Assembly (NCBI GenBank): GCA_001771815.1
Contig: MEPU01000004.1
Location: 744,001 to 808,000 of the forward strand
Length of the DNA: 64,000 bases
Direction of reading: 5' to 3'
From: Bdellovibrionales bacterium RIFCSPHIGHO2_01_FULL_40_29
GTDB lineage: Bacteria; Bdellovibrionota; Bdellovibrionia; Bdellovibrionales; Bdellovibrionaceae
Below, one piece after another: positions 1 through 64,000 of this stretch. Positions within the stretch are counted from its first letter, which is position 1; each line of letters starts with the position of its first letter. The notes under the pieces are model-generated. The model had not been told where the DNA came from, ran no database searches, and worked only from the letters and a program-made list of their open reading frames with translations. The translations under genes were made by a program, and so were the position numbers.

Positions 1-207
1 CCTATTTACAAAAAGTTTCACACATCCTGATTTTATTAAATAGAGTCCCTTAGTGGTGTCACCTTCTTTAAAAAGAGTTTCGCCCTCTTCAAAAGTAGCG
101 ACTTCATAAGGAATATCTTGAAGCTGGTTGAAACGATTTGAATCCAGTTCTTCCATATCGAAATTGTGTCCAGTTGCTAGCTTTATAGTGTCTGTTGAGT
201 TTGACAT
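1..207 (-). CDS. Cyclic-nucleotide-binding (Crp-like) protein, N-terminal part
   Basis: The gene runs off the left edge of the window, so only the first 69 residues are seen. After a short polar leader the residues from about 39 (FEEGETLFKEGD, then GLYLIKSGCVKL) match the start of a cNMP-binding beta-barrel as in Crp/Fnr regulators and cNMP-gated proteins. The ATG at 205-207 is preceded by a good AAAGG ribosome-binding site. Whether it has a DNA-binding HTH or another effector domain cannot be seen, so its role (transcription regulator or other cNMP sensor) is open. Confidence 0.75.
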   Translation of the reverse strand, partial: MSNSTDTIKLATGHNFDMEELDSNRFNQLQDIPYEVATFEEGETLFKEGDTTKGLYLIKSGCVKLFVNR

Positions 208-525
208 GTCTTACACCTTTCTTGGCTTAAATATGCCTATCCATAGGCAGGTTAATTAAGAGTGTTTATAAAGTACGCACCACCTATGCTCACATTTTAA
301 TGAACTTACTATGTGCTTACAATGGATTAAGCATACTTTGTTATCACCCATAGACAGAATTTATCCCGCCTCGATTTGAAGCTAAACACAAAACGTACAA
401 ATTAACTTATCTTAATACTTTCAATTAGTTAGATGACACTTCTGAGAATAAAAGCCCCAGGGAAATGTTTAATTTTGACAATCATTCCGAATTCATTTTT
501 AGTCTCTAAAACAAAAGGAGTTCTT
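208..525. other. Intergenic region between divergent genes
   Basis: About 320 nt separating the divergent cNMP-binding gene and the S1/P1 nuclease gene; promoters for both must lie here. A small dyad (CCTAT-CC-ATAGG, about 236-247) lies close to the cNMP-binding gene. No RNA gene or convincing coding frame was seen. An in-frame extension of the nuclease frame back to 433 exists, but the signal peptide argues against its use. Confidence 0.5.
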
Positions 526-1617
526 ATGAATTTGAACCTATTAAAACTTTCTACTGCTTTAGCCGTTGCGGCAACAAGCACTCCAAAATTAGCACAAGCC
601 TGGGGTGGCCGCGGTCACGATTCTATCTGCGAAGCTGCAGTGTTTTTAGTCAAAAATCCAAATCTCAAGGAGTACCTTCAGAATAAACCTCATATCATGG
701 GCCATCTTTGCAATGTGCCTGATGTGCATTGGAAATCCTTGTCTGATGATTCTAGAAAGTTTGGTGATCCGACTCACTTTATTGATGCAGAAATCCTGGG
801 ACTAAAAATCACCCAAATTCCAACGGACTATCAAAAAATTGTCGACACCTACACCGGCTCCGAAAATAAATTCCAAGATGGTTCTAAAATCTTCTCGGTT
901 CCTAAAGAGCTCGGCTCTGTATGGTGGCGCGCCGATCAATTCTATCGCCGCGCGATCGAAGAGGGCAAAAAAGCAAAATCATCTCCAACACCTACAGGCT
1001 CTAAAGAAGAACAAAACGAAACCCTGCCATACAACCAAGCCGTCTATCAAATGACAGTCAACATGGGGCTGATGGGCCATTTCGTTGGCGATGCCAGCCA
1101 ACCATTCCACAACACCACCGACTATGATGGCTATGCTGCAAATCACGGCGGAATTCATGCTTATTACGAAGATACTGCTGTTTCTTACTTTGACTCAGAC
1201 CTGGTATCTCAAATCACCAAACGGGCCCACAAAATGAAGTCGCCCTCATTTCTAAAACCAAAATCAGTGATCGAGAAAATGCGCCTCTTCAGCGAACTCT
1301 CTGCAAATGATATCAAATCAGTTCTGAAAGCAGATCCCATCATTAAACCATCACAATTAAAAATTGAAAAAGGTATGAGTTTAAAAACACCCGCTGAACG
1401 TCAACCAGGCTCTGTTGGGAATAAGCGATTTCAAAAATTGATCATCGATCAAATGGCCAGATCCAGCCTGATGCTGGCGCACCTCTGGGACAGCGCCTAC
1501 GAAGAAGCCGGTCAGCCCGTCGCAAAAGCTTACAAAAGCTATCGCTACCCACTAACTCCAGAATTTGTAATGCCAGATTATTTTGATACCCCAGTAGAGA
1601 TAATCAAAAAGAAGTGA
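526..1617 (+). CDS. Secreted S1/P1-type zinc nuclease
   Basis: Single-strand-preferring nuclease of the S1/P1 family (trinuclear zinc, cleaves ssDNA/RNA). Start chosen at 526 because AAGGAG lies 5 nt upstream and a signal peptide follows; cleavage after AQA at residue 25 exposes W26, the N-terminal Trp that ligates zinc in this family. Further ligands are visible: H31 (GRGHD), D66 (VPDVHW), H84 (THFID), the block H185-x3-D189 with H195 (GHFVGD, QPFH), and a C-terminal AHLWD. Length 363 aa is a little longer than the fungal enzymes because of a Lys/Ser-rich insert around 148-168. Predicted to be exported, where it could degrade external or prey nucleic acid. An insertion sequence begins right after its stop codon. 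Confidence 0.88.
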   Translation: MNLNLLKLSTALAVAATSTPKLAQAWGGRGHDSICEAAVFLVKNPNLKEYLQNKPHIMGHLCNVPDVHWKSLSDDSRKFGDPTHFIDAEILGLKITQIPTDYQKIVDTYTGSENKFQDGSKIFSVPKELGSVWWRADQFYRRAIEEGKKAKSSPTPTGSKEEQNETLPYNQAVYQMTVNMGLMGHFVGDASQPFHNTTDYDGYAANHGGIHAYYEDTAVSYFDSDLVSQITKRAHKMKSPSFLKPKSVIEKMRLFSELSANDIKSVLKADPIIKPSQLKIEKGMSLKTPAERQPGSVGNKRFQKLIIDQMARSSLMLAHLWDSAYEEAGQPVAKAYKSYRYPLTPEFVMPDYFDTPVEIIKKK

Positions 1618-1681
1618 GAAACTGATCTCTCACAAGGTCCCAGCAGCCCTCAAAACATCAGATAATCCATAAGGAATATCT
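1618..1681. repeat. Left terminal inverted repeat of the IS
   Basis: Begins GAAACTGATCTCTCACAAGG and ends GGAATATCT; its reverse complement recurs at 2644-2706 with three substitutions and a 1-nt indel. The transposase stop codon (1683-1685) lies immediately inside it. Confidence 0.9.
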
Positions 1682-1682
1682 T

Positions 1683-2594
1683 TTATATTGCGAACTGCTG
1701 GGAAATTATAAACAGATCTAAATGCAGCTGCAGATTTTCTGGCTTCTTTGTGGTGCACCAACTTCTGCGAGTGAGTCTTTTAATATGACTTCGAAGCAGA
1801 GCACACTTATGATTCACAGCAAATAATGGATCAAACTTCTTCTTACTTAATTGTTCATGCAGCCGATCTTGATGACGCAGTTTCTCGGCTCGATTGTATT
1901 GCTCGTACTGAATATTTGGAAAATGAGCTTTTACAATCCTCTGATAACTTGGACTAGCATCTGATTTTATGATCTGCGGAAGAGCCACTAACTTTCCAAT
2001 AACTGAGCTGAATGCTTCCTGCAACTTCTCAGCTCGCTCATCGATTCTTTTTCCATACTTTTTTCTAGAAAACTCCGCGAGCTTCCCTTTGGCTGGCATT
2101 TCAGCCACTTTTGCCTCGAGGATTTCAAAGGACTCATTCACAACCAGCGCAATACTGAGGGGTTTACACTTGGTATGATGAATGGTTTCCATCTCATCAA
2201 ACTGGAGTTCTTTGGCTTGGAATCTGAGTTTTTTCTTTTCCAGATCGACAATTGTTTTTAGCCACAGAAACTTTTTATAAGTATTGAAATAGGTCATTCC
2301 GAGAATGCGACTGGCTCCGCGGATAGAGTTACCTTCGATGAGAAGCTGAATTAGTTTTTGGTTTAGATCCATTTTTTTGTGTCGATAATCGGGCTTTAGA
2401 GTCCTGGAGGAGAAGATCTTGAGGCAACCTTTGCATTGATATTTTCTGATTCTTTTTTGGAGTCTTTTGATGCGAAAGTGCCCTTTTTTAATGAAGTGTC
2501 CACCGGATTGGTGGTGATACTGACACTCAGAATGTGGACATGTTTTTGGAGAAAAGCTCATCAACAGGAGGGATTTGCAAAATAAAATCCTCAT
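1683..2594 (-). CDS. IS1/IS1595-like DDE transposase with N-terminal zinc ribbon
   Basis: Transposase of the insertion sequence. The N-terminus has a Cys pair near the start (CPHSEC) and a second pair (CKGCLKIFSSRT) forming a zinc ribbon like InsA, then a helix-turn-helix-like stretch (IRGASRILGM). Candidate DDE residues are D in FDEMETI, D in IKSDASPSY and E in KKPENLQLH; the C-terminal NHKCALLRSHIKRL followed by that Glu motif resembles IS1-type transposases. The frame is uninterrupted, so the element may be functional. The ATG at 2592-2594 is used here; a TTG lies one codon upstream and another ATG 11 codons downstream, none with a clear ribosome-binding site. Confidence 0.85.
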   Translation of the reverse strand: MRILFCKSLLLMSFSPKTCPHSECQYHHQSGGHFIKKGHFRIKRLQKRIRKYQCKGCLKIFSSRTLKPDYRHKKMDLNQKLIQLLIEGNSIRGASRILGMTYFNTYKKFLWLKTIVDLEKKKLRFQAKELQFDEMETIHHTKCKPLSIALVVNESFEILEAKVAEMPAKGKLAEFSRKKYGKRIDERAEKLQEAFSSVIGKLVALPQIIKSDASPSYQRIVKAHFPNIQYEQYNRAEKLRHQDRLHEQLSKKKFDPLFAVNHKCALLRSHIKRLTRRSWCTTKKPENLQLHLDLFIISQQFAI

Positions 2595-2643
2595 CAAATT
2601 GAAGCAAGTTGTGTTCTACTGATCAAGGAAGTCCGGAATCCAT

Positions 2644-2706
2644 AGATATTCCTGTGGGTTATCTGATGTTTTGAGGGCTGCTGGGACTTTGTGAGAGATC
2701 AGTTTC
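2644..2706. repeat. Right terminal inverted repeat of the IS
   Basis: Partner of the repeat at 1618-1681; reads AGATATTCCTGTGGG... and ends GAGAGATCAGTTTC on the plus strand. About 50 nt separate it from the transposase start, enough for a promoter. Confidence 0.9.
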
Positions 2707-2761
2707 ATATTTACAAACAACTAAAAAGACTCTAGATATCTTTTTCTTTCCAATGAAAAAA

Positions 2762-2797
2762 GCAAAAAAAAAGCCTTGGTTTCCCAAGGCTTTTTCT
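2762..2797 (-). terminator. Intrinsic terminator of the porin-like gene
   Basis: Read on the minus strand: AAGCCTTGG, a GAAA loop, CCAAGGCTT, then a run of nine T. It lies about 26 nt beyond the stop codon of the outer-membrane protein gene. It is the clearest intrinsic terminator in the window. Confidence 0.9.
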
Positions 2798-2823
2798 ATT
2801 TTAACTTTTCTTATTCAGAAAAA

Positions 2824-3900
2824 TTAGAACATGTATGTAACGCCAACTTGGCTTAACAATGCAGTAGCTGAGTAAGTTTGTAAACCTGTAGCTAAGATTG
2901 TTCCGTCAACAGTCAACTTGTTGAACTTTAAACCAGCTCCGAAAGCTGCAGTTGTAGAGTTCGCACCTGGAGCAGTTTCTGTAGTCGCTGTACCAGCAGT
3001 TTCAGTTTTAGTGTTATCAAGTAATACTAAATTCTGAGTCAATGAACCACGGAAAGCCATCCAGCTGCTAGCTTCAACTTCTAAACCCATCCAAATAGGT
3101 AAGTTCAAGATAGTTGTTTTAGTGTCAGCAATAGTTTCTTTGTCTGCACGGCTAAATAATTTAGCACCGTAGAAAAACTCGTTGCCATCTTTTTTGTTAG
3201 AAGAAACAACACCGGCTTGGATATCCATACGTGTGAAGTTTGCTAACTCAGTTCCAGCAGCATTTTCTAATTTTGCACCAGCATTTGTCACACCAGCAAA
3301 AGCATACATATTTTCCATAGTGTAACCAACGTTACCAGAAAGACCAATAGTGCCTTTGTATTTAGTAGCAGCTGTATCAACTGTATTTACTAAACCCAAA
3401 CCAACTGAGAAATCGATTGCGCCCATACGCATACCGAAACGAGCACCAGTTGATGATTCTTTTTCATCGTTAACTTTGTCGTTGTAGTTAGAGTAAACCA
3501 AAGTTCCACCCCAAGCCATGTCGCCAGTTTTCATACCGTAAGACAACTCAAGTGGATTTTGTTGATTAGCGTTCGCTGGACCAGTCAAGTTAGGTGCGAA
3601 TGAACGTAATCCCCAGTCAGAAGCGTTTGTAGATTGGTGACCCAAAGACAAACCCATTTTTGCATCGCCCATAGAGCGAACAACCATACCTTCAGCATTT
3701 GCATTCTGAGTTGCAGTTGTAGTTAAACCAGACTCTACAGTTACATAATCGCCACCAACATAAAACATGTCAGAAGGGTTTGTGTAAACTGTTTGAGTGT
3801 CCACTAAGTGTGGAGAGCTACCTAAAGCTGTCATACGAGCGCGAGATCCGAAAGCGTTAACAGAAGCTAATGCTACTGCAATCACTAATAATTTTTTCAT
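2824..3900 (-). CDS. Porin-like outer-membrane beta-barrel protein
   Basis: 358-residue exported protein with a clear signal peptide (MKKLLVIAVALASVNAFG) and alternating polar/aromatic strands to a terminal VGVTYMF, typical of an outer-membrane barrel with C-terminal Phe. Start at 3898-3900 is set by AAAGGACG upstream and the signal peptide; the frame extends 18 codons further without support. Its own promoter region and a strong terminator (2762-2797) mark a single-gene, probably highly expressed unit. Codon use is narrow (GTT, GCA/GCT, AAC favoured), unlike the neighbours, as expected for an abundant protein. I do not recognise a named family; pore function is an inference. Confidence 0.72.
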   Translation of the reverse strand: MKKLLVIAVALASVNAFGSRARMTALGSSPHLVDTQTVYTNPSDMFYVGGDYVTVESGLTTTATQNANAEGMVVRSMGDAKMGLSLGHQSTNASDWGLRSFAPNLTGPANANQQNPLELSYGMKTGDMAWGGTLVYSNYNDKVNDEKESSTGARFGMRMGAIDFSVGLGLVNTVDTAATKYKGTIGLSGNVGYTMENMYAFAGVTNAGAKLENAAGTELANFTRMDIQAGVVSSNKKDGNEFFYGAKLFSRADKETIADTKTTILNLPIWMGLEVEASSWMAFRGSLTQNLVLLDNTKTETAGTATTETAPGANSTTAAFGAGLKFNKLTVDGTILATGLQTYSATALLSQVGVTYMF

Positions 3901-4411
3901 TTTGCGTCCTTTCGTTAAGTGCAAATTGTTTTTTTGTTTTACCTTATGGATCAAATCCTAATGAGGGGCGTTTTTAAACGCAACGGAAAAAATGAATCAC
4001 CATAGAGGATTGCATGTCTTGAGTTGCTGAAATTTCAGGATTGTGTAGCCTAAAGACATCACTGCTTTCTGTGAAAATTTTGAAATATTTCTGAGCACTT
4101 CAAATATTTTTCTTTGATATTTTTAATGTATTTCAGTTTGTAAAAATCGCTGAAACTGATATCTGTAGCGGGTTTCACAAACTGTCATTCAAAGTACTGA
4201 TGTCTTTGATTTTGAAGCACCTCGATACTCCGCAATGCACATGTTTTGAGTATGTATTTTACTTCTAAAAAATAACGCATAGGCGCAAACCGCATGAAGT
4301 CATTCTTGGACCAAGGTCTAGGATAAGCCTGTTATTTGACCGTTTTTAGCCGCCAGACCAACTACAGGTAGGATCTAGGTTCTGTTAATTAAACTAAACT
4401 TGGATTTTGAC
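3901..4411. other. Long intergenic region before rnr
   Basis: About 510 nt between divergent genes, the longest gene-free stretch in the window. It holds several dyads: GCGTTT-TT-AAACGC at 3968-3981 in the porin promoter region, CTGAAATTTCAG near 4038-4049, and TCAGTTT...AAACTGA near 4134-4159. The final 150 nt before rnr are unusually long for a leader here. No recognisable RNA gene was seen, though an untranslated regulatory leader or small RNA is possible. Confidence 0.5.
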
Positions 4412-6898
4412 ATGACTTTTATCATTCATAAACTGAATATGAAACTCATGAATTCAAAATTGAAAAGCTTAACTGGAATGATCAAACGCCACCCTGATGG
4501 ATTTGGATTTTTCATTCCAGACGATCAAGAACATGCCGATGTCTATATCCCTTCCGCAGGTATGCATACGGCCATGACGAATGATCGAGTCACTGTTGCT
4601 GTTGAAAAAGAACGCGATGGACGCTTTCGCGGAGAAATTCTTCGCATCGAAGAGCGTTCTCAGAATAAAATTGCAGGAAAATTTACGAAATTAAATGAAC
4701 GCCTCGGTATTATTAAAGACGAAGGCAAGGGCTGGGGGTCAGATCTTCGCATTCCATTGGAAAAATCAATGAATGCAAAGGATGGCGAGCTGGTTGCCGC
4801 ACGCATCACTCAGTATCCTGATGCCGGAAAATTTGAAGGCGAAGTTTCTGAAGTTATCGGAGACGCGCTCAATCCATTGAATGATATCAAACGTGTCATT
4901 ATCACTCAGAATATTCCCGAAAAGTTTACTCCTGAAACTCTGGAACAAGCCCAACGATTCGCTGCAAATCCGACTGAAAAAGATTTTGAAGGACGCACGG
5001 ATTTACGTCATTTGCCGATCATTACTATAGATGGCGCTACCGCAAAGGATTTCGATGATGCGGTTTATGTCGAGATGACCGATGTTGGTTTTCACCTTTA
5101 TGTAGCGATTGCAGATGTCAGTCATTACGTCACTGTCCATTCTGCCATGGACAAAGATGCTTATGAACGTGGAACCTCTGTTTATTTTCCGAATTATGTT
5201 GTTCCTATGTTGCCCGAAGCTATTAGTAATGGACTTTGTTCTTTGAATCCTCATGTGCCTCGTTTAGCCCTAGTTGCTGAAATGAATTTTGATTTTACTG
5301 GCGACATGACGGATTCTCGGTTTTATGAAGGTGTCATCGAAAGCAAATCACGCGTCACCTATGGTGAAGCCCAAGAGCTTTTGGATGGAAATCCAGCAGA
5401 ATCAACTGTTTCAACTAAAAACAAAGATGTTCAAGAAAATATTTTTCGCTGTGCTGATTTGGCAAAAGTTTTGATGGCGAAACGCTTTAAAGAAGGATCT
5501 TTGGATCTTGAAGTGCCCGAAACCGAACTTGTTATTGATGGCACCGGAGAACCGATTGACATTATCAAATCAGAACGTCTTTTTGCACATCGCCTGATCG
5601 AAGAACTAATGCTGGCTGCGAATGTGGCTGTGGCTAAGTTTTTATCGTCAAAAGAAGTTCCGGCTATGTACCGGGTCCACGAAGAGCCCGCCAGCGAGAA
5701 AATCGAAATTTTACAGCGCTATATGAAAAATTTCGGAGCACAAACCGCTGTTGGCGGTGGCAAATTACAAAAAAGACTCACCCGTATGCTTCAAGAATTT
5801 GAAGGCAAACCCGAAGCTCAGATTATTCATATTCTGACTTTGCGCTCAATGAGTCAGGCTAAATACACCAAAGAAAATGTGGGACACTTTGGATTAGGAT
5901 TCGAATTTTACACGCACTTCACCTCACCCATCCGTCGTTATCCTGATTTAATTGTACATCGCTTATTAAAAAATTTAGCTATTCCTGGCAGCCACTATCG
6001 CTTGATGAGCGAAGATGATTTAGCAACTGCAGGCACCTGGCTGTCTGCTTGCGAGCAAAAATCCGCAAAAGCAGAACGCCAAATTCAAGCTATCAAAAAA
6101 GCCCGCTTTATGAAAAAAATGGAAGGCGAAGAATTCGAAGGAATCGTCAGTTCTGTTACAAAATTTGGATTATTTATACTTTTACGCCAGTTTAATATTG
6201 ATGGCTTAGTTCGCCTGGATGATTTGGGATTAGATAAATGGGAGTTTGATGACGAAAATTTAACTCTGACCGCAAAGCGATCTGGGATGACCTACAAAAT
6301 GGGCGATCAGCTGAAAGTGATTGTCAGTGCAGTTGATGTGGAACAAGGCCAAATTAATTTTGTCATCGATAAAGAGAAAAAAGATCACCCAATCGGCAAA
6401 GTAACTACTTATGCCCGGCCCAAAAAAGCAGACGAGGCTTCTTCACGTAAAAATTTTCGTTCACAACGACGTCCTGAGAAATCATCTGATCGAAAAAAGA
6501 CTTCTGATAAAAAATCTTTCGAGAAAAAAACATTCGAAAAAAAATCCTTCCAAAAGAAAATTGTCGGAAACAAACAGCAGCAGCAACCTGCTTTTGATAT
6601 TAAAAAATTTCGCCCGGCCGGCGTGACCAGTACGCCAGCTCCTGCGACAACTTCGAATTCAACATCAGGTGGCAGTTACGAGATCAAGCCACGGTATGCT
6701 TCTTTAGCTGATTATTTAGATCAAAAAGGGAATAATAAGAATGAAGAAACCACCAACTCGAAATCAGCAGCGAAGTCCTCTGCTGGGGCCACTCCGAATC
6801 GGACGCACTTTAAGAAACGCCAATCGTCTTCGAACGATTCTGGGGGTGTTCGCAAAGCACGGCCTCAAAAATCTAGTCGAAAAAATAAATCTCGGTAA
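4412..6898 (+). CDS. rnr: Ribonuclease R
   Basis: 3'-to-5' exoribonuclease of the RNB family, which degrades structured RNA and works in quality control. N-terminal cold-shock-like OB domains (IKRHPDGFGFFIPDD near the start), the RNB catalytic block with DGATAKDFDDA around residue 210 carrying the metal-binding Asp residues, and a C-terminal S1 domain (FEGIVSSVTKFGLFILL). After it comes a low-complexity Lys/Arg/Ser/Gln-rich tail of about 150 residues, probably RNA-binding. Start is uncertain: TTG 4400, ATG 4412 (weak GGA upstream), ATG 4439 or 4448. Its last 158 nt overlap ubiB in another frame, so the tail is encoded by DNA that also encodes the N-terminus of UbiB. Confidence 0.93.
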   Translation: MTFIIHKLNMKLMNSKLKSLTGMIKRHPDGFGFFIPDDQEHADVYIPSAGMHTAMTNDRVTVAVEKERDGRFRGEILRIEERSQNKIAGKFTKLNERLGIIKDEGKGWGSDLRIPLEKSMNAKDGELVAARITQYPDAGKFEGEVSEVIGDALNPLNDIKRVIITQNIPEKFTPETLEQAQRFAANPTEKDFEGRTDLRHLPIITIDGATAKDFDDAVYVEMTDVGFHLYVAIADVSHYVTVHSAMDKDAYERGTSVYFPNYVVPMLPEAISNGLCSLNPHVPRLALVAEMNFDFTGDMTDSRFYEGVIESKSRVTYGEAQELLDGNPAESTVSTKNKDVQENIFRCADLAKVLMAKRFKEGSLDLEVPETELVIDGTGEPIDIIKSERLFAHRLIEELMLAANVAVAKFLSSKEVPAMYRVHEEPASEKIEILQRYMKNFGAQTAVGGGKLQKRLTRMLQEFEGKPEAQIIHILTLRSMSQAKYTKENVGHFGLGFEFYTHFTSPIRRYPDLIVHRLLKNLAIPGSHYRLMSEDDLATAGTWLSACEQKSAKAERQIQAIKKARFMKKMEGEEFEGIVSSVTKFGLFILLRQFNIDGLVRLDDLGLDKWEFDDENLTLTAKRSGMTYKMGDQLKVIVSAVDVEQGQINFVIDKEKKDHPIGKVTTYARPKKADEASSRKNFRSQRRPEKSSDRKKTSDKKSFEKKTFEKKSFQKKIVGNKQQQQPAFDIKKFRPAGVTSTPAPATTSNSTSGGSYEIKPRYASLADYLDQKGNNKNEETTNSKSAAKSSAGATPNRTHFKKRQSSSNDSGGVRKARPQKSSRKNKSR

Positions 6899-8444
6899 TC
6901 TGGTTTCTTCCACAGACACCAGCGAAGAGAAAGAATTATTGTCACTGCCCACGCGTGTTCGCCTCAGCTTTGAAGAGCTTGGTCCAACATTTGTCAAATT
7001 TGGTCAGCTCTTAGCATCACGCCCCGATTTAATCCCTGATGATTACTTAGAAGAAATGCTTCTTCTGCATGATCAAGTTCAGCCCTTAGACTACAAAATT
7101 ATCGAGCAAGTCTTGGCTGAAGAACTAGGCCCCCAATGGAAACAAAATTTTTCTCATGTTGATGAAATTCCCTTGGGATCAGCCAGTATTGCTCAGGTTC
7201 ACAAAGCCATTTTAAATAATGGAACCTCTGTGGTGTTGAAAGTTCAGCGTCCTGGAATTGTCAGCATCATCAATGACGATTTGAATGTTCTTTATTTTAT
7301 TGCGGAACTTCTGGAAAAATATATTCCAGAAGTCCGACTATTTAATCCTGTGGCTATGGTGGATGAGTATTTTAAAACTCTAGAACTTGAAACAAACTTT
7401 GTTATTGAAGGCAATAATGTCCGCAAGTTTAAAGAAAATTTCAAAGCCGAAGAAAATGTTTTTATACCCAACGTGCATTTTGATTTAACCACAGAACGCA
7501 TTCTGGTTATGGACATGATGACTGGTCGATGCCTGACTCAAGACGACGCCCTTCTTCAGCAGGGCATTCAAGCCGAAGAAGTTATCAAATTGGGACTTCG
7601 CACTTATTTAAAAATGGTTTTTATTGATGGTTTTTTTCATGGTGATCTTCATGCTGGAAACTTTTTCGTCTTTCCTCAAAATAAAATTGGATTGATCGAT
7701 TTTGGAGTTGTTGGTCGTCTTAATAATAAAACACAAAATGCCATTGTAAATATGTTGCTGGCACTATCTAAAGAAGATTATTTACGACTGGCTTACGAGT
7801 ATGTGGATTTGGCCCCTTTTTCCGAAACCGTCAATGTGGATCAGTTTGCCAAAGAGCTTCAATCCTTAATTTCACCGTACTATGGCTTAACCACTAAACA
7901 CATGAATATTGGAAAAATTTTAATGTCCTCTGCAAGCGTTGCCGCTGCCCATGGGTTATCGGTTCCGGCTGAATTGATGATGTTCTTTAAATCCATTATT
8001 TCCATTGAAGGCCTTGGTCAGCGCATCGTTCCCGATTTTGATTTTTTGAAGTACACGCTATCCATGGTTGGAGAAGTGGCTCAGCACCAATTTCAACCAG
8101 CGAAATTTATCGACGAAGCCGGTCTTTTACTGCGCGAGTCTCGAGGATTTTTGAATTCACTACCACGCCAGCTGAATCTGATCTTGCGGCGATTGAATTC
8201 GCCGGATCACCGATCCCGCATCGATGTTCAAGGCCTGGATGATTTTCGTCGAAGCATCGAAAGCTCGTTTAACCTGTTGTTTTTAGGAATTGTCATTGCC
8301 GCATTGATCATTTCAAGCTCGCTGATTTACCCAACTCAGGTGCATTGGACTCTGGCCGGAATGCCCGGAATCAGCTTGATCGGTTACATACTGGCTATTG
8401 TTTTTGGAGTTGTTGCGGTGATCAATTATTTTAAAAAATCTTAA
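6741..8444 (+). CDS. ubiB: UbiB/AarF (ABC1) family atypical kinase/ATPase
   Basis: Membrane-associated atypical kinase supporting isoprenoid quinone synthesis. Family signatures in order: KFGQ at 86-89 (ABC1-specific), LGSASIAQVHKA Ala-rich loop, VVLKVQRPG with the Lys, ELETNF, FFHGDLHAGNFFV catalytic loop and LIDFG metal motif; two hydrophobic helices close the C-terminus. The ATG at 6741 has AAAGGGA about 9 nt upstream, and residues 17-52 look like a genuine ABC1 N-terminus, so the 158-nt overlap with rnr appears real rather than a start-call artefact. As the locus also has menaquinone genes, the quinone served is probably menaquinone. Confidence 0.9.
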   Translation: MKKPPTRNQQRSPLLGPLRIGRTLRNANRLRTILGVFAKHGLKNLVEKINLGNLVSSTDTSEEKELLSLPTRVRLSFEELGPTFVKFGQLLASRPDLIPDDYLEEMLLLHDQVQPLDYKIIEQVLAEELGPQWKQNFSHVDEIPLGSASIAQVHKAILNNGTSVVLKVQRPGIVSIINDDLNVLYFIAELLEKYIPEVRLFNPVAMVDEYFKTLELETNFVIEGNNVRKFKENFKAEENVFIPNVHFDLTTERILVMDMMTGRCLTQDDALLQQGIQAEEVIKLGLRTYLKMVFIDGFFHGDLHAGNFFVFPQNKIGLIDFGVVGRLNNKTQNAIVNMLLALSKEDYLRLAYEYVDLAPFSETVNVDQFAKELQSLISPYYGLTTKHMNIGKILMSSASVAAAHGLSVPAELMMFFKSIISIEGLGQRIVPDFDFLKYTLSMVGEVAQHQFQPAKFIDEAGLLLRESRGFLNSLPRQLNLILRRLNSPDHRSRIDVQGLDDFRRSIESSFNLLFLGIVIAALIISSSLIYPTQVHWTLAGMPGISLIGYILAIVFGVVAVINYFKKS

Positions 8445-8455
8445 AGGAGAACCGC

Positions 8456-9226
8456 ATGCAGCATATTTATTATGAACTGAGCGTTTTAGGCCGAGCGATC
8501 CACTTTAAGAATTTATCTGCGGCCGCCTTGCACGTTGGACTCAGCCAACCCCAATTGTCACGAATCATTGCAAAAATTGAAGATGAATTAAAAATTGTTT
8601 TATTGGATCGCTCTGCGAAGCGAAAATCCGGCTGGACTCCAGTAGCCTTTCAGCTTTCATTGCTATTTGAAAAATCCAGCAAACGCCTTGAATCCGAAAT
8701 CAATCATCTCAGTCATGATCAAGTGGTTGCCGAAATTAAAATTGGAACTCTGGAGGGCCTTTCCACATTTGCCATAAACACGTGTCAGTACTGTTTTGAT
8801 CATGTTGGAGTTTCAAAAATCTTTATTGAAATCTATGACCTCAATGAATTGGAAGCTCACTTCCTATCTGGCAATCTTGATCTGATTTTCACATCAAAAA
8901 CTCCGGGTCGACAAAAATTTCGTTATTCCATGGAATTGGGCTTTCAAGTGTTGGAAAAAATTCAGACCAACAAAAATTATGCTGTCCTTTCTTCGTTTGA
9001 ACATGGACGCAGCGTGAAGCGCGATCTTGAGGAATTCAAACATGTCTTGGTTTCAAACTCACTTTCACTTCGCAAGGAGTGGTTTAAAGCCATTGGTGGC
9101 ACAGGTTTTTTGCCGACTGAAGCTAAACGAGGACGCGCTAAAGAACATGAGCCCGTCTATTTGATTGGTTCTGAAATTCTGAATCCAGTCCTGTGGTCCC
9201 AGATTATTTCAGGAATTCAAGGATGA
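8456..9226 (+). CDS. Short LysR-type transcriptional regulator
   Basis: The N-terminus is a LysR winged HTH (AAALHVGLSQPQLSRIIAKIEDEL), followed by a divergent effector domain; 256 aa is shorter than the usual 290-320. It is preceded by AAAGGAG and lies 11 nt after ubiB, so it is likely the third gene of the rnr-ubiB operon. The effector half lacks the familiar LysR pattern, so the ligand and targets cannot be predicted. It ends 16 nt from the convergent msrA. Confidence 0.78.
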   Translation: MQHIYYELSVLGRAIHFKNLSAAALHVGLSQPQLSRIIAKIEDELKIVLLDRSAKRKSGWTPVAFQLSLLFEKSSKRLESEINHLSHDQVVAEIKIGTLEGLSTFAINTCQYCFDHVGVSKIFIEIYDLNELEAHFLSGNLDLIFTSKTPGRQKFRYSMELGFQVLEKIQTNKNYAVLSSFEHGRSVKRDLEEFKHVLVSNSLSLRKEWFKAIGGTGFLPTEAKRGRAKEHEPVYLIGSEILNPVLWSQIISGIQG

Positions 9227-9242
9227 GCTAGTCTCAAAGCCA

Positions 9243-9734
9243 TCACTCACGCCAATAGTGGCAGGTGTATCCATTTGGATTCTTCTGAAGATAATCCTGG
9301 TGATACTCTTCGGCAGTATAAAAAGGTGCGGCTTCTTGTATTTGAGTTACAAGTGGCTTCATCCATTTACCAGACTCTTGAACTTCTTTTTTGATTTCCA
9401 ATGCCGCTGTTTTTTGATTCTCATCAAAGTAAAATATGGCTGATCGATATTGAGTTCCCACATCGTTACCCTGTTGATTCAATGTTGTGGGATCATGCAA
9501 TTTAAAAAATGCCCGCAACAAGTCTTTGTATGTAAGCACATCAGAATCAAAATGAATCAAAACAGCTTCGGCATGATTCGTTTGACCTGTTTTAACTTTA
9601 GTATAAACGGCATCTTCAGCTGATGTGCCACCACAATATCCAACCTCGGTACGAATTACTCCGGGCATCGCCCGCAGTAATTCTTCAACACCCCAAAAAC
9701 ATCCTGCTGCTAAGATTGCTTTTTGCTCTGACAT
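9243..9734 (-). CDS. msrA: Peptide methionine sulfoxide reductase MsrA
   Basis: Reduces methionine-S-sulfoxide in oxidised proteins. The catalytic GCFWG motif (Cys near residue 12) and the GYCGG, YRSAIFY and EEYHQDYL segments are typical; 163 aa is the normal length for a single-domain MsrA. It begins 2 nt after the stop of the agmatinase-family gene, so the two are co-transcribed. No MsrB domain is fused. Confidence 0.95.
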   Translation of the reverse strand: MSEQKAILAAGCFWGVEELLRAMPGVIRTEVGYCGGTSAEDAVYTKVKTGQTNHAEAVLIHFDSDVLTYKDLLRAFFKLHDPTTLNQQGNDVGTQYRSAIFYFDENQKTAALEIKKEVQESGKWMKPLVTQIQEAAPFYTAEEYHQDYLQKNPNGYTCHYWRE

Positions 9735-9736
9735 AC

Positions 9737-10678
9737 CTAGTCCTTTTTCTCACCCATCAAACACAGCAATTCAAATAACGTGTCAACCGCAGCCAGCGAC
9801 GTGATTTGGGATGTATCAAATGGCGGAGAAACCTCGACAATATCTGCAGCCACCAAATTTTTAATTTTTAAAGCGCGCAAAATTCGTTGAACTTCATAGG
9901 TTGTCATACCACCAGGAACCGGTGTTCCTGTACCGGGTGCATAGGCAGGGTCTAGACAATCTATGTCAAAACTCAAATACGTTGATCCATTAAATTCAGG
10001 CAGTGTTTTAATAAATTCTTGAATTGGTTTTTCACGAATATCATCCATCGTGCGCACCTGAACATGATGCTTTGTCACCAGTTTCAAATCATCGCTACCA
10101 GCCAGTGGTCCACGAATTCCAATCTGAAGCATATTTTTCGGATCAACCAAACCCTCCTCGATAGCATGGCGAGCAAACGAGCCATGATGGTACTCGCACC
10201 CCCATGCTGCAGGGTACGTATCTAAGTGAGCATCAAAATGAATAAATTGAAGTGGCTGTCCCACATGTTTTCTAACCGCTCGTAATAAAGGCAAGGTCGT
10301 CGAATGATCCCCTCCCACAGCAATAAATTTCTTCTTTGTATTCAGTACGGACGTCGCAAATTTTTCAATTTTTTCGTAAGTTTGCGCTTGGTCAATAGGG
10401 ACTGTGGGACAATCGCCGATGTCTGCGACTTTCAAATTTTCAAACAGGGACATCGCCCGCGTCATATGAAAACCACGCCCCAGGCTAGACGCATCCCGAA
10501 TTTGTGTTGGTGCAAAACGAGCACCCGGTCGGTACGAAACACCACCATCATAGGGCACACCAAAAATAGCCACATCAAAATTTTCAGTCATTTCAGCAAT
10601 GGGCAGTCGGAAAAAAGTTTTTATAGCAGAAAAACGCGGAAATTCACGACCACTCATGGGTTTAAAGTCTTTGCTCAT
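9737..10678 (-). CDS. speB: Agmatinase/ureohydrolase family protein
   Basis: Manganese ureohydrolase, most like agmatinase (agmatine to putrescine and urea). Metal-binding motifs are complete: GGDHS, the DAHLD block, and SFDIDCLDPAYAPGTGTP. An HHGSFARH segment matches the agmatinase/guanidinobutyrase branch, not arginase. The ATG at 10676-10678 gives a conventional N-terminus; a TTG six codons upstream is an alternative. First gene of a two-gene unit with msrA. Substrate (agmatine or another guanidino compound) is inferred from family only. Confidence 0.88.
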   Translation of the reverse strand: MSKDFKPMSGREFPRFSAIKTFFRLPIAEMTENFDVAIFGVPYDGGVSYRPGARFAPTQIRDASSLGRGFHMTRAMSLFENLKVADIGDCPTVPIDQAQTYEKIEKFATSVLNTKKKFIAVGGDHSTTLPLLRAVRKHVGQPLQFIHFDAHLDTYPAAWGCEYHHGSFARHAIEEGLVDPKNMLQIGIRGPLAGSDDLKLVTKHHVQVRTMDDIREKPIQEFIKTLPEFNGSTYLSFDIDCLDPAYAPGTGTPVPGGMTTYEVQRILRALKIKNLVAADIVEVSPPFDTSQITSLAAVDTLFELLCLMGEKKD

Positions 10679-10741
10679 GGGTCTAATTATTGTCAAAAAT
10701 GACCTTGGTTACAAATACATTATCAATTAAAGTACTGTGTC

Positions 10742-11761
10742 ATGGCGAAAACAACAGTGTTAAATGTTCTGAAATATCAACATCAAGATCAATCGGATTT
10801 ACTTCACTGGTATCGCCAGAATCGCCGTGTATTGCCATGGCGTGCGCACAAAGACCCCTATAAAATTTGGATTTCCGAGGTCATGTTACAGCAAACAACA
10901 GTGGTTGCGGTCATTCCATTTTATGAAAAATTTTTAAGGCGCTTTCCAACAGTTCACTCCTTAGCAAAGGCCTCCGAAAATGAAGTGTTAGAGCACTGGG
11001 CGGGATTAGGATATTATTCTCGAGCTCGAAATCTTCACAAAGCGGCAAAACATTTATCGGTGTCTGGTTTTTATCGAACAGCAGAACAATTGCTGGAACT
11101 GCCGGGATTTGGCCCCTACACATCTCGTGCGGTCGCCAGTTTAGCTTTTGATGAACCTGTCGGAGTCTTGGATGGAAATGTGATTCGTATTTTAAGCCGC
11201 CGTTTTGGATTAAAAGTTGAATGGTGGAACAATAAAGAAAAATTAAGCTTACAAAAAATAGCGGATCAATTAGCCAATACACCCGACAACTCGGATATCA
11301 ATCAAGGGATGATGGAGTTGGGTGCCACTGTTTGCACACCTAAAAAACCATTGTGCCTTCTTTGTCCGTGGAAAGTGCGATGTTTAGCTCTTAAAACGGA
11401 TCAGGTTCAAGCATTACCCCTGTCCAAACCTCGGGCTGCAACTGAAATTTGGCAATGGACTTTGCACCCCCAGATTAAAGGAAGCAAAATTTTTCTAACT
11501 CCACTTAGCACAGCTCCATTTTTAAAGAATGTTCTTTTTCCCGTAAGCACTGTGGAAAAATTAAAGAAAAAACCAAAAAATTTTCACATCAAACACAGCG
11601 TCACGAAGTATTCGCTTTATATCAAAATTGAAAAATCCAAGCCTGAGACACGCCACCCAGGACAATGGGTTAATTTAAATGAAATAAAAAAAATGAACCC
11701 GTCCAGCTTAATGACTAAAATTTTGAAATTCTCAAAAAACAATGAGACGATCAAATCATGA
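10742..11761 (+). CDS. mutY: A/G-specific adenine DNA glycosylase MutY
   Basis: Base-excision repair enzyme removing A opposite 8-oxoG. Visible: an HhH glycosylase core with SEVMLQQTTV, the helix-hairpin-helix LPGFGPYTSRA followed by VLDGNVIRI with the catalytic Asp, and a 4Fe-4S cluster loop C-x6-C-x2-C-x5-C (CTPKKPLCLLCPWKVRC). The C-terminal Nudix-like 8-oxoG recognition domain is present but poorly conserved. 339 aa is normal. The next gene overlaps its stop by 4 nt (ATGA), indicating translational coupling. Confidence 0.94.
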   Translation: MAKTTVLNVLKYQHQDQSDLLHWYRQNRRVLPWRAHKDPYKIWISEVMLQQTTVVAVIPFYEKFLRRFPTVHSLAKASENEVLEHWAGLGYYSRARNLHKAAKHLSVSGFYRTAEQLLELPGFGPYTSRAVASLAFDEPVGVLDGNVIRILSRRFGLKVEWWNNKEKLSLQKIADQLANTPDNSDINQGMMELGATVCTPKKPLCLLCPWKVRCLALKTDQVQALPLSKPRAATEIWQWTLHPQIKGSKIFLTPLSTAPFLKNVLFPVSTVEKLKKKPKNFHIKHSVTKYSLYIKIEKSKPETRHPGQWVNLNEIKKMNPSSLMTKILKFSKNNETIKS

Positions 11762-12285
11762 AAATTCTGATAGCACTTGTTTTATGGATTTCGATTAATG
11801 CCAACGCGGCCCCACACCCGATGATGGCCACGACTCGTATTAATCAAATTCAATCCGGCGCTGTCTTTAGCCAATGGGGTTTTTCAGTTCAGAAATTTCC
11901 TCTGGATTGGAGCTTAAAAACACCATTGGCTTCAGATCAAAATGCACTTGAGATTGGCCCCATGGATATGACATCAAAGACTTTAATCAGCTTTAAAGCC
12001 GAACATGTCTCGGCCAAAACAGATCTTGAAAAGTATGTCCGGCAGTACCTTCGTGATTACAATCAATATGGGTTTGAAGTTGTTGGATTACAGTCGCTCA
12101 AAGAACAACACCACAATTCAGTGGTTGTTGATTTAAATCAAAAGAATAAATTGACCCGTTCCCGACAAGTTTTTTTCAAAAAAAATGATCGCATTGTTTT
12201 GGCAACTTGCCTTGATAGTTTCGAGCAATTTAATAAAACAATTTTAATCTGCAATTCAATCCTGGATACCTTCAGCTGGCGCTAG
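11758..12285 (+). CDS. Secreted protein of unknown function
   Basis: 175 aa with a signal peptide (MKILIALVLWISINANA) and no recognised catalytic motif. The mixed alpha/beta pattern with a PLDWSLKTP stretch and two late cysteines (TCLDSF, LICNS) recalls PsbP/DcrB-like exported proteins, but this is weak. It is translationally coupled to mutY (ATGA overlap) and its stop codon overlaps that of the convergent helicase gene within one CTAG palindrome. Confidence 0.7.
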   Translation: MKILIALVLWISINANAAPHPMMATTRINQIQSGAVFSQWGFSVQKFPLDWSLKTPLASDQNALEIGPMDMTSKTLISFKAEHVSAKTDLEKYVRQYLRDYNQYGFEVVGLQSLKEQHHNSVVVDLNQKNKLTRSRQVFFKKNDRIVLATCLDSFEQFNKTILICNSILDTFSWR

Positions 12286-13928
12286 CCAAAGATTTTCTTA
12301 AAAATCGATTTCACAGTTGTTCCCAAACCTTTAGACGATGTCGATGTTGAAGATGACTTCGATGAATTACTTCGAAATGATTTTGCAGCTTTTGGCTGTT
12401 CTTTTCGAGGTTGATTCTGTTTGGGTACAATGGGCTTAGCCTGATGATGAGGTTTTGAACTATTCATTTTTTGGTGTGAAATCGGTTTCTTCACAGACGA
12501 ATCTATTTTTTCACCCTTTGCATGCGTCGCTGGTCCTATTTTTTTGTCTCCAACTTTGTGATGAGGTTTGGGACCATCTTTAGGACCTGATTTAACAAAG
12601 TCCTTCTTAAAACCATCTGGACGACTTGGTCGCTTGCCATCACGATTTTCAAATGGTCGCCCCCCTGGTGAACGCTTACGATCTCCACTGCCAGAAGAGT
12701 GTGGTTTACGATCAAAACGATCGCCATAGCTTGCACGCTGCTCAGACGGAAACCTTTTAAACTCTTTCACAATATCAACATCTTCTAGATAGGTAATTTC
12801 AATTTTCTTTTTTGTGTACTCTTCAACACGCCCTAAAGAATCAATATCTTTTTCACAAACCAATGAAAATGCTTTGCCCTCACGGCCCGCTCGCCCTGTA
12901 CGACCAATTCGGTGCACATAAGATTCAGCATCTTGTGGCATTTCAAAATTCACAACCATATCGACACCGTTTATATCTAATCCACGTGCAGCAACATCCG
13001 TTGCAACCAAAATATTTTGATCATTATCGCCTTTGAATTTTTCAATAACAGCATTACGTTGTGGCTGTGAATTTAAACTTGAAATACCCATCGCCGGAAT
13101 TTGATTGTCCATCAAAAATTTAGCAATCCGGTCTACATTGTGTTTGAAATTTGTAAAAATCATGGCTTGCTTTGGATTTTCTTTTTTCAAAAGCGACAGC
13201 AACTGCTGCGGTTTCTCATCATTTCCCAAATGAATCAAAAAATCTTTGACGTGATCTGCTTTGGCTTGATCCCGACTGATATTGATTTCAACTGGTTCTG
13301 CACCAAACTCATAAGCCGTGTTCAAAACATCAAAATTTAAAGTAGCACTAAACACAAGAAATTGGCGATCTCGCGGAACACGCCCCAAAATATATTTCAT
13401 ATCGTCTTTAAAACCCATATCGAACATGCGATCAGCTTCATCAAAAATAATCACACGAACTTGCTTCAGATCAACATGGTTTTCTTTATAAAGATCAATC
13501 AAACGACCCGGGGTTGAAACAATAAACTGCAAGCCTGATTTTAAAGCTTCTTTTTGTTTATCATAACCCGTACCGCCGTAAACAGGATGACTTTTGATTC
13601 CTGTGCCTGCAGAAATTTTAAGAACATTATCGTGGATCTGATCTGCAAGTTCTCGAGTGGGAACTAAAATTAAAACTTGGCTGAGTGGAAGCCAGTTTTT
13701 CATTGCCCGTTCATGATCGGGATCTGTTTGTGTGCGTAAAATACGTTCGATCAACGGCACCAAGAAGGCCGCCGTTTTGCCAGTTCCTGTTTGAGCCAGG
13801 CCCGCGACATCATTTCCGGCAAGGATCAATGGGATAGCCTTCTCCTGAATTGGCGTCATTTCGACGTAATTGAGTTTTTCGATAGCAGAATTAAGACGCG
13901 GTTCCAGATTTAGTTCAGAATATTTCAT
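12282..13928 (-). CDS. rhlE: DEAD-box RNA helicase, RhlE-like
   Basis: ATP-dependent RNA helicase. Motifs in order: Q motif (MTPIQEKAIP), AQTGTGKT, PTRELA, TPGRLID, DEAD, SAT, and HRIGRTGRAG. The core ends near residue 385 and a Lys/Gly/Ser/Pro-rich basic tail of about 150 residues follows, as in RhlE/CsdA-type helicases, probably for RNA contact. With rnr and pcnB nearby it belongs to the RNA-turnover repertoire; subfamily naming (rhlE against other DEAD helicases) is tentative. Confidence 0.9.
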   Translation of the reverse strand: MKYSELNLEPRLNSAIEKLNYVEMTPIQEKAIPLILAGNDVAGLAQTGTGKTAAFLVPLIERILRTQTDPDHERAMKNWLPLSQVLILVPTRELADQIHDNVLKISAGTGIKSHPVYGGTGYDKQKEALKSGLQFIVSTPGRLIDLYKENHVDLKQVRVIIFDEADRMFDMGFKDDMKYILGRVPRDRQFLVFSATLNFDVLNTAYEFGAEPVEINISRDQAKADHVKDFLIHLGNDEKPQQLLSLLKKENPKQAMIFTNFKHNVDRIAKFLMDNQIPAMGISSLNSQPQRNAVIEKFKGDNDQNILVATDVAARGLDINGVDMVVNFEMPQDAESYVHRIGRTGRAGREGKAFSLVCEKDIDSLGRVEEYTKKKIEITYLEDVDIVKEFKRFPSEQRASYGDRFDRKPHSSGSGDRKRSPGGRPFENRDGKRPSRPDGFKKDFVKSGPKDGPKPHHKVGDKKIGPATHAKGEKIDSSVKKPISHQKMNSSKPHHQAKPIVPKQNQPRKEQPKAAKSFRSNSSKSSSTSTSSKGLGTTVKSIFKKIFG

Positions 13929-13979
13929 AGCAAGGTATGTGATAGACTCATGCTGTTACAGAGTCACGTCAGAAGCCTT

Positions 13980-14798
13980 TTATGCATTGTGCAATTTGAT
14001 AAAATCACGCAGAACTGTCGTGAATTCTTGATACTTCTCATAATGGATCCAGTGACTAGCGCCCGAGATCTGCACACCTGTAATACCAGGATTTATCTGA
14101 AGCATTTTTTCATATGTTTCCATTTTAAGCACATGGGATTTTTCACCACGAATCAAGAGTACAGGCATTTTAAACCCCGCAACTTCTTGCCATTGATTTT
14201 TAAGTTGCCCCTCTTTAACGATTGTCACGATACCCTGTTTTGAAAATCTCCAGTCATAAGATCCATCTGGTTTCTCTTCCAGATTCGCCTGAAGAAACTG
14301 ACTTAAAATAGCCGGAGACTCTTTAGAGCGAAAGACCGCCGAAAATTGAGTATCGAAAAAATTTTTACTGGCCTCGCGGTTTGCAAATGGTGTTGGAACC
14401 GCATCCAGCATGGTTTGATAGTACACATGCGACTGAGGATCAGCTTCGGGCCCAATGTCTTCAATCGTCAGTGTTTTTACCTTTTGAGGATATTTACCAG
14501 CAAAAACCATGGCATTTCGACCCCCCATCGAATGTCCGACAAGATGAAAATGATCCCAACCCAGCTCATCCGTAATGATGTTTAAGTCTTCAGCAAATAT
14601 TTCAGTAGTGTAACCACTTTCTGGCTTAAATGATCGACCATGACCTCGTTGATCATAGATCAAACATTGAAACTCACTCTCGAACTGATTGGCAATTTTT
14701 CTCCAATTCGCAGAAAAAGCCATCAATCCATGAAGAAATACGATGCGATCCGCCGAATTGGTCCCTAGCACTGAGTAATGAAAATTATCTTTGAACAT
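13980..14798 (-). CDS. Alpha/beta-hydrolase (YbfF-like esterase)
   Basis: Soluble serine hydrolase. The oxyanion HG (VFLHGLM), YDQRGHGRS, the nucleophile elbow GHSMGG and the final catalytic His in GASHWIH are all seen; the acid residue is probably in the IEDIGPEAD or RGEKS region. 272 aa with no signal peptide. It is most like the YbfF/ABHD11 esterase group; the substrate is unknown. Confidence 0.85.
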   Translation of the reverse strand: MFKDNFHYSVLGTNSADRIVFLHGLMAFSANWRKIANQFESEFQCLIYDQRGHGRSFKPESGYTTEIFAEDLNIITDELGWDHFHLVGHSMGGRNAMVFAGKYPQKVKTLTIEDIGPEADPQSHVYYQTMLDAVPTPFANREASKNFFDTQFSAVFRSKESPAILSQFLQANLEEKPDGSYDWRFSKQGIVTIVKEGQLKNQWQEVAGFKMPVLLIRGEKSHVLKMETYEKMLQINPGITGVQISGASHWIHYEKYQEFTTVLRDFIKLHNA

Positions 14799-14864
14799 TA
14801 TTTTTTAAGTACTCGACTTGAAATCGAAGCTCAATTAAAAAAGAAGAGTCACAACACTTAGAGG

Positions 14865-16088
14865 ATGTTAAACTTTCGTATGACTGAAAATCCCAAGTCC
14901 TCATTGAAGAGGATTTATACAGATAAACTCCAACAAATGCAGGATGCCATTGATCCGCAGGCCATTGGCATTCTTAAGCGGCTTAAAGAAAATGACTTTC
15001 AGGCCTATCTCGTCGGTGGCGGTGTTCGTGATTTGTTAGTTGGGATAAAACCCAAAGATTTTGATATCGCGACCAACGCTCTTCCAAATATGGTCAAAAA
15101 AAAGGTCCCGTATTGCTTCATTATTGGTCGACGCTTTAAATTGGTTCATGCCCGCCGTGGCGAGCATATTTATGAAATTGCTACATTTCGAAGAGCTGCG
15201 TCTGCCGAAGAGTTAGAATCCGCCGCAGATAACGAGCAACTTTTCGCCGAAGAAAATTTTTTCGGAAATATCGAAGAAGATTCCTACCGTCGAGATTTTA
15301 CGATCAATGCCATGTTTTACGATCCCATTGATAAAAAAATTGTGGATTACTGCCATGGCCTTGAGGACATTCAAGCCTGCACACTTCGAATGATCGGCGA
15401 TCCCGTCGCTCGCTTAAAAGAAGATCCTATCCGTATTTTACGCGCCATTCGCTTGTCTCAAAAATTAAATTTCACAATAGCCTCTGATTTACGTCAGGCT
15501 ATTTCTGATTGCAAAGAAGACCTCAAAAAGGCGGTTTTACCTCGACGACGCGAAGAGTGGCTGAAATTTTTTCGTCTTCCAAATGTGGATCTGGCGCTGA
15601 TCGAATTATTTGATCTTGGTCTGATGGAAATGGTTTTGCCTTCATTTCATAAAATTTTTTCCGATGAAAAATCCCGCGAAGATTTTTTAAATTACTTGCG
15701 GCAATTTCATTTCGCTGGAATTAATTTTGCGGATACCGGCGAACTTTTTTCTGCAGTCGTCTATGCGTACCTTCTGGTGACACGACCTGATGGCTTCAAT
15801 GCCAACAATCTCGAAGAAGACGAGGAATTCTTTTTATTTTGCCGTGATGAATTGGGAATTTTCAAAGCTGAACTTGCGATGTTGCTCAAGACCTTACAGT
15901 TTATGCACTCATTTAAAAAAATCCAACCTTACAAACAAAAAGGTGAACGTCGTCAATACTCTTTGGTGCACAATCACAGTTTTGAATACGGTCTTAAGCT
16001 CAGCATTTTGTCTGGGTATCTCTCGGCCAGCGAGCTTCTTTTTTGGCTGACCGAAAAAGATCGTTTTGTACTTAGCGAGCAGAATTAA
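14865..16088 (+). CDS. pcnB: Poly(A) polymerase / tRNA nucleotidyltransferase family (PcnB type)
   Basis: Class II nucleotidyltransferase. The catalytic LVGGGVRDLLVG and DFDIATNA Asp pair are near residue 60, the RRDFTINAMFYD motif near residue 150, and the R-x-x-EDPIRILRAIRLSQKL RNA-binding neck follows. The IIGRRFKLVHARRG segment and PcnB-like C-terminal half favour poly(A) polymerase over CCA-adding enzyme. Start at 14865 or ATG 14880 (MTENPKSS); neither has ideal spacing to AGAGGA. Poly(A) tails would feed RNase R and helicase-assisted decay. Confidence 0.88.
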   Translation: MLNFRMTENPKSSLKRIYTDKLQQMQDAIDPQAIGILKRLKENDFQAYLVGGGVRDLLVGIKPKDFDIATNALPNMVKKKVPYCFIIGRRFKLVHARRGEHIYEIATFRRAASAEELESAADNEQLFAEENFFGNIEEDSYRRDFTINAMFYDPIDKKIVDYCHGLEDIQACTLRMIGDPVARLKEDPIRILRAIRLSQKLNFTIASDLRQAISDCKEDLKKAVLPRRREEWLKFFRLPNVDLALIELFDLGLMEMVLPSFHKIFSDEKSREDFLNYLRQFHFAGINFADTGELFSAVVYAYLLVTRPDGFNANNLEEDEEFFLFCRDELGIFKAELAMLLKTLQFMHSFKKIQPYKQKGERRQYSLVHNHSFEYGLKLSILSGYLSASELLFWLTEKDRFVLSEQN

Positions 16089-16090
16089 AA

Positions 16091-18115
16091 CTAAAACTGC
16101 ATCGCTGTTTCGATAATGGCACCGCTATCAATTCTGTGCTTGCGGTACAATTCAATGGCGTTATAAGCACTTTGCCCAAACTGTCCACGAACGCCTAATG
16201 ATTTTACTTTGACTGAAAATCCAGCCTGTACCAATTGATGAGTCACAAAACTACCCAACCCAAGGGCCACTTGGTGATCTTCAACAGTTATTATTTGTCC
16301 CTGGCATTGTTGAACAAGATCCTTCAGATCACTGGCATTCAAATGGTTTAAACAATTCATGTTTACAACAGCGCTACCAATGGATTGTGCCTTTAATGAT
16401 TGGCTTGCCAACAATGCTTGTCCCACCAAAGAGCCTGTCGTGATGATCAAAACATTTTTTCCCGAACCTAAATTATTTTGAAGCACCTGTGGTTTTCCAA
16501 GCTGATAGGAAATCTTATTTTCATCAGTCTTGTATGATTTTGGAAAATTCTCGCGACCTAAAAAGAAAATAGACGTGGGTGGAGTTTTTCCCAAGGCTCG
16601 CGCTTGCACAAACTTTTCAATCACTTCGGTCATCAGCGCTTCGGCCTCTTCGCTGCAGCTTAAGGAATACAAATCCACATGGGGAATTGTCGCCAACATG
16701 GACATATAACTTAATGCCTGATGGGACGCACCGTCTGCGGCATCCTGAAAACCCGTATGAGAAAATACTCCGATAACAGGAGCTTCCGAAAGAGACGCCA
16801 TCGTTATTGGAAGCGCACCTTTAGTCACTCCGAATTGAGCAAACGTATCCACAACAGGAATAAATCCCTGCTTCGACAATCCCGCTGCAGCCGAGATCAT
16901 ATTGCTTTCGGCGACGCCAACATCCAAACAATGATCTGCAAAATCTTTTCGAAATCCTGCAACTCCGGTAGATCCCGGCAAATCAGAAGTCACTGATAGA
17001 ATAGGATACCCTTTTTTGGCGGCAGCAATCATGGCTTTAGAAATTCCGGTCTGAATTTTTTCACCCGTATCTGGAACTGCCGTTGCTTTTATTTTTTTCT
17101 CAAGCTGAAGAAGCTCTTCAATCCACGAGTGAAATAAATCCGGTGCAATTTCATCAGCATGGATTTCTTTAATAAAATCAGCCAACTCCGTTGGCGATTT
17201 GCATGGAAACCCGTGGCCGCCGCTAGCAGATTCGGCTGTTTTCTTAGTTCCTATGCCTTTAATCGTTTTTGCCCACACAGCAACTGGCTTTGTTGGATTT
17301 TGCTCGGCCATTTGTTTTGCTTTTTCAATGGCTTCAGTACATTTTTGCAAATCATTTCCATTTTCAACAAAGATCACGTTCCAACCCAAGGCTTCTAAAG
17401 ATTTAAATGTTGGAGCCATCGAAAAAGAATCAATATCAATTCGACCAGTCAATTTTGTATTGTTATCACTAATCAAAACAACAAACGGAGCTAGCTTATT
17501 TTTTTGTGCTAAACCCGGAATTGCGGCCAGGGCTTCTTTAGCCTCGCCCTCCATTGCGGCACCATCTGAGAGCACACAAAAAGTTGTTCGATTTGTACCT
17601 GCTAGCTTTTCGGCTAACGCCAATCCCTGAGATTGGGGAAATGCAGAACCCAATGGTCCATTGCTCAGGTAAACACCCTCTGGAAAACAGTGCACTTCTC
17701 CATGCCCTGTTAAACCACTTTCAATAGAGCGAAACTTTTTAAGTGAATTGAAATCTAAACCGGCCATACCATAGTTGGCTTTTAAGGCGTAAAGGCCATT
17801 TTCACAATGACCAGCATCATTGATGACGTGAAATAAATCATACCAATTTTTATTCTGTTTTTCGCTTTCATGAAAAATGATCCCATGAAGAGCCGACATC
17901 ATATCTGCTAATGCTGCAGGACCACCATAATGAGAAGCAGCTCCACCAAGAACCGCGTTCATGTCCATCAGTGCCACCAATGCACGAGTGGCTTTGGGAT
18001 CTGCAACCAAGATGGTTTCACCGCTCATCAGCCGAACTGTTTTGCTCAACTGTGGTTTTTTGTTTTGATGTCCTGCTAAATGGTTTTTCACTTGAAGTGG
18101 CTTGATTTGTGTCAT
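16091..18115 (-). CDS. tkt: Transketolase
   Basis: Thiamine-diphosphate enzyme of the non-oxidative pentose phosphate pathway, which supplies erythrose-4-phosphate to the shikimate pathway. The N-terminal TPP-binding domain has GHGEVH...NGPLGSAFPQSQG and SDGAAMEGEAKEAL...DNN (the first Gly of the usual GDG is Ser here); the Pyr domain has GVAESNMISAAAGLS with the catalytic Glu; a C-terminal transketolase domain ends near 674. Length is normal. It diverges from add with only 11 nt between the start codons. Confidence 0.9.
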   Translation of the reverse strand: MTQIKPLQVKNHLAGHQNKKPQLSKTVRLMSGETILVADPKATRALVALMDMNAVLGGAASHYGGPAALADMMSALHGIIFHESEKQNKNWYDLFHVINDAGHCENGLYALKANYGMAGLDFNSLKKFRSIESGLTGHGEVHCFPEGVYLSNGPLGSAFPQSQGLALAEKLAGTNRTTFCVLSDGAAMEGEAKEALAAIPGLAQKNKLAPFVVLISDNNTKLTGRIDIDSFSMAPTFKSLEALGWNVIFVENGNDLQKCTEAIEKAKQMAEQNPTKPVAVWAKTIKGIGTKKTAESASGGHGFPCKSPTELADFIKEIHADEIAPDLFHSWIEELLQLEKKIKATAVPDTGEKIQTGISKAMIAAAKKGYPILSVTSDLPGSTGVAGFRKDFADHCLDVGVAESNMISAAAGLSKQGFIPVVDTFAQFGVTKGALPITMASLSEAPVIGVFSHTGFQDAADGASHQALSYMSMLATIPHVDLYSLSCSEEAEALMTEVIEKFVQARALGKTPPTSIFFLGRENFPKSYKTDENKISYQLGKPQVLQNNLGSGKNVLIITTGSLVGQALLASQSLKAQSIGSAVVNMNCLNHLNASDLKDLVQQCQGQIITVEDHQVALGLGSFVTHQLVQAGFSVKVKSLGVRGQFGQSAYNAIELYRKHRIDSGAIIETAMQF

Positions 18116-18126
18116 ACTTATTTTTT

Positions 18127-19143
18127 ATGTCATCACACTTATCAATTCAAGAAATCCGAGCACTTCCAAAAGTTGACTTGCATCGCCATTTAGATTGTTC
18201 AATGCGTTGGAGCACAATGCTTGAAATCGCAACAACTTTGGGGCTCAAATTTCCCCAAAAAGCGACCGAACAACAGAATCACTTTCTGGTGACCCAGCCA
18301 ATGGCTAATCTTGAGGCTGTCTTGATCAAATTCTTAACCACTCAGAAACTCCTCGCCTCAGAAGAAATCTTAGAACGTCTTGCCTTTGAAGCTTGTGAAG
18401 ATGCCTTCAATGATGGCGTCCGCATCCTAGAACTTCGCTATGCCCCCACTTTTATTGCCCAGGGCCACAGTCATTTGAATTATGAAAAAATTCATCAGGC
18501 ATTGCTCCGAGGCATCCAGCGCGCCAAACAGAAAATGCCGCTAGCCGTTGGCTTGATTTGCATTCTTCAACGTATTTTAGATTTAAAAACGGTTGATCAT
18601 GTAACTTCGTTTGCAATTGAGAATAAAAATACTTTCTTAGCCTTGGATCTTGCTGATAACGAAGATGGATTTGCTCCAAAAAACTTTGCACCCTTTTTCC
18701 AAAAAGCCAAAGCCGCTGGTTTAAATATCACCGTTCATTCTGGAGAATCACCTGACCCACGCGCCAGCCAGTGGATTTTAGATTCCATTGAAATCTTAGG
18801 CGCACAACGCATCGGCCATGGTGTTCAAGCCATTCATGATCCAAAAGTCATGCAGGCATTGATTGATAAAAATATCGTTCTCGAAATCTGCCCCTACAGC
18901 AATTATTTAACCCAAGCTTTTAAAACGTATGAATCACATCCACTCAGAAAATTGTTTGATGCCGGTGTACCTGTAACCATAAATTCTGATGATCCCGGAA
19001 TTTTCGCATCTGTTCTGTCAGATGATTATCTTCTGGCTCAAAATTACCAAAAATTTACAAAAACCGATTTCAATACGTGCAACGAAACGGCCTACAAACA
19101 CAGTTTCATTTCTGAAAGCGAGAAAGCAAAAGTATGGAATTAA
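18127..19143 (+). CDS. add: Adenosine deaminase
   Basis: Purine salvage enzyme of the amidohydrolase superfamily. Zinc and catalytic residues: H-x-H in KVDLHRHLD, the third His with the Glu in TVHSGESPD, GHGVQA, and the paired Asp in INSDDPG. 338 aa from the ATG at 18127; a GTG at 18109 is possible but would overlap the start of divergent tkt. It overlaps the downstream iminopeptidase gene by 10 nt. Confidence 0.92.
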   Translation: MSSHLSIQEIRALPKVDLHRHLDCSMRWSTMLEIATTLGLKFPQKATEQQNHFLVTQPMANLEAVLIKFLTTQKLLASEEILERLAFEACEDAFNDGVRILELRYAPTFIAQGHSHLNYEKIHQALLRGIQRAKQKMPLAVGLICILQRILDLKTVDHVTSFAIENKNTFLALDLADNEDGFAPKNFAPFFQKAKAAGLNITVHSGESPDPRASQWILDSIEILGAQRIGHGVQAIHDPKVMQALIDKNIVLEICPYSNYLTQAFKTYESHPLRKLFDAGVPVTINSDDPGIFASVLSDDYLLAQNYQKFTKTDFNTCNETAYKHSFISESEKAKVWN

Positions 19144-20087
19144 ATACCCCCTTTCCTCCTATAGAACCATTTCATTCTGAATTTTTAAAAGTTTCAGATC
19201 TTCATACAATTTACGTTGAACAATGTGGAAATCCCAAAGGGCGCCCTGTTCTATTTTTACATGGCGGACCGGGTGGGGGTTGCAATTCAGATCATCGTCG
19301 TTTTTTTGATCCGGCTCACTATCACATTATTTTATTTGATCAACGGGGCTCTGGCCGATCCACACCTGCCGCAGAACTAAAAGACAACACGACTTGGGAT
19401 TTAGTTGCCGACATAGAAAAAATTCGCACTCACTTAAATATCAATGACTGGATTGTCTTTGGTGGCAGCTGGGGATCCACCCTGGCATTGGCTTACGCGA
19501 TCACTCACGTCGAAAAAGTAAAGGGTCTTATATTGCGCGGAATATTTTTATGCCGCCCTTCTGAAATCAAATGGTTTTACCAAGAGGGTGCGTCTCAAAT
19601 TTTTCCCGACGCATGGGAAAAATACTTCAACCACATTCCCGAAGCCGAACGTGGCGATTTTGTGACAGCGTACTACAAACGACTGACTCATGAGAATTCA
19701 GATATTCGCCTTACCGCAGCTCGAATTTGGAGTCAGTGGGAAGCCGCAACGTCTCGATTATTTGTAGATCCTCAATCGATCGAAGATTTTGAAGAGCCCG
19801 TTCTTGCGCTTCAATTTGCGAGAATTGAATGTCACTATTTTATTAACGATTCCTTCTTCAAAACAAATAACTTCTTATTAGAAAATATAGAAAAAATCCG
19901 CCATATCCCCACCGCCATTGTGCAAGGTCGATATGATGTCGTCTGTCCAGTACGAAGCGCCTGGGATCTTCACAAAGCCTGGCCCGAAGCAGCTCTGAAC
20001 ATCATCGCCGATGCAGGACACTCTGCCAATGAACCCGGAATTCGTTCAAAACTGATTGAATGCACCAATGCTTTTAAGATGTATTAG
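19134..20087 (+). CDS. pip: Proline iminopeptidase
   Basis: Cytosolic alpha/beta-hydrolase (peptidase S33) removing N-terminal proline. HGGPGGGCNSDHRRFFD is the family oxyanion signature, FDQRGSGRSTP follows, the nucleophile is in GGSWGSTLA, the acid in GRYDVVCP and the His in DAGHSANE. 317 aa is standard. Its start lies inside add, so they form an operon for peptide and nucleoside scavenging, fitting a predator or scavenger lifestyle. Confidence 0.95.
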   Translation: MELNTPFPPIEPFHSEFLKVSDLHTIYVEQCGNPKGRPVLFLHGGPGGGCNSDHRRFFDPAHYHIILFDQRGSGRSTPAAELKDNTTWDLVADIEKIRTHLNINDWIVFGGSWGSTLALAYAITHVEKVKGLILRGIFLCRPSEIKWFYQEGASQIFPDAWEKYFNHIPEAERGDFVTAYYKRLTHENSDIRLTAARIWSQWEAATSRLFVDPQSIEDFEEPVLALQFARIECHYFINDSFFKTNNFLLENIEKIRHIPTAIVQGRYDVVCPVRSAWDLHKAWPEAALNIIADAGHSANEPGIRSKLIECTNAFKMY

Positions 20088-20111
20088 TTAGAAAAAGAGA
20101 GGTTATTTTAA

Positions 20112-20462
20112 ATGAAAAAAATATTTTTGATTTTTGCACTCACCATGTCTATGCAACCTACTTATGCCGCAAGTTGTGTAAATCCGGAACTTATTCTTGA
20201 TTGTGGAGACGGAACTTTTTTATGCGAAGAAAAAGGAATCGAAATTCTTCGTGGTATTAGTGATATCTTTTTTTCAATGGACGGTATTTTTGCGGTTACA
20301 GTTGGACTATCAAACCAGAATCATCCTGGTTGTGTCATAACAGCAAGCTTTGAAAATGAATCAAATCTTGAAAATGTAAATAAAGTTTTCCCAAATGGAA
20401 TTGAATATAAAGGATATAAAGTTGAATTTGAAACAGGAAAAATTCCGCACCCAATTCCCTAA
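20112..20462 (+). CDS. Small secreted protein, unknown
   Basis: 116 aa with a signal peptide (MKKIFLIFALTMSMQPTYA) and four cysteines in the mature part (SCVN, LDCGD, FLCEE, PGCVI), suggesting two disulfides. No family recognised. It follows pip after 24 nt with GAGAGG upstream. It begins a stretch of short secreted proteins whose base composition is more AT-rich than the preceding genes. Confidence 0.65.
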   Translation: MKKIFLIFALTMSMQPTYAASCVNPELILDCGDGTFLCEEKGIEILRGISDIFFSMDGIFAVTVGLSNQNHPGCVITASFENESNLENVNKVFPNGIEYKGYKVEFETGKIPHPIP

Positions 20463-20516
20463 GTTGACCAGTAAACCACCACCAAAACACACCCTCGAGC
20501 AAATCTGACTTCATAT

Positions 20517-20543
20517 CCGTCATATTTACCGTAAATATGACGG
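20517..20543. repeat. 27-bp perfect palindrome
   Basis: Arms CCGTCATATTTAC and GTAAATATGACGG are exact reverse complements around a single central base. It lies 54 nt after a stop codon and about 205 nt before the next start. There is no T-run, so it is not a typical terminator; it could be an operator, an mRNA-stabilising hairpin or the remains of a mobile element. Confidence 0.85.
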
Positions 20544-20597
20544 CAGCTAAGGCTTTACAGCGATTCCTTTAATTGTCACATTGAAAAATCATTGACA

Positions 20598-20609
20598 GCT
20601 TAGCTAAGC
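20598..20609. repeat. 12-bp perfect palindrome
   Basis: GCTTAGCTAAGC, self-complementary, lying between the 27-bp palindrome and the CAATT tandem repeat. Function unknown; it may be an operator for the downstream secreted-protein gene. Confidence 0.6.
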
Positions 20610-20620
20610 CATTGATTTCT

Positions 20621-20648
20621 CAATTCAATTCAATTCAATTCAATTCAA
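20621..20648. repeat. CAATT tandem repeat
   Basis: Five and a half head-to-tail copies of CAATT, about 100 nt upstream of the start at 20749. A pentanucleotide tract in a promoter region can change length by slippage and so alter promoter spacing or protein binding. Confidence 0.9.
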
Positions 20649-20748
20649 AGTTGTCAAAGTAGTTTACAAAAGGACATCCAAAAACTGGCATAACAGCTTG
20701 CATACATATTATTAAGACTATCTGTTCAATTAAAAAAAGGAAGAGAAT

Positions 20749-21189
20749 ATGAAAACAAGCACTGCAATTTTAGCTTTCCTACTCACATCATCGACAATGG
20801 CTTTAGCTTCTCCAGAGGAAATGAAAATCAGAATCAATAATTCTGAAACTTTATACACAGCTTCTGTATCGCAAGAACAGATAGAAAAAAATATGGCTAC
20901 TCTGCACATTTATAATGGGCGTGTTGTTGAAAGAGAAGTTGCAAAAAATGCCTTTTTAAATGGAGAAACGAGCTGTCGCGTTTTTATTGACGGCGTTAGT
21001 GGGCAGATGAAATCACAAACCGTTGCTGACTTAGCCATGGAGATTCCTTCTACAAATAGAAAAATGATTGCCTTTATAAGCGAAGATCGAAGTACAAGTT
21101 TAACGTTAACATGCCAAGCTCAAGCAAGCGAAGTTACGAGAGCCTCAATTTTAAAAGCATTGGGTTCATTAATTGAAGAAATTAAGTAA
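20749..21189 (+). CDS. Secreted protein, unknown
   Basis: 146 aa with a signal peptide (MKTSTAILAFLLTSSTMALA) and two cysteines (TSCRVF, LTCQAQ) placed to form one disulfide. No known domain recognised. Good ribosome-binding site (GGAAGAG) 5 nt before the ATG. It stands alone after a repeat-rich intergenic region and before a 34-bp direct repeat. Confidence 0.65.
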   Translation: MKTSTAILAFLLTSSTMALASPEEMKIRINNSETLYTASVSQEQIEKNMATLHIYNGRVVEREVAKNAFLNGETSCRVFIDGVSGQMKSQTVADLAMEIPSTNRKMIAFISEDRSTSLTLTCQAQASEVTRASILKALGSLIEEIK

Positions 21190-21234
21190 TGCGCAATGAA
21201 CAACAAGCAATTTTGAATTTAAGTTGTGCTAGCG

Positions 21235-21268
21235 ACCCACTGACTTAGGTCTAGCTTTGCCTCGTGCT
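21235..21268. repeat. 34-bp direct repeat, copy 1
   Basis: Sequence ACCCACTGACTTAGGTCTAG followed by CTTTGCCTCGTGCT; it recurs at 22321-22354 with a single G-to-A difference. The two copies bracket one lipoprotein gene. Confidence 0.9.
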
Positions 21269-21336
21269 TCGACTGTCGATCATTTTCTATATCTTGGTCG
21301 CGCATCTTTTTTTCATCATTTTGCTATGATTGAGTC

Positions 21337-22302
21337 ATGAAAACATTAAATTTTGCATCCTTGATTTTATCACTTCACTTACTAAGTTGCGTTTCAACAA
21401 AAACAAGGCAGCCGCAATCAAATGAATCCTTTCATTTGAGCCATTTAGCCTATGAATCAAATGTTCCTCTTGTTGAAACTGTAGAGCTTCGAACGGGTAT
21501 ATTCTTTGAATCTTCAAATGTACCATTTAAGGGTTGTGTCTTGTATCTTGAAGGATTAGCTGATTCCATTTTAAACCATCGTCCATTATTTTCGGCACTT
21601 TCCGAAAGTGGTTTTCGTGTTATAACATTCGACTATATGGGGCAAGGTGGATCTACTGGATCCATGAACCATACAAGGCTCCATGACCCCTTGTTTTCAT
21701 CTCTAGAGATTGGAACACAAGCTCGTGTTATTTGGAAAGAGCTTGGAAGCCTTAGGAGTCCCGCCGGAAATACTTGCGTCCAGAGCAAGAAAATGATTGT
21801 TGGCTGGTCAACCGGAGGTCTTGCGTCTTACCGCTTAGCATACGAGGGATGGGCAGATTCTGTCGTCTTAATTGCCCCGGGCATTCACCCAAATAAATTT
21901 GTAGGAGAGGCCGCCGAGAAAAGTAGCCTTATGTTGACTGGCGACCAAGTCATCACTGAGCGAACTTTGACTCGAAATCAGTTTAAGAATCAGCCGAACC
22001 CTCACATAGATCCTATTAATCCTATATCTCCAATGAAGGTTCCGTTATTCGCAACAAATTTACTACTGACTTCCGAACTTTCTCAGTTCTGGAAAATTTC
22101 ACCTAAAACGAATGGTCTCGTTTTCCTTTCAGGCGAAGAAGATACTTATGTTGATCGTGAAGCAACAAAAAAGACCTTAACTAAAAATGCTTCCCATTTT
22201 TCGATTGTGGCTTATAGCGGCGCTTTGCACGAGATCGACAATGAATTGCCTGAAGTTGCAAATGACATGATACAAAAAACAATTCAATTTTTCAGTCGAT
22301 AG
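21337..22302 (+). CDS. Alpha/beta-hydrolase lipoprotein
   Basis: Predicted lipoprotein (lipobox LLSC, Cys 18) with a serine-hydrolase fold. The nucleophile elbow GWSTGG, FDYMGQGGSTGS, SGEEDTYVD acid loop and the final His in GALHEID resemble monoacylglycerol lipase/lysophospholipase-type hydrolases. Exported and membrane-anchored, so it probably acts on lipids or esters in the envelope. It is flanked by 34-bp direct repeats (21235-21268 and 22321-22354), which suggests movement or duplication of a 1.1-kb unit. Confidence 0.78.
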   Translation: MKTLNFASLILSLHLLSCVSTKTRQPQSNESFHLSHLAYESNVPLVETVELRTGIFFESSNVPFKGCVLYLEGLADSILNHRPLFSALSESGFRVITFDYMGQGGSTGSMNHTRLHDPLFSSLEIGTQARVIWKELGSLRSPAGNTCVQSKKMIVGWSTGGLASYRLAYEGWADSVVLIAPGIHPNKFVGEAAEKSSLMLTGDQVITERTLTRNQFKNQPNPHIDPINPISPMKVPLFATNLLLTSELSQFWKISPKTNGLVFLSGEEDTYVDREATKKTLTKNASHFSIVAYSGALHEIDNELPEVANDMIQKTIQFFSR

Positions 22303-22320
22303 AGATTAAATAACCGCATC

Positions 22321-22354
22321 ACCCACTGACTTAAGTCTAGCTTTGCCTCGTGCT
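22321..22354. repeat. 34-bp direct repeat, copy 2
   Basis: Same orientation as 21235-21268 with one mismatch; here the core GACTTAAGTC is a perfect palindrome. It is followed by a GATGGCA-CACT-TGCCATC hairpin (about 22359-22376). Confidence 0.9.
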
Positions 22355-22414
22355 CATTTGTAGCACGATGGCACACTTGCCATCGCTAAATCAATGCCAT
22401 CAAAATAAAGGCGA

Positions 22415-23248
22415 ATGGTAAAGCCTAACGTCAAAAACTATTTAAATTGCTATCTGTATCTTCAAGATATTTATCAGTTTTCAAAACATTCCACACCCGA
22501 TTTTTCGTATCAGTCTTGGTGCTACAGTTTGGATGTCAAAAGCAAATCTTATTTAAGGTTTGCGATTTTAGGAAAAAGAAAAATTTCACCTGAACTCTGT
22601 AGCAAACTGGCAAAGTGGCTTTCGCTTGAAGGCACTGATTCTGAATATTTTCTTTTACTCGTCGAATATTCGCAATCCACGTCTGATGAGATTAAAAAAA
22701 CATTGTCACAAAAAATGCTTCAGCATATTCGATTGGATCAATCCCAAATCAAAGTTAATATTGAAAAATTAACCACCTCCGAGCCCTTGTTTATTCAAAT
22801 TCGGGATCTGTTATCATTTAGTGATTGTAAACATACCGCCCAAAGCTTAAGTCGCCTGTTTAATAAAACGGAGACCGAAATTCAAACAGCCTTAGACTTT
22901 CTTCAAGACAAAAAATGGATTCAAAAAAATAATGATCAAACTTGGATGGCCACGAATCAATCCATTAAAATTGAAGATGATCAGGGCAATTCAATAATTC
23001 AAGCTTTCCATGAAAATTCATTAAAAGAAGCCCTACAACATCTTAAAACGAACGATCTTGAACGAAAATTCAGATGTCTTCATCTGGCCTTATCTGAATC
23101 CGAATTTACAGAGTTTCATCAAAAAGTTTCTGACTATATGACACAATTATTTAATGAATTTTCCACATCCCAAACATCAATTGGAAAAAAACTTTTTCAA
23201 ATAAACTATAACATCAGCCCACGGACCCAGTTTATCGACGCTGAATAG
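22415..23248 (+). CDS. TIGR02147/DUF4423-like regulatory protein
   Basis: 277 aa. The pattern YLYLQDIYQFSKHSTPDFSYQSW...KSYLRFAILGKRKIS...LAKWLSL in the N-terminal third, then a winged-helix-like centre (SLSRLFNKTETEIQTALDFLQDKKWI) and a C-terminal helical domain, fits the TIGR02147 (DUF4423) family, common in Bdellovibrio and Fibrobacteres. These are presumed DNA-binding regulators with an HTH-like region, but no function is established. AAAGG precedes the ATG. Confidence 0.72.
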   Translation: MVKPNVKNYLNCYLYLQDIYQFSKHSTPDFSYQSWCYSLDVKSKSYLRFAILGKRKISPELCSKLAKWLSLEGTDSEYFLLLVEYSQSTSDEIKKTLSQKMLQHIRLDQSQIKVNIEKLTTSEPLFIQIRDLLSFSDCKHTAQSLSRLFNKTETEIQTALDFLQDKKWIQKNNDQTWMATNQSIKIEDDQGNSIIQAFHENSLKEALQHLKTNDLERKFRCLHLALSESEFTEFHQKVSDYMTQLFNEFSTSQTSIGKKLFQINYNISPRTQFIDAE

Positions 23249-23442
23249 CTGTACTCAGAAAAAGTACACAATACGAAATAAGCGCCACTTTTTATTAAAC
23301 GTCGATTCTGTTGACACCAAAACCTTTACTAAAATCAATATATCGCCTTTGAGGATGCTCTACAAATTGCTCTAGAACAGAGTATCGTGCGCATTTTGAT
23401 CATCCACGGTTAAACAACAAACATTAACCAAAGGAAAAAAGT

Positions 23443-23841
23443 ATGAAAAAATTAATTATCGCATCAATAGCAACTCTATTATCAGTACAAACTTTTGCCA
23501 AAGGTGGCTCAGATATTGGGAATGCTGATACAAATGCTGCACTTCGTGTTAATGGAACAAAGGTCACGTTTGAAAATTTACATGATATTGAAATAAATCA
23601 AGAAGGCTCGGGAGCTGATATGTATGTTTTTATCCATGAAGATGACAATGAAACGTGTTTTACAGGTGATTCGAAAGAAGTAAAAAAAATCATTTCTGAA
23701 ATGCTATATGCTGGCACTGGTGATTCCGCGCTCACTGATTTAAAAATTAGAACTTCAAAAAAACAAATCAAACTATTGTTTTCCTGGTATGACGAAGGCG
23801 GAGATCATACAACAGAACGTATAATCATGGCCTGTGAATAG
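23443..23841 (+). CDS. Secreted protein, unknown
   Basis: 132 aa with a signal peptide (MKKLIIASIATLLSVQTFA) and a Cys pair (ETCFTG and the penultimate Cys). Acidic, with a conserved-looking VFIHEDDNETCF core. No family recognised. Strong ribosome-binding site AAAGGAAAAAA. It may be controlled by the TIGR02147-type gene immediately upstream, by adjacency only. Confidence 0.62.
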   Translation: MKKLIIASIATLLSVQTFAKGGSDIGNADTNAALRVNGTKVTFENLHDIEINQEGSGADMYVFIHEDDNETCFTGDSKEVKKIISEMLYAGTGDSALTDLKIRTSKKQIKLLFSWYDEGGDHTTERIIMACE

Positions 23842-24098
23842 AGAATCAAAATTTACCTCATCTAAATTATTCAAATTACAGCAACTGAAGGAGCCAATCA
23901 CTGCCGAATAGTTAAGATTATTGATAAAGCAAAGTAACCTTAACCCACCAATCAAAAACTCACACTTTCGCTTAAAAAGGTTCAGTCTAAAAAACTGAAT
24001 CTTTATTCTTTGCGATTACCTCACCCACAGCAGAAAAGAACTGGACTAGGATTCATCAAAAATTGATTTAAGCTGGACTACAGGTGAGGGATCATTTG

Positions 24099-25643
24099 AT
24101 GATTTTTAAAAGCAAACCATTTCAATTTTCCTTTTATATATTTTTTGTTTTATTGGGTTGTCAGACTCCATACAACACGAATTCAAGAATTCCCAGCACT
24201 TCGAATTCCGAAAGTCCTCTTTGTCAGATAAAAAATTACCCTGAAGACCGATTTGAAAATGGTTTTGTGATTTTAGACGTGTTGGACGAAAAATCGATCA
24301 GCCACAATTCAAATCAGAATAAAATATTAAAGCCGTTGATGTGCCCTGAAGACATTCAAAAAGTTCAATCTCTGAAGTTATCTCCTTACAAGCCACTTTA
24401 TAACTTTAAAGAAGATCGTGCGACTTCTGCTCAAAAAGCAAAATTAAGAAAATCACTTCAAATTTCTGAAACCCCCTGGTTGGATCAGAAGCTTGATGTT
24501 TCAGATATTAAAGATTCCGATATCGTTGCAAAAATTTTACAACGATATGTTTATGAGGGCTGGTTTAATCAAGATCAATCCGCTGGCAAATTAAATTATG
24601 ATGCGCATTTTCGAAAAAATTCAGTTCGACACTGGTGTCAAACACCGTGGCTAAACATAACTGAAAAAGGACGTGAAGCTATTCACGGATTAACGAAAGA
24701 ATTCCCGATTCGTTCAACGCATGTCTATACAGTCCCTGCGGATGTTGAGAAAAATGAAGATGCTGTGACATGGGGACTGGCCTTTTTTAATAAGGGAATT
24801 TGTCAGCAGTACGAACAGTTTTTTAAACAAAATGGTTCTATGATTCCACAACTGAAAAATCAAAGTCCGCAGTTTGTATCACCAGATGGAAGCGTGTCCT
24901 TTAAACTTTTATTTAATACAATGCCTGATTGGAAGAATAAAATGAAAGGCCAATGGAGCTCAGTCGATGGAAAAGTTGAAGCTTACAACTGGTGGGCTCA
25001 CGTGAGTCATGCTCGACAGGACGATGGCAAAACGGAAAAAGATGAAAGCCTGCGGCAGATGATGAATGTGGCGCATGTGCAAATGGATATCGCGTTGAAA
25101 GATTCAAGGCTTCAGGGGACAAAGTCTGATGTTAAACATTGGGTTATGACTTCGTATTATTTTGATTTGAATTATAAAAATGAATTTTTAGATGATTTAG
25201 ATATCCCAGAAGTTTTAAAGCACATGAGACCAATTGGTTTACAATATGGGCTCGATGCTGGCGAAAGTCATATTTTCAAGGATGCTAAAAATAATCATTT
25301 TCCATCTAGCAAAAAGATTCCACTTGGCGAACCACTTCCCCCTGAATTGGATCGATTACAGACGAGATTGAATGGCCCTGTCGATAATATAAGTGGTTCG
25401 TGCTTGGGATGCCATGCAACGTCAGGTATTCGTTTCAACGAAAGACCAATGACAAAAAAATGGCCGTATCCACCAATGGTTTTTACCAGCCAAGCTCAGT
25501 ACAACGAGTTTCAGAAAAATCTAAAAAAGAAACCAAATATCACGGGAGACTTTGATTTCAACATGCAGTTGGATAAAGCCATCAGGAATTTTTTAAATTC
25601 AAAACGTGATAAAATTGATCAAATACCAGAATCTCAAAAATGA
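24099..25643 (+). CDS. Lipoprotein with a single CxxCH heme motif
   Basis: 514 aa from the ATG at 24099 (GAGGGA upstream; the GTG at 24084 is less likely). Hydrophobic leader ends in VLLGC, a lipobox. Near residue 430 is SCLGCHATSG, a single covalent heme c site, in an otherwise unrecognised large protein rich in Trp and charged residues. It could be an envelope cytochrome or a di-domain protein whose larger part is a new enzyme. A heme-binding role rests on the motif alone; an axial Met could be one of those in RPMTKKW or PPMVF. Confidence 0.68.
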   Translation: MIFKSKPFQFSFYIFFVLLGCQTPYNTNSRIPSTSNSESPLCQIKNYPEDRFENGFVILDVLDEKSISHNSNQNKILKPLMCPEDIQKVQSLKLSPYKPLYNFKEDRATSAQKAKLRKSLQISETPWLDQKLDVSDIKDSDIVAKILQRYVYEGWFNQDQSAGKLNYDAHFRKNSVRHWCQTPWLNITEKGREAIHGLTKEFPIRSTHVYTVPADVEKNEDAVTWGLAFFNKGICQQYEQFFKQNGSMIPQLKNQSPQFVSPDGSVSFKLLFNTMPDWKNKMKGQWSSVDGKVEAYNWWAHVSHARQDDGKTEKDESLRQMMNVAHVQMDIALKDSRLQGTKSDVKHWVMTSYYFDLNYKNEFLDDLDIPEVLKHMRPIGLQYGLDAGESHIFKDAKNNHFPSSKKIPLGEPLPPELDRLQTRLNGPVDNISGSCLGCHATSGIRFNERPMTKKWPYPPMVFTSQAQYNEFQKNLKKKPNITGDFDFNMQLDKAIRNFLNSKRDKIDQIPESQK

Positions 25644-25742
25644 TGCCATATAACCCTATGGCGATCTTCACACCCATAACTTTTCCTTATGCCCAACATA
25701 TTAACAATTGAATTGTCGCTGGTTCCAAAATGAGTTTTATTA

Positions 25743-25780
25743 CCCCCCAAGCTGACAGGACTCGTCGGCTTTTAGGGGGG
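25743..25780 (+). promoter_or_regulatory. Hairpin covering the ribosome-binding site of the protease gene
   Basis: CCCCCC-AAGCTGAC, loop AGGACTC, GTCGGCTT-TTA-GGGGGG: a 14-bp stem with one G-U pair and a 3-nt bulge. The GGGGGG arm is the only purine-rich stretch before the start codons at 25782/25785, so the hairpin would hide the ribosome-binding site. Translational control (ligand, protein, RNA or temperature) is an inference; the structure is read from the sequence. Confidence 0.7.
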
Positions 25781-25781
25781 A

Positions 25782-26663
25782 ATGATGAACGCAACTGCAT
25801 TTTTGAAATTAATGCTTGGGATGTCACTTTTAGCTGTATTGGCTTCGTGCGCACCGGATTCAAATAATGATGTTCAATCGTATCAAAACTCGGGCGAACT
25901 TGAGCAAGCCAGCATCGTCGGTGGTATCAGCGCAACTCTGTCCTATGCTCAACAAAATGGAATTGTTGGCATTTACGATCAATCCATCGGTGGAACATGC
26001 ACTGGCAGCCTGATCGGACCCAATTTAGTTTTGACTGCCGCTCACTGTGTTAAAGCTAAATCACCCGAAAGCCTGGTTATTTTCTTTGGAACTGAATTCC
26101 GAGAAGTCGTGAAACAATCCCGAAATGGCGATCGATCCAATTTTCGAATAGCCACAAAAACTGTTCGTCATGAACACTATGGGTCTGGTGAAAATAGATT
26201 AGATATTTCAAATAATGACATCGCTCTCATTCAATTTAAAGGAACTGCCCCTGCTGGGTTTCAATTGGCTAGGATGGCCTCAACACAGCTTTCTCACGCT
26301 CTTCATGCTGGAAGCGAAGTTTCTTTGGCGGGATACGGCTTAAATCAATTCAAGAAAAGTCCGCTCACAGGTAAAACTTTGATGAGCGAGGGCTCTGGTA
26401 CGCTTCGTAAAGTAGATAATATTAAAGTCCTTTCACTTTTAGATTCTGGCGAGGAGGTCACTTTTGATCAATCGCAAGGACGCGGCGCCTGCCACGGAGA
26501 TTCTGGTGGGCCGGCTTATATGACTGATCCCGCATCAAAAACAAGTTTTGTGATTGGCGTAACCAGCCGTGGAAACGGAAACTGTGACCGCGTTGTGGTG
26601 TACACGGCGATCATGGGCTATGAGCAGTGGATCGCTGAAAAAACAGCTGCTCTCATGCAATAA
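25782..26663 (+). CDS. Trypsin-like serine protease lipoprotein
   Basis: S1-family protease, predicted lipoprotein (lipobox VLASC). The activation-like site VGGISAT and the catalytic triad are complete: TAAHC, NNDIAL and GACHGDSGGP with the GNCDRV C-terminal disulfide. Two adjacent ATG codons (25782, 25785); the second has better spacing. Bdellovibrio-type predators carry many such proteases, consistent with prey or envelope protein digestion. Its ribosome-binding site is inside a stable hairpin. Its stop overlaps the convergent menH by 11 nt. Confidence 0.9.
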   Translation: MMNATAFLKLMLGMSLLAVLASCAPDSNNDVQSYQNSGELEQASIVGGISATLSYAQQNGIVGIYDQSIGGTCTGSLIGPNLVLTAAHCVKAKSPESLVIFFGTEFREVVKQSRNGDRSNFRIATKTVRHEHYGSGENRLDISNNDIALIQFKGTAPAGFQLARMASTQLSHALHAGSEVSLAGYGLNQFKKSPLTGKTLMSEGSGTLRKVDNIKVLSLLDSGEEVTFDQSQGRGACHGDSGGPAYMTDPASKTSFVIGVTSRGNGNCDRVVVYTAIMGYEQWIAEKTAALMQ

Positions 26664-27381
26664 TATTTTTTATCACGTCCGTTAGTTCTTTTGGATTATC
26701 AAAAATTACCCGATGACCTGAATGAATCCTGCTGTATTCCAGCAGGATTTTTTTTGTTTTCAACTCTTCAGCAATTCCAATAAATTTGGGATCTTCTGAT
26801 CCCACAATCCAGGATACTTTATTTTGGTGTTTTAAAATAAACTCATGCATTTCATCTTGAGTCCCCAAGGACCAAAGCTTTAATGATTCGCTCAGCTTAA
26901 TCATGTCAAAATCTTTCTCGTAACGAGCTGGTTCCAAAGATGTTTTCAAAAAAACTGTTTGAGAATTCCATTTTTTTAAAAAGCTCTCCCAAGGTTCGTT
27001 TTTTACCAAATCAGCCCAGACAGCATCGCTTTTTTGTCGATCTTGGCGCAAATCGAAACTGGATAATCCAGGATGGGTTGAAATAAAAATGAAATGATCA
27101 AATAACCACGAATACTTTCTCAGAATATAAAGGCCTAATCGCCCACCAAGCGAGTAGCCAATAAATACTTTCTTGCGAGCCATATCCCCATCGGGTTTAT
27201 ACCTAGCTATTAATTCATCCACGTAAACTTCATAACTCTTAATGGGAGGGGATGTCTTATTAAACATCTCCGGAGTGAACCATTGGGCCTGCAAATGCTT
27301 TTGACATGCAAACCAATCCTGCGATTGTCCCAAAAATCCATGTAACGCAAATATTAAATCTTGTTGCAAGCGGCATCCCAT
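26653..27381 (-). CDS. menH: Alpha/beta-hydrolase, probable SHCHC synthase MenH
   Basis: Probable 2-succinyl-6-hydroxy-2,4-cyclohexadiene-1-carboxylate synthase of menaquinone synthesis. FALHGFLGQSQDW gives the oxyanion region, GYSLGGRLGL the nucleophile elbow with the MenH-typical SLGGR, and SGHRVIFDNP the catalytic His. It overlaps the end of menD by 28 nt, which supports menH over other hydrolases. Start is uncertain: ATG 27381 (used), TTG 27390 or TTG 27369, none with a clear ribosome-binding site. Confidence 0.82.
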   Translation of the reverse strand: MGCRLQQDLIFALHGFLGQSQDWFACQKHLQAQWFTPEMFNKTSPPIKSYEVYVDELIARYKPDGDMARKKVFIGYSLGGRLGLYILRKYSWLFDHFIFISTHPGLSSFDLRQDRQKSDAVWADLVKNEPWESFLKKWNSQTVFLKTSLEPARYEKDFDMIKLSESLKLWSLGTQDEMHEFILKHQNKVSWIVGSEDPKFIGIAEELKTKKILLEYSRIHSGHRVIFDNPKELTDVIKNIIA

Positions 27382-28895
27382 GCAGACCAAAAATGTTTTG
27401 TCTGCTCTGAATCAGGTTGAATTTCTATGATGCTAAAACTTTCAAGCAGACTCAGTCGATCAAAATCAGGGACAGTGGTGATTTTTAAATAATTCCATCC
27501 CCACATTTTTGCTAACATTTCAAATTCGACCCGATGAGAATTGATAAACCGGTCATTATTAAAAACGCGGTTAAAAATTTGACCACCAAAATTATTCATG
27601 ATCACCATATTTTTTTTACCAGAACCAGAAACCATACCTAGCGCGGCTAAATCATAAAGTGCCGTCAAATCACCAATAAAACACCAAGTCGGTTGTAACT
27701 GAGGCAACGCCCAACCCAAATACGTCGAAATTTGACCATCAATTCCATTGGCTCCACGATTTGCTGAAATGAGCTGCTCGCCACCACAGGCTCGAGCAAA
27801 TAAATCCCACTCGCGAATCGGCAAAGAATTTCCCAGATAGAGGGGATCCTTTTCAACTTTCTTGGACAATTCAAAGACCATCGCAGGCTCACTCAATGGA
27901 AATTTTTCAAATAACTCTGCTTTTAAATTTTCAAGTGACGGCAGTGTTTTCAAATTTGATTCTAATATCGGAGGCACCATCACATTTTCTAATTGCAACT
28001 GATACGTCTGTGATAATCTAGACAAGCCCGAAAAAGGCAAATTTGTAAAATTAATAACAGGCACATCTTTAAATTTAAATTCCAAATCTCGCCAGAAACG
28101 CAATGTGGGAATTCCACCAATTCGAATCACCGAATCACAGACATTGGTTTCAATCAACTTTTTCACCACGACATCACTGACATCAATCCGGTACGAATTC
28201 AAATCCGAATGACCGCGCAGCTGACTGAGAGCTTCTAGATACACAGGAGCTTTCAATTTTTTCAAAAATTCAATAACTTCATTTTTTTGCAACGGTGCTA
28301 ATTCAGAAACAATAACCAAGGGTTTTTTCAGTGTGCTTAAGACTGATTTCGGTGCTATTGGATTTGCATGAGAATGCAAAACACTCACTTTAAGGTTGGG
28401 CTTCAAACTTGAGTCATCAATTAATGGTTCATCAAAGCATACATTCAAGTGAATGGGTTTTTGCAAACGAGTTGTGTGCTCAGTTGCTGGCGGTTGCCCA
28501 TCCCAATCGAATGTTTGTTCAACATAGTGAGAGAACATTCCAACATGATTGATACTCTGGGGTGCACCAGAATTCCGATAGGCTTTGGGACGGTCTGCAG
28601 TCACCAGAATCAATGGCAGACCTTGATAAAAAGCCTCCACGGTGGCCGGTAACAGCTCTGCGACGGCTGTTCCAGATGTCGTCATCACGGCCACAGGTTT
28701 TCCTGTTTTTTTAATAAGTCCAAGTGCGAAAAAACTGGCACTGCGCTCTTCAAAGTAATGAATAGTATGAAACTTTTCAGTCTCTAGGTGAATCACCAAT
28801 GGAGCATTTCTGGCTCCAGCACACACGATGATATGTTCCGTTCCAACTTGCTTCAAAAATTCAAATACATTCTGGCACAGATCTTTGTTGGTCAT
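27354..28895 (-). CDS. menD: SEPHCHC synthase MenD
   Basis: TPP-dependent enzyme joining isochorismate and 2-oxoglutarate, the first committed menaquinone step. The N-terminal domain has VCAGARNAPLVIHLE and EERSASFFALGLIKKTGKPV with the TPP-activating Glu, TTSGTAVAELLPATVEA; the C-terminal domain has SANRGANGIDGQISTYLG and CFIGDLTALYDLAAL (GDxT metal site, with NNFGGQIFN later). 513 aa is standard. It overlaps menF by 4 nt and menH by 28 nt, so a tight operon. Confidence 0.95.
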   Translation of the reverse strand: MTNKDLCQNVFEFLKQVGTEHIIVCAGARNAPLVIHLETEKFHTIHYFEERSASFFALGLIKKTGKPVAVMTTSGTAVAELLPATVEAFYQGLPLILVTADRPKAYRNSGAPQSINHVGMFSHYVEQTFDWDGQPPATEHTTRLQKPIHLNVCFDEPLIDDSSLKPNLKVSVLHSHANPIAPKSVLSTLKKPLVIVSELAPLQKNEVIEFLKKLKAPVYLEALSQLRGHSDLNSYRIDVSDVVVKKLIETNVCDSVIRIGGIPTLRFWRDLEFKFKDVPVINFTNLPFSGLSRLSQTYQLQLENVMVPPILESNLKTLPSLENLKAELFEKFPLSEPAMVFELSKKVEKDPLYLGNSLPIREWDLFARACGGEQLISANRGANGIDGQISTYLGWALPQLQPTWCFIGDLTALYDLAALGMVSGSGKKNMVIMNNFGGQIFNRVFNNDRFINSHRVEFEMLAKMWGWNYLKITTVPDFDRLSLLESFSIIEIQPDSEQTKHFWSAWDAACNKI

Positions 28896-30004
28896 TGATT
28901 AAATCCCATCATGCGCTTCACTGAATTTCTTTTATTTTCAAGCTCGGCAAGTTCTGCTTCCAGATCACTTTCAGTAGTGACACCACATCCAGAAAATATT
29001 TTAATGCTGTCCTTAGAAAAATAAAAGTTTCGAATTGCAGCAACGACCTTTAAATTCGAACGATTCAAAAAACCAAACGGTGCCGCAAAGTTATTGCGAT
29101 TTTGCTGCTCTCCGATTCTTTGAAATTCTCGGTAGTGCTTTTCATGACGCGGAAAAATCCCCAACGCCGCCGTCGGCGGAAGTGAGTTTAAAATTTGAAG
29201 TGCTTGCTTCAACTCCACATCTAAAATAGCTATCTGAGTCAGCAAATGAGTTAAATGTTTCAATACTAAAACTTCAGTTGGGTTAACCTGCACAGATTCC
29301 AGATGCATCTTTTTTTCCAAAACGGATAAGATATCATTCACTACAATTTGGTGCTCTTGACGAATTTTTAGATCTTTCAATATAAGAGCTTCATTTCCTA
29401 GGGCAGCCGTTCCAGCCAATGCCATAGTGACTAACTTTTTGTTTACCTGATCCCACTGAGCAACCAGTTCTGGTGTTTGCCCTAGAAATCCGCTTCCATC
29501 AGACCATATCCCATAAGTTGTTCCATAATGATTTTCATTTAAAAGGGACAGTAAGGCTGCCGCCAAATTTTCAAATCCGAAAGACCCATTCGCCTGTTGA
29601 GAGATTATAGGAACAGTTTTGACCAAGTCGCCTGATGAAAATTGTTGAAAGCTCCACTGAAATTGCTCGATAAAATCTGATTGTGTACAGGGATCCCAAT
29701 TCCAATTGGTTTCTTTTGAAATTTCTGATTTCAATAATTCAATAAGTTCACTACGGTTAAGGACCATTTCCTGAATGCCCATAACAGCAGAAGCACTTTT
29801 GTGATCTATAAAATCCCAAAAATTTGGTTGAAATATGACGGTTTTTTCATCTGACAGTTGAGTTTCAACGGCATCTACAGGTGAAAATGGACCCCAGATC
29901 ACTTTAAATTGATCTAATGAGGTTTGCAGGATGGATCCTGCTTGTAAAAAGTTTGTAAAATTGGATTTTTTTATGTTACTTTGCACCTCCACGAAGACTA
30001 GCAA
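28892..30004 (-). CDS. menF: Isochorismate synthase MenF
   Basis: Chorismate-utilising enzyme; its position directly before menD identifies it as the menaquinone isochorismate synthase. Motifs: LAGTA near the middle, LKHLTHLL, LPPTAALGIFPR (Thr/Pro-rich active-site loop), FAAPFGF, and the C-terminal FSGCGVTTESDLEAELAELENK. 370 aa, with a reduced N-terminus. The start is uncertain: the frame opens at TTG 30004 and has no early ATG; GTG codons lie 4 and 6 codons later, next to GGAGGTG. Confidence 0.92.
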   Translation of the reverse strand: MLVFVEVQSNIKKSNFTNFLQAGSILQTSLDQFKVIWGPFSPVDAVETQLSDEKTVIFQPNFWDFIDHKSASAVMGIQEMVLNRSELIELLKSEISKETNWNWDPCTQSDFIEQFQWSFQQFSSGDLVKTVPIISQQANGSFGFENLAAALLSLLNENHYGTTYGIWSDGSGFLGQTPELVAQWDQVNKKLVTMALAGTAALGNEALILKDLKIRQEHQIVVNDILSVLEKKMHLESVQVNPTEVLVLKHLTHLLTQIAILDVELKQALQILNSLPPTAALGIFPRHEKHYREFQRIGEQQNRNNFAAPFGFLNRSNLKVVAAIRNFYFSKDSIKIFSGCGVTTESDLEAELAELENKRNSVKRMMGFNQ

Positions 30005-30028
30005 AAGTATTCGATGAAATAAAGCGTC

Positions 30029-30034
30029 TATAAT
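30029..30034 (+). promoter_or_regulatory. Probable -10 box for aroF-menG
   Basis: A perfect TATAAT, 17 nt upstream of the aroF ATG, in the 47-nt gap between divergent menF and aroF. No good -35 hexamer is visible at the right distance, so it is a candidate only; the transcript leader would be only about 10 nt. Confidence 0.45.
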
Positions 30035-30051
30035 TGAAAGTGTGACTCTAA

Positions 30052-30831
30052 ATGATTGTTCAAGTCGGAAATGTGAAAATTGGTGGACCTCAATTTACAG
30101 TGATCGCTGGCCCCTGTTCGATTGAGTCTGAAGGACAATTTCGCCAAACCTCTGAATCTGTAAAAAAATCTGGCGCGGCTCTGTTGCGCGGTGGAATTTG
30201 GAAAATGCGGACATCGCCAAAATCCTTTCAAGGCCTCGGACAAAGCGCTTTCGATTTTATCAAAAAAGTTAAAAATGAAACTGGCTTAGGCCTTGTTTCC
30301 GAAGTCACTGATATTCGTCAAATCGAAGAAATTTCTCCTTTTGTTGATGCCTTTCAAGTTGGTGCTCGCAATATGCATAACTACTCATTGCTCAAAGAAT
30401 TGGGTCATCAACCAAAACCTGTTCTGCTTAAACGAAATTTTTCAGCTTTTATCGATGAATGGCTTAAAGCAGCAGATTATGTCGCTCAGGGTGGAAATCA
30501 GAACGTTATTCTTTGTGAACGCGGGATTCGTACATTTGAAACAGCCACTCGAAATACCTTAGATCTGAATGCTGTTGTTTATGCTAAAAAGAATTCTCAC
30601 TTTCCTGTTGTTGTCGATCCGTCTCACGCTGTTGGAATCAGCGAGCTTGTTGCACCACTTTGTTTTGCAGCTGCGGCAGCTGGCGCTGATGGATTGATTG
30701 TCGAAGTTCACCCCGAACCTGCGAAAGCACTTTCTGATGGAGATCAAGCCCTCACGCTTGAGGGTTTTGATAAAATGATGAAACAACTTGAAAAAGTTCT
30801 CAATGCCTTTGATCGCACTCTTAAAATGTAG
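30052..30831 (+). CDS. aroF: DAHP synthase, type I-beta (AroF/KdsA-like)
   Basis: Condenses PEP and erythrose-4-phosphate, the first step to chorismate. 259 aa with the compact Bacillus/Thermotoga type fold: AGPCSIES, RGGIWKMRTSPKSFQG, QVGARNM, LLKRNFSAFIDEWL, CERGIRTFE, DPSHAVG and EVHPEPAKALSDG carry the phosphate and metal ligands. No fused chorismate mutase or ACT regulatory domain, so feedback control is not obvious. It is followed after 9 nt by menG. Confidence 0.93.
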   Translation: MIVQVGNVKIGGPQFTVIAGPCSIESEGQFRQTSESVKKSGAALLRGGIWKMRTSPKSFQGLGQSAFDFIKKVKNETGLGLVSEVTDIRQIEEISPFVDAFQVGARNMHNYSLLKELGHQPKPVLLKRNFSAFIDEWLKAADYVAQGGNQNVILCERGIRTFETATRNTLDLNAVVYAKKNSHFPVVVDPSHAVGISELVAPLCFAAAAAGADGLIVEVHPEPAKALSDGDQALTLEGFDKMMKQLEKVLNAFDRTLKM

Positions 30832-30840
30832 GAACTCTCG

Positions 30841-31551
30841 ATGGAAAAACATGCTCCAGATCCAATCATTATTAAATCCATGTTCTCAAAAGTAGCTGCC
30901 AATTATGATAAGGCCAATTCTGTTTTATCCATCGGCATTCACCATCTCTGGAGAAAAAAACTCGTTTATTTAGCTGGAACCAAGCCTGGGCAATCTGTCT
31001 TGGACTGCGCTACCGGAACTGGTGATTTAGCCATCGAGTTTAAAAAAACTGTGGGACCAAACGGAACAGTCATCGGAACAGATTTTTGTTCAGAAATGCT
31101 GGCGCCTGCACCTGCAAAAGCAAAATCACAAAATCTGGATATCCAATTTGAACAAGCCGATGTGACAGCCCTTCAGTACCCAGACAACACATTCGATATT
31201 GTCAGTATCTCTTTCGGTATTCGCAATGTCAGCGATCCTATTAAAGCTCTGCAGGAAATGGCTCGAGTTGCAAAACCAGGCGGAAAAGTCATGGTTCTGG
31301 AATTTGGTCAAATAAGCATTCCTATTTTAAATAAAGCCTACGTCCTATACTCTGAAAAAATTCTTCCGATTCTGGGCGGATGGGTTACCGGACAACGCGA
31401 AGCTTATGATTACTTACAAAAATCATCGGCGGCCTTTCCATGTCGCGAAAATTTTATTTCATTAATGAAAACTTCTGATTGCTTCAGTTCGATGGCATAC
31501 CGATCGGTCAGTTTTGGAATTGCTTATATTTATATTGGTGTCGTGAAATAA
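30841..31551 (+). CDS. menG: Demethylmenaquinone methyltransferase MenG/UbiE
   Basis: SAM-dependent C-methyltransferase for the last menaquinone step. FSKVAANYDKANSVLSIGIHHLWR is the UbiE/MenG N-terminal signature, DCATGTGDLA the SAM-binding loop, SFGIRNVSDPIKALQEM and VLEFGQ the family motifs. Upstream men genes argue for menaquinone as the substrate; one enzyme serves both quinones in some bacteria. It ends 3 nt before the convergent aroC stop. Confidence 0.93.
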   Translation: MEKHAPDPIIIKSMFSKVAANYDKANSVLSIGIHHLWRKKLVYLAGTKPGQSVLDCATGTGDLAIEFKKTVGPNGTVIGTDFCSEMLAPAPAKAKSQNLDIQFEQADVTALQYPDNTFDIVSISFGIRNVSDPIKALQEMARVAKPGGKVMVLEFGQISIPILNKAYVLYSEKILPILGGWVTGQREAYDYLQKSSAAFPCRENFISLMKTSDCFSSMAYRSVSFGIAYIYIGVVK

Positions 31552-31554
31552 AAA

Positions 31555-32586
31555 TTAAAAACGGCTCTCTATTTTATCTAAGCGTGTCCATAATAAATGA
31601 TCCGTCAAAACCAACCAAGCCATCGATTCAACCACAGGAACTGCGCGTGGTATAATGCAAGGATCATGACGCCCTTTTTTTGCAGTATCTTTGATAGAAG
31701 ATGTTGGCTTAAAGGCCACGCGGATAATAATTTCTTCACCCGTCGTGATTCCACCTCGAATTCCACCATATTTTGCAGAATGACTCTCTTTGTGAAACTC
31801 TTGACCAGCAATCTCTGATGCTGAAAAACCCTCGCCAATTTCAATGGCCGTCGCCGCACCAATACTCAACATAGCCTGGGCCAGATCAGCCTTTATTTTA
31901 TGAAAAACAGGCTGTCCCAATCCCGCTGGAACATTTTTAACTCGCAACTCAACCACTCCGCCAAAACTTTCGCCTTCAATTTTTGCTTGTTCTAGCATGG
32001 TGACGATTTCGTTATTTTTTAAAGATGGAAAACGCGTGGGATACGAATCAATATTTTGTTTCCAGACAGTGGCTAACTCTGCCGGTGTTAATTTGTAAGG
32101 TCCAATTTCAGAAGCAAAACCTTTGACTTGAATCTTTGCGCTCAATTGCTGAGCCACCATTTGCGCCACAGAACCAGCAACAACACGGCACAAAGTTTCG
32201 CGACCCGAGGAACGTCCGCCCCCCCGATAATCAACATGATCAAATTTTTCCTTCCACATATCATCAGCATGACCAATACGCGGACTATTTTTGATTTCCT
32301 GATAGTCCGCTGATTTTTGATCGGTATTTTCAACAACAATACAAATAGGTGTCCCCAAAGTTTTGTTCTCAAAAACCCCGCTCATAACGACGGGAATATC
32401 AGCTTCTTGACGTGATGTCGTGACAGAACTCTGTCCAGGTCGTCTGCGATCTAAATTTGCTTTTATCAAATCGAAGTCAAACTTAACTCCTGCGGGACAA
32501 CCATCAATAACCACTCCCAATGCTTTTCCGTGGCTTTCTCCGAAAGTGATGACTTTAAATAATGTTCCAAAAGAATTTGCGCTCAT
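31555..32586 (-). CDS. aroC: Chorismate synthase
   Basis: FMN-dependent lyase turning EPSP into chorismate, the last common step. FGTLFKVITFGESHG, DRRRPGQSSVTTSRQEAD and GGRSSGRET are the three classical signatures, and AVPVVESM closes the C-terminus. Start at 32586 from the SANSFG N-terminus; its ATG overlaps the stop of the aroK-aroD-aroE fusion (ATGA). Fourth gene of the aroB-aroA-aroKDE-aroC operon. Confidence 0.97.
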   Translation of the reverse strand: MSANSFGTLFKVITFGESHGKALGVVIDGCPAGVKFDFDLIKANLDRRRPGQSSVTTSRQEADIPVVMSGVFENKTLGTPICIVVENTDQKSADYQEIKNSPRIGHADDMWKEKFDHVDYRGGGRSSGRETLCRVVAGSVAQMVAQQLSAKIQVKGFASEIGPYKLTPAELATVWKQNIDSYPTRFPSLKNNEIVTMLEQAKIEGESFGGVVELRVKNVPAGLGQPVFHKIKADLAQAMLSIGAATAIEIGEGFSASEIAGQEFHKESHSAKYGGIRGGITTGEEIIIRVAFKPTSSIKDTAKKGRHDPCIIPRAVPVVESMAWLVLTDHLLWTRLDKIESRF

Positions 32587-34295
32587 TTTTGACTCCAATA
32601 CTTTTGCTGACTCATCGCTTGAGCATTAAACATACCTAACCCCGAGATATAGGAACACTTCTTTTTTTGAGCGTACTCTAAACCCATCGAATTTTCTCGA
32701 TAATTTAAATCCACGATAAGCCTTGGATTCCAATTTTCCGGAGGCCACTGAGTCTGCTCCGTCCGCGGAGTCGACCAAATAACGACATCCGGTTGAGTCT
32801 GATTCAACATTGGCGCTCGAGAAGAATAAAAGTGAGCCTGTGGAACTACTGATTTCATCATGGCCAACGTTCCACCACCACCCCAAACAGCAATGGAATC
32901 ATTTGGTTTAATCTCTGCTAAATGAATTAAACTTTTAAAACCCTCTGCATCTGTGTTCTCAGCGAAAATCTGAGGTCCTTCTATTAATAAAGTATTTGCA
33001 GTCTGAAACTGTTGAGACAAATTGGTCGACTGAGTGGATTTGTAAAAAGCATTTTTTTTCAACGGTGACGTCACGGCAACATATTTTAAACCAAGTGCAA
33101 TCAACCAATCAAAAGCTTCGTTAAAATCTGCTTCAGACAATTGAATGGCTGTAAAAAATGTCTTTTTTTCTCGAAAAAATTCACGGTGCTTTTCTGGACT
33201 GCGAGAAAATAAAACCGGATTCCCCACAACTGCTGCAAAAGTGTTGGGCTTACTTGCGGGCAAAAGCAGCCACTGGTAAATAGAAGGCTGATCTGCAATA
33301 TCCGTTTGATTGCGCACAAAATTAATTTTTTGAAAATACTTTGATAGCTGGCGAAACCAAACCCATTTGCCAGTTGCAGAGCGTGGCAAAAAACTTCTCT
33401 GCTGGGGTTGTTGCTGCTGCCACAAATGGCCTTTCAACAGATCCGCAAAGTTTTCCACAACCGGAGACAGCTTAATGTGTGTTTTCGTACCAAGTTTTTC
33501 TATCATCGCTATAGCCACATCTAGTGATTCTTCGTGACATGAAATAACATTTTGTGGGTTTTCCAAAAAATCTGCAGGACGACTCGGTATATGAATATCA
33601 AAATCTGTTCGTACGGATACTGTCGGAACCTCTTCTGTTCGAATCGAAAGCAGCCATTGAAACTGAGGATCTTGATGAATAATCTCTGAAATAAGTCGCA
33701 TTGGAATCAAATCCGATCGCAATTCAATCTGTAAAAATACTTTTTTAATCCGAGACAACTGAGGAATATCATTTGCTGTTAACGTATAAATGCCATCAGA
33801 AATAAAAAAATTATTCTGCAAAATTTGCTGTTCTATCTCATTCGAAGTTTCGACTCCCTCTGGCAAATGATAAATAAAATCAGAATACTGCAAAAATTGT
33901 TTCTGACGAATGCTATATTTTTGCTGGTATTCGGCTTGTGGATCAACGTCTGCATTCAATCGAGGTCGGTTCAAAAAAATGCGCCCATCCTGATCCGTCA
34001 CTCGAGAAACAAATATTTTCTGAATGTCTTTCGGCAACTGACCGATATCAAAACCCGCTCCAAGACTAATCACAAAATTTGGGTGGGCTCGAAAAAGTTT
34101 TTCGACAGTTTCTAATTCCTGTTTACGAAAATAAGCTTCCCCATAGTTTTTAAAAACATCATCAATAGACAGTCCTACAGACTTTTCTACTTCTAAATCC
34201 AAATCGAAATGAAGAACATCCGGGAAATACTCTTGATGTCTTTTTAATAATGTTGATTTTCCAACACCTCGATGTCCAATCAGAACTCGCTTCAT
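32583..34295 (-). CDS. Trifunctional shikimate kinase - DHQ dehydratase-like - shikimate dehydrogenase fusion
   Basis: One 570-aa chain with three shikimate-pathway domains. Residues 1-165: shikimate kinase (P-loop GHRGVGKST 7-15, D31/D33, FRKQE 56-60, SLGAGF, RPRL lid 110-113). Residues about 183-343: type I 3-dehydroquinate dehydratase-like, with E191-x-R193, SIRT 218-221, H254, Schiff-base candidate K275 and a late Q336; at about 160 residues it is shorter than the usual 220-250. Residues 350-570: shikimate dehydrogenase (S364/S366 in GNPVLFSRSP, K413, D449 in ENTD, GGGG 472-475, Q559). Kinase-dehydratase-dehydrogenase is the domain order of the C-terminal half of eukaryotic AROM. ATGA overlaps join it to aroA upstream and aroC downstream. 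Confidence 0.88.
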   Translation of the reverse strand: MKRVLIGHRGVGKSTLLKRHQEYFPDVLHFDLDLEVEKSVGLSIDDVFKNYGEAYFRKQELETVEKLFRAHPNFVISLGAGFDIGQLPKDIQKIFVSRVTDQDGRIFLNRPRLNADVDPQAEYQQKYSIRQKQFLQYSDFIYHLPEGVETSNEIEQQILQNNFFISDGIYTLTANDIPQLSRIKKVFLQIELRSDLIPMRLISEIIHQDPQFQWLLSIRTEEVPTVSVRTDFDIHIPSRPADFLENPQNVISCHEESLDVAIAMIEKLGTKTHIKLSPVVENFADLLKGHLWQQQQPQQRSFLPRSATGKWVWFRQLSKYFQKINFVRNQTDIADQPSIYQWLLLPASKPNTFAAVVGNPVLFSRSPEKHREFFREKKTFFTAIQLSEADFNEAFDWLIALGLKYVAVTSPLKKNAFYKSTQSTNLSQQFQTANTLLIEGPQIFAENTDAEGFKSLIHLAEIKPNDSIAVWGGGGTLAMMKSVVPQAHFYSSRAPMLNQTQPDVVIWSTPRTEQTQWPPENWNPRLIVDLNYRENSMGLEYAQKKKCSYISGLGMFNAQAMSQQKYWSQK

Positions 34296-35479
34296 ATACT
34301 TAATCCCACATCCTGCCAAAAATGAGGATAACTTTTATGAACGACTTCAGGATTCAAAATTGTCAGATTGAATCCAGCTAATTTTAATAAACCAGCCGCC
34401 ATGGCCATGCGGTGATCTTGATCCGGATTAAATAAAACGCTCTGTGTTCGATCTTTTGTCGACGAGCTTCCATAAATAGCCAATCCATCATTTATAATTT
34501 CAGTTTTAAATCCGCAAAGACTTAATAACTCGATCGTCTTAGCCATACGATCGGATTCTTTAGATTTCAAATGTTGAGCCCCATACAAATAGGATCTCCC
34601 TTGACCCAAACCACACAGCACGGCCAGCACTGGAAATAAATCTGGCGTCGCATTCAAATTTTCTTTGCAACTGCTCCATGATTCACACTGTGAAACCGTC
34701 AAAGTGCTCTGCTGAATCAAATAGGGAATTTTCATGCGCTTAAAAATATTTAAAAACTCGCGATCCGGTTGCAAAGAATCATTGGGCCAATTTTGAATCT
34801 CGGCGTGGCCAGCAATGACGGCGGCTGCGGACAAAGAAAATGCCGAACTCATATCCATTTCAGCAATAAAGGGTTGTGCTGATACAGGTTGCTTTGATTT
34901 TTCTATATGAAGCTTTAGATAATTTTCATCTTGGGTTTGTTTGATATTCATTTGCAGACGTTTGACCATTTCAATGGTCATTTCTAGATAATCTTCTGAA
35001 ACAATTGGTTTTTGAATTTGAAGATCTAATGATTCCGGCAAATTCCAGGCATTCAGAATCAATCCAGAGACAAACTGACTCGAGACATTCCCCTGACAAA
35101 AAATTCGAGAGGGAATCTTCCACCCTTCAGAACGCAATTGAACACGCTGAGATTCAAAAATAATATCGACACCCAATTGTTCAAGAATACTTTTCAACTC
35201 CAATTGCGGCCGTTCCAATAATCGCGGACTGGCATTCAGAATCCATGTTCCAGGATAACGCGAAACCAAAAGGGAAAAAAAACGAAATGTTGTTCCGCCC
35301 TCTCCCAAGTGAAATTCTTTTTTACCTTGTTGTAATTGTGCCAGAGCCAGTTGCGTATTTTTAACGTCTTCAGATTCTGATTGGCCAGACACTTGAAGTA
35401 ATGGATTGTAATGCTGAATAATCAAGGCTCGATTCAGCCATGATTTTGAACTTTCAATAAGCCCCTTAAATAAAAACAC
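34292..35479 (-). CDS. aroA: EPSP synthase (3-phosphoshikimate 1-carboxyvinyltransferase)
   Basis: Adds enolpyruvate to shikimate-3-phosphate. SSKSWLNRALI matches the KS-x-x-NRALI substrate site, LGEGGTTFRFF the GNAGTTMR motif (divergent at the first residues), DMSSAFSLSAAAV the middle motif, and LKSKESDRMAKTIELL with DHRMAMAAGLL the C-terminal signatures. 395 aa is slightly short. GTG start that overlaps the aroB stop by 1 nt (TAGTG); its own stop overlaps the next ATG (ATGA). Confidence 0.92.
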   Translation of the reverse strand: MFLFKGLIESSKSWLNRALIIQHYNPLLQVSGQSESEDVKNTQLALAQLQQGKKEFHLGEGGTTFRFFSLLVSRYPGTWILNASPRLLERPQLELKSILEQLGVDIIFESQRVQLRSEGWKIPSRIFCQGNVSSQFVSGLILNAWNLPESLDLQIQKPIVSEDYLEMTIEMVKRLQMNIKQTQDENYLKLHIEKSKQPVSAQPFIAEMDMSSAFSLSAAAVIAGHAEIQNWPNDSLQPDREFLNIFKRMKIPYLIQQSTLTVSQCESWSSCKENLNATPDLFPVLAVLCGLGQGRSYLYGAQHLKSKESDRMAKTIELLSLCGFKTEIINDGLAIYGSSSTKDRTQSVLFNPDQDHRMAMAAGLLKLAGFNLTILNPEVVHKSYPHFWQDVGLSI

Positions 35480-36483
35480 TAGTATTCCTGCTTTTGTCGG
35501 CGCATTTCATTAATTAAAGAATCTAGAGATACTTTTCGACGAAGTACCTTTCCAATTTTTGATATAAAAATAAAATCAATTTCCGTAGAGGAAACTAGTT
35601 TTTTATCTTTTGATAATAAATGACGAACTTCCGTAAATGAAATTTTTCCCAAGAGCGTTTGCAAATCATTATCACCACGCGAATGAACAGCTTTCCAAAT
35701 TTGAACAAAGTCTGGCTGCTTCAACAAACCCAGCTGGAAACTCCAGCGAGCTGAAAATAAAATTCCTAATTTGACGGCTTCACCATGAGGTAACTGAAAC
35801 AAACTTTCAAGAACGTGCCCCACGGTATGTCCCAAATTAAGTACGCGGCGAGCGCCACGTTTTTCATCTGGATCCATTTTAACAATTTTCATTTTTGCCG
35901 AAATCAACTCTGGTAAACTATCAAACAGTGGTGATTTGACTTTGTTTTGCAAAATCTTTGGTGTGTTGATAATTGCCATTTTAAGAACTTCCCCAAAAGC
36001 CTCGTCTTCGCGCTCTATGGGTTGAGATTCCAGAAGCGTTCGAACAAGGTAAACCTGAGATGCCGGGTAAATAGTACCGATTTGATTTTTAACGGCATTG
36101 AAGTTCAATCCGTTCTTTCCTCCATGGGCTGAGTCGATGGCGGCAAGCCAGGTCGAAGGTATTTGCACAAAATTTCGACCCCGTAAAAAAATGCTCGCCA
36201 AAAACCCAACAAAATCACCCACACTGCCACCGCCAACTGCAATGAATGTCAATTCAGTTGTCTGAGGTAAGCCTTTTGAAACCATAATCTTTAAGATCTT
36301 TTGCAACGAGTCCAGAGTTTTTAAAGACTCTCCAGCTGTTAGAGGGAAAGCATAAGAAAAAGCCCGACGCCACTGCTTAAACGAAGGTTGACGATCTAAG
36401 ATCCGATCATAAAACAGAACAGAGTTCGCTGGAAACTGGCTTCGCTGGGGTAATTTTGGCGCATAAACAATTTCGGTTTTCAC
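35479..36483 (-). CDS. aroB: 3-Dehydroquinate synthase
   Basis: NAD- and metal-dependent cyclase making 3-dehydroquinate, second shikimate step. VGGGSVGDFVGFLASIFLRG, DSAHGGKNGLN (nucleotide/substrate site), GEVLKMA, LNLGHTVGHVLE and HGEAVKLGI carry the Lys, Glu and His ligands. 334 aa is at the short end. GTG start at 36483. First gene of the four-gene aro operon. Confidence 0.95.
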   Translation of the reverse strand: MKTEIVYAPKLPQRSQFPANSVLFYDRILDRQPSFKQWRRAFSYAFPLTAGESLKTLDSLQKILKIMVSKGLPQTTELTFIAVGGGSVGDFVGFLASIFLRGRNFVQIPSTWLAAIDSAHGGKNGLNFNAVKNQIGTIYPASQVYLVRTLLESQPIEREDEAFGEVLKMAIINTPKILQNKVKSPLFDSLPELISAKMKIVKMDPDEKRGARRVLNLGHTVGHVLESLFQLPHGEAVKLGILFSARWSFQLGLLKQPDFVQIWKAVHSRGDNDLQTLLGKISFTEVRHLLSKDKKLVSSTEIDFIFISKIGKVLRRKVSLDSLINEMRRQKQEY

Positions 36484-36607
36484 GCCTTCAATCTAGTCCT
36501 AAAAACATATGATATCAAGCATTAGGCCGTGATTAATCGATTGGATTTTCATAGACTAGGCTTCGCAATTAAATGACTTAAAATCTGTAATCAGAAAGGT
36601 TTTTCCC

Positions 36608-37834
36608 ATGCAAAAAATTAAAGTTGCTAATCCCGTTGTTGAGCTTGATGGCGACGAAATGACTCGCATCATTTGGAAATTTATCAAAGATAAATTAATT
36701 CTTCCTTACTTAGAACTTGATATTAAGTACTATGACTTGGGAATGGAATACCGCGATCAGACCAATGATCAAGTAACCGTAGATGCTGCTGAGGCCATCA
36801 AAAAGTATAATGTTGGAATCAAGTGCGCGACCATCACGCCCGATGAAGCCCGCGTTAAAGAATTCAATTTGAAGCAAATGTGGAAATCTCCAAATGGCAC
36901 AATTCGAAATATTTTAGATGGCACCGTTTTTCGCGAGCCCATCATTTGTAAAAATGTTCCACGCTTGGTTCCGAACTGGACCGCTCCCATTTGCATCGGT
37001 CGCCACGCTTTCGGCGATCAGTACCGTGCCACTGATTTCGTAACCAAAGGCGAGGGTAAATTAACAATCACTTTCGAAGGTAAGAATGGCGAAAAAATTT
37101 CTCATGAAGTTTATAATTTCAAAGGTGATGGCGTTGCCATGGCCATGTACAACACGGATGAATCCATCACTGGCTTTGCACGCTCATGCTTCAATACCGC
37201 TCTGACAAAAAAATGGCCTTTGTATTTATCAACAAAAAATACAATTTTAAAAAAATATGATGGTCGCTTCAAAGACATCTTTGAAGATATCTACCAAAAA
37301 GAATTTAAAACTAAATATGAAGCAGCTGGAATCACCTATGAACATCGATTGATCGATGACATGGTTGCCAGTGCATTAAAATGGAACGGAAACTTTGTAT
37401 GGGCCTGTAAAAATTATGACGGCGATGTTCAATCTGATACCGTTGCACAAGGATTTGGATCTTTAGGGCTGATGACTTCAGTACTTGTGACTCCGGATGG
37501 AAAAACAATGGAATCCGAGGCCGCTCATGGAACAGTCACTCGTCATTACCGTGAACACCAAAAAGGAAAACCCACGTCAACCAACCCTATTGCATCTATT
37601 TTTGCATGGACTCGTGGTTTAGAGCACCGAGCAAAATTGGATAACAATCCAGCTCTTGCAAAATTTTGTAAAACACTAGAACAAGTTTGCGTCGAAACTG
37701 TTGAATCTGGAAAAATGACAAAAGACTTAGCCGTGTGTATTTATGGCGACAAGGTCAACTCAACTCAGTATTTAAATACTGAGCCATTCTTGGATGCTAT
37801 TGATCAAAATTTAAAAAAAGCCATGGTTCTTTAG
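36608..37834 (+). CDS. icd: NADP-dependent isocitrate dehydrogenase, eukaryotic-type dimer
   Basis: TCA-cycle enzyme, isocitrate to 2-oxoglutarate. The N-terminus ([21 protein letters not shown]) and [20 protein letters not shown] belong to the type II (mitochondrial/cytosolic-like) homodimeric IDH, not E. coli Icd. IDDMVA with catalytic Asp and [14 protein letters not shown] are typical. 408 aa is right. 2-Oxoglutarate is also the MenD co-substrate. A hairpin follows the stop. Confidence 0.95.
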
Positions 37835-37848
37835 TTTTCTAAAATGAT

Positions 37849-37879
37849 CCCCACAAGTTCTCAACGGAACTTTGTGGGG
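37849..37879. terminator. Shared hairpin between convergent icd and ung
   Basis: CCCCACAAGTTC and GAACTTTGTGGGG pair with a single bulged T around a short loop. T-rich sequence after either arm is weak (AATCCTTTC; ATCATTTT on the other strand), so it may work as a bidirectional terminator or as a 3'-end stabiliser. Confidence 0.6.
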
Positions 37880-37893
37880 AATCCTTTCACGAC

Positions 37894-38562
37894 TTACCAC
37901 TCAATTGGTTTTAGTCCTTTACTGATTAGCCACTGATTCGATTTTGAAAATGGTCTCGAGCCAAAAAATCCTCGATATGATGACAGCGGAGACGGATGAG
38001 CACTTTTCAAAACGAGATGACGACCTTGATCAACGAACTCAGCCTTCTTCTGCGCATAAGAACCCCATAAAATAAACACCACATGGTTACAATTCTCATT
38101 CACAACCTGAATAATTTTATCAGTGAATTCTTCCCATCCTTTTTTTTGATGAGACGCTGCCATATTTTCTTCAACTGTTAAAACACTATTCAATAAAAGC
38201 ACACCTTGGTTGGCCCATCTCGTTAAATCACCTGTCAATGGAATATCCCGTCCGATATCTGTTTTGATTTCTTTAAAAATATTCTGCAATGATGGTGGGT
38301 ATTTCTCACCTTCGGGCACTGAAAAAGATAACCCATGCGCTTGTTTTGGGCCATGGTAAGGGTCTTGGCCAAGAATCACAATTTTTACATTTTCCAAAGG
38401 AACTAAATTCAAAGCCCGAAAATAATTTTCTGTGGCTGGATAAATAACTTTTTTATTTTTTAGCTCTTGCGCAAGAAATTTTTTTAATTCAGCCATACGT
38501 TCTGTATCAAATTCAGAATTTAAAAATTTCAACCAGGATTTACTCAAATTTATGGCTCGCAT
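37894..38562 (-). CDS. ung: Uracil-DNA glycosylase
   Basis: Removes uracil from DNA (family 1 UDG). The water-activating GQDPYHGPKQAHGLSFSV motif, VLLLNSVLTVEEN, and the HPSPLSSYRGFFGSRPFSK minor-groove loop with catalytic His are all present. 222 aa is the normal size. Divergent from the hibernation-like gene, convergent with icd. Confidence 0.97.
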   Translation of the reverse strand: MRAINLSKSWLKFLNSEFDTERMAELKKFLAQELKNKKVIYPATENYFRALNLVPLENVKIVILGQDPYHGPKQAHGLSFSVPEGEKYPPSLQNIFKEIKTDIGRDIPLTGDLTRWANQGVLLLNSVLTVEENMAASHQKKGWEEFTDKIIQVVNENCNHVVFILWGSYAQKKAEFVDQGRHLVLKSAHPSPLSSYRGFFGSRPFSKSNQWLISKGLKPIEW

Positions 38563-38663
38563 AACTCAAAATGATACAACGACCTAAGTCGGTACACACT
38601 CGATAATGTACTGCGCTTAAAATAAAGATGAAATGAAAAAATAGACTTCGCACTATTGGACTT

Positions 38664-38693
38664 TTGAGACTGTTTTCAACATGTTAATATAAA
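38664..38693 (+). promoter_or_regulatory. Candidate sigma-70-type promoter
   Basis: TTGAGA (38664-38669), an 18-nt spacer, and TATAAA (38688-38693), 26 nt before the ATG at 38720, with GAGAGGAAGG between as ribosome-binding site. Good match by eye only. Confidence 0.5.
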
Positions 38694-38719
38694 TTAAAGT
38701 TACAGAGAGGAAGGCCAGT

Positions 38720-39112
38720 ATGTCAGCGAATTCCAACTTTCTGAAAACCACCACGGATCTAATTGAAACAAGCCTGGAGATTAAATCATTTATTCACCAG
38801 CAGATTATTGATTTTCAACCCTTTATCACTCCTGAGACACTGATTCTGGTGATTGCTCGCGATCCCGAAATCAAAGAAGGTGATGATGAAATGGTTTCAG
38901 ATAAATCATACAAACATCGCATAGCCATCGTCCTCAAAGAAGACGAAAGTTCTATCGAGGCCGAAGCCTTCAATGATGATATCTATGAAGCCATTAAGGC
39001 TGCCAAAGAAGAATTAGTCAGTCGGCTGGTCGAGATTCAAAGCGAACTTGAAACATCACAGGATCGCTTGGCTGCAATTCACCAAGCTGGCAGCTCTAAC
39101 CAAGTTCATTGA
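38720..39112 (+). CDS. Small protein resembling the ribosome-hibernation (HPF/RaiA) fold
   Basis: 130 aa. Predicted alpha-beta-beta-beta-alpha order: helix LEIKSFIHQQIIDF, strand TLILVIARD, strand YKHRIAIVLKE, strand SSIEAEAF, then NDDIYEAIKAAKEELVSRLVEIQSEL, which resembles the DMYAAID-type helix of the S30AE/HPF family. If correct it is a short, long-hairpin-free hibernation factor variant. The first strand of HPF is not clear, and basic residues that contact rRNA are few, so the assignment is tentative. Confidence 0.6.
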   Translation: MSANSNFLKTTTDLIETSLEIKSFIHQQIIDFQPFITPETLILVIARDPEIKEGDDEMVSDKSYKHRIAIVLKEDESSIEAEAFNDDIYEAIKAAKEELVSRLVEIQSELETSQDRLAAIHQAGSSNQVH

Positions 39113-39113
39113 G

Positions 39114-39968
39114 TTATTTCAAATCCTTTTGCACAAGGGTCCCTACCAAATCTTGAAGTTGCTCAAAGGGAATCGAATTCACTGGTAAATCATGACGAAG
39201 CTCTGTCGTCAAAACGGGAACTTGTCGTTCGACCCAAAGATACCTCCCAAGACTACCTGGGAAATTTCCCAAACTCCGCCAAGGTAAATATGAATATTTG
39301 GGCGGCTTCACTTTGGGTCCATCAAAATCCAAAACTTTTAATGGTGTGTGGATTGAAATAACAAAATCAGGCTTATACTCATCAAGATGTTGCATGATAC
39401 AACGAACTTCGGGCTCTTTGCCGGCAGCGTAACCTGGAAATTTTCGAGGTGAAGCCTGAGACCTATTTTTCCAAAAATTTTGAGCTTCGGCTGTCCAATC
39501 GATTGTTGGAAAATTACGATTCAAATCAACGCCCTCAGAATTGGTGCGTGTTTTCAACTTTACACCATCAGGGTTTGCCACGGGAATTATTCGCCAAGAA
39601 TTGCGAGCATCCAATTTATGCAAACGCTCCATCCAAAAACGACCCACATTTCCAGCATGAGTTTCATCTCCGTGAATTAAACTAAGGACCATAATTTTTT
39701 TAGGCTTTGCAGAAACACCCGTAAAGTCCGCATGAAAAATGGGCTCACCTAAAACACTGGCACAGTCCGCATTTTTTTGAGCTCTTTCACAAACTTGCTC
39801 TAAAACTTCTTCTTTGAAATAACTCTTGTAATCCTTAAGAGCATTCACGCACGACTGTCTCAAAGAGAGTGGCTCTGCTTGAGAAGTGGCTGCTAGTAAA
39901 AGAACTGTCAAATTGAAAAAGCGCAACATTTGGGGAAGTTCAACACAACTCCTGAAAAAAGTCCTCAT
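39114..39968 (-). CDS. MpaA-like murein-peptide amidase (M14 carboxypeptidase family)
   Basis: Zinc carboxypeptidase of the M14 family. H-x-x-E in LIHGDETHAG, the NPDGVKLKTRTNSEGVDLNRNF substrate-binding block, SIHTP with the third zinc His, and the catalytic Glu in LTTELRHDLP match MpaA, which cleaves the Glu-mDAP bond of murein tripeptide. A hydrophobic leader (from residue 14, MLRFFNLTVLLLAA) suggests export, unlike cytosolic E. coli MpaA, so it could act on periplasmic or prey peptidoglycan fragments. Confidence 0.85.
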   Translation of the reverse strand: MRTFFRSCVELPQMLRFFNLTVLLLAATSQAEPLSLRQSCVNALKDYKSYFKEEVLEQVCERAQKNADCASVLGEPIFHADFTGVSAKPKKIMVLSLIHGDETHAGNVGRFWMERLHKLDARNSWRIIPVANPDGVKLKTRTNSEGVDLNRNFPTIDWTAEAQNFWKNRSQASPRKFPGYAAGKEPEVRCIMQHLDEYKPDFVISIHTPLKVLDFDGPKVKPPKYSYLPWRSLGNFPGSLGRYLWVERQVPVLTTELRHDLPVNSIPFEQLQDLVGTLVQKDLK

Positions 39969-40030
39969 GTTTTTTAAAAGATCACCGATGAGTAACTACT
40001 GAAGACCCAGACTTTAATCGAGGAGGATTA

Positions 40031-40213
40031 ATGGCTCAACGGAGCAGTTTATTTTTAGCACTTCTATTTGCAGTAAATCCCTTTATGCTTTTACTGTTTC
40101 AAAACTGCTCTGTTTTTCCTCAAGCCTCTAATAATCCTCCGAAACAAGTCGAAAAACAAAATCGATCGGCTGCCATGGAGAACTCGCTCATTGGCCCAAA
40201 TAAATCTTTTTAA
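40031..40213 (+). CDS. Small membrane-anchored or lipoprotein peptide
   Basis: 60 aa with a long hydrophobic segment ending in LLLFQNCS, a poor lipobox or simple anchor, then a short polar tail. A very strong GAGGAGG ribosome-binding site 5 nt upstream supports translation. Lies 42 nt before lexA. Function unknown. Confidence 0.55.
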   Translation: MAQRSSLFLALLFAVNPFMLLLFQNCSVFPQASNNPPKQVEKQNRSAAMENSLIGPNKSF

Positions 40214-40226
40214 AGCCTATTGACTT

Positions 40227-40255
40227 ACATATAAATTACACTGTAACTTATATGT
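40227..40255. promoter_or_regulatory. LexA operator in an extended dyad
   Basis: TTAC-ACT-GTAA at 40236-40246 exactly matches the TTACN3GTAA LexA box reported for Bdellovibrio. It is the core of a 29-bp dyad in which 13 of 14 arm positions are complementary, and the dyad ends on the base before the lexA ATG. A TATAAA (40230-40235) and a TTGACT (40220-40225) overlap or flank it, so LexA bound here would block its own promoter. Confidence 0.85.
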
Positions 40256-40999
40256 ATGAAGAAGAACAATTCGCCCCTCCCACCTTTGACGACTAAAGAA
40301 AAAGCAGTCCTTCAGTTTATTGAAGACGAACTTCTTGCTAAAGAAGTTTCTCCTTCATACCAAGAAATCTGCGATCACTTTGGTTTTGCGTCTTATAATT
40401 CTGTTCAGAATTACCTGAAGCAATTGTCAAGCAAAGGCTATGTTCATATTCCGCAAAATCAAAAGCGCGCCATTCAAATCTTGAATTCAGTTCAAGATTT
40501 CAAAAAAGATTTAGTCGATCGTTTAAATCATACGGCAGAATCTTCGAATGGCTCCGGCCCTGGTCAGTCTTCCTACGATCACTCGGACCATTCGAAAGTT
40601 CTGCCTATTCCTTTTTTGGGTCGTGTTGCTGCGGGCACCCCCATTGAACGCGTGCATGAAAATGAATTCATCAATATACCTGCCAATCTTATAAAATCCG
40701 CAGCGAATCATTTCGCCTTGAAAGTCGAAGGCGATTCAATGATTGATGAAGGCATCTTTGATGGCGACACTCTGATTGTTCAATCTCAAAAAGCCGCTCG
40801 TGACGGAGACCTCATTGTTGCCAGTGTCGAAAACGAAGCCACCGTAAAAAAATATTATTTCAAAGTGAACCCCGATCTTCCTTCTTCTGGAAAAATGATT
40901 GAACTGCGACCAGCAAATCCACGACTCAAATCAATGTGGTACTCTCCGCAAGACGTTGAGGTCAAAGGACTGGTTCGCGCCTTATTTAGAACTTACTAG
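40256..40999 (+). CDS. lexA: LexA repressor
   Basis: SOS repressor with self-cleaving S24 domain. N-terminal winged HTH (SPSYQEICDHFGFASYNSVQNYLKQL), cleavage site Ala-Gly in RVAAGTP, Ser in EGDSMID and Lys in ATVKKYY. 247 aa is longer than E. coli LexA (202) because of a Ser/Gly/Asp-rich linker near 90-110. There is no ribosome-binding site: the operator dyad ends right before the ATG, so initiation is weak or near-leaderless. Autoregulated by the box at 40236-40246. Confidence 0.95.
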   Translation: MKKNNSPLPPLTTKEKAVLQFIEDELLAKEVSPSYQEICDHFGFASYNSVQNYLKQLSSKGYVHIPQNQKRAIQILNSVQDFKKDLVDRLNHTAESSNGSGPGQSSYDHSDHSKVLPIPFLGRVAAGTPIERVHENEFINIPANLIKSAANHFALKVEGDSMIDEGIFDGDTLIVQSQKAARDGDLIVASVENEATVKKYYFKVNPDLPSSGKMIELRPANPRLKSMWYSPQDVEVKGLVRALFRTY

Positions 41000-41074
41000 A
41001 TCTATCACATCTGGTCCTTATCCTGGTCCAGCTAGAATTACCTTAGCCGCATTGCCGTGATACTATTTAAATGC

Positions 41075-42457
41075 ATGCGAACTCTCATCGTGATCACTAC
41101 TCTTTTATTTTCAACACTTGGCTTTGCTGCAGATGCATTGAAGCTTTCCGATTTAAAGAAAATTTTTATTCAAAAAAAATTAGACAAGTATATCTCTGAA
41201 GGTCAAGTCGTCATGAAGTACTTGGACAAAGAGTTCAAACGAGTCGCTAATCCAACGACATTGGATGGTGGATTTGCTGTTGAGTATTTCGACTTAGAAT
41301 ATAAAATTTATCTTCGACCCACACAACCCGACCCCTTTGTTTCACTGACGGAATTAACAGCCGATACGAATGCTCTTTTAGATCTTCATAAGCGATACTA
41401 TTCACAAATCAAACGAAAAGTTTTTTTACGCAATTACTTTCAAACGGCTTTCATTGGTATGGTGAATACGCTGGAAGCTTTACGCAAAGTTCAGGTTGGC
41501 GTTCCACGCGATGGGTATAGTGTTCTGAGTAATCTCATACTTGAGCAGGGACGACTGATCACCAGCACCCAAAAAGATTTTGTCACGATGACAGATTTTT
41601 GGTGGGACTATATTTGGGCTCATTACATGGGATCCCCGGTTGATTTAATTGAACTGGGGAACCAAAAATTACGCGGTGTTTGGCTCAATGAAAAACGAGA
41701 TACCTATAAACGAACCATCGAAAAGTTTCTAGCGGGCTACTCTATGTTTGGCTTAAGAAAAGGCTTAAGTCCCGCTGTATATCGCGACATCACAAATCAA
41801 ATCTATCTGCAGTTATCAAAAAATGCTTACGAAATTTATGCTCTCAGAAATGATCAACCAGCTTTAGCCAAAGCCAGAGTTTTTAAGTATATCTATGAAA
41901 CTAAGTTAGGTCTTACGGAAGATGCTGAACGGACTAAGCGTGAAATTGCCAAAGAAGGACTTAAAATTCGAATCAAACGCCTTTGGAACGGACCACGAGA
42001 AGCTCTGTACTCGGAACAAAATTCAATGGCCATTAATGGATTAAAAGCACTGAGGACATTTTTATATAATTTCTACTTTTTGATCCGATATTTAATTGGA
42101 TTCCTGCTGATCACTTTTCCATTTGATGCGGCCCTAATCGTTGCTGGATTAATTATTCTATCTGTAGAAGGTCGAGTGATTTTCCAAGATGAATTTTGGC
42201 CTACAACTCGCCGCTCACGTAAAAAGAATGTCTTTTTGAACGTCACTCATAATTCCATCAAGATTTTAAATAATTTTTTTGCTCGAATTATCAATGACAT
42301 TATTTTTGGTTTTCGTATGCTTTTCCACTACTACACCAGCGATGAAACAAACCGCAATATCCGCATCGGAAGCTCACTGTTGATTTTCGGAATGGGTTTA
42401 TTCTTTAGCTCAGCGCGCACAATTGTTGAAACCTTTGTTTCTCAATTGTCTTTGTAA
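41075..42457 (+). CDS. Large exported membrane protein, unknown
   Basis: 460 aa from the ATG at 41075; a GTG 18 nt upstream is less likely because the signal peptide begins at MRTLIVITTLLFSTLGFA. A long helical periplasmic-type region with many Tyr/Lys residues is followed after about residue 325 by two hydrophobic segments (YFLIRYLIGFLLITF, ALIVAGLIILSV), a basic loop RRSRKK, and a final segment near the C-terminus. I recognise no family; probably lineage-specific. Confidence 0.68.
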   Translation: MRTLIVITTLLFSTLGFAADALKLSDLKKIFIQKKLDKYISEGQVVMKYLDKEFKRVANPTTLDGGFAVEYFDLEYKIYLRPTQPDPFVSLTELTADTNALLDLHKRYYSQIKRKVFLRNYFQTAFIGMVNTLEALRKVQVGVPRDGYSVLSNLILEQGRLITSTQKDFVTMTDFWWDYIWAHYMGSPVDLIELGNQKLRGVWLNEKRDTYKRTIEKFLAGYSMFGLRKGLSPAVYRDITNQIYLQLSKNAYEIYALRNDQPALAKARVFKYIYETKLGLTEDAERTKREIAKEGLKIRIKRLWNGPREALYSEQNSMAINGLKALRTFLYNFYFLIRYLIGFLLITFPFDAALIVAGLIILSVEGRVIFQDEFWPTTRRSRKKNVFLNVTHNSIKILNNFFARIINDIIFGFRMLFHYYTSDETNRNIRIGSSLLIFGMGLFFSSARTIVETFVSQLSL

Positions 42458-42467
42458 AGGACTCTCA

Positions 42468-42863
42468 ATGAAGACTCACTGCTTTCGATTGCTTCCCGAT
42501 CAAGATTTAAAAAAAGAAATTCTTGCCTATTGCTCTCAACACGATATCAACGCTGGTATAGTGATCAGCTCGGTTGGAAGCTTGAAAAAACTCAGTTTAC
42601 GCTTAGCCAATACTTCATCAATTCTGCAAAAATCTGAAAATTTTGAAATACTGGGACTGAATGGAACTCTCTCAAAAGAATCTGTTCACCTTCATCTTAC
42701 TGTTGCTGATCAAAATGGAGCCTGTCTTGGGGGCCATCTTGTGGATGGCAATGTGATCTATACAACATGCGAATTAATTCTTGTTGAGCTGGATACCGTA
42801 GCGTTTTGCCGCGAACTCGATACATCGACAGGATTTAAAGAACTCAAAGTCATTACAAAATAG
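42468..42863 (+). CDS. PPC/DUF296-domain protein
   Basis: 131 aa. RLLPDQDLKKEILAYC...AGIVISSVGSLKKLSLRLAN, then EILGLNGTLS...VHLHLTVADQNGACLGGHLVDG matches the PPC (DUF296) domain found in plant AT-hook proteins and in bacterial stand-alone proteins; the HLHLTVAD and GGHL motifs are characteristic. Bacterial members form trimers and may bind DNA or metals; the role here is unknown. Start from AAAGGA 8 nt upstream. Confidence 0.85.
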   Translation: MKTHCFRLLPDQDLKKEILAYCSQHDINAGIVISSVGSLKKLSLRLANTSSILQKSENFEILGLNGTLSKESVHLHLTVADQNGACLGGHLVDGNVIYTTCELILVELDTVAFCRELDTSTGFKELKVITK

Positions 42864-42866
42864 AGC

Positions 42867-43769
42867 TTATTTTTTTAAAAAATCTTGAGCGGATTGACCG
42901 ATATCTTTTAGATAATTGCGGACTAAATCATAGTCTTTATCTTCAGCTTTTTTAAAATCTGTAATGTGATACATGGCATGCAACACCTTTGCGCCATCTG
43001 GAGTTTTGATATACTTAATCAACGCCTCTGCAATTTTGACTTTAATTTCTTCAGGTAAATCTTTTCGGAAAGCTACAGGGTCATTCGGTATTGGACCTGT
43101 CAGCTGTAAAATTTTAATTTTTTCATACACATCAGGGTACTGAGTTTTCAGCAGCATTCGTGCATCTTTTGGCCCCTCTTCATCCGCCGGAGTATGAAAT
43201 GTTGCCCCAGCATCCACCCGATTTTGATAAACAGCGGCAACAACCGTATCATGACGGCCTGAAAAAACATGTTCTTTGGGTTTCACATTTTGTTCTTTAA
43301 AAAGACGCATTGGCAAAAGGTATCCAGATGTTGATGCCGGATCCACAAAAGCAAATTTTTTGTTATGAATATCTTTAACTGATTTAATTTTACTATCAGC
43401 ACGAGCAATAATTTGTCCGTAATACTCATCTCGGCCTCGATTCATCAATTTCAATCGCGCCTCAACACCATATTTATCATGAGCTAAAATATATCCAAAA
43501 GTATTTATGATTGCAGCATCAGCACGTTTTGAACCGAAGGCTTCAACAACCGCAATAAAATTAACAGGCAGATCAACTTGAACATTCAGGCCTGTTTCTT
43601 TTGTGAGATATTCTTGAAGAACTTTTCCATTATCACTTAACGTTTGCATATCCTGCGCAGGAATAAGAAAAAATCGAATGGGATTTTCTTTTGAACCTAG
43701 AGTCTTTGAATTGGTACACGACATAAATAAAATGGACACAGCTATAAATAAAATGTGGATTAATTTCAT
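42867..43769 (-). CDS. PhnD-like periplasmic binding lipoprotein
   Basis: Lipoprotein (lipobox FMSC) with the phosphate/phosphonate-binding fold: PIRFFLIPAQD, FGSKRADAAIINTFGYILAHDKYG, DIHNKKFAFVDPASTSGYLLP, VAAVYQNRVDAGATF, and a GPIPNDPVAFRKDLP C-terminal half. These features place it in the PhnD/PtxB/phosphite-binding family. No permease or ATPase lies beside it, so it may work with a distant transporter or as a sensor ligand-binding protein. Confidence 0.85.
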   Translation of the reverse strand: MKLIHILFIAVSILFMSCTNSKTLGSKENPIRFFLIPAQDMQTLSDNGKVLQEYLTKETGLNVQVDLPVNFIAVVEAFGSKRADAAIINTFGYILAHDKYGVEARLKLMNRGRDEYYGQIIARADSKIKSVKDIHNKKFAFVDPASTSGYLLPMRLFKEQNVKPKEHVFSGRHDTVVAAVYQNRVDAGATFHTPADEEGPKDARMLLKTQYPDVYEKIKILQLTGPIPNDPVAFRKDLPEEIKVKIAEALIKYIKTPDGAKVLHAMYHITDFKKAEDKDYDLVRNYLKDIGQSAQDFLKK

Positions 43770-43901
43770 TTACTCTTCATAACACTATTGAGTTTTTAAA
43801 ACAATTGTTAATGGACATGATTTTGTCACCTTGACAGTTACAAATACACCATCACCTTTAGGCTAAATGGCGGGCTCTACCCACCGCCTTAGGGAGTAAT
43901 T

Positions 43902-46295
43902 ATGACAATTCCAGCTGGCTCATTCCCCGTCTTGCCATTGAAAAATACGGTGCTTTATCCTGGAGTCACCCAAGCCCTTCGAGTTGGTCGAGACAAAAGC
44001 GTTCGAGCCGTTGATTTAGCTCAACAAAAAAACAATTGGATTCTGACTCTGGCACAAAAAAACCCAGAGCATACTGTAGAAAATGTTGATGATCTACATG
44101 ACATTGGAACACTTTGTAAAATTGAATCCATCAAATCTGCTAACGAGTCCGGCTACTTTATAGTTGTTCGCGGTTACTACCGCGTCCGCGTCAGCTCATT
44201 TCGAGCCGAAGCCGAAATCTTTGAAGCCTATGTTGAACGACTGGACGATATGGTGGATATGGATCGCGTTACCGAATCTGCATTATTATCAACTCTGAAA
44301 ACAGTATCCAAAGAAGTCCTCGAGCTCGTGCCTGGCAATACAGAATCCGTACAAGAAATAGTGGATGTCATTGATGATATTTCGCTACTCACCTATATGG
44401 CTGCGGCCAACGCTGAAATTACAATGATTGAAAAGCAAAATCTTTTAGAAATTATTTCAGTCAAAAGCCGAGTCATGCATCTATTGAGCTTACTGCATGA
44501 TCTTAAAGAACGAATGAAAGTTCATATTGATATTCGAAATAAACTGACTAGTAAAATTGGTCAAACTCAGCGTGATCATATCTTACGTGAGCAATTGAAG
44601 ACAATTAAAGAAGAGCTCGGAGAAAAAGATGAGTTTAACTTTGTTGAAGGCTACCGTCAAAAAATTGCAGATTCTGGGCTTTCAAAAGAAGCTCATGAGT
44701 TGGCGCTGCAACAATTGAATAAGCTTGAAAATTCGAATTCACAGTCTCCGGAGTATCAAATGGTTCGCTCCCACTTGGATTTTTTATTGGCACTGCCATG
44801 GAATCGAGCTTCCGAGAATAAAGAAATTGATTTAATCCTCGCTGAAAAAATTTTGAACCAGGATCACTTTGGATTAGATAAAATTAAAAAAAGAATTTTA
44901 CAACATTTGGCCGTCATGAAACTTAAAAATGATAAAAAAGGATCCATTTTACTTTTCATTGGACCTCCCGGAGTCGGAAAAACATCTTTAGGACAAAGCA
45001 TTGCTCGCGCTTTGGGTAAAAAATATCAACGCATCAGTTTGGGTGGGGTTCGAGATGAATCTGAAATACGGGGGCATCGCAGAACATACATTGGCGCATT
45101 ACCTGGACGCATTTTATCGGCTTTAAAAAAAGCAGATCAAAATGATGCCGTGTTTGTCCTGGATGAAATTGATAAGCTGAGTCGCAGCTATTCGGGCGAC
45201 CCATCCGCGGCATTACTTGAAGTGCTAGATCCTGAACAAAATAATTCTTTTTCAGATCACTACTTAGATACACCTTTTGATTTGTCCAATATTACTTTTA
45301 TCGCGACAGCCAATTCATTAGAAAATATTCCGCTTCCTTTACTGGATCGTATGGAAGTTATTGATTTGAGTGGCTACACTACAGCTGAAAAATTGCATAT
45401 CGCAAAGAACCATCTTTGGGAAAAACAATTGCTCGAACACGGTTTAGAAAAAGAAAATGTACAAATAACAGATACCGCAGTCATGAAAATCATCAGTCAT
45501 TATACCCGTGAAGCCGGCGTGCGGGATCTTCAGCGCAAATTGCAAGAAGTTTGCCGAGCCGTTTGCGAGCGCGTTCTCAAACATGAGAGCAAAATTATCA
45601 TTGATATCGCGGATGTTGAAACCATTTTTGGTTCAGAAAAATACTCTTACGAAGTGACAGATCAGTTGACGACGCCAGGAGTTGTTACCGGTTTAGCCTG
45701 GACCCCAGTTGGAGGCGACATTCTTTTTATCGAATCAGCTGCCGTGCCAGGAAAAGGTGATCTTATTTTAACTGGTCAACTGGGTGACGTCATGAAAGAG
45801 TCTGCGCAAATTGCAAAGTCTTTAATTAAAGCACGCATGTCTGTGCTGAATCCAACCTTTGACTTCAATAAATTTGATTTGCATATTCATTTACCCGCCG
45901 GAGCCATTCCCAAAGATGGCCCCTCCGCAGGAATCACTTTATTGACCTCACTAGCCTCACTGGTTTCTCGCACACCGGTTAATCCACGACTGGCTATGAC
46001 AGGCGAAATCAGTCTCCGCGGACGCGTTATGCCTGTCGGAGGAGTTAAAGAAAAAGTCATTGCTGCGCATCGCTCTGGAGTGAATAAAATTATCATGTCA
46101 AAAAAGAATGAGAAAGATCTGAAAGACATTCCCGATGACGTGAGATCGCAGATTGAATTTATATTTGCCGAGCACATCAATGATGTGATTTCATATGCAC
46201 TGAATATTGATTTATCACAGTGGAATGAGGATTTAATACATGGTCAAAATGACAGGAGTTTACACCACAGAGAAACGCTGCACGGCCACACATGA
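43902..46295 (+). CDS. lon: ATP-dependent protease Lon
   Basis: Cytosolic quality-control protease. N-terminal substrate domain from PVLPLKNTVLYPGV, Walker A GPPGVGKTSLG with the following ISLGGVRDESEIRGHRRTYIG, Walker B VFVLDEIDK, and the Ser-Lys dyad in PKDGPSAGITL and the VMPVGGVKEKVIAAHR Lys region. 797 aa is normal. Its last 56 nt overlap osmC in another frame. Preceded by a TTGACA at about 43831-43836, but no good -10. Confidence 0.97.
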   Translation: MTIPAGSFPVLPLKNTVLYPGVTQALRVGRDKSVRAVDLAQQKNNWILTLAQKNPEHTVENVDDLHDIGTLCKIESIKSANESGYFIVVRGYYRVRVSSFRAEAEIFEAYVERLDDMVDMDRVTESALLSTLKTVSKEVLELVPGNTESVQEIVDVIDDISLLTYMAAANAEITMIEKQNLLEIISVKSRVMHLLSLLHDLKERMKVHIDIRNKLTSKIGQTQRDHILREQLKTIKEELGEKDEFNFVEGYRQKIADSGLSKEAHELALQQLNKLENSNSQSPEYQMVRSHLDFLLALPWNRASENKEIDLILAEKILNQDHFGLDKIKKRILQHLAVMKLKNDKKGSILLFIGPPGVGKTSLGQSIARALGKKYQRISLGGVRDESEIRGHRRTYIGALPGRILSALKKADQNDAVFVLDEIDKLSRSYSGDPSAALLEVLDPEQNNSFSDHYLDTPFDLSNITFIATANSLENIPLPLLDRMEVIDLSGYTTAEKLHIAKNHLWEKQLLEHGLEKENVQITDTAVMKIISHYTREAGVRDLQRKLQEVCRAVCERVLKHESKIIIDIADVETIFGSEKYSYEVTDQLTTPGVVTGLAWTPVGGDILFIESAAVPGKGDLILTGQLGDVMKESAQIAKSLIKARMSVLNPTFDFNKFDLHIHLPAGAIPKDGPSAGITLLTSLASLVSRTPVNPRLAMTGEISLRGRVMPVGGVKEKVIAAHRSGVNKIIMSKKNEKDLKDIPDDVRSQIEFIFAEHINDVISYALNIDLSQWNEDLIHGQNDRSLHHRETLHGHT

Positions 46296-46647
46296 ACCCT
46301 CGAATTCAACTCTAGAAACAGACGCGCCCAGGGATAATCATGGGCGCGGACAAAAATTCTCTCCCACAGATTTATTAGGTGTTTCGTTAGGAACTTGTAT
46401 ACTAACAACACTAGCCATTCTGCACGAGGGTGATGGCATTGATTTTAAGAACTCAACATTTTCAGTCACGAAAGAAATGATTTCTAATCCACGACGAGTT
46501 GCCAGTCTCAATATAACTCTGGAATTGCCCCGTGCCGTGCCAAACAACTTAAGGTCAAAGCTAGAAACAACAGCAAACAACTGTCCTGTAAAAAAATCAC
46601 TGCATCCAGATATTTCAGCAAACATCACAATACATTATTCAATCTAG
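46240..46647 (+). CDS. OsmC-family peroxiredoxin-like protein
   Basis: OsmC-type thiol peroxidase. TDAPRDNHGRGQKFSPTDLLGVSLGTCILTT carries the first cysteine, NNCPVKKSL the second. 135 aa is typical. Start at 46240 inside lon, 56 nt before the lon stop; ATG 46249 is an alternative, and even that overlaps by 47 nt. It converges with oxyR (4-nt stop overlap), so a peroxide-stress pair sits together. Confidence 0.9.
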   Translation: MVKMTGVYTTEKRCTATHEPSNSTLETDAPRDNHGRGQKFSPTDLLGVSLGTCILTTLAILHEGDGIDFKNSTFSVTKEMISNPRRVASLNITLELPRAVPNNLRSKLETTANNCPVKKSLHPDISANITIHYSI

Positions 46648-47597
46648 ATTTTACCGATTGGCAATTCCAAAACGTCCATATTCTTGGTGACTGTCTGAGG
46701 TATTTCTTTTGGTAAACTTTTTTGAATCGTTGAAATCAGTGATGCTTTGATTTTTTCTTTTCTGAAAAAAGAATTATGAATCAAACTGACCTCTCGTGAT
46801 GGCGCTGGATTAACAAATTCTTTTAAGCGCTTCGAATTCTTTATATCTTGCGTGGCCAAAAAAGGAAGTAATGTAAAACCGCTTTCTTGATCCACCATTT
46901 TTCGAAGTGTCTCTAGACTACCACTTTCAAAGCGAATATTTTTATTCATATCCGATGCTTTTTTTCGATTGCGACAAAGTAGCAATGACTGCTCGCGGAA
47001 ACAGTGCCCATCCGCCAATAGCCAAAGATCATTCGAACTCAACTCCTTTTGTTCGATCCTATTCAATCTCATCAATGGTGATTTTTCAGAAACATACGCC
47101 AAGAAAGGCTCATAAAACAAAGGATGAGATATCAAGCCATCATGATCAATAGGCGTCACTAAAAGACCAAGATCCAATTCAGTATCATCAATTTTTTTCA
47201 AAATCTGAGCCGTTTGCAACTCTTCAACTATAATTTTTAAATTTGGATTTGCAGCGGCAAAGCTTTTAATAAAAAGGGGCATCAAGTACGGAGCCAAAGT
47301 GGGAATGACTCCCAAACGAATTTCACCCCGCGTTTCATCTTTATCTTCGCTGATCAATTCATTCAGCTTGCTATGCTCTCTCAGAACAACTTTTGCTTGC
47401 TTAATTAAAATATCGCCAATTTTAGTTGTTCTGATGGGCTGCTCGCTGCGATCAAATAGAATCAACCCAATTTCTTCTTCCATTTTTTGAATTTGCATAC
47501 TTAAAGTCGGTTGAGTGACACCACAATTTTGCGCAGCCACTCCAAAATTTTTAAATTTATCGACTGCTACAATGTAGGATAATTGCGTCAAAGTCAT
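46644..47597 (-). CDS. oxyR: LysR-type peroxide regulator OxyR
   Basis: LysR HTH (FGVAAQNCGVTQPTLSMQIQKMEEE) followed by the periplasmic-binding-like sensor domain. The redox pair C-x8-C is in DGHCFREQSLLLC, matching C199/C208 of E. coli OxyR, so hydrogen-peroxide sensing by disulfide formation is likely. 317 aa is typical. Stop overlaps osmC, a plausible target. Confidence 0.92.
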   Translation of the reverse strand: MTLTQLSYIVAVDKFKNFGVAAQNCGVTQPTLSMQIQKMEEEIGLILFDRSEQPIRTTKIGDILIKQAKVVLREHSKLNELISEDKDETRGEIRLGVIPTLAPYLMPLFIKSFAAANPNLKIIVEELQTAQILKKIDDTELDLGLLVTPIDHDGLISHPLFYEPFLAYVSEKSPLMRLNRIEQKELSSNDLWLLADGHCFREQSLLLCRNRKKASDMNKNIRFESGSLETLRKMVDQESGFTLLPFLATQDIKNSKRLKEFVNPAPSREVSLIHNSFFRKEKIKASLISTIQKSLPKEIPQTVTKNMDVLELPIGKI

Positions 47598-47615
47598 CGA
47601 ATAGCCCCCGCTAGC

Positions 47616-48512
47616 TCATTTAAAGATTAATGGAATTGTGATTACCGAAGCTGTCTTGGTCTTTGGAAACTCAGTCTTTGAAAACAAGGTTTTAAGTTCT
47701 TTTTGTAAATACTTTTGATCACTTTCATTTCCAATGACACTTAATACACTATTTGAAATCAATGTGTAGGATTGCACAGATCCTGTCGGACGAATCTGCA
47801 ATCGACAAGAAAGAGTTCCATTCATCAGATCAATCTCAGATAGAATCGAATTCAATTGCTCAAACTGAGGCTGCAACGATTTTTGCACCTGTGTGGTTGA
47901 TAAACCACCCACAACGTAGGGGCGTGGATTGACAAACCAACCATGAATAACCAAACGACTTTTCAAAGGATCTCGTGTCCCTTTGACCTCGGTGACGCCA
48001 TGAGGAAACCGAGGATCAAAAACCACCAGCTCATTCATTCGTGATGGAATGCGATCAACAAAACTACCAAATTCATGGTCTTTTTGATCCATAAATTTAG
48101 ACCAATAATTCAAGGTCTGATTTTTAAGAATTAATGTTTCGCCACCGCGAAATTCTTTTTTATTCGGAGTCAATGAATAGACAAATGCCCATGGTCCATG
48201 TGGCACATCTGAATGTAAGTTTTGAAAACAACCATCAACGTAGTAGCTCAGCCACGGTGGTGAAATATCATGACAGCCCAGATTTTCCCGTCCCCATTGA
48301 ACTAAATGCGAGTGAAAATTTTGATAGCTTTTCTTACTAAAGTAATAAAATGCCGGAGTCCGTATCAAATGGTATTGATCTTCATCATACCAAAAATCCC
48401 AAACAAAACGTTTTGCATCTGTAGATTTTGCATTCTTAAAATGCGACTCAAACTCGGCTCGCAATTCTTTACTTTTAGGATAAAAATTTCGGTGAACATT
48501 AAAGTTTTCCAT
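47616..48512 (-). CDS. 2-oxoglutarate/Fe(II) oxygenase domain fused to an AgmX-like C-terminal domain
   Basis: 298 aa from the ATG at 48512 (AAAGGG upstream; a GTG three codons earlier is possible). Residues about 20-205 carry a prolyl-4-hydroxylase-like core: NLHSDVPHG (H-x-D), FRGGETLIL, PHGVTEVKG (distal His) and SRLVIHGWF (Arg for 2OG). The last 90 residues (CRLQIRPTGSVQSYTLISNS, ending FPKTKTASVITIPLIF) resemble the TonB/AgmX-PglI-like C-terminal domain. The pairing is unusual; substrate unknown. Divergently organised stress and catabolic genes surround it. Confidence 0.78.
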   Translation of the reverse strand: MENFNVHRNFYPKSKELRAEFESHFKNAKSTDAKRFVWDFWYDEDQYHLIRTPAFYYFSKKSYQNFHSHLVQWGRENLGCHDISPPWLSYYVDGCFQNLHSDVPHGPWAFVYSLTPNKKEFRGGETLILKNQTLNYWSKFMDQKDHEFGSFVDRIPSRMNELVVFDPRFPHGVTEVKGTRDPLKSRLVIHGWFVNPRPYVVGGLSTTQVQKSLQPQFEQLNSILSEIDLMNGTLSCRLQIRPTGSVQSYTLISNSVLSVIGNESDQKYLQKELKTLFSKTEFPKTKTASVITIPLIFK

Positions 48513-48530
48513 AATGATCACCCTTTGCCA

Positions 48531-49514
48531 TTAAATCTTGGAAACTTTTTGCATGATTCGACCAAATAAATCTTGCCCGGAGCTGCTCTTCATTGAAATT
48601 TCAATGGTATCTTGATCTTTCATAAAGGACGTCACAGGCTTTCCATCTTTAATTTGCTCAATCATTCGTTTTTCAGCCAAACAACTTGAACCCATTGCTG
48701 GATCTTCATTGGATACAGTTCCACTTCCAATCAATGAACCAGCCACTAAATCTCGCGTTCGAGCTGCGTGTGCGATCAATTGACCAAAATGAAAATGCAT
48801 TTCTTTAGCATTGGCTTTACCAAAAAATTGTCCATTGTATTTTATATCTAATGGCAACTGCACACGTCCATTAAGCCAAGCCTCACCTAATTCATCCGGA
48901 GTCAGGGCAAATGGCGAAAGTGCTTTCGTTGGTTTACTTTGAAAAAAACCAAAACCTTTCTCTAACTCTTCGGGAATCAGGCCCCGCAAAGAAACATCAT
49001 TAATAAGCACCAACAGTTTAATATGATTCAATGCCTGCTCTGGCGAAACACCCATGGGAACATGATCTACTATGACTCCAACTTCACCTTCGAAATCAGT
49101 GCCATGAGCAAAATCAATCTGTGGAATAGTGTCAGTTGGAGCTAAGAATCGACCACTTTCAGCTTGATACATCAAAGGCACTGTTAATAAAGTTGCCGGC
49201 AATGGTGCATTTCTCGCTTGGCGCACCAATTTAATATGGTGAATATAAGCAGAACCATCCGCAAACAACCATGTGCGTGGCAGACACGAATGAAAAAGAC
49301 TTTCATCTGCCAACCGCTCAGCTGAAGCGACCTTACCTGCATTCAAATCTTCTGAAATTTTTTGAAGTTGAGGTTCTGCGAGAGTCCAATTTTCAACAGC
49401 CTCTCGCAAAGAAGGATACACATGTGAAGCCCGTGCAAAACTGAGCTGATCACGACTAACCACAACAAGTTCGCCATCTAAAGATCGATTTGATTTTAAT
49501 GAACCCAGTTTCAT
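48531..49514 (-). CDS. Fumarylacetoacetate hydrolase family protein
   Basis: FAH-fold hydrolase of 327 aa. The metal-binding FAHGTDFEGEVGVIVD, INDVSLRGL, FQSKPTKALSPFALTPDEL and GSGTVSNED segments are those of FAH domains. Proximity to a maleylacetoacetate isomerase about 700 nt away suggests fumarylacetoacetase, the last step of tyrosine/homogentisate breakdown to fumarate and acetoacetate. Other FAH-family activities remain possible. Confidence 0.86.
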   Translation of the reverse strand: MKLGSLKSNRSLDGELVVVSRDQLSFARASHVYPSLREAVENWTLAEPQLQKISEDLNAGKVASAERLADESLFHSCLPRTWLFADGSAYIHHIKLVRQARNAPLPATLLTVPLMYQAESGRFLAPTDTIPQIDFAHGTDFEGEVGVIVDHVPMGVSPEQALNHIKLLVLINDVSLRGLIPEELEKGFGFFQSKPTKALSPFALTPDELGEAWLNGRVQLPLDIKYNGQFFGKANAKEMHFHFGQLIAHAARTRDLVAGSLIGSGTVSNEDPAMGSSCLAEKRMIEQIKDGKPVTSFMKDQDTIEISMKSSSGQDLFGRIMQKVSKI

Positions 49515-49528
49515 CTTAGTCTTTCTTA

Positions 49529-50095
49529 TCAGTCAAAAGTCATCATAATGTTGGCTCCAACGGCTCGAGAATTTTCAACTCCTGCCGCCAACTCACCAGA
49601 AACAGCTTCAAAATAAATATTCACACCCATATTCGGAGCAAACTTAAACTGACCACCAATTGTGAGTGGCACAACCATACCTTTAATATTCGTCAATCCA
49701 CCCGGAGATGAATCATTAGCCATTTTGATGGATAATGATGGACCCAAATAAACTCCTGCAGATTCTTCAAACTTAAACATGACGAACAAGGGGATATCAA
49801 AGTATGTTATTTTTCCCGTGCTCTTGGTTCCTGATGCATAAGTTGATTCGAATGGTCGTTCATTATAGAAAAGGCCGGACTTGATTGCAAAGTTTTGAGC
49901 GACATCGAATACTGCCGATCCACCAATTTGAAAACCAATGACTTGTTTGTTCGAATCAGAGCCTGCCAACTCCGCAGAGGCCCATTTAAAACCAATTTCT
50001 AATCCAGCCATTGAGTACGAAATATCTGATCGACCTTCGGTATTTGCGAATGCGGTTGCTGAGGTTAATAATAGTGCCATTGCAATAAGTCTCAT
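49529..50095 (-). CDS. Outer-membrane beta-barrel protein
   Basis: 188 aa exported protein: signal peptide MRLIAMALLLTSATAFA and alternating strands through to ANIMMTFD. The pattern (AGLEIGFKWAS, IKSGLFYNERP, GVYLGPSLSIKM) matches the PorT/OMP_b-brl family. Start at 50093-50095 is set by AGGAGG upstream. It lies 14 nt upstream of the FAH-family gene in the same direction; whether it serves uptake is unknown. Confidence 0.78.
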   Translation of the reverse strand: MRLIAMALLLTSATAFANTEGRSDISYSMAGLEIGFKWASAELAGSDSNKQVIGFQIGGSAVFDVAQNFAIKSGLFYNERPFESTYASGTKSTGKITYFDIPLFVMFKFEESAGVYLGPSLSIKMANDSSPGGLTNIKGMVVPLTIGGQFKFAPNMGVNIYFEAVSGELAAGVENSRAVGANIMMTFD

Positions 50096-50251
50096 GGGAC
50101 CTCCTGATTGATATGAATCCAAATCTTATCATAACTGTGGCTAAAAACTAGGTCGCAATTTCTCGGTAAATAAGCCAAAGACCTACTGCGGCATTTGAGA
50201 CTTATACTTCACGGCTTGTATTTCATGCCAGCTCGCGCCAGAATTTTTTAT

Positions 50252-50923
50252 ATGAAAGATTTAATTCTCTATAGTTATTTTCGCAGCTCAACGTCATTTC
50301 GTGTGCGAATTGCCTTGGCTCTCAAAGATCTGGATTACGAGTATCGACCAGTTCATTTACTTAATAACGGAGGCGAACAAAACCAATCTCCGTATCGACA
50401 GATCAATCCTATTGGCGGAGTGCCGACACTTATCCACAATGGCAAGACCCTTTCACAGTCATTGGTGATCATGGAATACTTAGATGATGCCTTTCCCGAA
50501 ACGTACCAGTTATTTCCGAAAAGTATTTTCCAAAGAGCCAAAGTAAAACAATTTTGTGAAAACATTAATGCAGATATGCATGCTCTTGGAAATTTAAAAG
50601 TTCTGCAATATCTTGAATCCAAACACGGATACACCCAATCAGATAAAGAAGCCTGGGTTCAACATTGGTTCCACCAAGGTTTTAAAGCACTCGAAACCAT
50701 GCTCGCTGAAACGGCTACAGATTATTGCTTCGGCGAAGTGATTACGGCTGCAGACGCACTACTTATCCCGATGATGGTCACAGCCGAGCGTTTTAAGTTG
50801 GATTTAACCAGCTATCCTTTGGCGATGAAAATTTTTAAAAATTGTATGCAGAATTCGGCATTCATCACGGCTCATCCTATTCGACAACCCGACACTCCGA
50901 ATGATCTTAAACCCGCCCAATAA
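50252..50923 (+). CDS. maiA: Maleylacetoacetate isomerase
   Basis: Zeta-class glutathione transferase, converting maleylacetoacetate to fumarylacetoacetate. YSYFRSSTSFRVRIALALK contains the SSxSxRVR glutathione/substrate motif; NPIGGVPTL, SLVIMEYL and the C-terminal GST helices follow. Length about 223 aa. Start at 50252 from the conserved N-terminus. It is on the opposite strand from the FAH-family gene that acts next in the pathway. Stop overlaps ctaB by 17 nt. Confidence 0.9.
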   Translation: MKDLILYSYFRSSTSFRVRIALALKDLDYEYRPVHLLNNGGEQNQSPYRQINPIGGVPTLIHNGKTLSQSLVIMEYLDDAFPETYQLFPKSIFQRAKVKQFCENINADMHALGNLKVLQYLESKHGYTQSDKEAWVQHWFHQGFKALETMLAETATDYCFGEVITAADALLIPMMVTAERFKLDLTSYPLAMKIFKNCMQNSAFITAHPIRQPDTPNDLKPAQ

Positions 50924-51785
50924 AAAGAAAACTCCATTTATCCAATACTGGAACAAATAAAAACACCAACATACTCACGTTGGTCCACATAAAAAAAGCA
51001 AACCAACGTTGCTTTCCTTCTGAACGATACAATCTAAAGAATTCCTTCAACAGCATAAATGCAAATGGAAAAACAACGGCCGCAAAAACCCAGCTGGTTG
51101 TCAGAAAAAATGGAGATGCAATGGCAACCCCAGCATAACAAAATGTATACAACCCAACATGAAACAGTGTTTTCTGAGTACCCAAGGCTGTTGGCAAAGT
51201 GGGAATACCCCCTAAGCGGTAGTCCTCCTTGTATCTTATTGCCAAAGTCCAAAAGTGCGGCATCTGCCACAAAAACATAATCAGAAATAAATAAATCGAT
51301 TCCGAATTAAAAATCTGAGAGTCATTGACGGCATACCCAATCGTCACTGGCAGTGCACCAGGGATCGCACCAGGAACTGCCGCAAATATCCATTTAGGCT
51401 TCCAAACATAGGTGTACAATCCATTATAAAGCGCAATGGACACAACTGATAAATAGCCTGCAGTTGCAGACAGGTCATGTAACAAATTGATCCCACAAAA
51501 AATCATAGCAACAGCTAAAATAAAACCTGCTGCAGGTTTTATTTTTCCACTCGCAATTGGACGGCTTTGAGTGCGGGGCATTTTTTGATCCAGCTTATAC
51601 TCTTGAACTTGATTCAGTGCCAGGCTGCCTGAACTCAATAGATAAAGACCCAAAATAAATGTGATCAGATGTTTCCAATCAAAAGCATTCTCGATTTGAT
51701 ATCCAGTGGCGTACCCCGCAAGGCCCGCCAACAATACAAAGATCACTATACCAAATTTAGTTAAACTAGAGAATGTCTTAAACAC
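50907..51785 (-). CDS. ctaB: Protoheme IX farnesyltransferase
   Basis: UbiA-superfamily membrane prenyltransferase making heme O for the caa3 oxidase. The family active-site block is NQVQEYKLDQKMPRTQSRP (first Asp-rich motif, with the D-x-x-M-x-R-T-x-x-R-P pattern), and the second motif is WQMPHFWTLAIRYKEDYRLGG. About seven to nine membrane segments. Last gene of the oxidase operon; 5 nt from ctaF. Confidence 0.95.
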   Translation of the reverse strand: MFKTFSSLTKFGIVIFVLLAGLAGYATGYQIENAFDWKHLITFILGLYLLSSGSLALNQVQEYKLDQKMPRTQSRPIASGKIKPAAGFILAVAMIFCGINLLHDLSATAGYLSVVSIALYNGLYTYVWKPKWIFAAVPGAIPGALPVTIGYAVNDSQIFNSESIYLFLIMFLWQMPHFWTLAIRYKEDYRLGGIPTLPTALGTQKTLFHVGLYTFCYAGVAIASPFFLTTSWVFAAVVFPFAFMLLKEFFRLYRSEGKQRWFAFFMWTNVSMLVFLFVPVLDKWSFLFIGRV

Positions 51786-51790
51786 GTTAC

Positions 51791-52144
51791 TTATAAAACG
51801 CTATTCTGAGTAATTCGAGTGTAAATATCCAATGTTGTCAGAATAAACAGCAGCGCCAAAAATAAAAATCCACTGATAAAAATGGCGCGATTCATATTGG
51901 TTTCATATTTCAAATGCATGAAAAAAGCGACAACCAAGTAGGCTTTCACTGTGGCAATTGAAAAAGCAATAAGCGCAGAAAACGGCTGCAAATGTTCACG
52001 AATTGAATGTGCTGCAACTGTTAAAAAAGTCAGCGCGAATAAAGCAACAGCAACTTTAACATAAACATTAAATGGCGTCACATGGTGAGCAGAATCACTG
52101 CTATGAGCTGCTCCGTGATTGTGTGTTGAATGATGAGTTCCCAT
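51791..52144 (-). CDS. ctaF: Cytochrome c oxidase subunit IV (CtaF-type)
   Basis: 117 aa. A His-rich N-terminus (HHSTHNHGAAHSSDSAHH) is followed by three hydrophobic segments with FSIATVKAYLVVAFFMHLKYE, the signature of the prokaryotic subunit IV. Start at 52144 excludes an upstream extension without hydrophobic features. Lies between ctaE and ctaB. Confidence 0.9.
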   Translation of the reverse strand: MGTHHSTHNHGAAHSSDSAHHVTPFNVYVKVAVALFALTFLTVAAHSIREHLQPFSALIAFSIATVKAYLVVAFFMHLKYETNMNRAIFISGFLFLALLFILTTLDIYTRITQNSVL

Positions 52145-52172
52145 TTTTATCTCGCTTTCGTAGTGTTGGTTC

Positions 52173-52829
52173 TTAACCAACCAAATAAAGTAACGGAAAT
52201 AAGAAAATCCAAATTAAATCGATGATATGCCAAAAAATCCCCACACCTTCGATCGGTGTGTAATAATTCGAATGAAAATCACCACGAATATTGCGGATCA
52301 TAACCCAAGTGATCAGACACATACCAATCAAAACATGCAAACCATGCAAACCAGACATGCAAAAATAGAATCCAAAATAAAGACCCAAATTTTGATGTAC
52401 GGGTTTTACCATTTCTAAGTTCAGCATTTGGCCCGGATAAATTCCTAAATGGAATTTATGGGTGTACTCAAAATACTTGATTACCATAAAGATCGCACCA
52501 CAAAGCACTGTTGCCCCAAGTGCCATGACCGCTTTTTTAGGCTGATTCTTTTGATTAAAATAAATTCCCAGCGCCATCGTAAAAGATGAAAAAATCAGAA
52601 CAAGGGTATTCACAAAACCCAATTTCCAATCCAAGTACTTTGCGCCTTCGGCGAACATCTCCGGATACATTGTATGATAAATGATATATCCGATAAAAAG
52701 TCCACCAAACATCAAAATCTCAGTGGCCATAAATAGCCAAATTCCCTCTTTGTTTGACAGGTATTGGTGGGTATCATCTTTATAGTGGGTTGCTACTTCA
52801 ACGCCGTTTACAATTCTACTTGTACTCAT
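52173..52829 (-). CDS. ctaE: Cytochrome c oxidase subunit III
   Basis: 218 aa with seven predicted membrane helices, fitting the compact subunit III. GIWLFMATEILMFGGLF near the N-terminus contains the conserved Glu, and GLHGLHVLIGM and GIFWHIIDLIWIFLF are subunit III signatures. It overlaps ctaD by 14 nt. Confidence 0.95.
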   Translation of the reverse strand: MSTSRIVNGVEVATHYKDDTHQYLSNKEGIWLFMATEILMFGGLFIGYIIYHTMYPEMFAEGAKYLDWKLGFVNTLVLIFSSFTMALGIYFNQKNQPKKAVMALGATVLCGAIFMVIKYFEYTHKFHLGIYPGQMLNLEMVKPVHQNLGLYFGFYFCMSGLHGLHVLIGMCLITWVMIRNIRGDFHSNYYTPIEGVGIFWHIIDLIWIFLFPLLYLVG

Positions 52830-54450
52830 ATGGCCCCGCAGTCACAGTTGGTTCGTTTGTAAAGTTATCATGTGGTGGTGGCGTCGAAGTTGTCCACTCC
52901 AACGTTTTTCCGCCCCATGGATTATCCGGAGCTTTTTCACCCTTGGTTATTGCACGAATCATCGCAATCAAACCAATAACAAAACCCGTTGCAATCAACC
53001 AAGACCCAATTGTTGAAATCCGATTCAACTGCTCATACTCAGGAATATAGTCAAAATAACGACGAGGCATCCCTTTCGCTCCCAAGATAAACTGTGGGAA
53101 AAATGTTACGTTGAATCCGATAAATATAAATACCCATGACCAAATCGCCATTGTCATATTGTACATTTTTCCGAACATTTTGGGGAACCAGTAGTAAAAC
53201 CCACCCATAATAGACATCAATGTTCCACCCACCATCACATAGTGAAAGTGTGCCACAACAAAATAAGTATCATGAAAATGAACGTCCACAGGAACAACAG
53301 CTAACATAATCCCCGTCACACCACCGATAGCAAACAAAAATAAGAAACCCAAAGCGTATAACATGGGTGCTGTGAATTCGATAGATCCACGATACATCGT
53401 CGCCAACCAATTAAACATCTTAATTGCTGTCGGCACACCCACCAACATTGTTAAAAATGAAAACACGATTCCCGCAACTTCAGATTGACCTGATACAAAT
53501 AAGTGATGACCCCAAACAAAGAATGAAACAGCAGCAATACCCAATGACGAGTATGCAATGGCCGTATAACCAAAAATTGTTTTCTTCGTGAAGGTTGTCA
53601 TCAACTCAGAAATCACACCCATCGCAGGCAGAATCATAATGTAAACTGCTGGATGCGAATAGAACCAGAAAAAATGTTGAAACAAAACGGGGTCGCCACC
53701 TAGTTTTGGATCAAAAATACCAATTCCAAAAACTCGCTCCATCGCCAATAACAATAATGTGATGGCCAGAATCGGAGTCGCTAACACTTGAATGATTGCT
53801 GTTGAATAAAGAGCCCAGACAAAAAGCGGAATACGGTACATTGTCATTCCAGGGCATCGCAACTTATGAACGGTCACGATAAAATTTAACCCCGTCAGAA
53901 TCGAACTCATACCCATAATGAAAACAGCCAAGACCATCAATACAACTGAAGCGCCTGTGCGAATCGAATACGGAGTATAAAATGTCCAGCCGGTATCTAC
54001 TTTATTTAAAAATAAAGTGGCGAATGCCATAATGGCGCCCGCCATTAAACAATACCATGACAGCAAATTTAACCGAGGAAAAGCCACGTCTTTTGCACCA
54101 ATTTGTAAAGGTAAAAAGAAGTTTCCAAGAATGGCCGGAATCCCCGGAACGATGACCATAAAAACCATAATGGCTCCATGATATGTCATAATTCGATTAT
54201 AAAGATCGGCGGGATTTGCATCTCCTTTAATAACATTTGGAAGGCTCGATAAAAAGCTGATCCCCTCTTGCGCGTTACTCGAAAACAATTCAAGCCGCAG
54301 CAAAAGAGCCATGATTCCACCAATAAGGAAAAAGAACATGACCGACACAAAATACATAATACCAATTCGCTTATGGTCTAAAGTAGTTAACCACGACCAC
54401 AATCCGGAAGACTCATTCAAATAATTTTTTCCAGCTACTGCATGACTCAT
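52816..54450 (-). CDS. ctaD: Cytochrome c oxidase subunit I (caa3 type)
   Basis: Catalytic heme-copper subunit of 544 aa. Heme a ligand His in MTYHGAIMVF; the CuB/heme a3 centre in FWFYSHPAVYIMILPAMG (His-x-x-x-Tyr crosslink pair region), WGHHLFVSG, and HDTYFVVAHFHYVMVGG with both heme ligands. Consistent with an A-type proton-pumping oxidase. Fourth in the operon. Confidence 0.97.
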   Translation of the reverse strand: MSHAVAGKNYLNESSGLWSWLTTLDHKRIGIMYFVSVMFFFLIGGIMALLLRLELFSSNAQEGISFLSSLPNVIKGDANPADLYNRIMTYHGAIMVFMVIVPGIPAILGNFFLPLQIGAKDVAFPRLNLLSWYCLMAGAIMAFATLFLNKVDTGWTFYTPYSIRTGASVVLMVLAVFIMGMSSILTGLNFIVTVHKLRCPGMTMYRIPLFVWALYSTAIIQVLATPILAITLLLLAMERVFGIGIFDPKLGGDPVLFQHFFWFYSHPAVYIMILPAMGVISELMTTFTKKTIFGYTAIAYSSLGIAAVSFFVWGHHLFVSGQSEVAGIVFSFLTMLVGVPTAIKMFNWLATMYRGSIEFTAPMLYALGFLFLFAIGGVTGIMLAVVPVDVHFHDTYFVVAHFHYVMVGGTLMSIMGGFYYWFPKMFGKMYNMTMAIWSWVFIFIGFNVTFFPQFILGAKGMPRRYFDYIPEYEQLNRISTIGSWLIATGFVIGLIAMIRAITKGEKAPDNPWGGKTLEWTTSTPPPHDNFTNEPTVTAGPYEYK

Positions 54451-54460
54451 TTTCTACCTC

Positions 54461-55426
54461 TTACTTTAAACCTTTAATGTACTCAATTAATGCACTCAAC
54501 TCAGATTCAGACAGCTGACCTTGATACGACGGCATTGGTGACGGTTTTGGAAAACCTTTCACAATTTTAGCCTGTGGTTCTAAAATAGATTGGCGCACAT
54601 AGTTTTCATCAAACTTAGAAACAGATCCATCACCAAATACTCCCTCAGTTCCAAATTTCTTAAACAAAGAGGGGCCAACCTTAACTGCTGCATTATCAAC
54701 ATTGTGGCATGAAGCACAGGCGCGAGTTTGAAAGTACTTTGCTCCACGTTGAGCTAATGGCAACAATCCAATTTCAGATTCATCCACTAACCATTTATCA
54801 AACTCTTCTTGAGTGACAACTTTAACCCGAGCAACCATTCCGGAGTGATTTGTGCCGCAGAATTCAGTACAAAAAGCATAGAATTCTCCCATTTTTTCTG
54901 CCCGGAACCAAAGAGTTGTGTAACGACCTGGAACCGCATCTTGCTTAATACGAAAGCTTGGAACATAGAATGAGTGAATAACATCTTCAGATGCTAGGAT
55001 AATTTTAATATCTTTATTCACTGGAACAACAAGGTCTGTTGATTTAACACCATTCTTGTATTCAACAGTCCAAGCCCACTGTTTTCCAGTGACATGAATT
55101 TCAAGAGCATTCTCAGGCATCGCCCGCATGTCATGATAGATAGTCCAACCCCATGCAAACACAACCAAGAAAATAATAAGCGGAATAACAGACCACAAAA
55201 TTTCTAAACGTGTATCATGCGTGATATACGGAGTTTTGTCTGATTGAGATTTTCTTTTGTACTTTATGGCAAAATAAATCATTCCACCAATTAAAATCGC
55301 GCAAGAAATAAAACTGACAACAAGTAAAAATCCATAAAGATTATCTACTTCTTTAGCAATTTGAGTCCCTTGCTCCGGCATAAAAGCTCCAGCCAACGCT
55401 TGATTCAAAAACATCCACAAGGCCAT
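54461..55426 (-). CDS. ctaC: Cytochrome c oxidase subunit II with fused cytochrome c
   Basis: Two membrane helices (LLVVSFISCAILIGGMIY; SVIPLIIFLVVFAWGW), CuA cupredoxin domain with GKQWAWTVEY, SFRIKQDAVPG and CTEFCGTNHSGM (CuA Cys/His/Met), then a C-terminal heme c domain with CASCH near residue 243 and a later axial Met in SPMPSYQG. The CuA-plus-heme arrangement defines a caa3-type oxidase fed by cytochrome c. Confidence 0.96.
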   Translation of the reverse strand: MALWMFLNQALAGAFMPEQGTQIAKEVDNLYGFLLVVSFISCAILIGGMIYFAIKYKRKSQSDKTPYITHDTRLEILWSVIPLIIFLVVFAWGWTIYHDMRAMPENALEIHVTGKQWAWTVEYKNGVKSTDLVVPVNKDIKIILASEDVIHSFYVPSFRIKQDAVPGRYTTLWFRAEKMGEFYAFCTEFCGTNHSGMVARVKVVTQEEFDKWLVDESEIGLLPLAQRGAKYFQTRACASCHNVDNAAVKVGPSLFKKFGTEGVFGDGSVSKFDENYVRQSILEPQAKIVKGFPKPSPMPSYQGQLSESELSALIEYIKGLK

Positions 55427-56275
55427 TTAACTATTCTCCCTCTTCGCTCGTATTAATACAGGTAGCAGCCACAACGCTAAAAATAGTGCTGTTAACGCTG
55501 CTCCAACTTGCATGACACGAAAAACTTGTAATCCATACTTTGATTGATGAACATCGTACTTAAAACAAAACAACATGACTGAATCCACTATATTTCCAAC
55601 TTTACCATGAGAGGCCTCATTCAAGGCTAATTTTACATCCCGTGGCTCAAACTGAATTCCATGCAAATAACGAGAAATAGTTCCATCGGGTGATATGATA
55701 ATCGCCGCTGAAGCATGAGACCATTCACTCACTTTTTCATTCCAACGAAACTGAAATCCGACCTGATCTGTGATGGCTTTAACGACGGCCTCTTCAGCCG
55801 TTGTAAAATGCCAACCCTTTTCAGATTCTGGTCGGTTGTAAACTTTTAAATAGCTGGCTTTCTTTTTCACAGCGACATCCGCAGTCTCACGAGAATCAAA
55901 ACTGAGAGCGACGATCTCAAACTCATTCCCCGGAGTCCAATCCACCATTTTTAAGGTGTCTGTCAAACCATTGAGATGAAAGTTACAAAGACCCGGACAA
56001 TTAAAATAAACAAGACTCAGAATGACTGGCTTTGGAGATTTAAAAAAAGTTCCAAGTGCAACCAATTGGCCACTTTCATCACGAACCATCAAATTAAGAT
56101 CAATCTTTTGACCCATTTTTTCAGTGATTCCAACACCCTGAAGTTCTTCAGGAACTTCCGCTGATGATTTTGATGGAGGTAATGCTGTATAAGTGTCTTT
56201 CATACCAGTCGCTGCGTTGGACTGAGCCCAACTCATCGACGACACCAAAATACAGCTGATAAAAATTAACTTCAC
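55427..56275 (-). CDS. SCO1/SenC family copper chaperone
   Basis: 282 aa exported protein needed for CuA assembly. The thioredoxin-like fold has the copper-binding FNCPGLCNFH motif (C-x3-C) and a later His in YLHGIQ; a signal peptide (MKLIFISCILVSSMSWAQS) and a C-terminal membrane helix (AALTALFLALWLLPVLI) give periplasmic orientation. Starts the SCO-ctaC-ctaD block; 9 nt after the cytochrome c gene. Confidence 0.9.
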   Translation of the reverse strand: MKLIFISCILVSSMSWAQSNAATGMKDTYTALPPSKSSAEVPEELQGVGITEKMGQKIDLNLMVRDESGQLVALGTFFKSPKPVILSLVYFNCPGLCNFHLNGLTDTLKMVDWTPGNEFEIVALSFDSRETADVAVKKKASYLKVYNRPESEKGWHFTTAEEAVVKAITDQVGFQFRWNEKVSEWSHASAAIIISPDGTISRYLHGIQFEPRDVKLALNEASHGKVGNIVDSVMLFCFKYDVHQSKYGLQVFRVMQVGAALTALFLALWLLPVLIRAKRENS

Positions 56276-56284
56276 TTCAATCCT

Positions 56285-56797
56285 TTAATCAGCAGTGGCC
56301 GCAAAATTGACGATATCTTCAGATTTGTCTTGAGATTTATTTTTGGTGATTGTTTCAATCCAGCTTAAAACAGCCCAGCGCTCATAGGGTTTTAATATGG
56401 CTTTGAACGAAACCATTTGTGTGCCGGCAATACCGTTTTGCAAAACTTTGTAATGGGCTATTAAACCATTTCCTTGAGTCCATTTACCTTCAACGAGATT
56501 TCGCGATGTTGGAATACCGCCCACAAGATCACCCGCAGCACCATGGCAAGCGGCACAGTTTTGCTTATAAAGCCGTTCACCGGCTAAAGCCACTTCAGGA
56601 CTATCAGCCCATGGCTCTTTAACAGATGCCAATTCAAATTTGGGAGCTCCCGGAGCTGCGGGGGCAACTATTTTCTCGTCAAGAGTGACGCCCTTATTCA
56701 AAAATACGATATAAAATAAAAATGCGAATACAAAAGCGAGCGAACCGAGCAAGGCGATCAAGCCACCTTGATTATGATGATCATGATTACTAGACAT
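56285..56797 (-). CDS. Membrane-anchored monoheme cytochrome c
   Basis: 170 aa from the ATG at 56797, which has AGGAG upstream. N-terminal anchor helix (LIALLGSLAFVFAFLFYIVFL), a Pro/Ala linker and a class I cytochrome c domain with CAACHG and a distal Met (GTQMVSFK). It heads the oxidase operon, so it is likely the electron donor to the CuA centre. It is also like the monoheme subunit of alternative complex III, but none of the other subunits is here. Confidence 0.9.
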   Translation of the reverse strand: MSSNHDHHNQGGLIALLGSLAFVFAFLFYIVFLNKGVTLDEKIVAPAAPGAPKFELASVKEPWADSPEVALAGERLYKQNCAACHGAAGDLVGGIPTSRNLVEGKWTQGNGLIAHYKVLQNGIAGTQMVSFKAILKPYERWAVLSWIETITKNKSQDKSEDIVNFAATAD

Positions 56798-57001
56798 GAG
56801 CGAAAACTCCTGAGTGATTGTAAAACAAATTGTTACTATAAGCCTTAACTTATAGTGCATTTAGGGCGACTGATCAATGCTAAGCTATCAATTTTCTTGA
56901 AGTTTTTCTGCTTATATACTACGCATAAAATCAACCAGTAGAGCTAGCCCTCATTCTGAACTCGACTCGTCTATTTTCAAAAAATCAGCAACACTAAATA
57001 A

Positions 57002-57679
57002 GTGTTTAGATGGATTCATTGCCAACGTATTTTACTTCCAACCTTTCTGGTCGGCGCGCTTCTTTTTCTTGGTGGCTGCAACAAAGGATTCACACTCAAA
57101 ATTGAGGATCAGGATATCTTTGCTTTTGGCGCTCAAGACTCGTGCAACTTTATTACGGCAACTGTTCTTTCGAACACCCTTCGTGTTTCTTGGAAATCGG
57201 ACACCCCCGTAAACCTTGTCATCACCCCTTCGGTACCCGAAGAATTCGACACCGAAATTCTCAGCGCGGCCGACAAATGGAATTCCACACTTGGAAAAAA
57301 TCTGATCCATATCACTCGAGATAATAGTTTCAGCGCTCCACCAGCATCAGACCGAGTCAACGCCATTTACTGGTCCACGGAATGGGATTCCGATCAAGCC
57401 TCCCAACAGGCCCGCACAGCCATCCGCTGGGATGTCAGCAAATTACTGGATACCGATATTCGAGTTAATGCCAAGAATTTTATTTATTACAAAAATGGCG
57501 ACACAAATAAGGCCGGAAAAATTCACCTTGAAAGCTTACTCGTCCACGAACTGGGACATGCCCTGGGCCTGTCTCACATCGCGGATCTTGCAAGCGTTAT
57601 GCAAACCCACCTCAAATCTGAAACCTCTCGAAATCAACCCGGAGCCGTCGATTCGGATTCCTTGAAATGCGAGTACTGA
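57002..57679 (+). CDS. Matrixin-like zinc metalloprotease lipoprotein
   Basis: 225 aa predicted lipoprotein (lipobox FLGGC). The HELGHALGLSH sequence is a complete metzincin HExxHxxGxxH zinc site, followed by SVM as the Met-turn, about 10 residues later; this places it in the matrixin-like M10/M12 group. The preceding region has no propeptide cysteine switch that I can see. GTG start; the next gene overlaps by 1 nt (TGATG). Probably digests prey or envelope proteins. Confidence 0.85.
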   Translation: MFRWIHCQRILLPTFLVGALLFLGGCNKGFTLKIEDQDIFAFGAQDSCNFITATVLSNTLRVSWKSDTPVNLVITPSVPEEFDTEILSAADKWNSTLGKNLIHITRDNSFSAPPASDRVNAIYWSTEWDSDQASQQARTAIRWDVSKLLDTDIRVNAKNFIYYKNGDTNKAGKIHLESLLVHELGHALGLSHIADLASVMQTHLKSETSRNQPGAVDSDSLKCEY

Positions 57680-58251
57680 TGAAAAAGTTTCTCTTCTTAT
57701 TTGTTGTTCTCGACTTTGTATTTGTCGCGCTCATTATTAAATGGACGACAACCCCAGGTCGCATGATTGCTTCAACAGAACAATCCTTCTACTCAGATCT
57801 AACCGATGGTCAAAAAAACAAATGGGATCTCATCGAAACCTTTCAATTTGATTCCAATAGTAATCATTTGGAATTCAGCACAAACAAACTTCAGATGATC
57901 TGCGAAACCTCAAGTCTTATTGAATTGCAGTATGCCGCACAGAATGTGGCTTTTGCCGGCCAAAGACCAACCATTACACATATTTTTTCTTGCGAAAACA
58001 TTCGTAAGAATCAAGATCAATCGATACTTTTAACCTTAACTTCTGATTTTACAAAAATTCATAAAACAAAAAAAATAACCTACCCAGATAGCCAATTGGT
58101 GGGATCACAACTCTATGCCGATGAAGAGTTTCCAACACATTGGAAACTGGCTGAAGTGCGCGTGAAAGGCCCTAATACTTTCACAATCAATGAGTTCGAG
58201 ATTGAAAAAGTTCATGGCCACGCTCTTGAGTTTTCTATTTCTGTAAAATAA
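57679..58251 (+). CDS. Membrane-anchored protein, unknown
   Basis: 190 aa with an N-terminal hydrophobic anchor (FLFLFVVLDFVFVALIIKW) and a beta-rich periplasmic part with two cysteines (MICETS, FSCENI). Its ATG overlaps the stop of the metalloprotease (TGATG), so it is translationally coupled and may be a partner or inhibitor; no family recognised. Stop overlaps the convergent neighbour by 17 nt. Confidence 0.62.
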   Translation: MKKFLFLFVVLDFVFVALIIKWTTTPGRMIASTEQSFYSDLTDGQKNKWDLIETFQFDSNSNHLEFSTNKLQMICETSSLIELQYAAQNVAFAGQRPTITHIFSCENIRKNQDQSILLTLTSDFTKIHKTKKITYPDSQLVGSQLYADEEFPTHWKLAEVRVKGPNTFTINEFEIEKVHGHALEFSISVK

Positions 58252-58822
58252 TCTGATCCGTCACCTCAGAACCACTGCTTTTAGGATCTGACACAAGCTC
58301 CTGTGAATCCTTTTTTTTCATACCCAAGGCTTTTGCTTCAGAGCCGGATTCATTGTTTTGCTTACTATACTGTTTTTTAACTTTATGGCTCAGTCTTTTC
58401 AAACGACCATCCAATGTCATTTGCTTCTGAATACCCTCCACATTTGTCGTGTCCATACGTTTATAAACACGACCCATTGTTGAGCCTTTTTCCGGAAATT
58501 TGGTTTGAAAATCTAAACTCAGCTGATTGTAATGCTGAATCAAGCGCATCAACTCAGTGTGTTCCTTTTTTAACTGCTCAATTTTCTCAGACTGCTCTTT
58601 TCCTTTAAGATTCTCTTTTTGCATAATAAGGTTCTCGACAAGCTTTTGCTGGTTTTCAACCTTACCCTTTACAGTAATCAACTGAGTCTGAACCTGCATC
58701 CATTCTTCAGACTGCTTTCCTGAATATGAAATATTTTTGTCTTTTTCAGTTTCAGAATCTTGAGCCCACAACAGAGGAGATACAAAAAAAACAGTCACCG
58801 CTAAAAAATTACTCCAACGCAT
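58235..58822 (-). CDS. Exported coiled-coil protein, unknown
   Basis: 195 aa with a signal peptide (MRWSNFLAVTVFFVSPLLWAQ) and a long Gln/Lys/Glu-rich helical region (about 40-115) with heptad spacing of Leu/Ile/Val, then a Lys/Ser-rich tail. No known domain. It overlaps the zinc-ribbon gene by 14 nt, in the secA operon. Confidence 0.62.
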   Translation of the reverse strand: MRWSNFLAVTVFFVSPLLWAQDSETEKDKNISYSGKQSEEWMQVQTQLITVKGKVENQQKLVENLIMQKENLKGKEQSEKIEQLKKEHTELMRLIQHYNQLSLDFQTKFPEKGSTMGRVYKRMDTTNVEGIQKQMTLDGRLKRLSHKVKKQYSKQNNESGSEAKALGMKKKDSQELVSDPKSSGSEVTDQIILQK

Positions 58823-59390
58823 ATTGAGTCCATTTCGTTTCTAAACCCAGAAAGTGAATTCGCTTAGCCAATACATAGGCTTGAACAGGATTCAATTTTT
58901 CAATTCGTATAAGACCGTTTCGAATTTCTTTCATTTTTTCAGCGACATCCCAACCAAATCGACTATCTTGCAGCGCCTCTTTAAAGATTTGAATATCATC
59001 TTTTGAATCCAATCCATAAACTTCTAAATCATAATTAAGAGCTGAAATTTGAACTTCCGAATTGCCAAAATCTGCAATATCTTGAGCCACAGTTGTAAAC
59101 TCTGAAACAACTTCTTCTTCTGGCCTTTGAGTCAATTCAAACGCTTCAGTTGCCATCTCAAATGAATACTCCGCCGTTGGCAACTCAGGCTCCTCATATC
59201 CACTTAAGGCATCTGCCTCAACTGAATCTAAAGACTCAGATTCCGAGGTGTATGCCTGTGGAACTTCACCGTACTCGGGAATTCCTTCAAAATTAATAAA
59301 ATAAACTGCCTGACATTTTGGGCACGTAAATAGCGCCCCATAATTTCTTTCCAAAACGTCAACTTCGTTATGGCAGCTGGGGCAATCCAA
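58809..59390 (-). CDS. Zinc-ribbon protein, unknown
   Basis: 193 aa. The N-terminus has CPSC and CPKC 20 residues apart, a zinc ribbon, followed by a long acidic Glu/Asp/Ser region (about 40-110) and a small helical C-terminus (DSKDDIQIFKEALQDSRFGWDVAEKMKEIRNG). The helical part recalls a short repeat domain but I cannot assign it. It follows secA by 2 nt; a role in export or ribosomal targeting is speculative. Confidence 0.62.
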   Translation of the reverse strand: MDCPSCHNEVDVLERNYGALFTCPKCQAVYFINFEGIPEYGEVPQAYTSESESLDSVEADALSGYEEPELPTAEYSFEMATEAFELTQRPEEEVVSEFTTVAQDIADFGNSEVQISALNYDLEVYGLDSKDDIQIFKEALQDSRFGWDVAEKMKEIRNGLIRIEKLNPVQAYVLAKRIHFLGLETKWTQYALE

Positions 59391-59392
59391 AT

Positions 59393-62068
59393 TTACCGAC
59401 CCTTTTGACGACGACGCTCAGCTCGATTCAGCACACGCTCAGATTCAGCTCGCGACGGTCCCGATACAATTCGACGCTTTTGAGGTCTTGCTTCTTGAAC
59501 TCCCACTTCCGATGCGCCATTCGAAGTGACGCTAAAATCACTCGTTGGCTCACCCGGCGATGAGTAGTTGAGTTCTCCTAAGTCAGGTTCTTGAGGTTTC
59601 ATTTTTTCAATGGACTCTTCCATACCATCCGCAACCAACTGAACTCGCATCATCTTTTCAATCGTATCTGTCTTTAATATATTATTCAGATACTCAAAAG
59701 CCTTGAAGGCTTCCTTTTTATATTCGATCAAGGGATCTTTCTGACCATAAGCACGCAGATTAATACCTTCTTTAACCTTATCAATTGTGTACAGGTGCTC
59801 TTTCCAACGCTGATCAATTGAATTAAGCATGACCATTTTAGAAATTTGTTCAAAGTAAGGCCCCATCGATTGCTTTTGATGATCAAATATTTTTCTAACT
59901 CGCTCTTGAATCTCTGTTTGAATTTTTTCAGCCGTTAACGAAGTGTTTAGTTCTAATTTAAATCCAAATAAACTCATCAAAGCATTATTTAGCCCCTCGA
60001 AGTTCCATTCTTCTTTTTTAAGATCCACCGGCATATGTGTATCTAAAATAACCGACAAAACATCACCCAACATATCTAACAAAGATCGTTCGATATCAGC
60101 ACCCTCAAGGATTTGACGGCGCATTTTATATATCGCGTTTCGCTGCTGATTCATCACATCGTCATAATCCAATAGATGCTTACGGATATCAAAGTGATGC
60201 CCCTCAACTTTGCGCTGAGCGCCCTCGATCGCATTGGTAACCATTTTATGAGTTATTGGCTCATCTTCTGGAATATTCAGCATTCCCATAATTTTTTGAA
60301 TGCGCTCGCCATTAAAAATTCGCATTAAATTATCTTCAAGTGATAAATAAAATCGAGATTCACCCGGATCTCCCTGACGACCCGCACGACCACGCAATTG
60401 ATTGTCAATACGACGTGATTCATGGCGCTCGGTACCCACGATATATAGTCCGCCAGCAGCAACCACTTCTTTTTTTTCTTCTTCACATTGTTTTTTAAAT
60501 CGCAACGCCGCATCGGTAAACTCAGGCCCTTCTTCAGTACCCACAGCTTTCTTGGCCATCACTTCAGCATTTCCACCCAACATAATATCCGTACCACGAC
60601 CTGCCATATTTGTTGCGATGGTGACAGCGCCTTTGCGACCAGCCAAAGCAATAATTTCAGCTTCGCGCTCGTGATGTTTCGCATTTAAAACATCATGTCG
60701 AACACCTTCTTTTTTTAACCAGGCCGAAAGTGTTTCTGATTTTTCAATAGAGGCCGTTCCCACTAACACGGGCTGACCTTTTAAATTACGCTCTCGGATA
60801 TCTGACGTAATAGCTTTGTATTTAGCTTGCTCCGTTTTATAAACAATATCTTCCACATCACGTCGCTGTATTGGTTTATTTGTTGGAATGACATAAACAT
60901 CCAAATTATAAATCTTTTTAAACTCGACAGCCTCTGTATAAGCCGTTCCAGTCATTCCCGAGAGTTTATTATACATCCGGAATAAATTCTGAAATGTGAT
61001 CGTCGCTAATGTTTGATTTTCATTTTTAACTTCAACGCCTTCTTTGGCTTCAATCGCTTGGTGAAGTCCATCACTCCAACGTCGCCCTGGCATCAATCGA
61101 CCAGTAAATTCATCGACGATGACAATCTCGCCGTCCTTAATCATATATTCAACATCCAATCGATACAGATGATGAGCTCGTAGCGCTTGATTCACATGAT
61201 GAAGCAGTTCAATGTTTGCGGGATCATAAAGATTGTCTAATTTAAGAAGTTTTTCCACCTCTAGATTACCCTCGTCAGTCAATGTTGCTGATTTGGATTT
61301 TTCTTCCATTGTGAAGTGAATTTCTTTTTTCAGAAATGGGATGATTTTATCAATCACATAATATTTTTCAGTAGACGCTTCAGCAGGACCTGAAATAATT
61401 AGCGGAGTTCGCGCTTCATCAATTAAAATGGAATCGCACTCATCCACGATGGCAAAATTTGGTGTTCGCTGAACATAATCTGACAGATCAAATTTCATAT
61501 TGTCGCGCAAGTAATCAAAACCCAATTCGTTGTTTGTCGCATATGTAATGTCTGCATTGTAAGCCTGACGTCGCTGCTCGTCGCTCAGCCCATGCACAAT
61601 TGTTCCTGTTGTCAGCCCTAACCAATTGTACAGAGTACCCATCCATTCACAATCACGAGTGACCAAGTAATCATTCACACTGACAACATGGGCGCCTTTT
61701 CCAGTCAACGCATTCAAGTAAGTTGGAAGTGTCGCAACTAAAGTTTTCCCTTCGCCGGTACGCATTTCTGTAATCGAGCCGCGATTTAAGACAATACCAC
61801 CAATCAGCTGAACATCATAATGTCGCATCCCTAAAACACGCTTTGAGGCCTCTCGACAAACAGCAAAAGCTTCTGGTAAAATCTGATCAACTGTTTCACC
61901 CTTCACAAATCGATTTTTAAATTCTATTGTTTTGGCTTTTAATTGCTCGTCCGAAAGACTCTGCATTGTTGGTTCAAGAGAATTAATTTGATCCACGATG
62001 GGCTGAATCTTTTTCATTTCTCGTTCGTGCTTTGTTCCAAATATTTTTGCGACTAATTTTTGTATCAT
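59393..62068 (-). CDS. secA: Preprotein translocase ATPase SecA
   Basis: Motor of the Sec pathway. [30 protein letters not shown] contains Walker [20 protein letters not shown] the DEAD-like site, then the preprotein-binding domain, [25 protein letters not shown], and the long helical scaffold. 891 aa. The usual C-terminal zinc motif (CxCxSGxxxxxCHG) is absent; the protein instead ends in an Arg-rich tail ([11 protein letters not shown]). Confidence 0.97.
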
Positions 62069-62155
62069 AGGTACGTAGAATAGAGCTTGTCTTACTCGGG
62101 GGCAAGACCAGCCAAGTTAGTCGCCCTCGCTAAAGGTCCTGCTGAATGTGTAGGC

Positions 62156-62635
62156 TTATATTTTGCCCGCAACCTGGGTCTGACGAAAACCCTCATAAAT
62201 GCTAATCGCCACAGCTGTTGCCAAATTTAAACTTCGAACAGGGCCCGTTTGCGGAATTGTAACGGCCTGATCTTGATAGTTTAAGATAATTTCAGGTGGC
62301 AACCCCTTGGTCTCTTTCCCAAAAACCAACCAATCTCCTGGCTGATACTGTATATCATAATATGTTTTCTTAACTTTAGTCGTAAAATAAAATACCCGAG
62401 AAGGGTCTGAAACTGTCTTGAACCAATCCTCATAGGTTGGATAATAAAACCAAGTCAAATGCTGCCAGTAATCCAATCCAGCGCGCTTCAACTGAGTGTC
62501 ATTGATTTCAAAACTCATGGGTCCAATCAGATGCAACTCACAGTTTGTGCCAACACAAGTTCGACCAATATTACCTGTATTCTGTGGGATTTCAGGCTCG
62601 ACTAAAACAATTTTAAAAAGCGAAGATTTTTCCAT
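62156..62635 (-). CDS. trmL: tRNA (cytidine/uridine-34 2'-O-)-methyltransferase TrmL
   Basis: SPOUT-knot methyltransferase acting on the wobble base of tRNA-Leu. VEPEIPQNTGNIGRTCVGTN, FGKETKGLP, and the terminal IPQTGPVRSLNLATAVAIS trefoil-knot motif with N-A-T-A-V-A are typical. About 159 aa. Its ATG at 62635 overlaps the stop of the upstream gene (TGATG). Confidence 0.93.
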   Translation of the reverse strand: MEKSSLFKIVLVEPEIPQNTGNIGRTCVGTNCELHLIGPMSFEINDTQLKRAGLDYWQHLTWFYYPTYEDWFKTVSDPSRVFYFTTKVKKTYYDIQYQPGDWLVFGKETKGLPPEIILNYQDQAVTIPQTGPVRSLNLATAVAISIYEGFRQTQVAGKI

Positions 62636-63237
62636 CAAGTCAGATGGTTATAAACATCTTTCCCCAAGGAACTCAATGCTAAACGACGTCCTTTATCGAC
62701 GATCAATTCCAACTTCATCAATTCGCGGTACAAAGTTAAATCTTGAATTGGAACAATATCACGCCCCTTGGCAGCCCCTAACTTCAAAACATACATCTTT
62801 TGTTTTTCAGTCAATTGCTGAGTTAATGGCGGATTTTGGTTAAGAGATTCTTTCCAAAGTCCATCCGCAATGAGTTGAGCTGATTTTGTAAGCTTCTTGG
62901 GATTAAACACATAAACTTGAGCTTGCTCCAGCTGACCAGAGATTTTTTGCACGGTCTTTGTAATTCTCTGATGTAATCCTTTCGTCGCATCAGAAAAGTG
63001 CACACCATGAAATGAATCCATTAATGTGACTAAAGTTTCATCCATTTTGAGCTCGATCAATTGACCCAAAATGGAATCACGGCCTTGATCGATATAAATT
63101 GGAAATCCAACTGGAAGACGATAAACAGAGCCTTCAATTGTAGCAGCTTCATAGGAAACAATAAAATTTTTGAGCTTTTCAAAGTTTAACATGCCCTCGG
63201 TCCAAGAACCGATAGCGAAAAAACGCATTGTCATCAT
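62635..63237 (-). CDS. GGCT-like (gamma-glutamylcyclotransferase fold) protein
   Basis: 200 aa. The N-terminal FAIGSWTEGML, AATIEGSVYRLP and GQLIEL, LDSFHG sequence pattern is the AIG2/GGCT fold with the Y/F-G-S-L-like substrate loop; the C-terminal half is helical with a winged-helix-like ending (RELMKLELIVDKGRRLALSSLG), which is unusual. Start from GAGGGGG just upstream; ATG codons at 63237, 63234 and 63228 are alternatives. Coupled to trmL by a 1-nt overlap. Substrate unknown. Confidence 0.65.
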   Translation of the reverse strand: MMTMRFFAIGSWTEGMLNFEKLKNFIVSYEAATIEGSVYRLPVGFPIYIDQGRDSILGQLIELKMDETLVTLMDSFHGVHFSDATKGLHQRITKTVQKISGQLEQAQVYVFNPKKLTKSAQLIADGLWKESLNQNPPLTQQLTEKQKMYVLKLGAAKGRDIVPIQDLTLYRELMKLELIVDKGRRLALSSLGKDVYNHLT

Positions 63238-63350
63238 GAATCCCCCTCAGAACCATAAAGAAAACTAGTTTAGTCAGCAGAAAGTTGGGTTGTTCTAACA
63301 AAGCTTTTCGTAATGCGCAAATTTTTAAGATTGCGTTAGCGTGACAAACT

Positions 63351-63378
63351 TTGACCCTTCATGGAAATTCGTTAAAAT
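63351..63378 (+). promoter_or_regulatory. Candidate sigma-70-type promoter for the GcvH-like gene
   Basis: TTGACC (63351-63356), a 16-nt spacer and TAAAAT (63373-63378), about 60 nt before the ATG at 63438, which has GGAGA upstream. Judged by eye against the consensus. Confidence 0.55.
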
Positions 63379-63437
63379 GAATTAAAAAACAGGCAAAACA
63401 CTGAACGGCGCTTTGAACGCCTTACACGGAGAGACTC

Positions 63438-63839
63438 ATGGAAATTGAAATCAAAAATTTTGCACATCATATGTGGTACCAAGATGAAGATGGAATTATC
63501 ACTATCGGAATAAATGAAGAGGGCCTCGCCGATATCACCGAGATCACTTCAGTTGATTTACCACCAGAAAATGAAAGTGTTGCCGAAGATGTCGCAATTG
63601 GAACAATCGAAACGGATGACGGCCCCCTTGATATTTATTCTCCTGTAGCAGGTAAAGTTGTCGAAGTGAATACACAAGTTTTAGAAGATCCCTCATTGAT
63701 TCAAGAAGATCCTTATGAAGAGGGCTGGTTGGTGCGCATCGAAGCCAGCGAAGAAATTGTTGATGATGATGACGACGATGAGGATTTTGACGACGAAGAA
63801 GATGACGATTTAGATGACGACGACGAAGAAGAGGAGTAA
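63438..63839 (+). CDS. GcvH-like protein lacking the lipoyl lysine, with acidic tail
   Basis: 133 aa. WYQDEDGIITIGINEEGLADI and DIYSPVAGKVVEVNTQVLEDPSLIQEDPYEEGWLVRI align with glycine cleavage H protein. The lipoyl site should read E-S-V-K-A-x-S-D-I-Y, but here it is E-T-D-D-G-P-L-D-I-Y, so the lysine is replaced by Asp and lipoylation is impossible at that spot. The chain ends in about 27 Asp/Glu-dominated residues. A non-redox scaffold or regulator is likely. No other gcv genes are seen. Confidence 0.85.
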   Translation: MEIEIKNFAHHMWYQDEDGIITIGINEEGLADITEITSVDLPPENESVAEDVAIGTIETDDGPLDIYSPVAGKVVEVNTQVLEDPSLIQEDPYEEGWLVRIEASEEIVDDDDDDEDFDDEEDDDLDDDDEEEE

Positions 63840-64000
63840 TTATCCTTTACTTTGTAACGTGCTCTCTGATCTGGGGACTCACCTGGATTGCCATTAAATT
63901 TCAATTGCACGCGCTGGATTCAAATGTTGCCGTCTTTTACCGGTTCCTATTAGCTAGTTTTTTACTGTTTGCTTGGGCCGTCTTTAAACGAGTTCCACTT
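63839..64000 (+). CDS. EamA/DMT-family transporter, N-terminal part
   Basis: Partial gene cut by the right edge. The frame LYFVTCSLIWGLTWIAIKF, then FYRFLLASFLLFAW is the first two membrane helices of a drug/metabolite transporter. No ATG, GTG or TTG occurs between an in-frame stop at 63815 and this sequence; ATT at 63839 or ATC at 63842, right after GAGGAG, is the likely initiation codon. It lies directly behind the GcvH-like gene. Confidence 0.72.
   Translation, partial: MILYFVTCSLIWGLTWIAIKFQLHALDSNVAVFYRFLLASFLLFAWAVFKRVPL

Follow-up and report, generated by a model that had tools for sequence, protein, structure and literature searches.

Results

The minus strand between positions 31555 and 36483 of the window (the whole 64,000-nucleotide stretch analysed here) carries aroB, aroA, a fusion gene and aroC in sequence (Table 1). 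The fusion gene, which we label KDE, joins shikimate kinase (SK), type I 3-dehydroquinate (DHQ) dehydratase (DHQD) and shikimate dehydrogenase (SDH). Direct reading of the strand bears out this gene order as well as the junctions TAGTG, ATGA and ATGA given in the original prediction. The KDE start is the ATG at 34295, ORF calling having placed it at an upstream TTG, and the aroB product matches TIGR01357 at 9e-66, under the curated cut-off, which marks it as divergent. The overlapping stop and start codons most likely couple translation of the four proteins, which would then be made together. Among the unfused aroA/KDE junctions counted, 54 of 70 share the identical 4-base ATGA register. Close to the operon, on the opposite strand, lies a gene for DAHP synthase, the first step of the pathway. 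The gene and domain order of the operon is that of the eukaryotic AROM polypeptide, DHQS-EPSPS-SK-DHQD-SDH (PMC6851490), and differs from the reaction order; an exact five-domain match by chance amounts to 1 in 120, a figure that is post hoc and concerns one lineage.

Table 1. Features of the aro locus in window coordinates
Feature	Position	Strand	Basis
DAHP synthase	30052..30831	+	PF00793 1.9e-71; NF006421 4.3e-118, over cut-off
aroC, chorismate synthase, 343 aa, ATG start	31555..32586	-	PF01264 1.8e-108; NF003793 over cut-off
ATGA stop/start overlap KDE/aroC	32583..32586	-	sequence read
KDE, trifunctional fusion gene, 570 aa, three domains	32583..34295	-	Pfam/NCBIfam profiles; conserved columns; homologues
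Shikimate dehydrogenase domain, residues 350-570	32586..33248	-	PF08501 4e-07; TIGR00507 2.2e-25; invariant columns
Type I DHQ dehydratase domain, divergent and shortened, about residues 170-345	33261..33788	-	hhalign; PDB match; invariant residues
Shikimate kinase domain, residues 1-160	33816..34295	-	PF01202 1.6e-12; conserved columns
ATGA stop/start overlap aroA/KDE	34292..34295	-	sequence read
aroA, EPSP synthase, 395 aa, GTG start	34292..35479	-	PF00275 3.7e-47; TIGR01356 4.6e-64
TAGTG stop/start overlap aroB/aroA, one base shared at 35479	35477..35481	-	sequence read
aroB, 3-dehydroquinate synthase, 334 aa, GTG start	35479..36483	-	PF01761 2.2e-29; PF24621 5.9e-22

The N-terminus of KDE has the features expected of a shikimate kinase: a Pfam SKI match spanning residues 9-82, the P-loop GHRGVGK, the shikimate-binding Asp and Arg (D33 and R57) and the lid arginine in the motif RPRL. 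At the C-terminus, the match to the substrate-binding domain (Shikimate_dh_N, residues 356-436) and the Lys/Asp dyad K413/D449 are those of AroE, with a score under the NCBIfam equivalog cut-off, and are accompanied by a GGGG dinucleotide loop and Q559. The middle domain, about 175 residues long, gives no DHquinase_I Pfam match, and its homology to type I DHQ dehydratases is visible by profile-profile comparison only (hhalign probability 89%, E 2.3e-6); the top PDB match of its profile is the DHQ dehydratase 2ocz (E 1.1e-4). Type I active-site residues (Lys, His, E-x-R, Arg and Gln) are present and align with those of type I enzymes, the residues noted being E191-x-R193-x-D195, R219, S252-x-H254, K275, R315 and Q336. 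Catalytic residues are invariant across 24 diverse KDE proteins. A single-sequence structure model was of poor quality, with a mean pLDDT of 37.8. The profile-profile match, the 2ocz match and the invariant residues, though not Pfam, support the earlier designation "DHQ-dehydratase-like", and on these sequence grounds we identify the middle domain as a divergent type I DHQ dehydratase of predicted activity. AroB would supply the substrate of KDE, the middle domain (Schiff-base lysine K275, base H254) would convert dehydroquinate into dehydroshikimate, the C-terminal domain (K413/D449) would reduce this to shikimate and the N-terminal domain would phosphorylate the latter, with AroA and AroC completing the route to chorismate.

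In its own genome, which is 99.99% complete, SKI and Shikimate_dh_N are matched by KDE only, and no match to PF01487 or PF01220 occurs anywhere; by profile search KDE is the sole candidate found for all three activities. KDE is matched in 129 of the 144 genomes of the class. AroQ is present in four of the 144, all four without KDE, three of these having separate genes in the different order A-E-C-K-B. Gene order and ATGA register are preserved across very divergent families. The original prediction had linked a chance arrangement to absence of the order from close relatives; the survey of relatives it proposed finds the order widespread in the class, and the arrangement is therefore not due to chance. 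Outside the class, KDE homologues are few (G318, G326, G333, G335, G347, G349, G350 and G367). None was found in 52 genomes of the phylum of G381 or in 5 genomes of that of G384, both sets being without an internal positive control, and the 392 genomes of the phylum of G379 yielded a single KDE operon, in G490, possibly the result of transfer or of a misbinned contig.

About ten relatives from three families have aroA fused in frame to KDE, which gives AroA-SK-DHQD-SDH chains equivalent to AROM minus its first domain, with AroB directly upstream. These occur in families f1 (G038, G039), f7 (G079, G080, G081, G083 and G089, as well as G082, cut by the contig end) and f26 (G326, G333). In L032, L033, L036, L037, L039 and L083 the stretch from the end of AroA to the kinase P-loop contains no ATG, and in L034 and L084 it contains one. 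Counted by hand, 33 nt (g12) or 39 nt (f7) separate the AroA FW motif from the kinase glycine; in the window the count is 38 nt, which is out of frame, and in the f26 chains the AroA end differs. Parsimony gives two to three AroA-KDE fusion events, and a tree with all such chains in a single clade is not rejected (p 0.37 and 0.279). Among the 369 genomes of the phylum no five-enzyme chain was found, four enzymes being the maximum. Frames of 1366 aa (G333), 1073 aa (G084) and 1013 aa (G490) were considered as longer chains and rejected: they look overlong because AroB or AroA occupies another frame.

Domain trees including AROM, as the original prediction had proposed, were built with fungal AROM sequences from the PDB only, retrieved using a yeast ARO1-like bait; the bait itself was kept out of the trees, which only the retrieved sequences entered. 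The bacterial EPSPS sample was chosen by similarity to AROM, and DHQD, too divergent for a tree, was compared by profile rank. The KDE lineage forms its own clade in each single-domain tree (EPSPS, DHQS, SK and SDH, with support 100/99, 100/100, 100/100 and 100/99, respectively) and in the concatenated tree, and AROM lies amid ordinary bacterial sequences, with which it groups at 100/99 (EPSPS) and 100/100 (SK) and at a starred node in the concatenated tree. Ranked by similarity to KDE-lineage profiles, AROM is at or under the bacterial median for all five domains: 66 and 78 of 83 (EPSPS), 15 and 23 of 29 (SK), 26, 27 and 30 of 32 (SDH), 24-26 of 28 (DHQS) and 8, 10 and 11 of 11 (DHQD). AROM EPSPS is 43-45% identical to the E. 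coli and plant enzymes, versus 25-29% to those of the KDE lineage, and on KDE the AROM shikimate dehydrogenase profile TIGR01809 scores 27 bits versus 89 bits for ordinary AroE. A phmmer search of the PDB with the whole fusion places AROM first, as the sum of two weak domain matches, whereas for single KDE domains ordinary bacterial enzymes score better in the same search. AU tests do not reject a tree in which a single split sets KDE and AROM apart together: p is 0.096 for EPSPS (from a careful tree search, a quick one having missed better trees and given unreliable values), 0.307 for DHQS, 0.435 for SDH, 0.377 for SK and 0.201 for the four genes together. With AU not rejecting such a grouping, neither the trees nor, for DHQD, the profile ranks join the KDE lineage to eukaryotic AROM; trees without a link to AROM are an outcome that the original prediction had named as counting against it.

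Discussion

Trees and profile ranks are without AROM affinity, and therefore convergence fits better than ancestry. We consider it probable that the AROM order arose here by convergence, as a co-ordered operon was turned step by step into an AROM-like polyprotein, independently of AROM ancestry. The original prediction had listed convergent assembly, for a hypothetical metabolite channelling, among its alternatives. Its picture of an AROM with two remaining breaks holds as a resemblance, with some relatives closing one break, and finds no support as kinship with AROM. The genes would first have lain in the order B-A-K-D-E, with K-D-E fusing early in the lineage, and small indels at the overlap would later have joined A to KDE in some relatives, leaving a chain one break short of AROM.

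The relic, or relative, of an AROM precursor that was also proposed would mean that AROM descends from this operon, has a fused or co-ordered ancestor in common with it or was transferred from one group to the other, its signal since erased by divergence. Neither trees nor ranks bear this out, and the low EPSPS identity to the KDE lineage and the TIGR01809 score weigh against it as well; the identical five-domain, non-pathway order, the four-domain chains of relatives, the AU results (p 0.096-0.435) and the first place of AROM in the phmmer list, albeit through summed weak matches, are what it has in its favour, and we hold it to be very improbable. Only slightly less so is a decayed, inactive middle domain acting as linker while an unrecognised enzyme dehydrates DHQ. 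In Candida albicans the DHQ dehydratase domain of Aro1 is dead and Dqd1 takes over (PMC9074039), and the missing Pfam match and shrunken length would suit such decay; against this stand the invariant E/R/D, H, K, R and Q positions across the 24 proteins, the lack of any AroQ or AroD match elsewhere in the genome and the fact that AroQ and KDE were never found together in a genome. An assembly or sequencing artefact, in which stop codons went missing or genes were mis-joined, can be virtually dismissed: some relatives are draft genomes, L043 contains Ns and L281 comes from a genome placed in another phylum, but roughly a hundred independent genomes, including several single-contig ones, carry the frame intact, and chains of four enzymes are seen repeatedly, in several members of g12, f7 and f26.

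That the order is merely historical, devoid of functional meaning, with fusion as neutral drift in a compact operon, appears unlikely. Fusion state does differ among relatives, and other bacteria fuse the same genes otherwise, as D-E-K (L282, L286), E-K (G296) and K-B (G372, G373); order and ATGA register have nevertheless been held across very divergent families, and later fusions extend the same order. AROM is a homodimer through its DHQS and DHQD domains. The operon proteins may co-assemble, and more tentatively, with the odds against it, a stable complex of AROM-like layout might form from AroB, AroA and KDE or, where the four-enzyme chain exists, from that chain and AroB, the shared order then being a structural constraint rather than a matter of ancestry. 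If so, the lineage would record the steps from operon to polyprotein. This bacterial lineage presents the AROM order at what appear to be successive stages, with K-D-E joined and then A-K-D-E. Whether protein assembly forces this order can now be tested, as can any kinetic or stability benefit of fusion, using natural separate, three-enzyme and four-enzyme versions.

The origin of AROM has been called a long-standing enigma, and a survey of prokaryotes found two-enzyme exceptions only (PMC10792529); in vitro, AROM itself reportedly does not raise throughput (PMC9074039). In the open literature searched, prokaryotic fusions in the pathway likewise join two enzymes only, and the three- and four-enzyme fusions therefore look new. 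With AROM/Aro1 of fungi and protists the operon shares five activities, predicted here, their order, a type I DHQ dehydratase and several domains per chain, three in the window and four in relatives. Unlike AROM, which unites all five enzymes in one polypeptide, it has EPSPS separate in the window and AroB separate in every relative seen, aroC adjoins in the operon, the dehydratase and dehydrogenase domains of KDE are shorter and the domain sequences of the lineage are not AROM-like. Bifunctional DHQD-SDH proteins (plants; NF006802/PRK09310; Planctomycetota-placed genomes) also have a type I DHQD followed by SDH, but no kinase in front, and KDE scores 52.8 bits versus the family cut-off of 598. 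The clostridial DHQD-SK fusion (CASP15 T1180, PMC10792529) is bacterial and combines a type I DHQD with SK, but comprises two enzymes and has no dehydrogenase, whereas the SK-DHQS fusions (NF010556/PRK13951, NF010627/PRK14021), also bacterial bifunctional shikimate enzymes, have the kinase joined to AroB rather than to DHQD-SDH. The DHQD-SDH-SK chains of two Planctomycetota-placed genomes (L282, L286) have the same three predicted activities per chain, in the order D-E-K versus K-D-E and with domains near ordinary bacterial ones, and are evidently an independent fusion.

Results and Discussion

As read from the sequence, the aro operon runs from aroB through aroA and KDE to aroC, four genes in all, KDE encoding shikimate kinase (SK), type I DHQ dehydratase (DHQD) and shikimate dehydrogenase (SDH) in a single 570-aa protein. 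TAGTG at the end of aroB doubles as the start region of aroA, and both the aroA/KDE and the KDE/aroC junctions are ATGA overlaps. Family profile matches back the identities of AroB, EPSP synthase and chorismate synthase and place SK at the N-terminus and SDH at the C-terminus of the fusion protein, bearing out the gene order, three-domain fusion and overlapping junctions of the original prediction. The overlapping codons probably couple translation of the four proteins, which, within one operon, would keep the enzymes from DHQ synthase (DHQS) through chorismate synthase at matching levels; a promoter scan did no better than shuffles. As a DAHP synthase gene lies nearby on the opposite strand, all seven pathway steps lie within 6.4 kb, and some 9 kb holds the DAHP-to-chorismate steps and the start of menaquinone synthesis. 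EPSP synthases of the KDE lineage carry GEGGTTFRF (alignment A2) in place of the usual GNAGTAMRP, the glyphosate-binding loop.

Positions of the operon, its flanking genes and fusion frames in other loci
Feature	Location	Positions	Strand
MenD	window	27354-28895	-
Isochorismate synthase	window	28892-30004	-
DAHP synthase	window	30052-30831	+
UbiE/MenG methyltransferase	window	30841-31551	+
aro operon	window	31555-36483	-
KDE	window	32583-34295	-
EPSP synthase (aroA)	window	34292-35479	-
DAHP-to-chorismate and menaquinone stretch	window	27354-36483	
DHQD-SDH-AroC frame	L043 (genome G128)	3825-6158	
DHQD-SDH-SK chain	L282	4533-7319	-
DHQD-SDH-SK chain	L286	2714-4816	+

Pfam gives no match in KDE residues 82-356. 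An alignment of 21 sequences of this middle region nevertheless matched the type I DHQ dehydratase alignment (probability 89%, E 2.3e-6), and its profile returned a DHQ dehydratase as top match in the PDB. Type I DHQ dehydratases use a catalytic lysine–histidine pair. Residues E191, R193, D195, R219, S252, H254, K275, R315 and Q336 are invariant among 24 diverse KDE proteins. In the alignment with the type I enzymes, ELRSD lines up with ELRLD of the known enzymes, SCH with SFH, and the lysine of IKLS with that of IKIV. The source genome (99.99% complete) holds no SKI or Shikimate_dh_N match besides KDE, no DHquinase_I or DHquinase_II match, and the operon copy as sole DHQ synthase match. AroQ occurs in 4/144 genomes of the class, all lacking KDE, three having ordinary separate genes in the order A-E-C-K-B (K, D and E denoting kinase, dehydratase and dehydrogenase); the chance of all four falling among the 16 KDE-less genomes is ~1e-4 by a hand calculation that ignores kinship. 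Given the catalytic residues, the lack of any other SK, SDH or DHQD match in the genome and the mutual exclusion with AroQ, KDE most probably catalyses steps 3, 4 and 5 of the pathway.

A KDE homologue is present in 129 of the 144 class genomes and scattered through other families of the phylum. Close relatives keep the order, B-A-KDE-C being found almost throughout the loci with long enough DNA, and 54 of the 70 unfused aroA/KDE junctions counted share the identical ATGA register. Three near-complete class genomes without KDE (G001, G090, G141) gave no SK, SDH or DHQ synthase match, and thus appear to have lost the whole pathway. In the operon tree, KDE operons from outside the class (L083, L084 and L087 of family f26, L085 of f23, L090 of f29) nest within class sequences, which suggests that the operon was transferred as a unit. 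The KDE lineage's B-A-KDE-C operon also occurs, complete, in a genome from the Planctomycetota set (L281, G490), through either transfer or a misbinned contig. Loci L003 (G048), L088 (G349) and L089 (G350) have no AroA between AroB and KDE.

AroA and KDE form a single open frame, with AroB directly upstream, in nine genomes (G038, G039, G079, G080, G081, G083, G089, G326, G333) and likewise, up to the contig end, in G082. The linkers are short, and 6 of the 8 junctions read lack an ATG for a fresh kinase start. By hand count, the AroA FW motif and the codon for the kinase's first P-loop glycine lie 38 nt apart and out of frame in the window, and in frame at 33 nt in group g12 and 39 nt in family f7; f26 chains lack the FW motif. 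These differences suggest that the fusions in g12, f7 and f26 arose by separate small indels. Parsimony gives two or three fusion events, a single fusion not being rejected by AU tests. AroB is fused in none of the genomes examined, and hence no complete bacterial AROM was found. In L043, whose kinase region contains Ns, DHQD-SDH is apparently fused in frame with AroC too, as far as the contig end.

The original prediction saw the operon as the eukaryotic AROM polypeptide (DHQS-EPSPS-SK-DHQD-SDH) with two breaks, and possibly a relative of its precursor. That kinship finds no support. PDB sequences, all fungal (C. thermophilum, C. albicans, A. nidulans, R. solani), supplied the AROM domains, and the bacterial EPSPS tree sample was picked by likeness to AROM. 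In careful EPSPS, SDH, DHQS and SK trees and a four-gene concatenation, the KDE lineage forms one fully supported clade and AROM is placed with ordinary bacteria. Scored against KDE-lineage profiles, none of the five AROM domains ranks above the ordinary-bacteria median, and AROM EPSPS shares 43-45% identity with the E. coli and plant enzymes versus 25-29% with those of the KDE lineage. AU tests of a KDE+AROM grouping are weaker (p 0.096 for EPSPS, 0.307 DHQS, 0.435 SDH, 0.377 SK, 0.201 four-gene), so that these sequences lend common ancestry no support without strictly excluding it. Fungal AROM falls, in the concatenated tree, in a starred group with L134 (G377, Woesearchaeota; operon B-(D-E fused)-A-K), G375 (Gracilibacteria) and G384, a lead on AROM's bacterial kin.

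KDE is thus best classed as a shikimate enzyme of several functions that resembles AROM in its order but lies outside the AROM family. It presumably works like part of AROM; fungal AROM reportedly does not raise throughput in vitro (PMC9074039). In the open literature, reported prokaryotic exceptions to single shikimate enzymes are two-enzyme fusions (PMC10792529), and we found nothing there on three-enzyme prokaryotic fusions or the KDE lineage, so that the KDE fusion looks new as far as that literature, which takes in few subscription papers, can show. Another family of the phylum (L191, L216, L233; G296) has an SDH-SK fusion in the order B-D-(E-K fused)-A, the exact reaction order of the pathway. 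Two Planctomycetota-placed genomes carry trifunctional D-E-K chains (L282, L286), which unite three enzymes like KDE but in another order and are unrelated to it; three-enzyme shikimate fusions therefore arise repeatedly.

Follow-up and report, generated by a model that had tools for sequence, protein, structure and literature searches.

The shikimate pathway operon in the window (the whole 64,000-nt stretch analysed, from Bdellovibrionales bacterium RIFCSPHIGHO2_01_FULL_40_29) raises the question of which enzyme carries out the dehydration of 3-dehydroquinate. On the minus strand, aroB (3-dehydroquinate synthase, 35479..36483; PF01761, 2.2e-29), aroA (EPSP synthase, 34292..35479; PF00275, 3.7e-47), a long composite gene, aroKDE (32583..34295), and aroC (chorismate synthase, 31555..32586; PF01264, 1.8e-108) follow one another with junction overlaps of 1-4 bases: TAGTG between aroB and aroA, the four bases ATGA between aroA and aroKDE, and again ATGA between aroKDE and aroC. 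Adjoining the operon are genes for DAHP synthase, the first pathway step (30052..30831, plus strand; PF00793, 1.9e-71), a MenF-like isochorismate synthase, a putative chorismate consumer (28892..30004, minus strand; TIGR00543, 8.3e-40, below the curated cut-off), menD (27354..28895, minus strand; TIGR00173, 4.3e-81, above the cut-off), and menG. The middle part of the aroKDE product looks like an unusually small working form, not recognised before, of the dehydratase, an enzyme that otherwise seems to be missing from the genome.

The aroKDE reading frame begins with an ATG at 34295 and its stop codon ends at 32583, giving a protein of 570 aa with full-length relatives across the order. Pfam recognises its two ends, SKI at residues 9-82 (1.6e-12) and the shikimate dehydrogenase N-terminal domain (Shikimate_dh_N) at 356-436 (4e-7), with no match between them; NCBIfam adds aroE (TIGR00507, 2.2e-25) and several shikimate kinase models. 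The kinase domain (residues 1-160; 33816..34295, minus strand) has a P-loop, its top PDB sequence matches are monofunctional shikimate kinases, and it carries D33, R57, R110, and R130, which we take to be the substrate residues of AroK, in 58 of 58 aligned relatives. The dehydrogenase domain (residues 351-570; 32586..33245, minus strand) is compact, with an AroE fold in the predicted model (VIA-align Z 23.4 to E. coli AroE, 1nyt, over 219 residues); K413 and D449, presumably the catalytic lysine and aspartate of shikimate dehydrogenase, are again present in 58/58.

The domain between them (residues 162-349; 33249..33812, minus strand) has no Pfam family match when the single domain is scanned. 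It was compared by way of two overlapping alignments of relatives. One holds 50 relatives; the AroKDE search behind it matched 52 of 59 relatives' whole genomes (the window's own included), one of them (G048) only through a separate shikimate kinase. The other holds 58 sequences, including the window's, from 61 loci in named genome records, mostly titled Bdellovibrio, Bdellovibrionales or similar, and including Bdellovibrio bacteriovorus strain kdesi (L096); one locus with unknown residues in frame (L132) and three partial ones (L142, L145, and L130) were left out. A profile of 44 middle domains run against all PDB sequences ranked 2ocz (9.8e-6) and 3l9c (0.012) first, with 2egz (0.36) as the third dehydratase, and with a 58-sequence profile the top five chains were all dehydroquinases (2ocz, 2.2e-4). 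Aligned profile to profile with 12 canonical AroD sequences (hhalign), the middle domain gave a probability of 92.7 and an E-value of 4.2e-7, and the repeat with the 58-sequence alignment gave 3.6e-6; it is homologous to the type I dehydroquinases. Scans of individual members against PF01487, the Pfam family for these enzymes, gave weak matches in 4/44 and 6/58 relatives (best 0.0013); the curated cut-off was reached by none of 59 relatives, and the window protein had no match. Matches in relatives at E-values of up to 1 were discarded as short, scattered pieces below the cut-off. The middle domain belongs to the type I family as a trimmed branch that has diverged strongly and lies outside the present Pfam boundary.

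The active site is far better preserved than the rest. The hhalign alignment pairs E191, R193, D195, R219, and D231 with E46, R48, D50, R82, and D114 of AroD (numbered from the E. coli sequence), and S252, H254, K275, R315, and Q336 with S141, H143, K170, R213, and Q236. Four of these residues are invariant in both alignments (50/50 and 58/58): H254 (codon at 33534..33536, on the minus strand as are all the codons given here), K275, which corresponds to the Schiff-base lysine (33471..33473), R315 (33351..33353), and Q336 (33288..33290). E191 (33723..33725) and R219 (33639..33641) are each found in 50/50 and 57/58, and R193 (33717..33719) in 49/50 and 56/58. These seven are jointly present in 49/50 and 56/58 relatives, as are all nine when D195 and S252 are added, at a mean column identity for the domain of 31% (44 sequences) or 25% (58 sequences); joint retention against such a background is more than chance. 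The two relatives of 58 that lack some key residues (L097 and L139) are possibly misaligned. Outside this set there has been some drift: where AroD has E116 the window protein has H235 (E in 45/58 relatives), and where it has S232, D332 (S in 37/58); E86 has no conserved counterpart at 221/222 in the 58 sequences, being absent as well from 6 of the 12 canonical AroD proteins.

Much of this had been anticipated by a sequence-only reading of the locus. The residues it named (E191-x-R193, S217-I-R219-T, H254, K275, R315, and Q336) are all found in the translation where it placed them, and the spacing it gave from E191 to H254, 63 residues vs. 97 from E46 to H143 in the E. coli-type enzyme, agrees with the numbering of E. 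coli AroD. It was right that the domain is shortened, but its figure of about 160 residues was slightly low, the extent being about 188 (roughly 162-349). It had also proposed R315 as a candidate for R213 while finding no clear counterpart; the candidate stands and the doubt does not, since R315 is both aligned with R213 by profile-profile comparison and invariant, and is therefore the "missing" arginine.

Structure prediction gives the same family. AlphaFold2 models are of high confidence both for the full chain (mean pLDDT 95.9, pTM 0.93) and for the middle domain alone (pLDDT 96.1, pTM 0.90), and show an eight-stranded alpha/beta barrel of dehydroquinase topology, with strands at 165-172, 187-193, 213-218, 229-233, 250-253, 273-276, and 300-302, the eighth being a short one near 326. 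In a VIA-align comparison of the domain model, a type I dehydroquinase domain is present in every match from rank 1 to rank 39 of the 50 listed, at Z 12.1-15.6 (2egz, Z 15.6, 2.9 Å over 180 residues; 1qfe, Z 14.3, 3.2 Å over 181), after which Z falls to 10.8 (Sul3). Foldseek found nothing under 1e-3 with the same model; its best match was an archaeal dehydroquinase (2ox1, 4e-3).

What the model lacks is the full set of outer helices of the classical barrel, which is usual in type I dehydroquinases and not needed for the chemistry. Helices are predicted after strands 1, 2, 5, 6, 7, and 8; there is none between strands 213-218 and 229-233, where alpha3 would be, and between 229-233 and 250-253 a three-residue turn (243-245) is all that is left of alpha4. 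The sequence spacings tell a similar story. The span from E46 to Q236 is 145 residues in the window protein and 170-191 in all 12 canonical AroD proteins, and the successive gaps between E46, R82, D114, H143, K170, R213, and Q236, which in E. coli AroD are 36, 32, 29, 27, 43, and 23, are here 28, 12, 23, 21, 40, and 21 (medians for the 58 sequences: 28, 19, 19, 23, 40, and 22). The shortening is thus mainly between R82 and H143, the region of alpha3 and alpha4. On these models, the middle domain would have lost part of its outer scaffold while the active site was retained. The shortest canonical AroD proteins seen, at 208-214 aa (L060-L063), belong to a different family within the phylum.

Neither AroQ (PF01220) nor canonical AroD (PF01487) was found in the window's own genome, which is 99.99% complete. 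A weak second match to the AroKDE search there (contig C4, 732494-732877; 3.4e-4) was considered as another AroD and rejected, as the stretch matches Ala_racemase_N. Among 290 genomes sampled from the phylum, the middle-domain profile was found in 98, AroQ in 117, canonical AroD in 5, and chorismate synthase in 221. One of the 98 (G074; 1.6e-4, in a 212-aa frame) proved to be a canonical AroD and was removed. None of the 97 remaining genomes encodes AroQ or canonical AroD, and 93 of them have aroC; of the other aroC-bearing genomes, 118 of 128 have AroQ or AroD. Fisher's test gives p 2e-51, a value that ignores shared ancestry. By this distribution, the fusion would stand in for AroQ and AroD across most of the order, and sporadically in other parts of the phylum.

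Taken together, the conserved site and the want of any alternative make it very probable that the middle domain functions as a type I (Schiff-base) 3-dehydroquinate dehydratase in trimmed form, with no other in the genome. AroKDE would then carry three consecutive steps: dehydration of 3-dehydroquinate in the middle domain, reduction of 3-dehydroshikimate in the C-terminal domain, and phosphorylation of shikimate in the N-terminal domain. By analogy with AroD, K275 would form an imine with the C3 carbonyl of dehydroquinate, and H254, held by E191, would serve as base and then as acid in a syn elimination of water. The substrate would be bound by R193, R219, R315, and Q336; roles other than those of the lysine and histidine are presumed from the dehydroquinase literature. 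For these two, PMC4114755 describes the Schiff-base role of K170 and a mobile H143 with a dual role, so that K275 and H254 would be expected to do the chemistry in AroKDE.

The sequence-only reading had left a choice between a minimal working dehydratase and a degenerate linker, derived from AroD and inactive, with AroQ or AroD elsewhere doing the work. The domain is indeed shortened, has lost the counterparts of E116 and S232 in the window protein, and has no Pfam match, all as a linker might. This explanation calls for a second enzyme, however, and the searches that might have supplied one came back empty, both for the window's own genome and for the 97 domain-bearing genomes; nor should seven catalytic residues persist together in 56 of 58 sequences if the domain were a linker, with mean column identity at 25%. 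The fold comparison proposed at the same time could have given something other than a barrel, and the predicted structure is a TIM barrel of dehydroquinase type. The linker is therefore largely refuted and very unlikely, and the minimal dehydratase is supported. Another alternative is that the barrel is related to dehydroquinases but catalyses another reaction, with the third pathway step left to a non-homologous dehydratase of a kind not yet known. Such enzymes may exist: ten aroC-bearing genomes in the 290-genome survey lack both the middle domain and any recognised dehydratase, and may owe the step to an enzyme of this sort. The weak Foldseek values could also be read in this way. For the AroKDE protein we would put hardly any weight on it, given that the dehydroquinase active-site set is retained between the kinase and dehydrogenase of neighbouring steps, and a structural match list headed without interruption by dehydroquinases.

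It might also be asked whether these predators need a dehydratase, or whether the pathway is an idle remnant. No prephenate dehydratase was found in the window's own genome, where the only two chorismate-binding enzymes found are the MenF-like protein and one that resembles PabB (with a PabA-like gene next to it), and a metabolic model published for B. bacteriovorus has Phe and Trp as requirements, calling them auxotrophies (PMC7529429). These same enzymes are chorismate users nonetheless, with menF, menD, and menG beside the operon and the PabA/PabB-like pair as well; aroC is kept in nearly all domain-bearing genomes; and active-site residues are conserved in all three domains of AroKDE. An idle pathway is scarcely credible on these grounds. 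With MenF-like and PabB-like enzymes and no prephenate dehydratase, the pathway probably serves menaquinone and folate.

Among the 61 named loci, 49 have aroA immediately upstream of aroKDE and 42 have aroB as the next gene upstream; aroC follows immediately downstream in 42, and 32 show the whole B-A-KDE-C order, with some contigs ending too early to tell. In seven genomes from three families of the phylum, AroA is in frame with AroKDE, and the resulting AroA-AroK-AroD-AroE chains are about 970-1130 aa long (shown by Pfam in L101, L140, L138, L054, and L064, and by phmmer in L016 and L055). Two further loci with 1073-aa frames (L047 and L115) were rejected as AroA fusions, as phmmer puts AroA outside the reading frame.

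According to passages of PMC6851490, AROM of fungi and protists has the order DHQS-EPSPS-SK-DHQD-SDH. The resemblance is considerable: SK, DHQD, and SDH share one chain in both, the aroB-aroA-aroKDE operon repeats the order of AROM (6hqv, 7tbv, 7u5s), and the AroA-AroK-AroD-AroE chains correspond to AROM without its first domain. In the window, however, aroB and aroA are separate genes and no single chain of five is found; the full model superposes on AROM only at an rmsd of 18-19 Å; and AroB, AroA, SK, and SDH all score higher with monofunctional chains (for SDH, 89.3 bits with TIGR00507 vs. 27.3 with TIGR01809). A whole-chain phmmer search does rank AROM first, because two matched domains are summed. 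Shared descent of AROM and the operon, as their common B-A-K-D-E order might suggest, was rejected: the four alignable enzymes are closer to monofunctional chains, making convergence the better reading of the likeness on sequence grounds, for operon and fusions alike. A wider proposal, on which we find ourselves evenly balanced, is that the Bdellovibrionota evolved an AROM-like assembly line independently of fungi, that its barrel, though it has lost an outer helix and the greater part of a second, is active since neighbouring domains cover the bared strands, and that in some families AroA was later taken up as well, making a chain of four enzymes.

If the middle domain works as proposed, it closes what looks like a gap in the shikimate pathway of Bdellovibrio-type predators, one left by family-based annotation, and it is relevant to metabolic models in which aromatic auxotrophies are listed. 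It would further illustrate, from nature, how much of an alpha/beta barrel can be removed with its active site kept, and in the fusion bacteria would have their own parallel to AROM, with both tri- and tetra-functional stages to compare. Searches of CC-licensed PMC papers found no account of an AroK-AroD-AroE fusion, and nothing relevant on barrels with missing helices. Main-text passages of a survey that drew 459 DHQases from 3180 genomes, with seeds at E 1e-10, make no mention of Bdellovibrio (PMC4314829).

Among other known systems, type I AroD (PF01487; 1qfe, 2egz, 2ocz) is the nearest to the middle domain, being homologous by profile, with the same barrel order and active-site residues; the domain in the window differs in being shorter, without alpha3 and with alpha4 a turn in the model, in scoring below the Pfam cut-off, and in being fused on both sides. 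PF01220, the family of the type II enzyme AroQ, is matched nowhere in the genome. Bifunctional fusions have been described from several prokaryotes by the CASP15 authors, including DHQD-SK in Clostridia (T1180; passages of PMC10792529); this is likewise a prokaryotic fusion of DHQD and SK, but a bifunctional one, described there as DHQD fused to SK with no SDH. The plant DHQ-SDH enzyme (2o7s, 2gpt) has no kinase and a full-size DHQD, at 16% identity, and shares the DHQD-SDH order. The middle and C-terminal domains of the AroKDE model superpose jointly on 2o7s (393 residues, 3.7 Å, Z 21.7), far closer than the superposition on AROM, and the predicted placement of these two domains thus resembles that in the plant enzyme.

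Predicted tetrafunctional chains, in which AroA is joined to AroK, AroD and AroE in one reading frame, were found in seven genomes from three families of Bdellovibrionota. Among the loci fetched, they are L101 (3825-6728), L140 (3627-7013), L138 (3714-7067), L054 (2407-5538), L064 (3754-6804), L016, and L055. The loci L132 and L073 represent the same assembly region, and here a 777-aa AroKDE frame extends into AroC (chorismate synthase) sequence; because this frame contains unknown residues and ends close to a contig edge, an AroK-D-E-C fusion is only a possibility. At two other loci with the fusion gene, L029 and L136, no aroB, aroA, or aroC was found within the fetched flanks. The match position in L095 is the same as that in L014 (G032:C8, same family), although L095 is titled as a Streptomyces griseus metagenome-assembled genome; this title is probably a mislabel.

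At the thresholds used, neither AroQ, AroD, nor the middle domain of the fusion was found in ten of the sampled Bdellovibrionota genomes that carry chorismate synthase (G084, G090, G119, G149, G165, G234, G278, G293, G295, and G298), several of which are incomplete assemblies. Family f12 of the phylum has a short canonical AroD of 208-214 aa (L060, L061, L062, and L063), and in the alignment these proteins lack the E86 position.

The only chorismate-binding enzymes found in the genome containing the window were a MenF-like and a PabB-like protein, and prephenate dehydratase is absent from it. The PabB-like gene lies in a row of overlapping genes near 249901 of contig C6 (L146), with a PabA-like gene and a third small gene. 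Within the window, 36608-37834 encodes an isocitrate dehydrogenase that matches TIGR00127 (4.5e-229), the model for the eukaryotic NADP-dependent type.

The shikimate dehydrogenase domain of AroKDE (window 32586-33245) is matched by Pfam in its N-terminal half only, and, like the middle domain, it is compact, with 219 residues aligned to the 271-residue AroE of E. coli.
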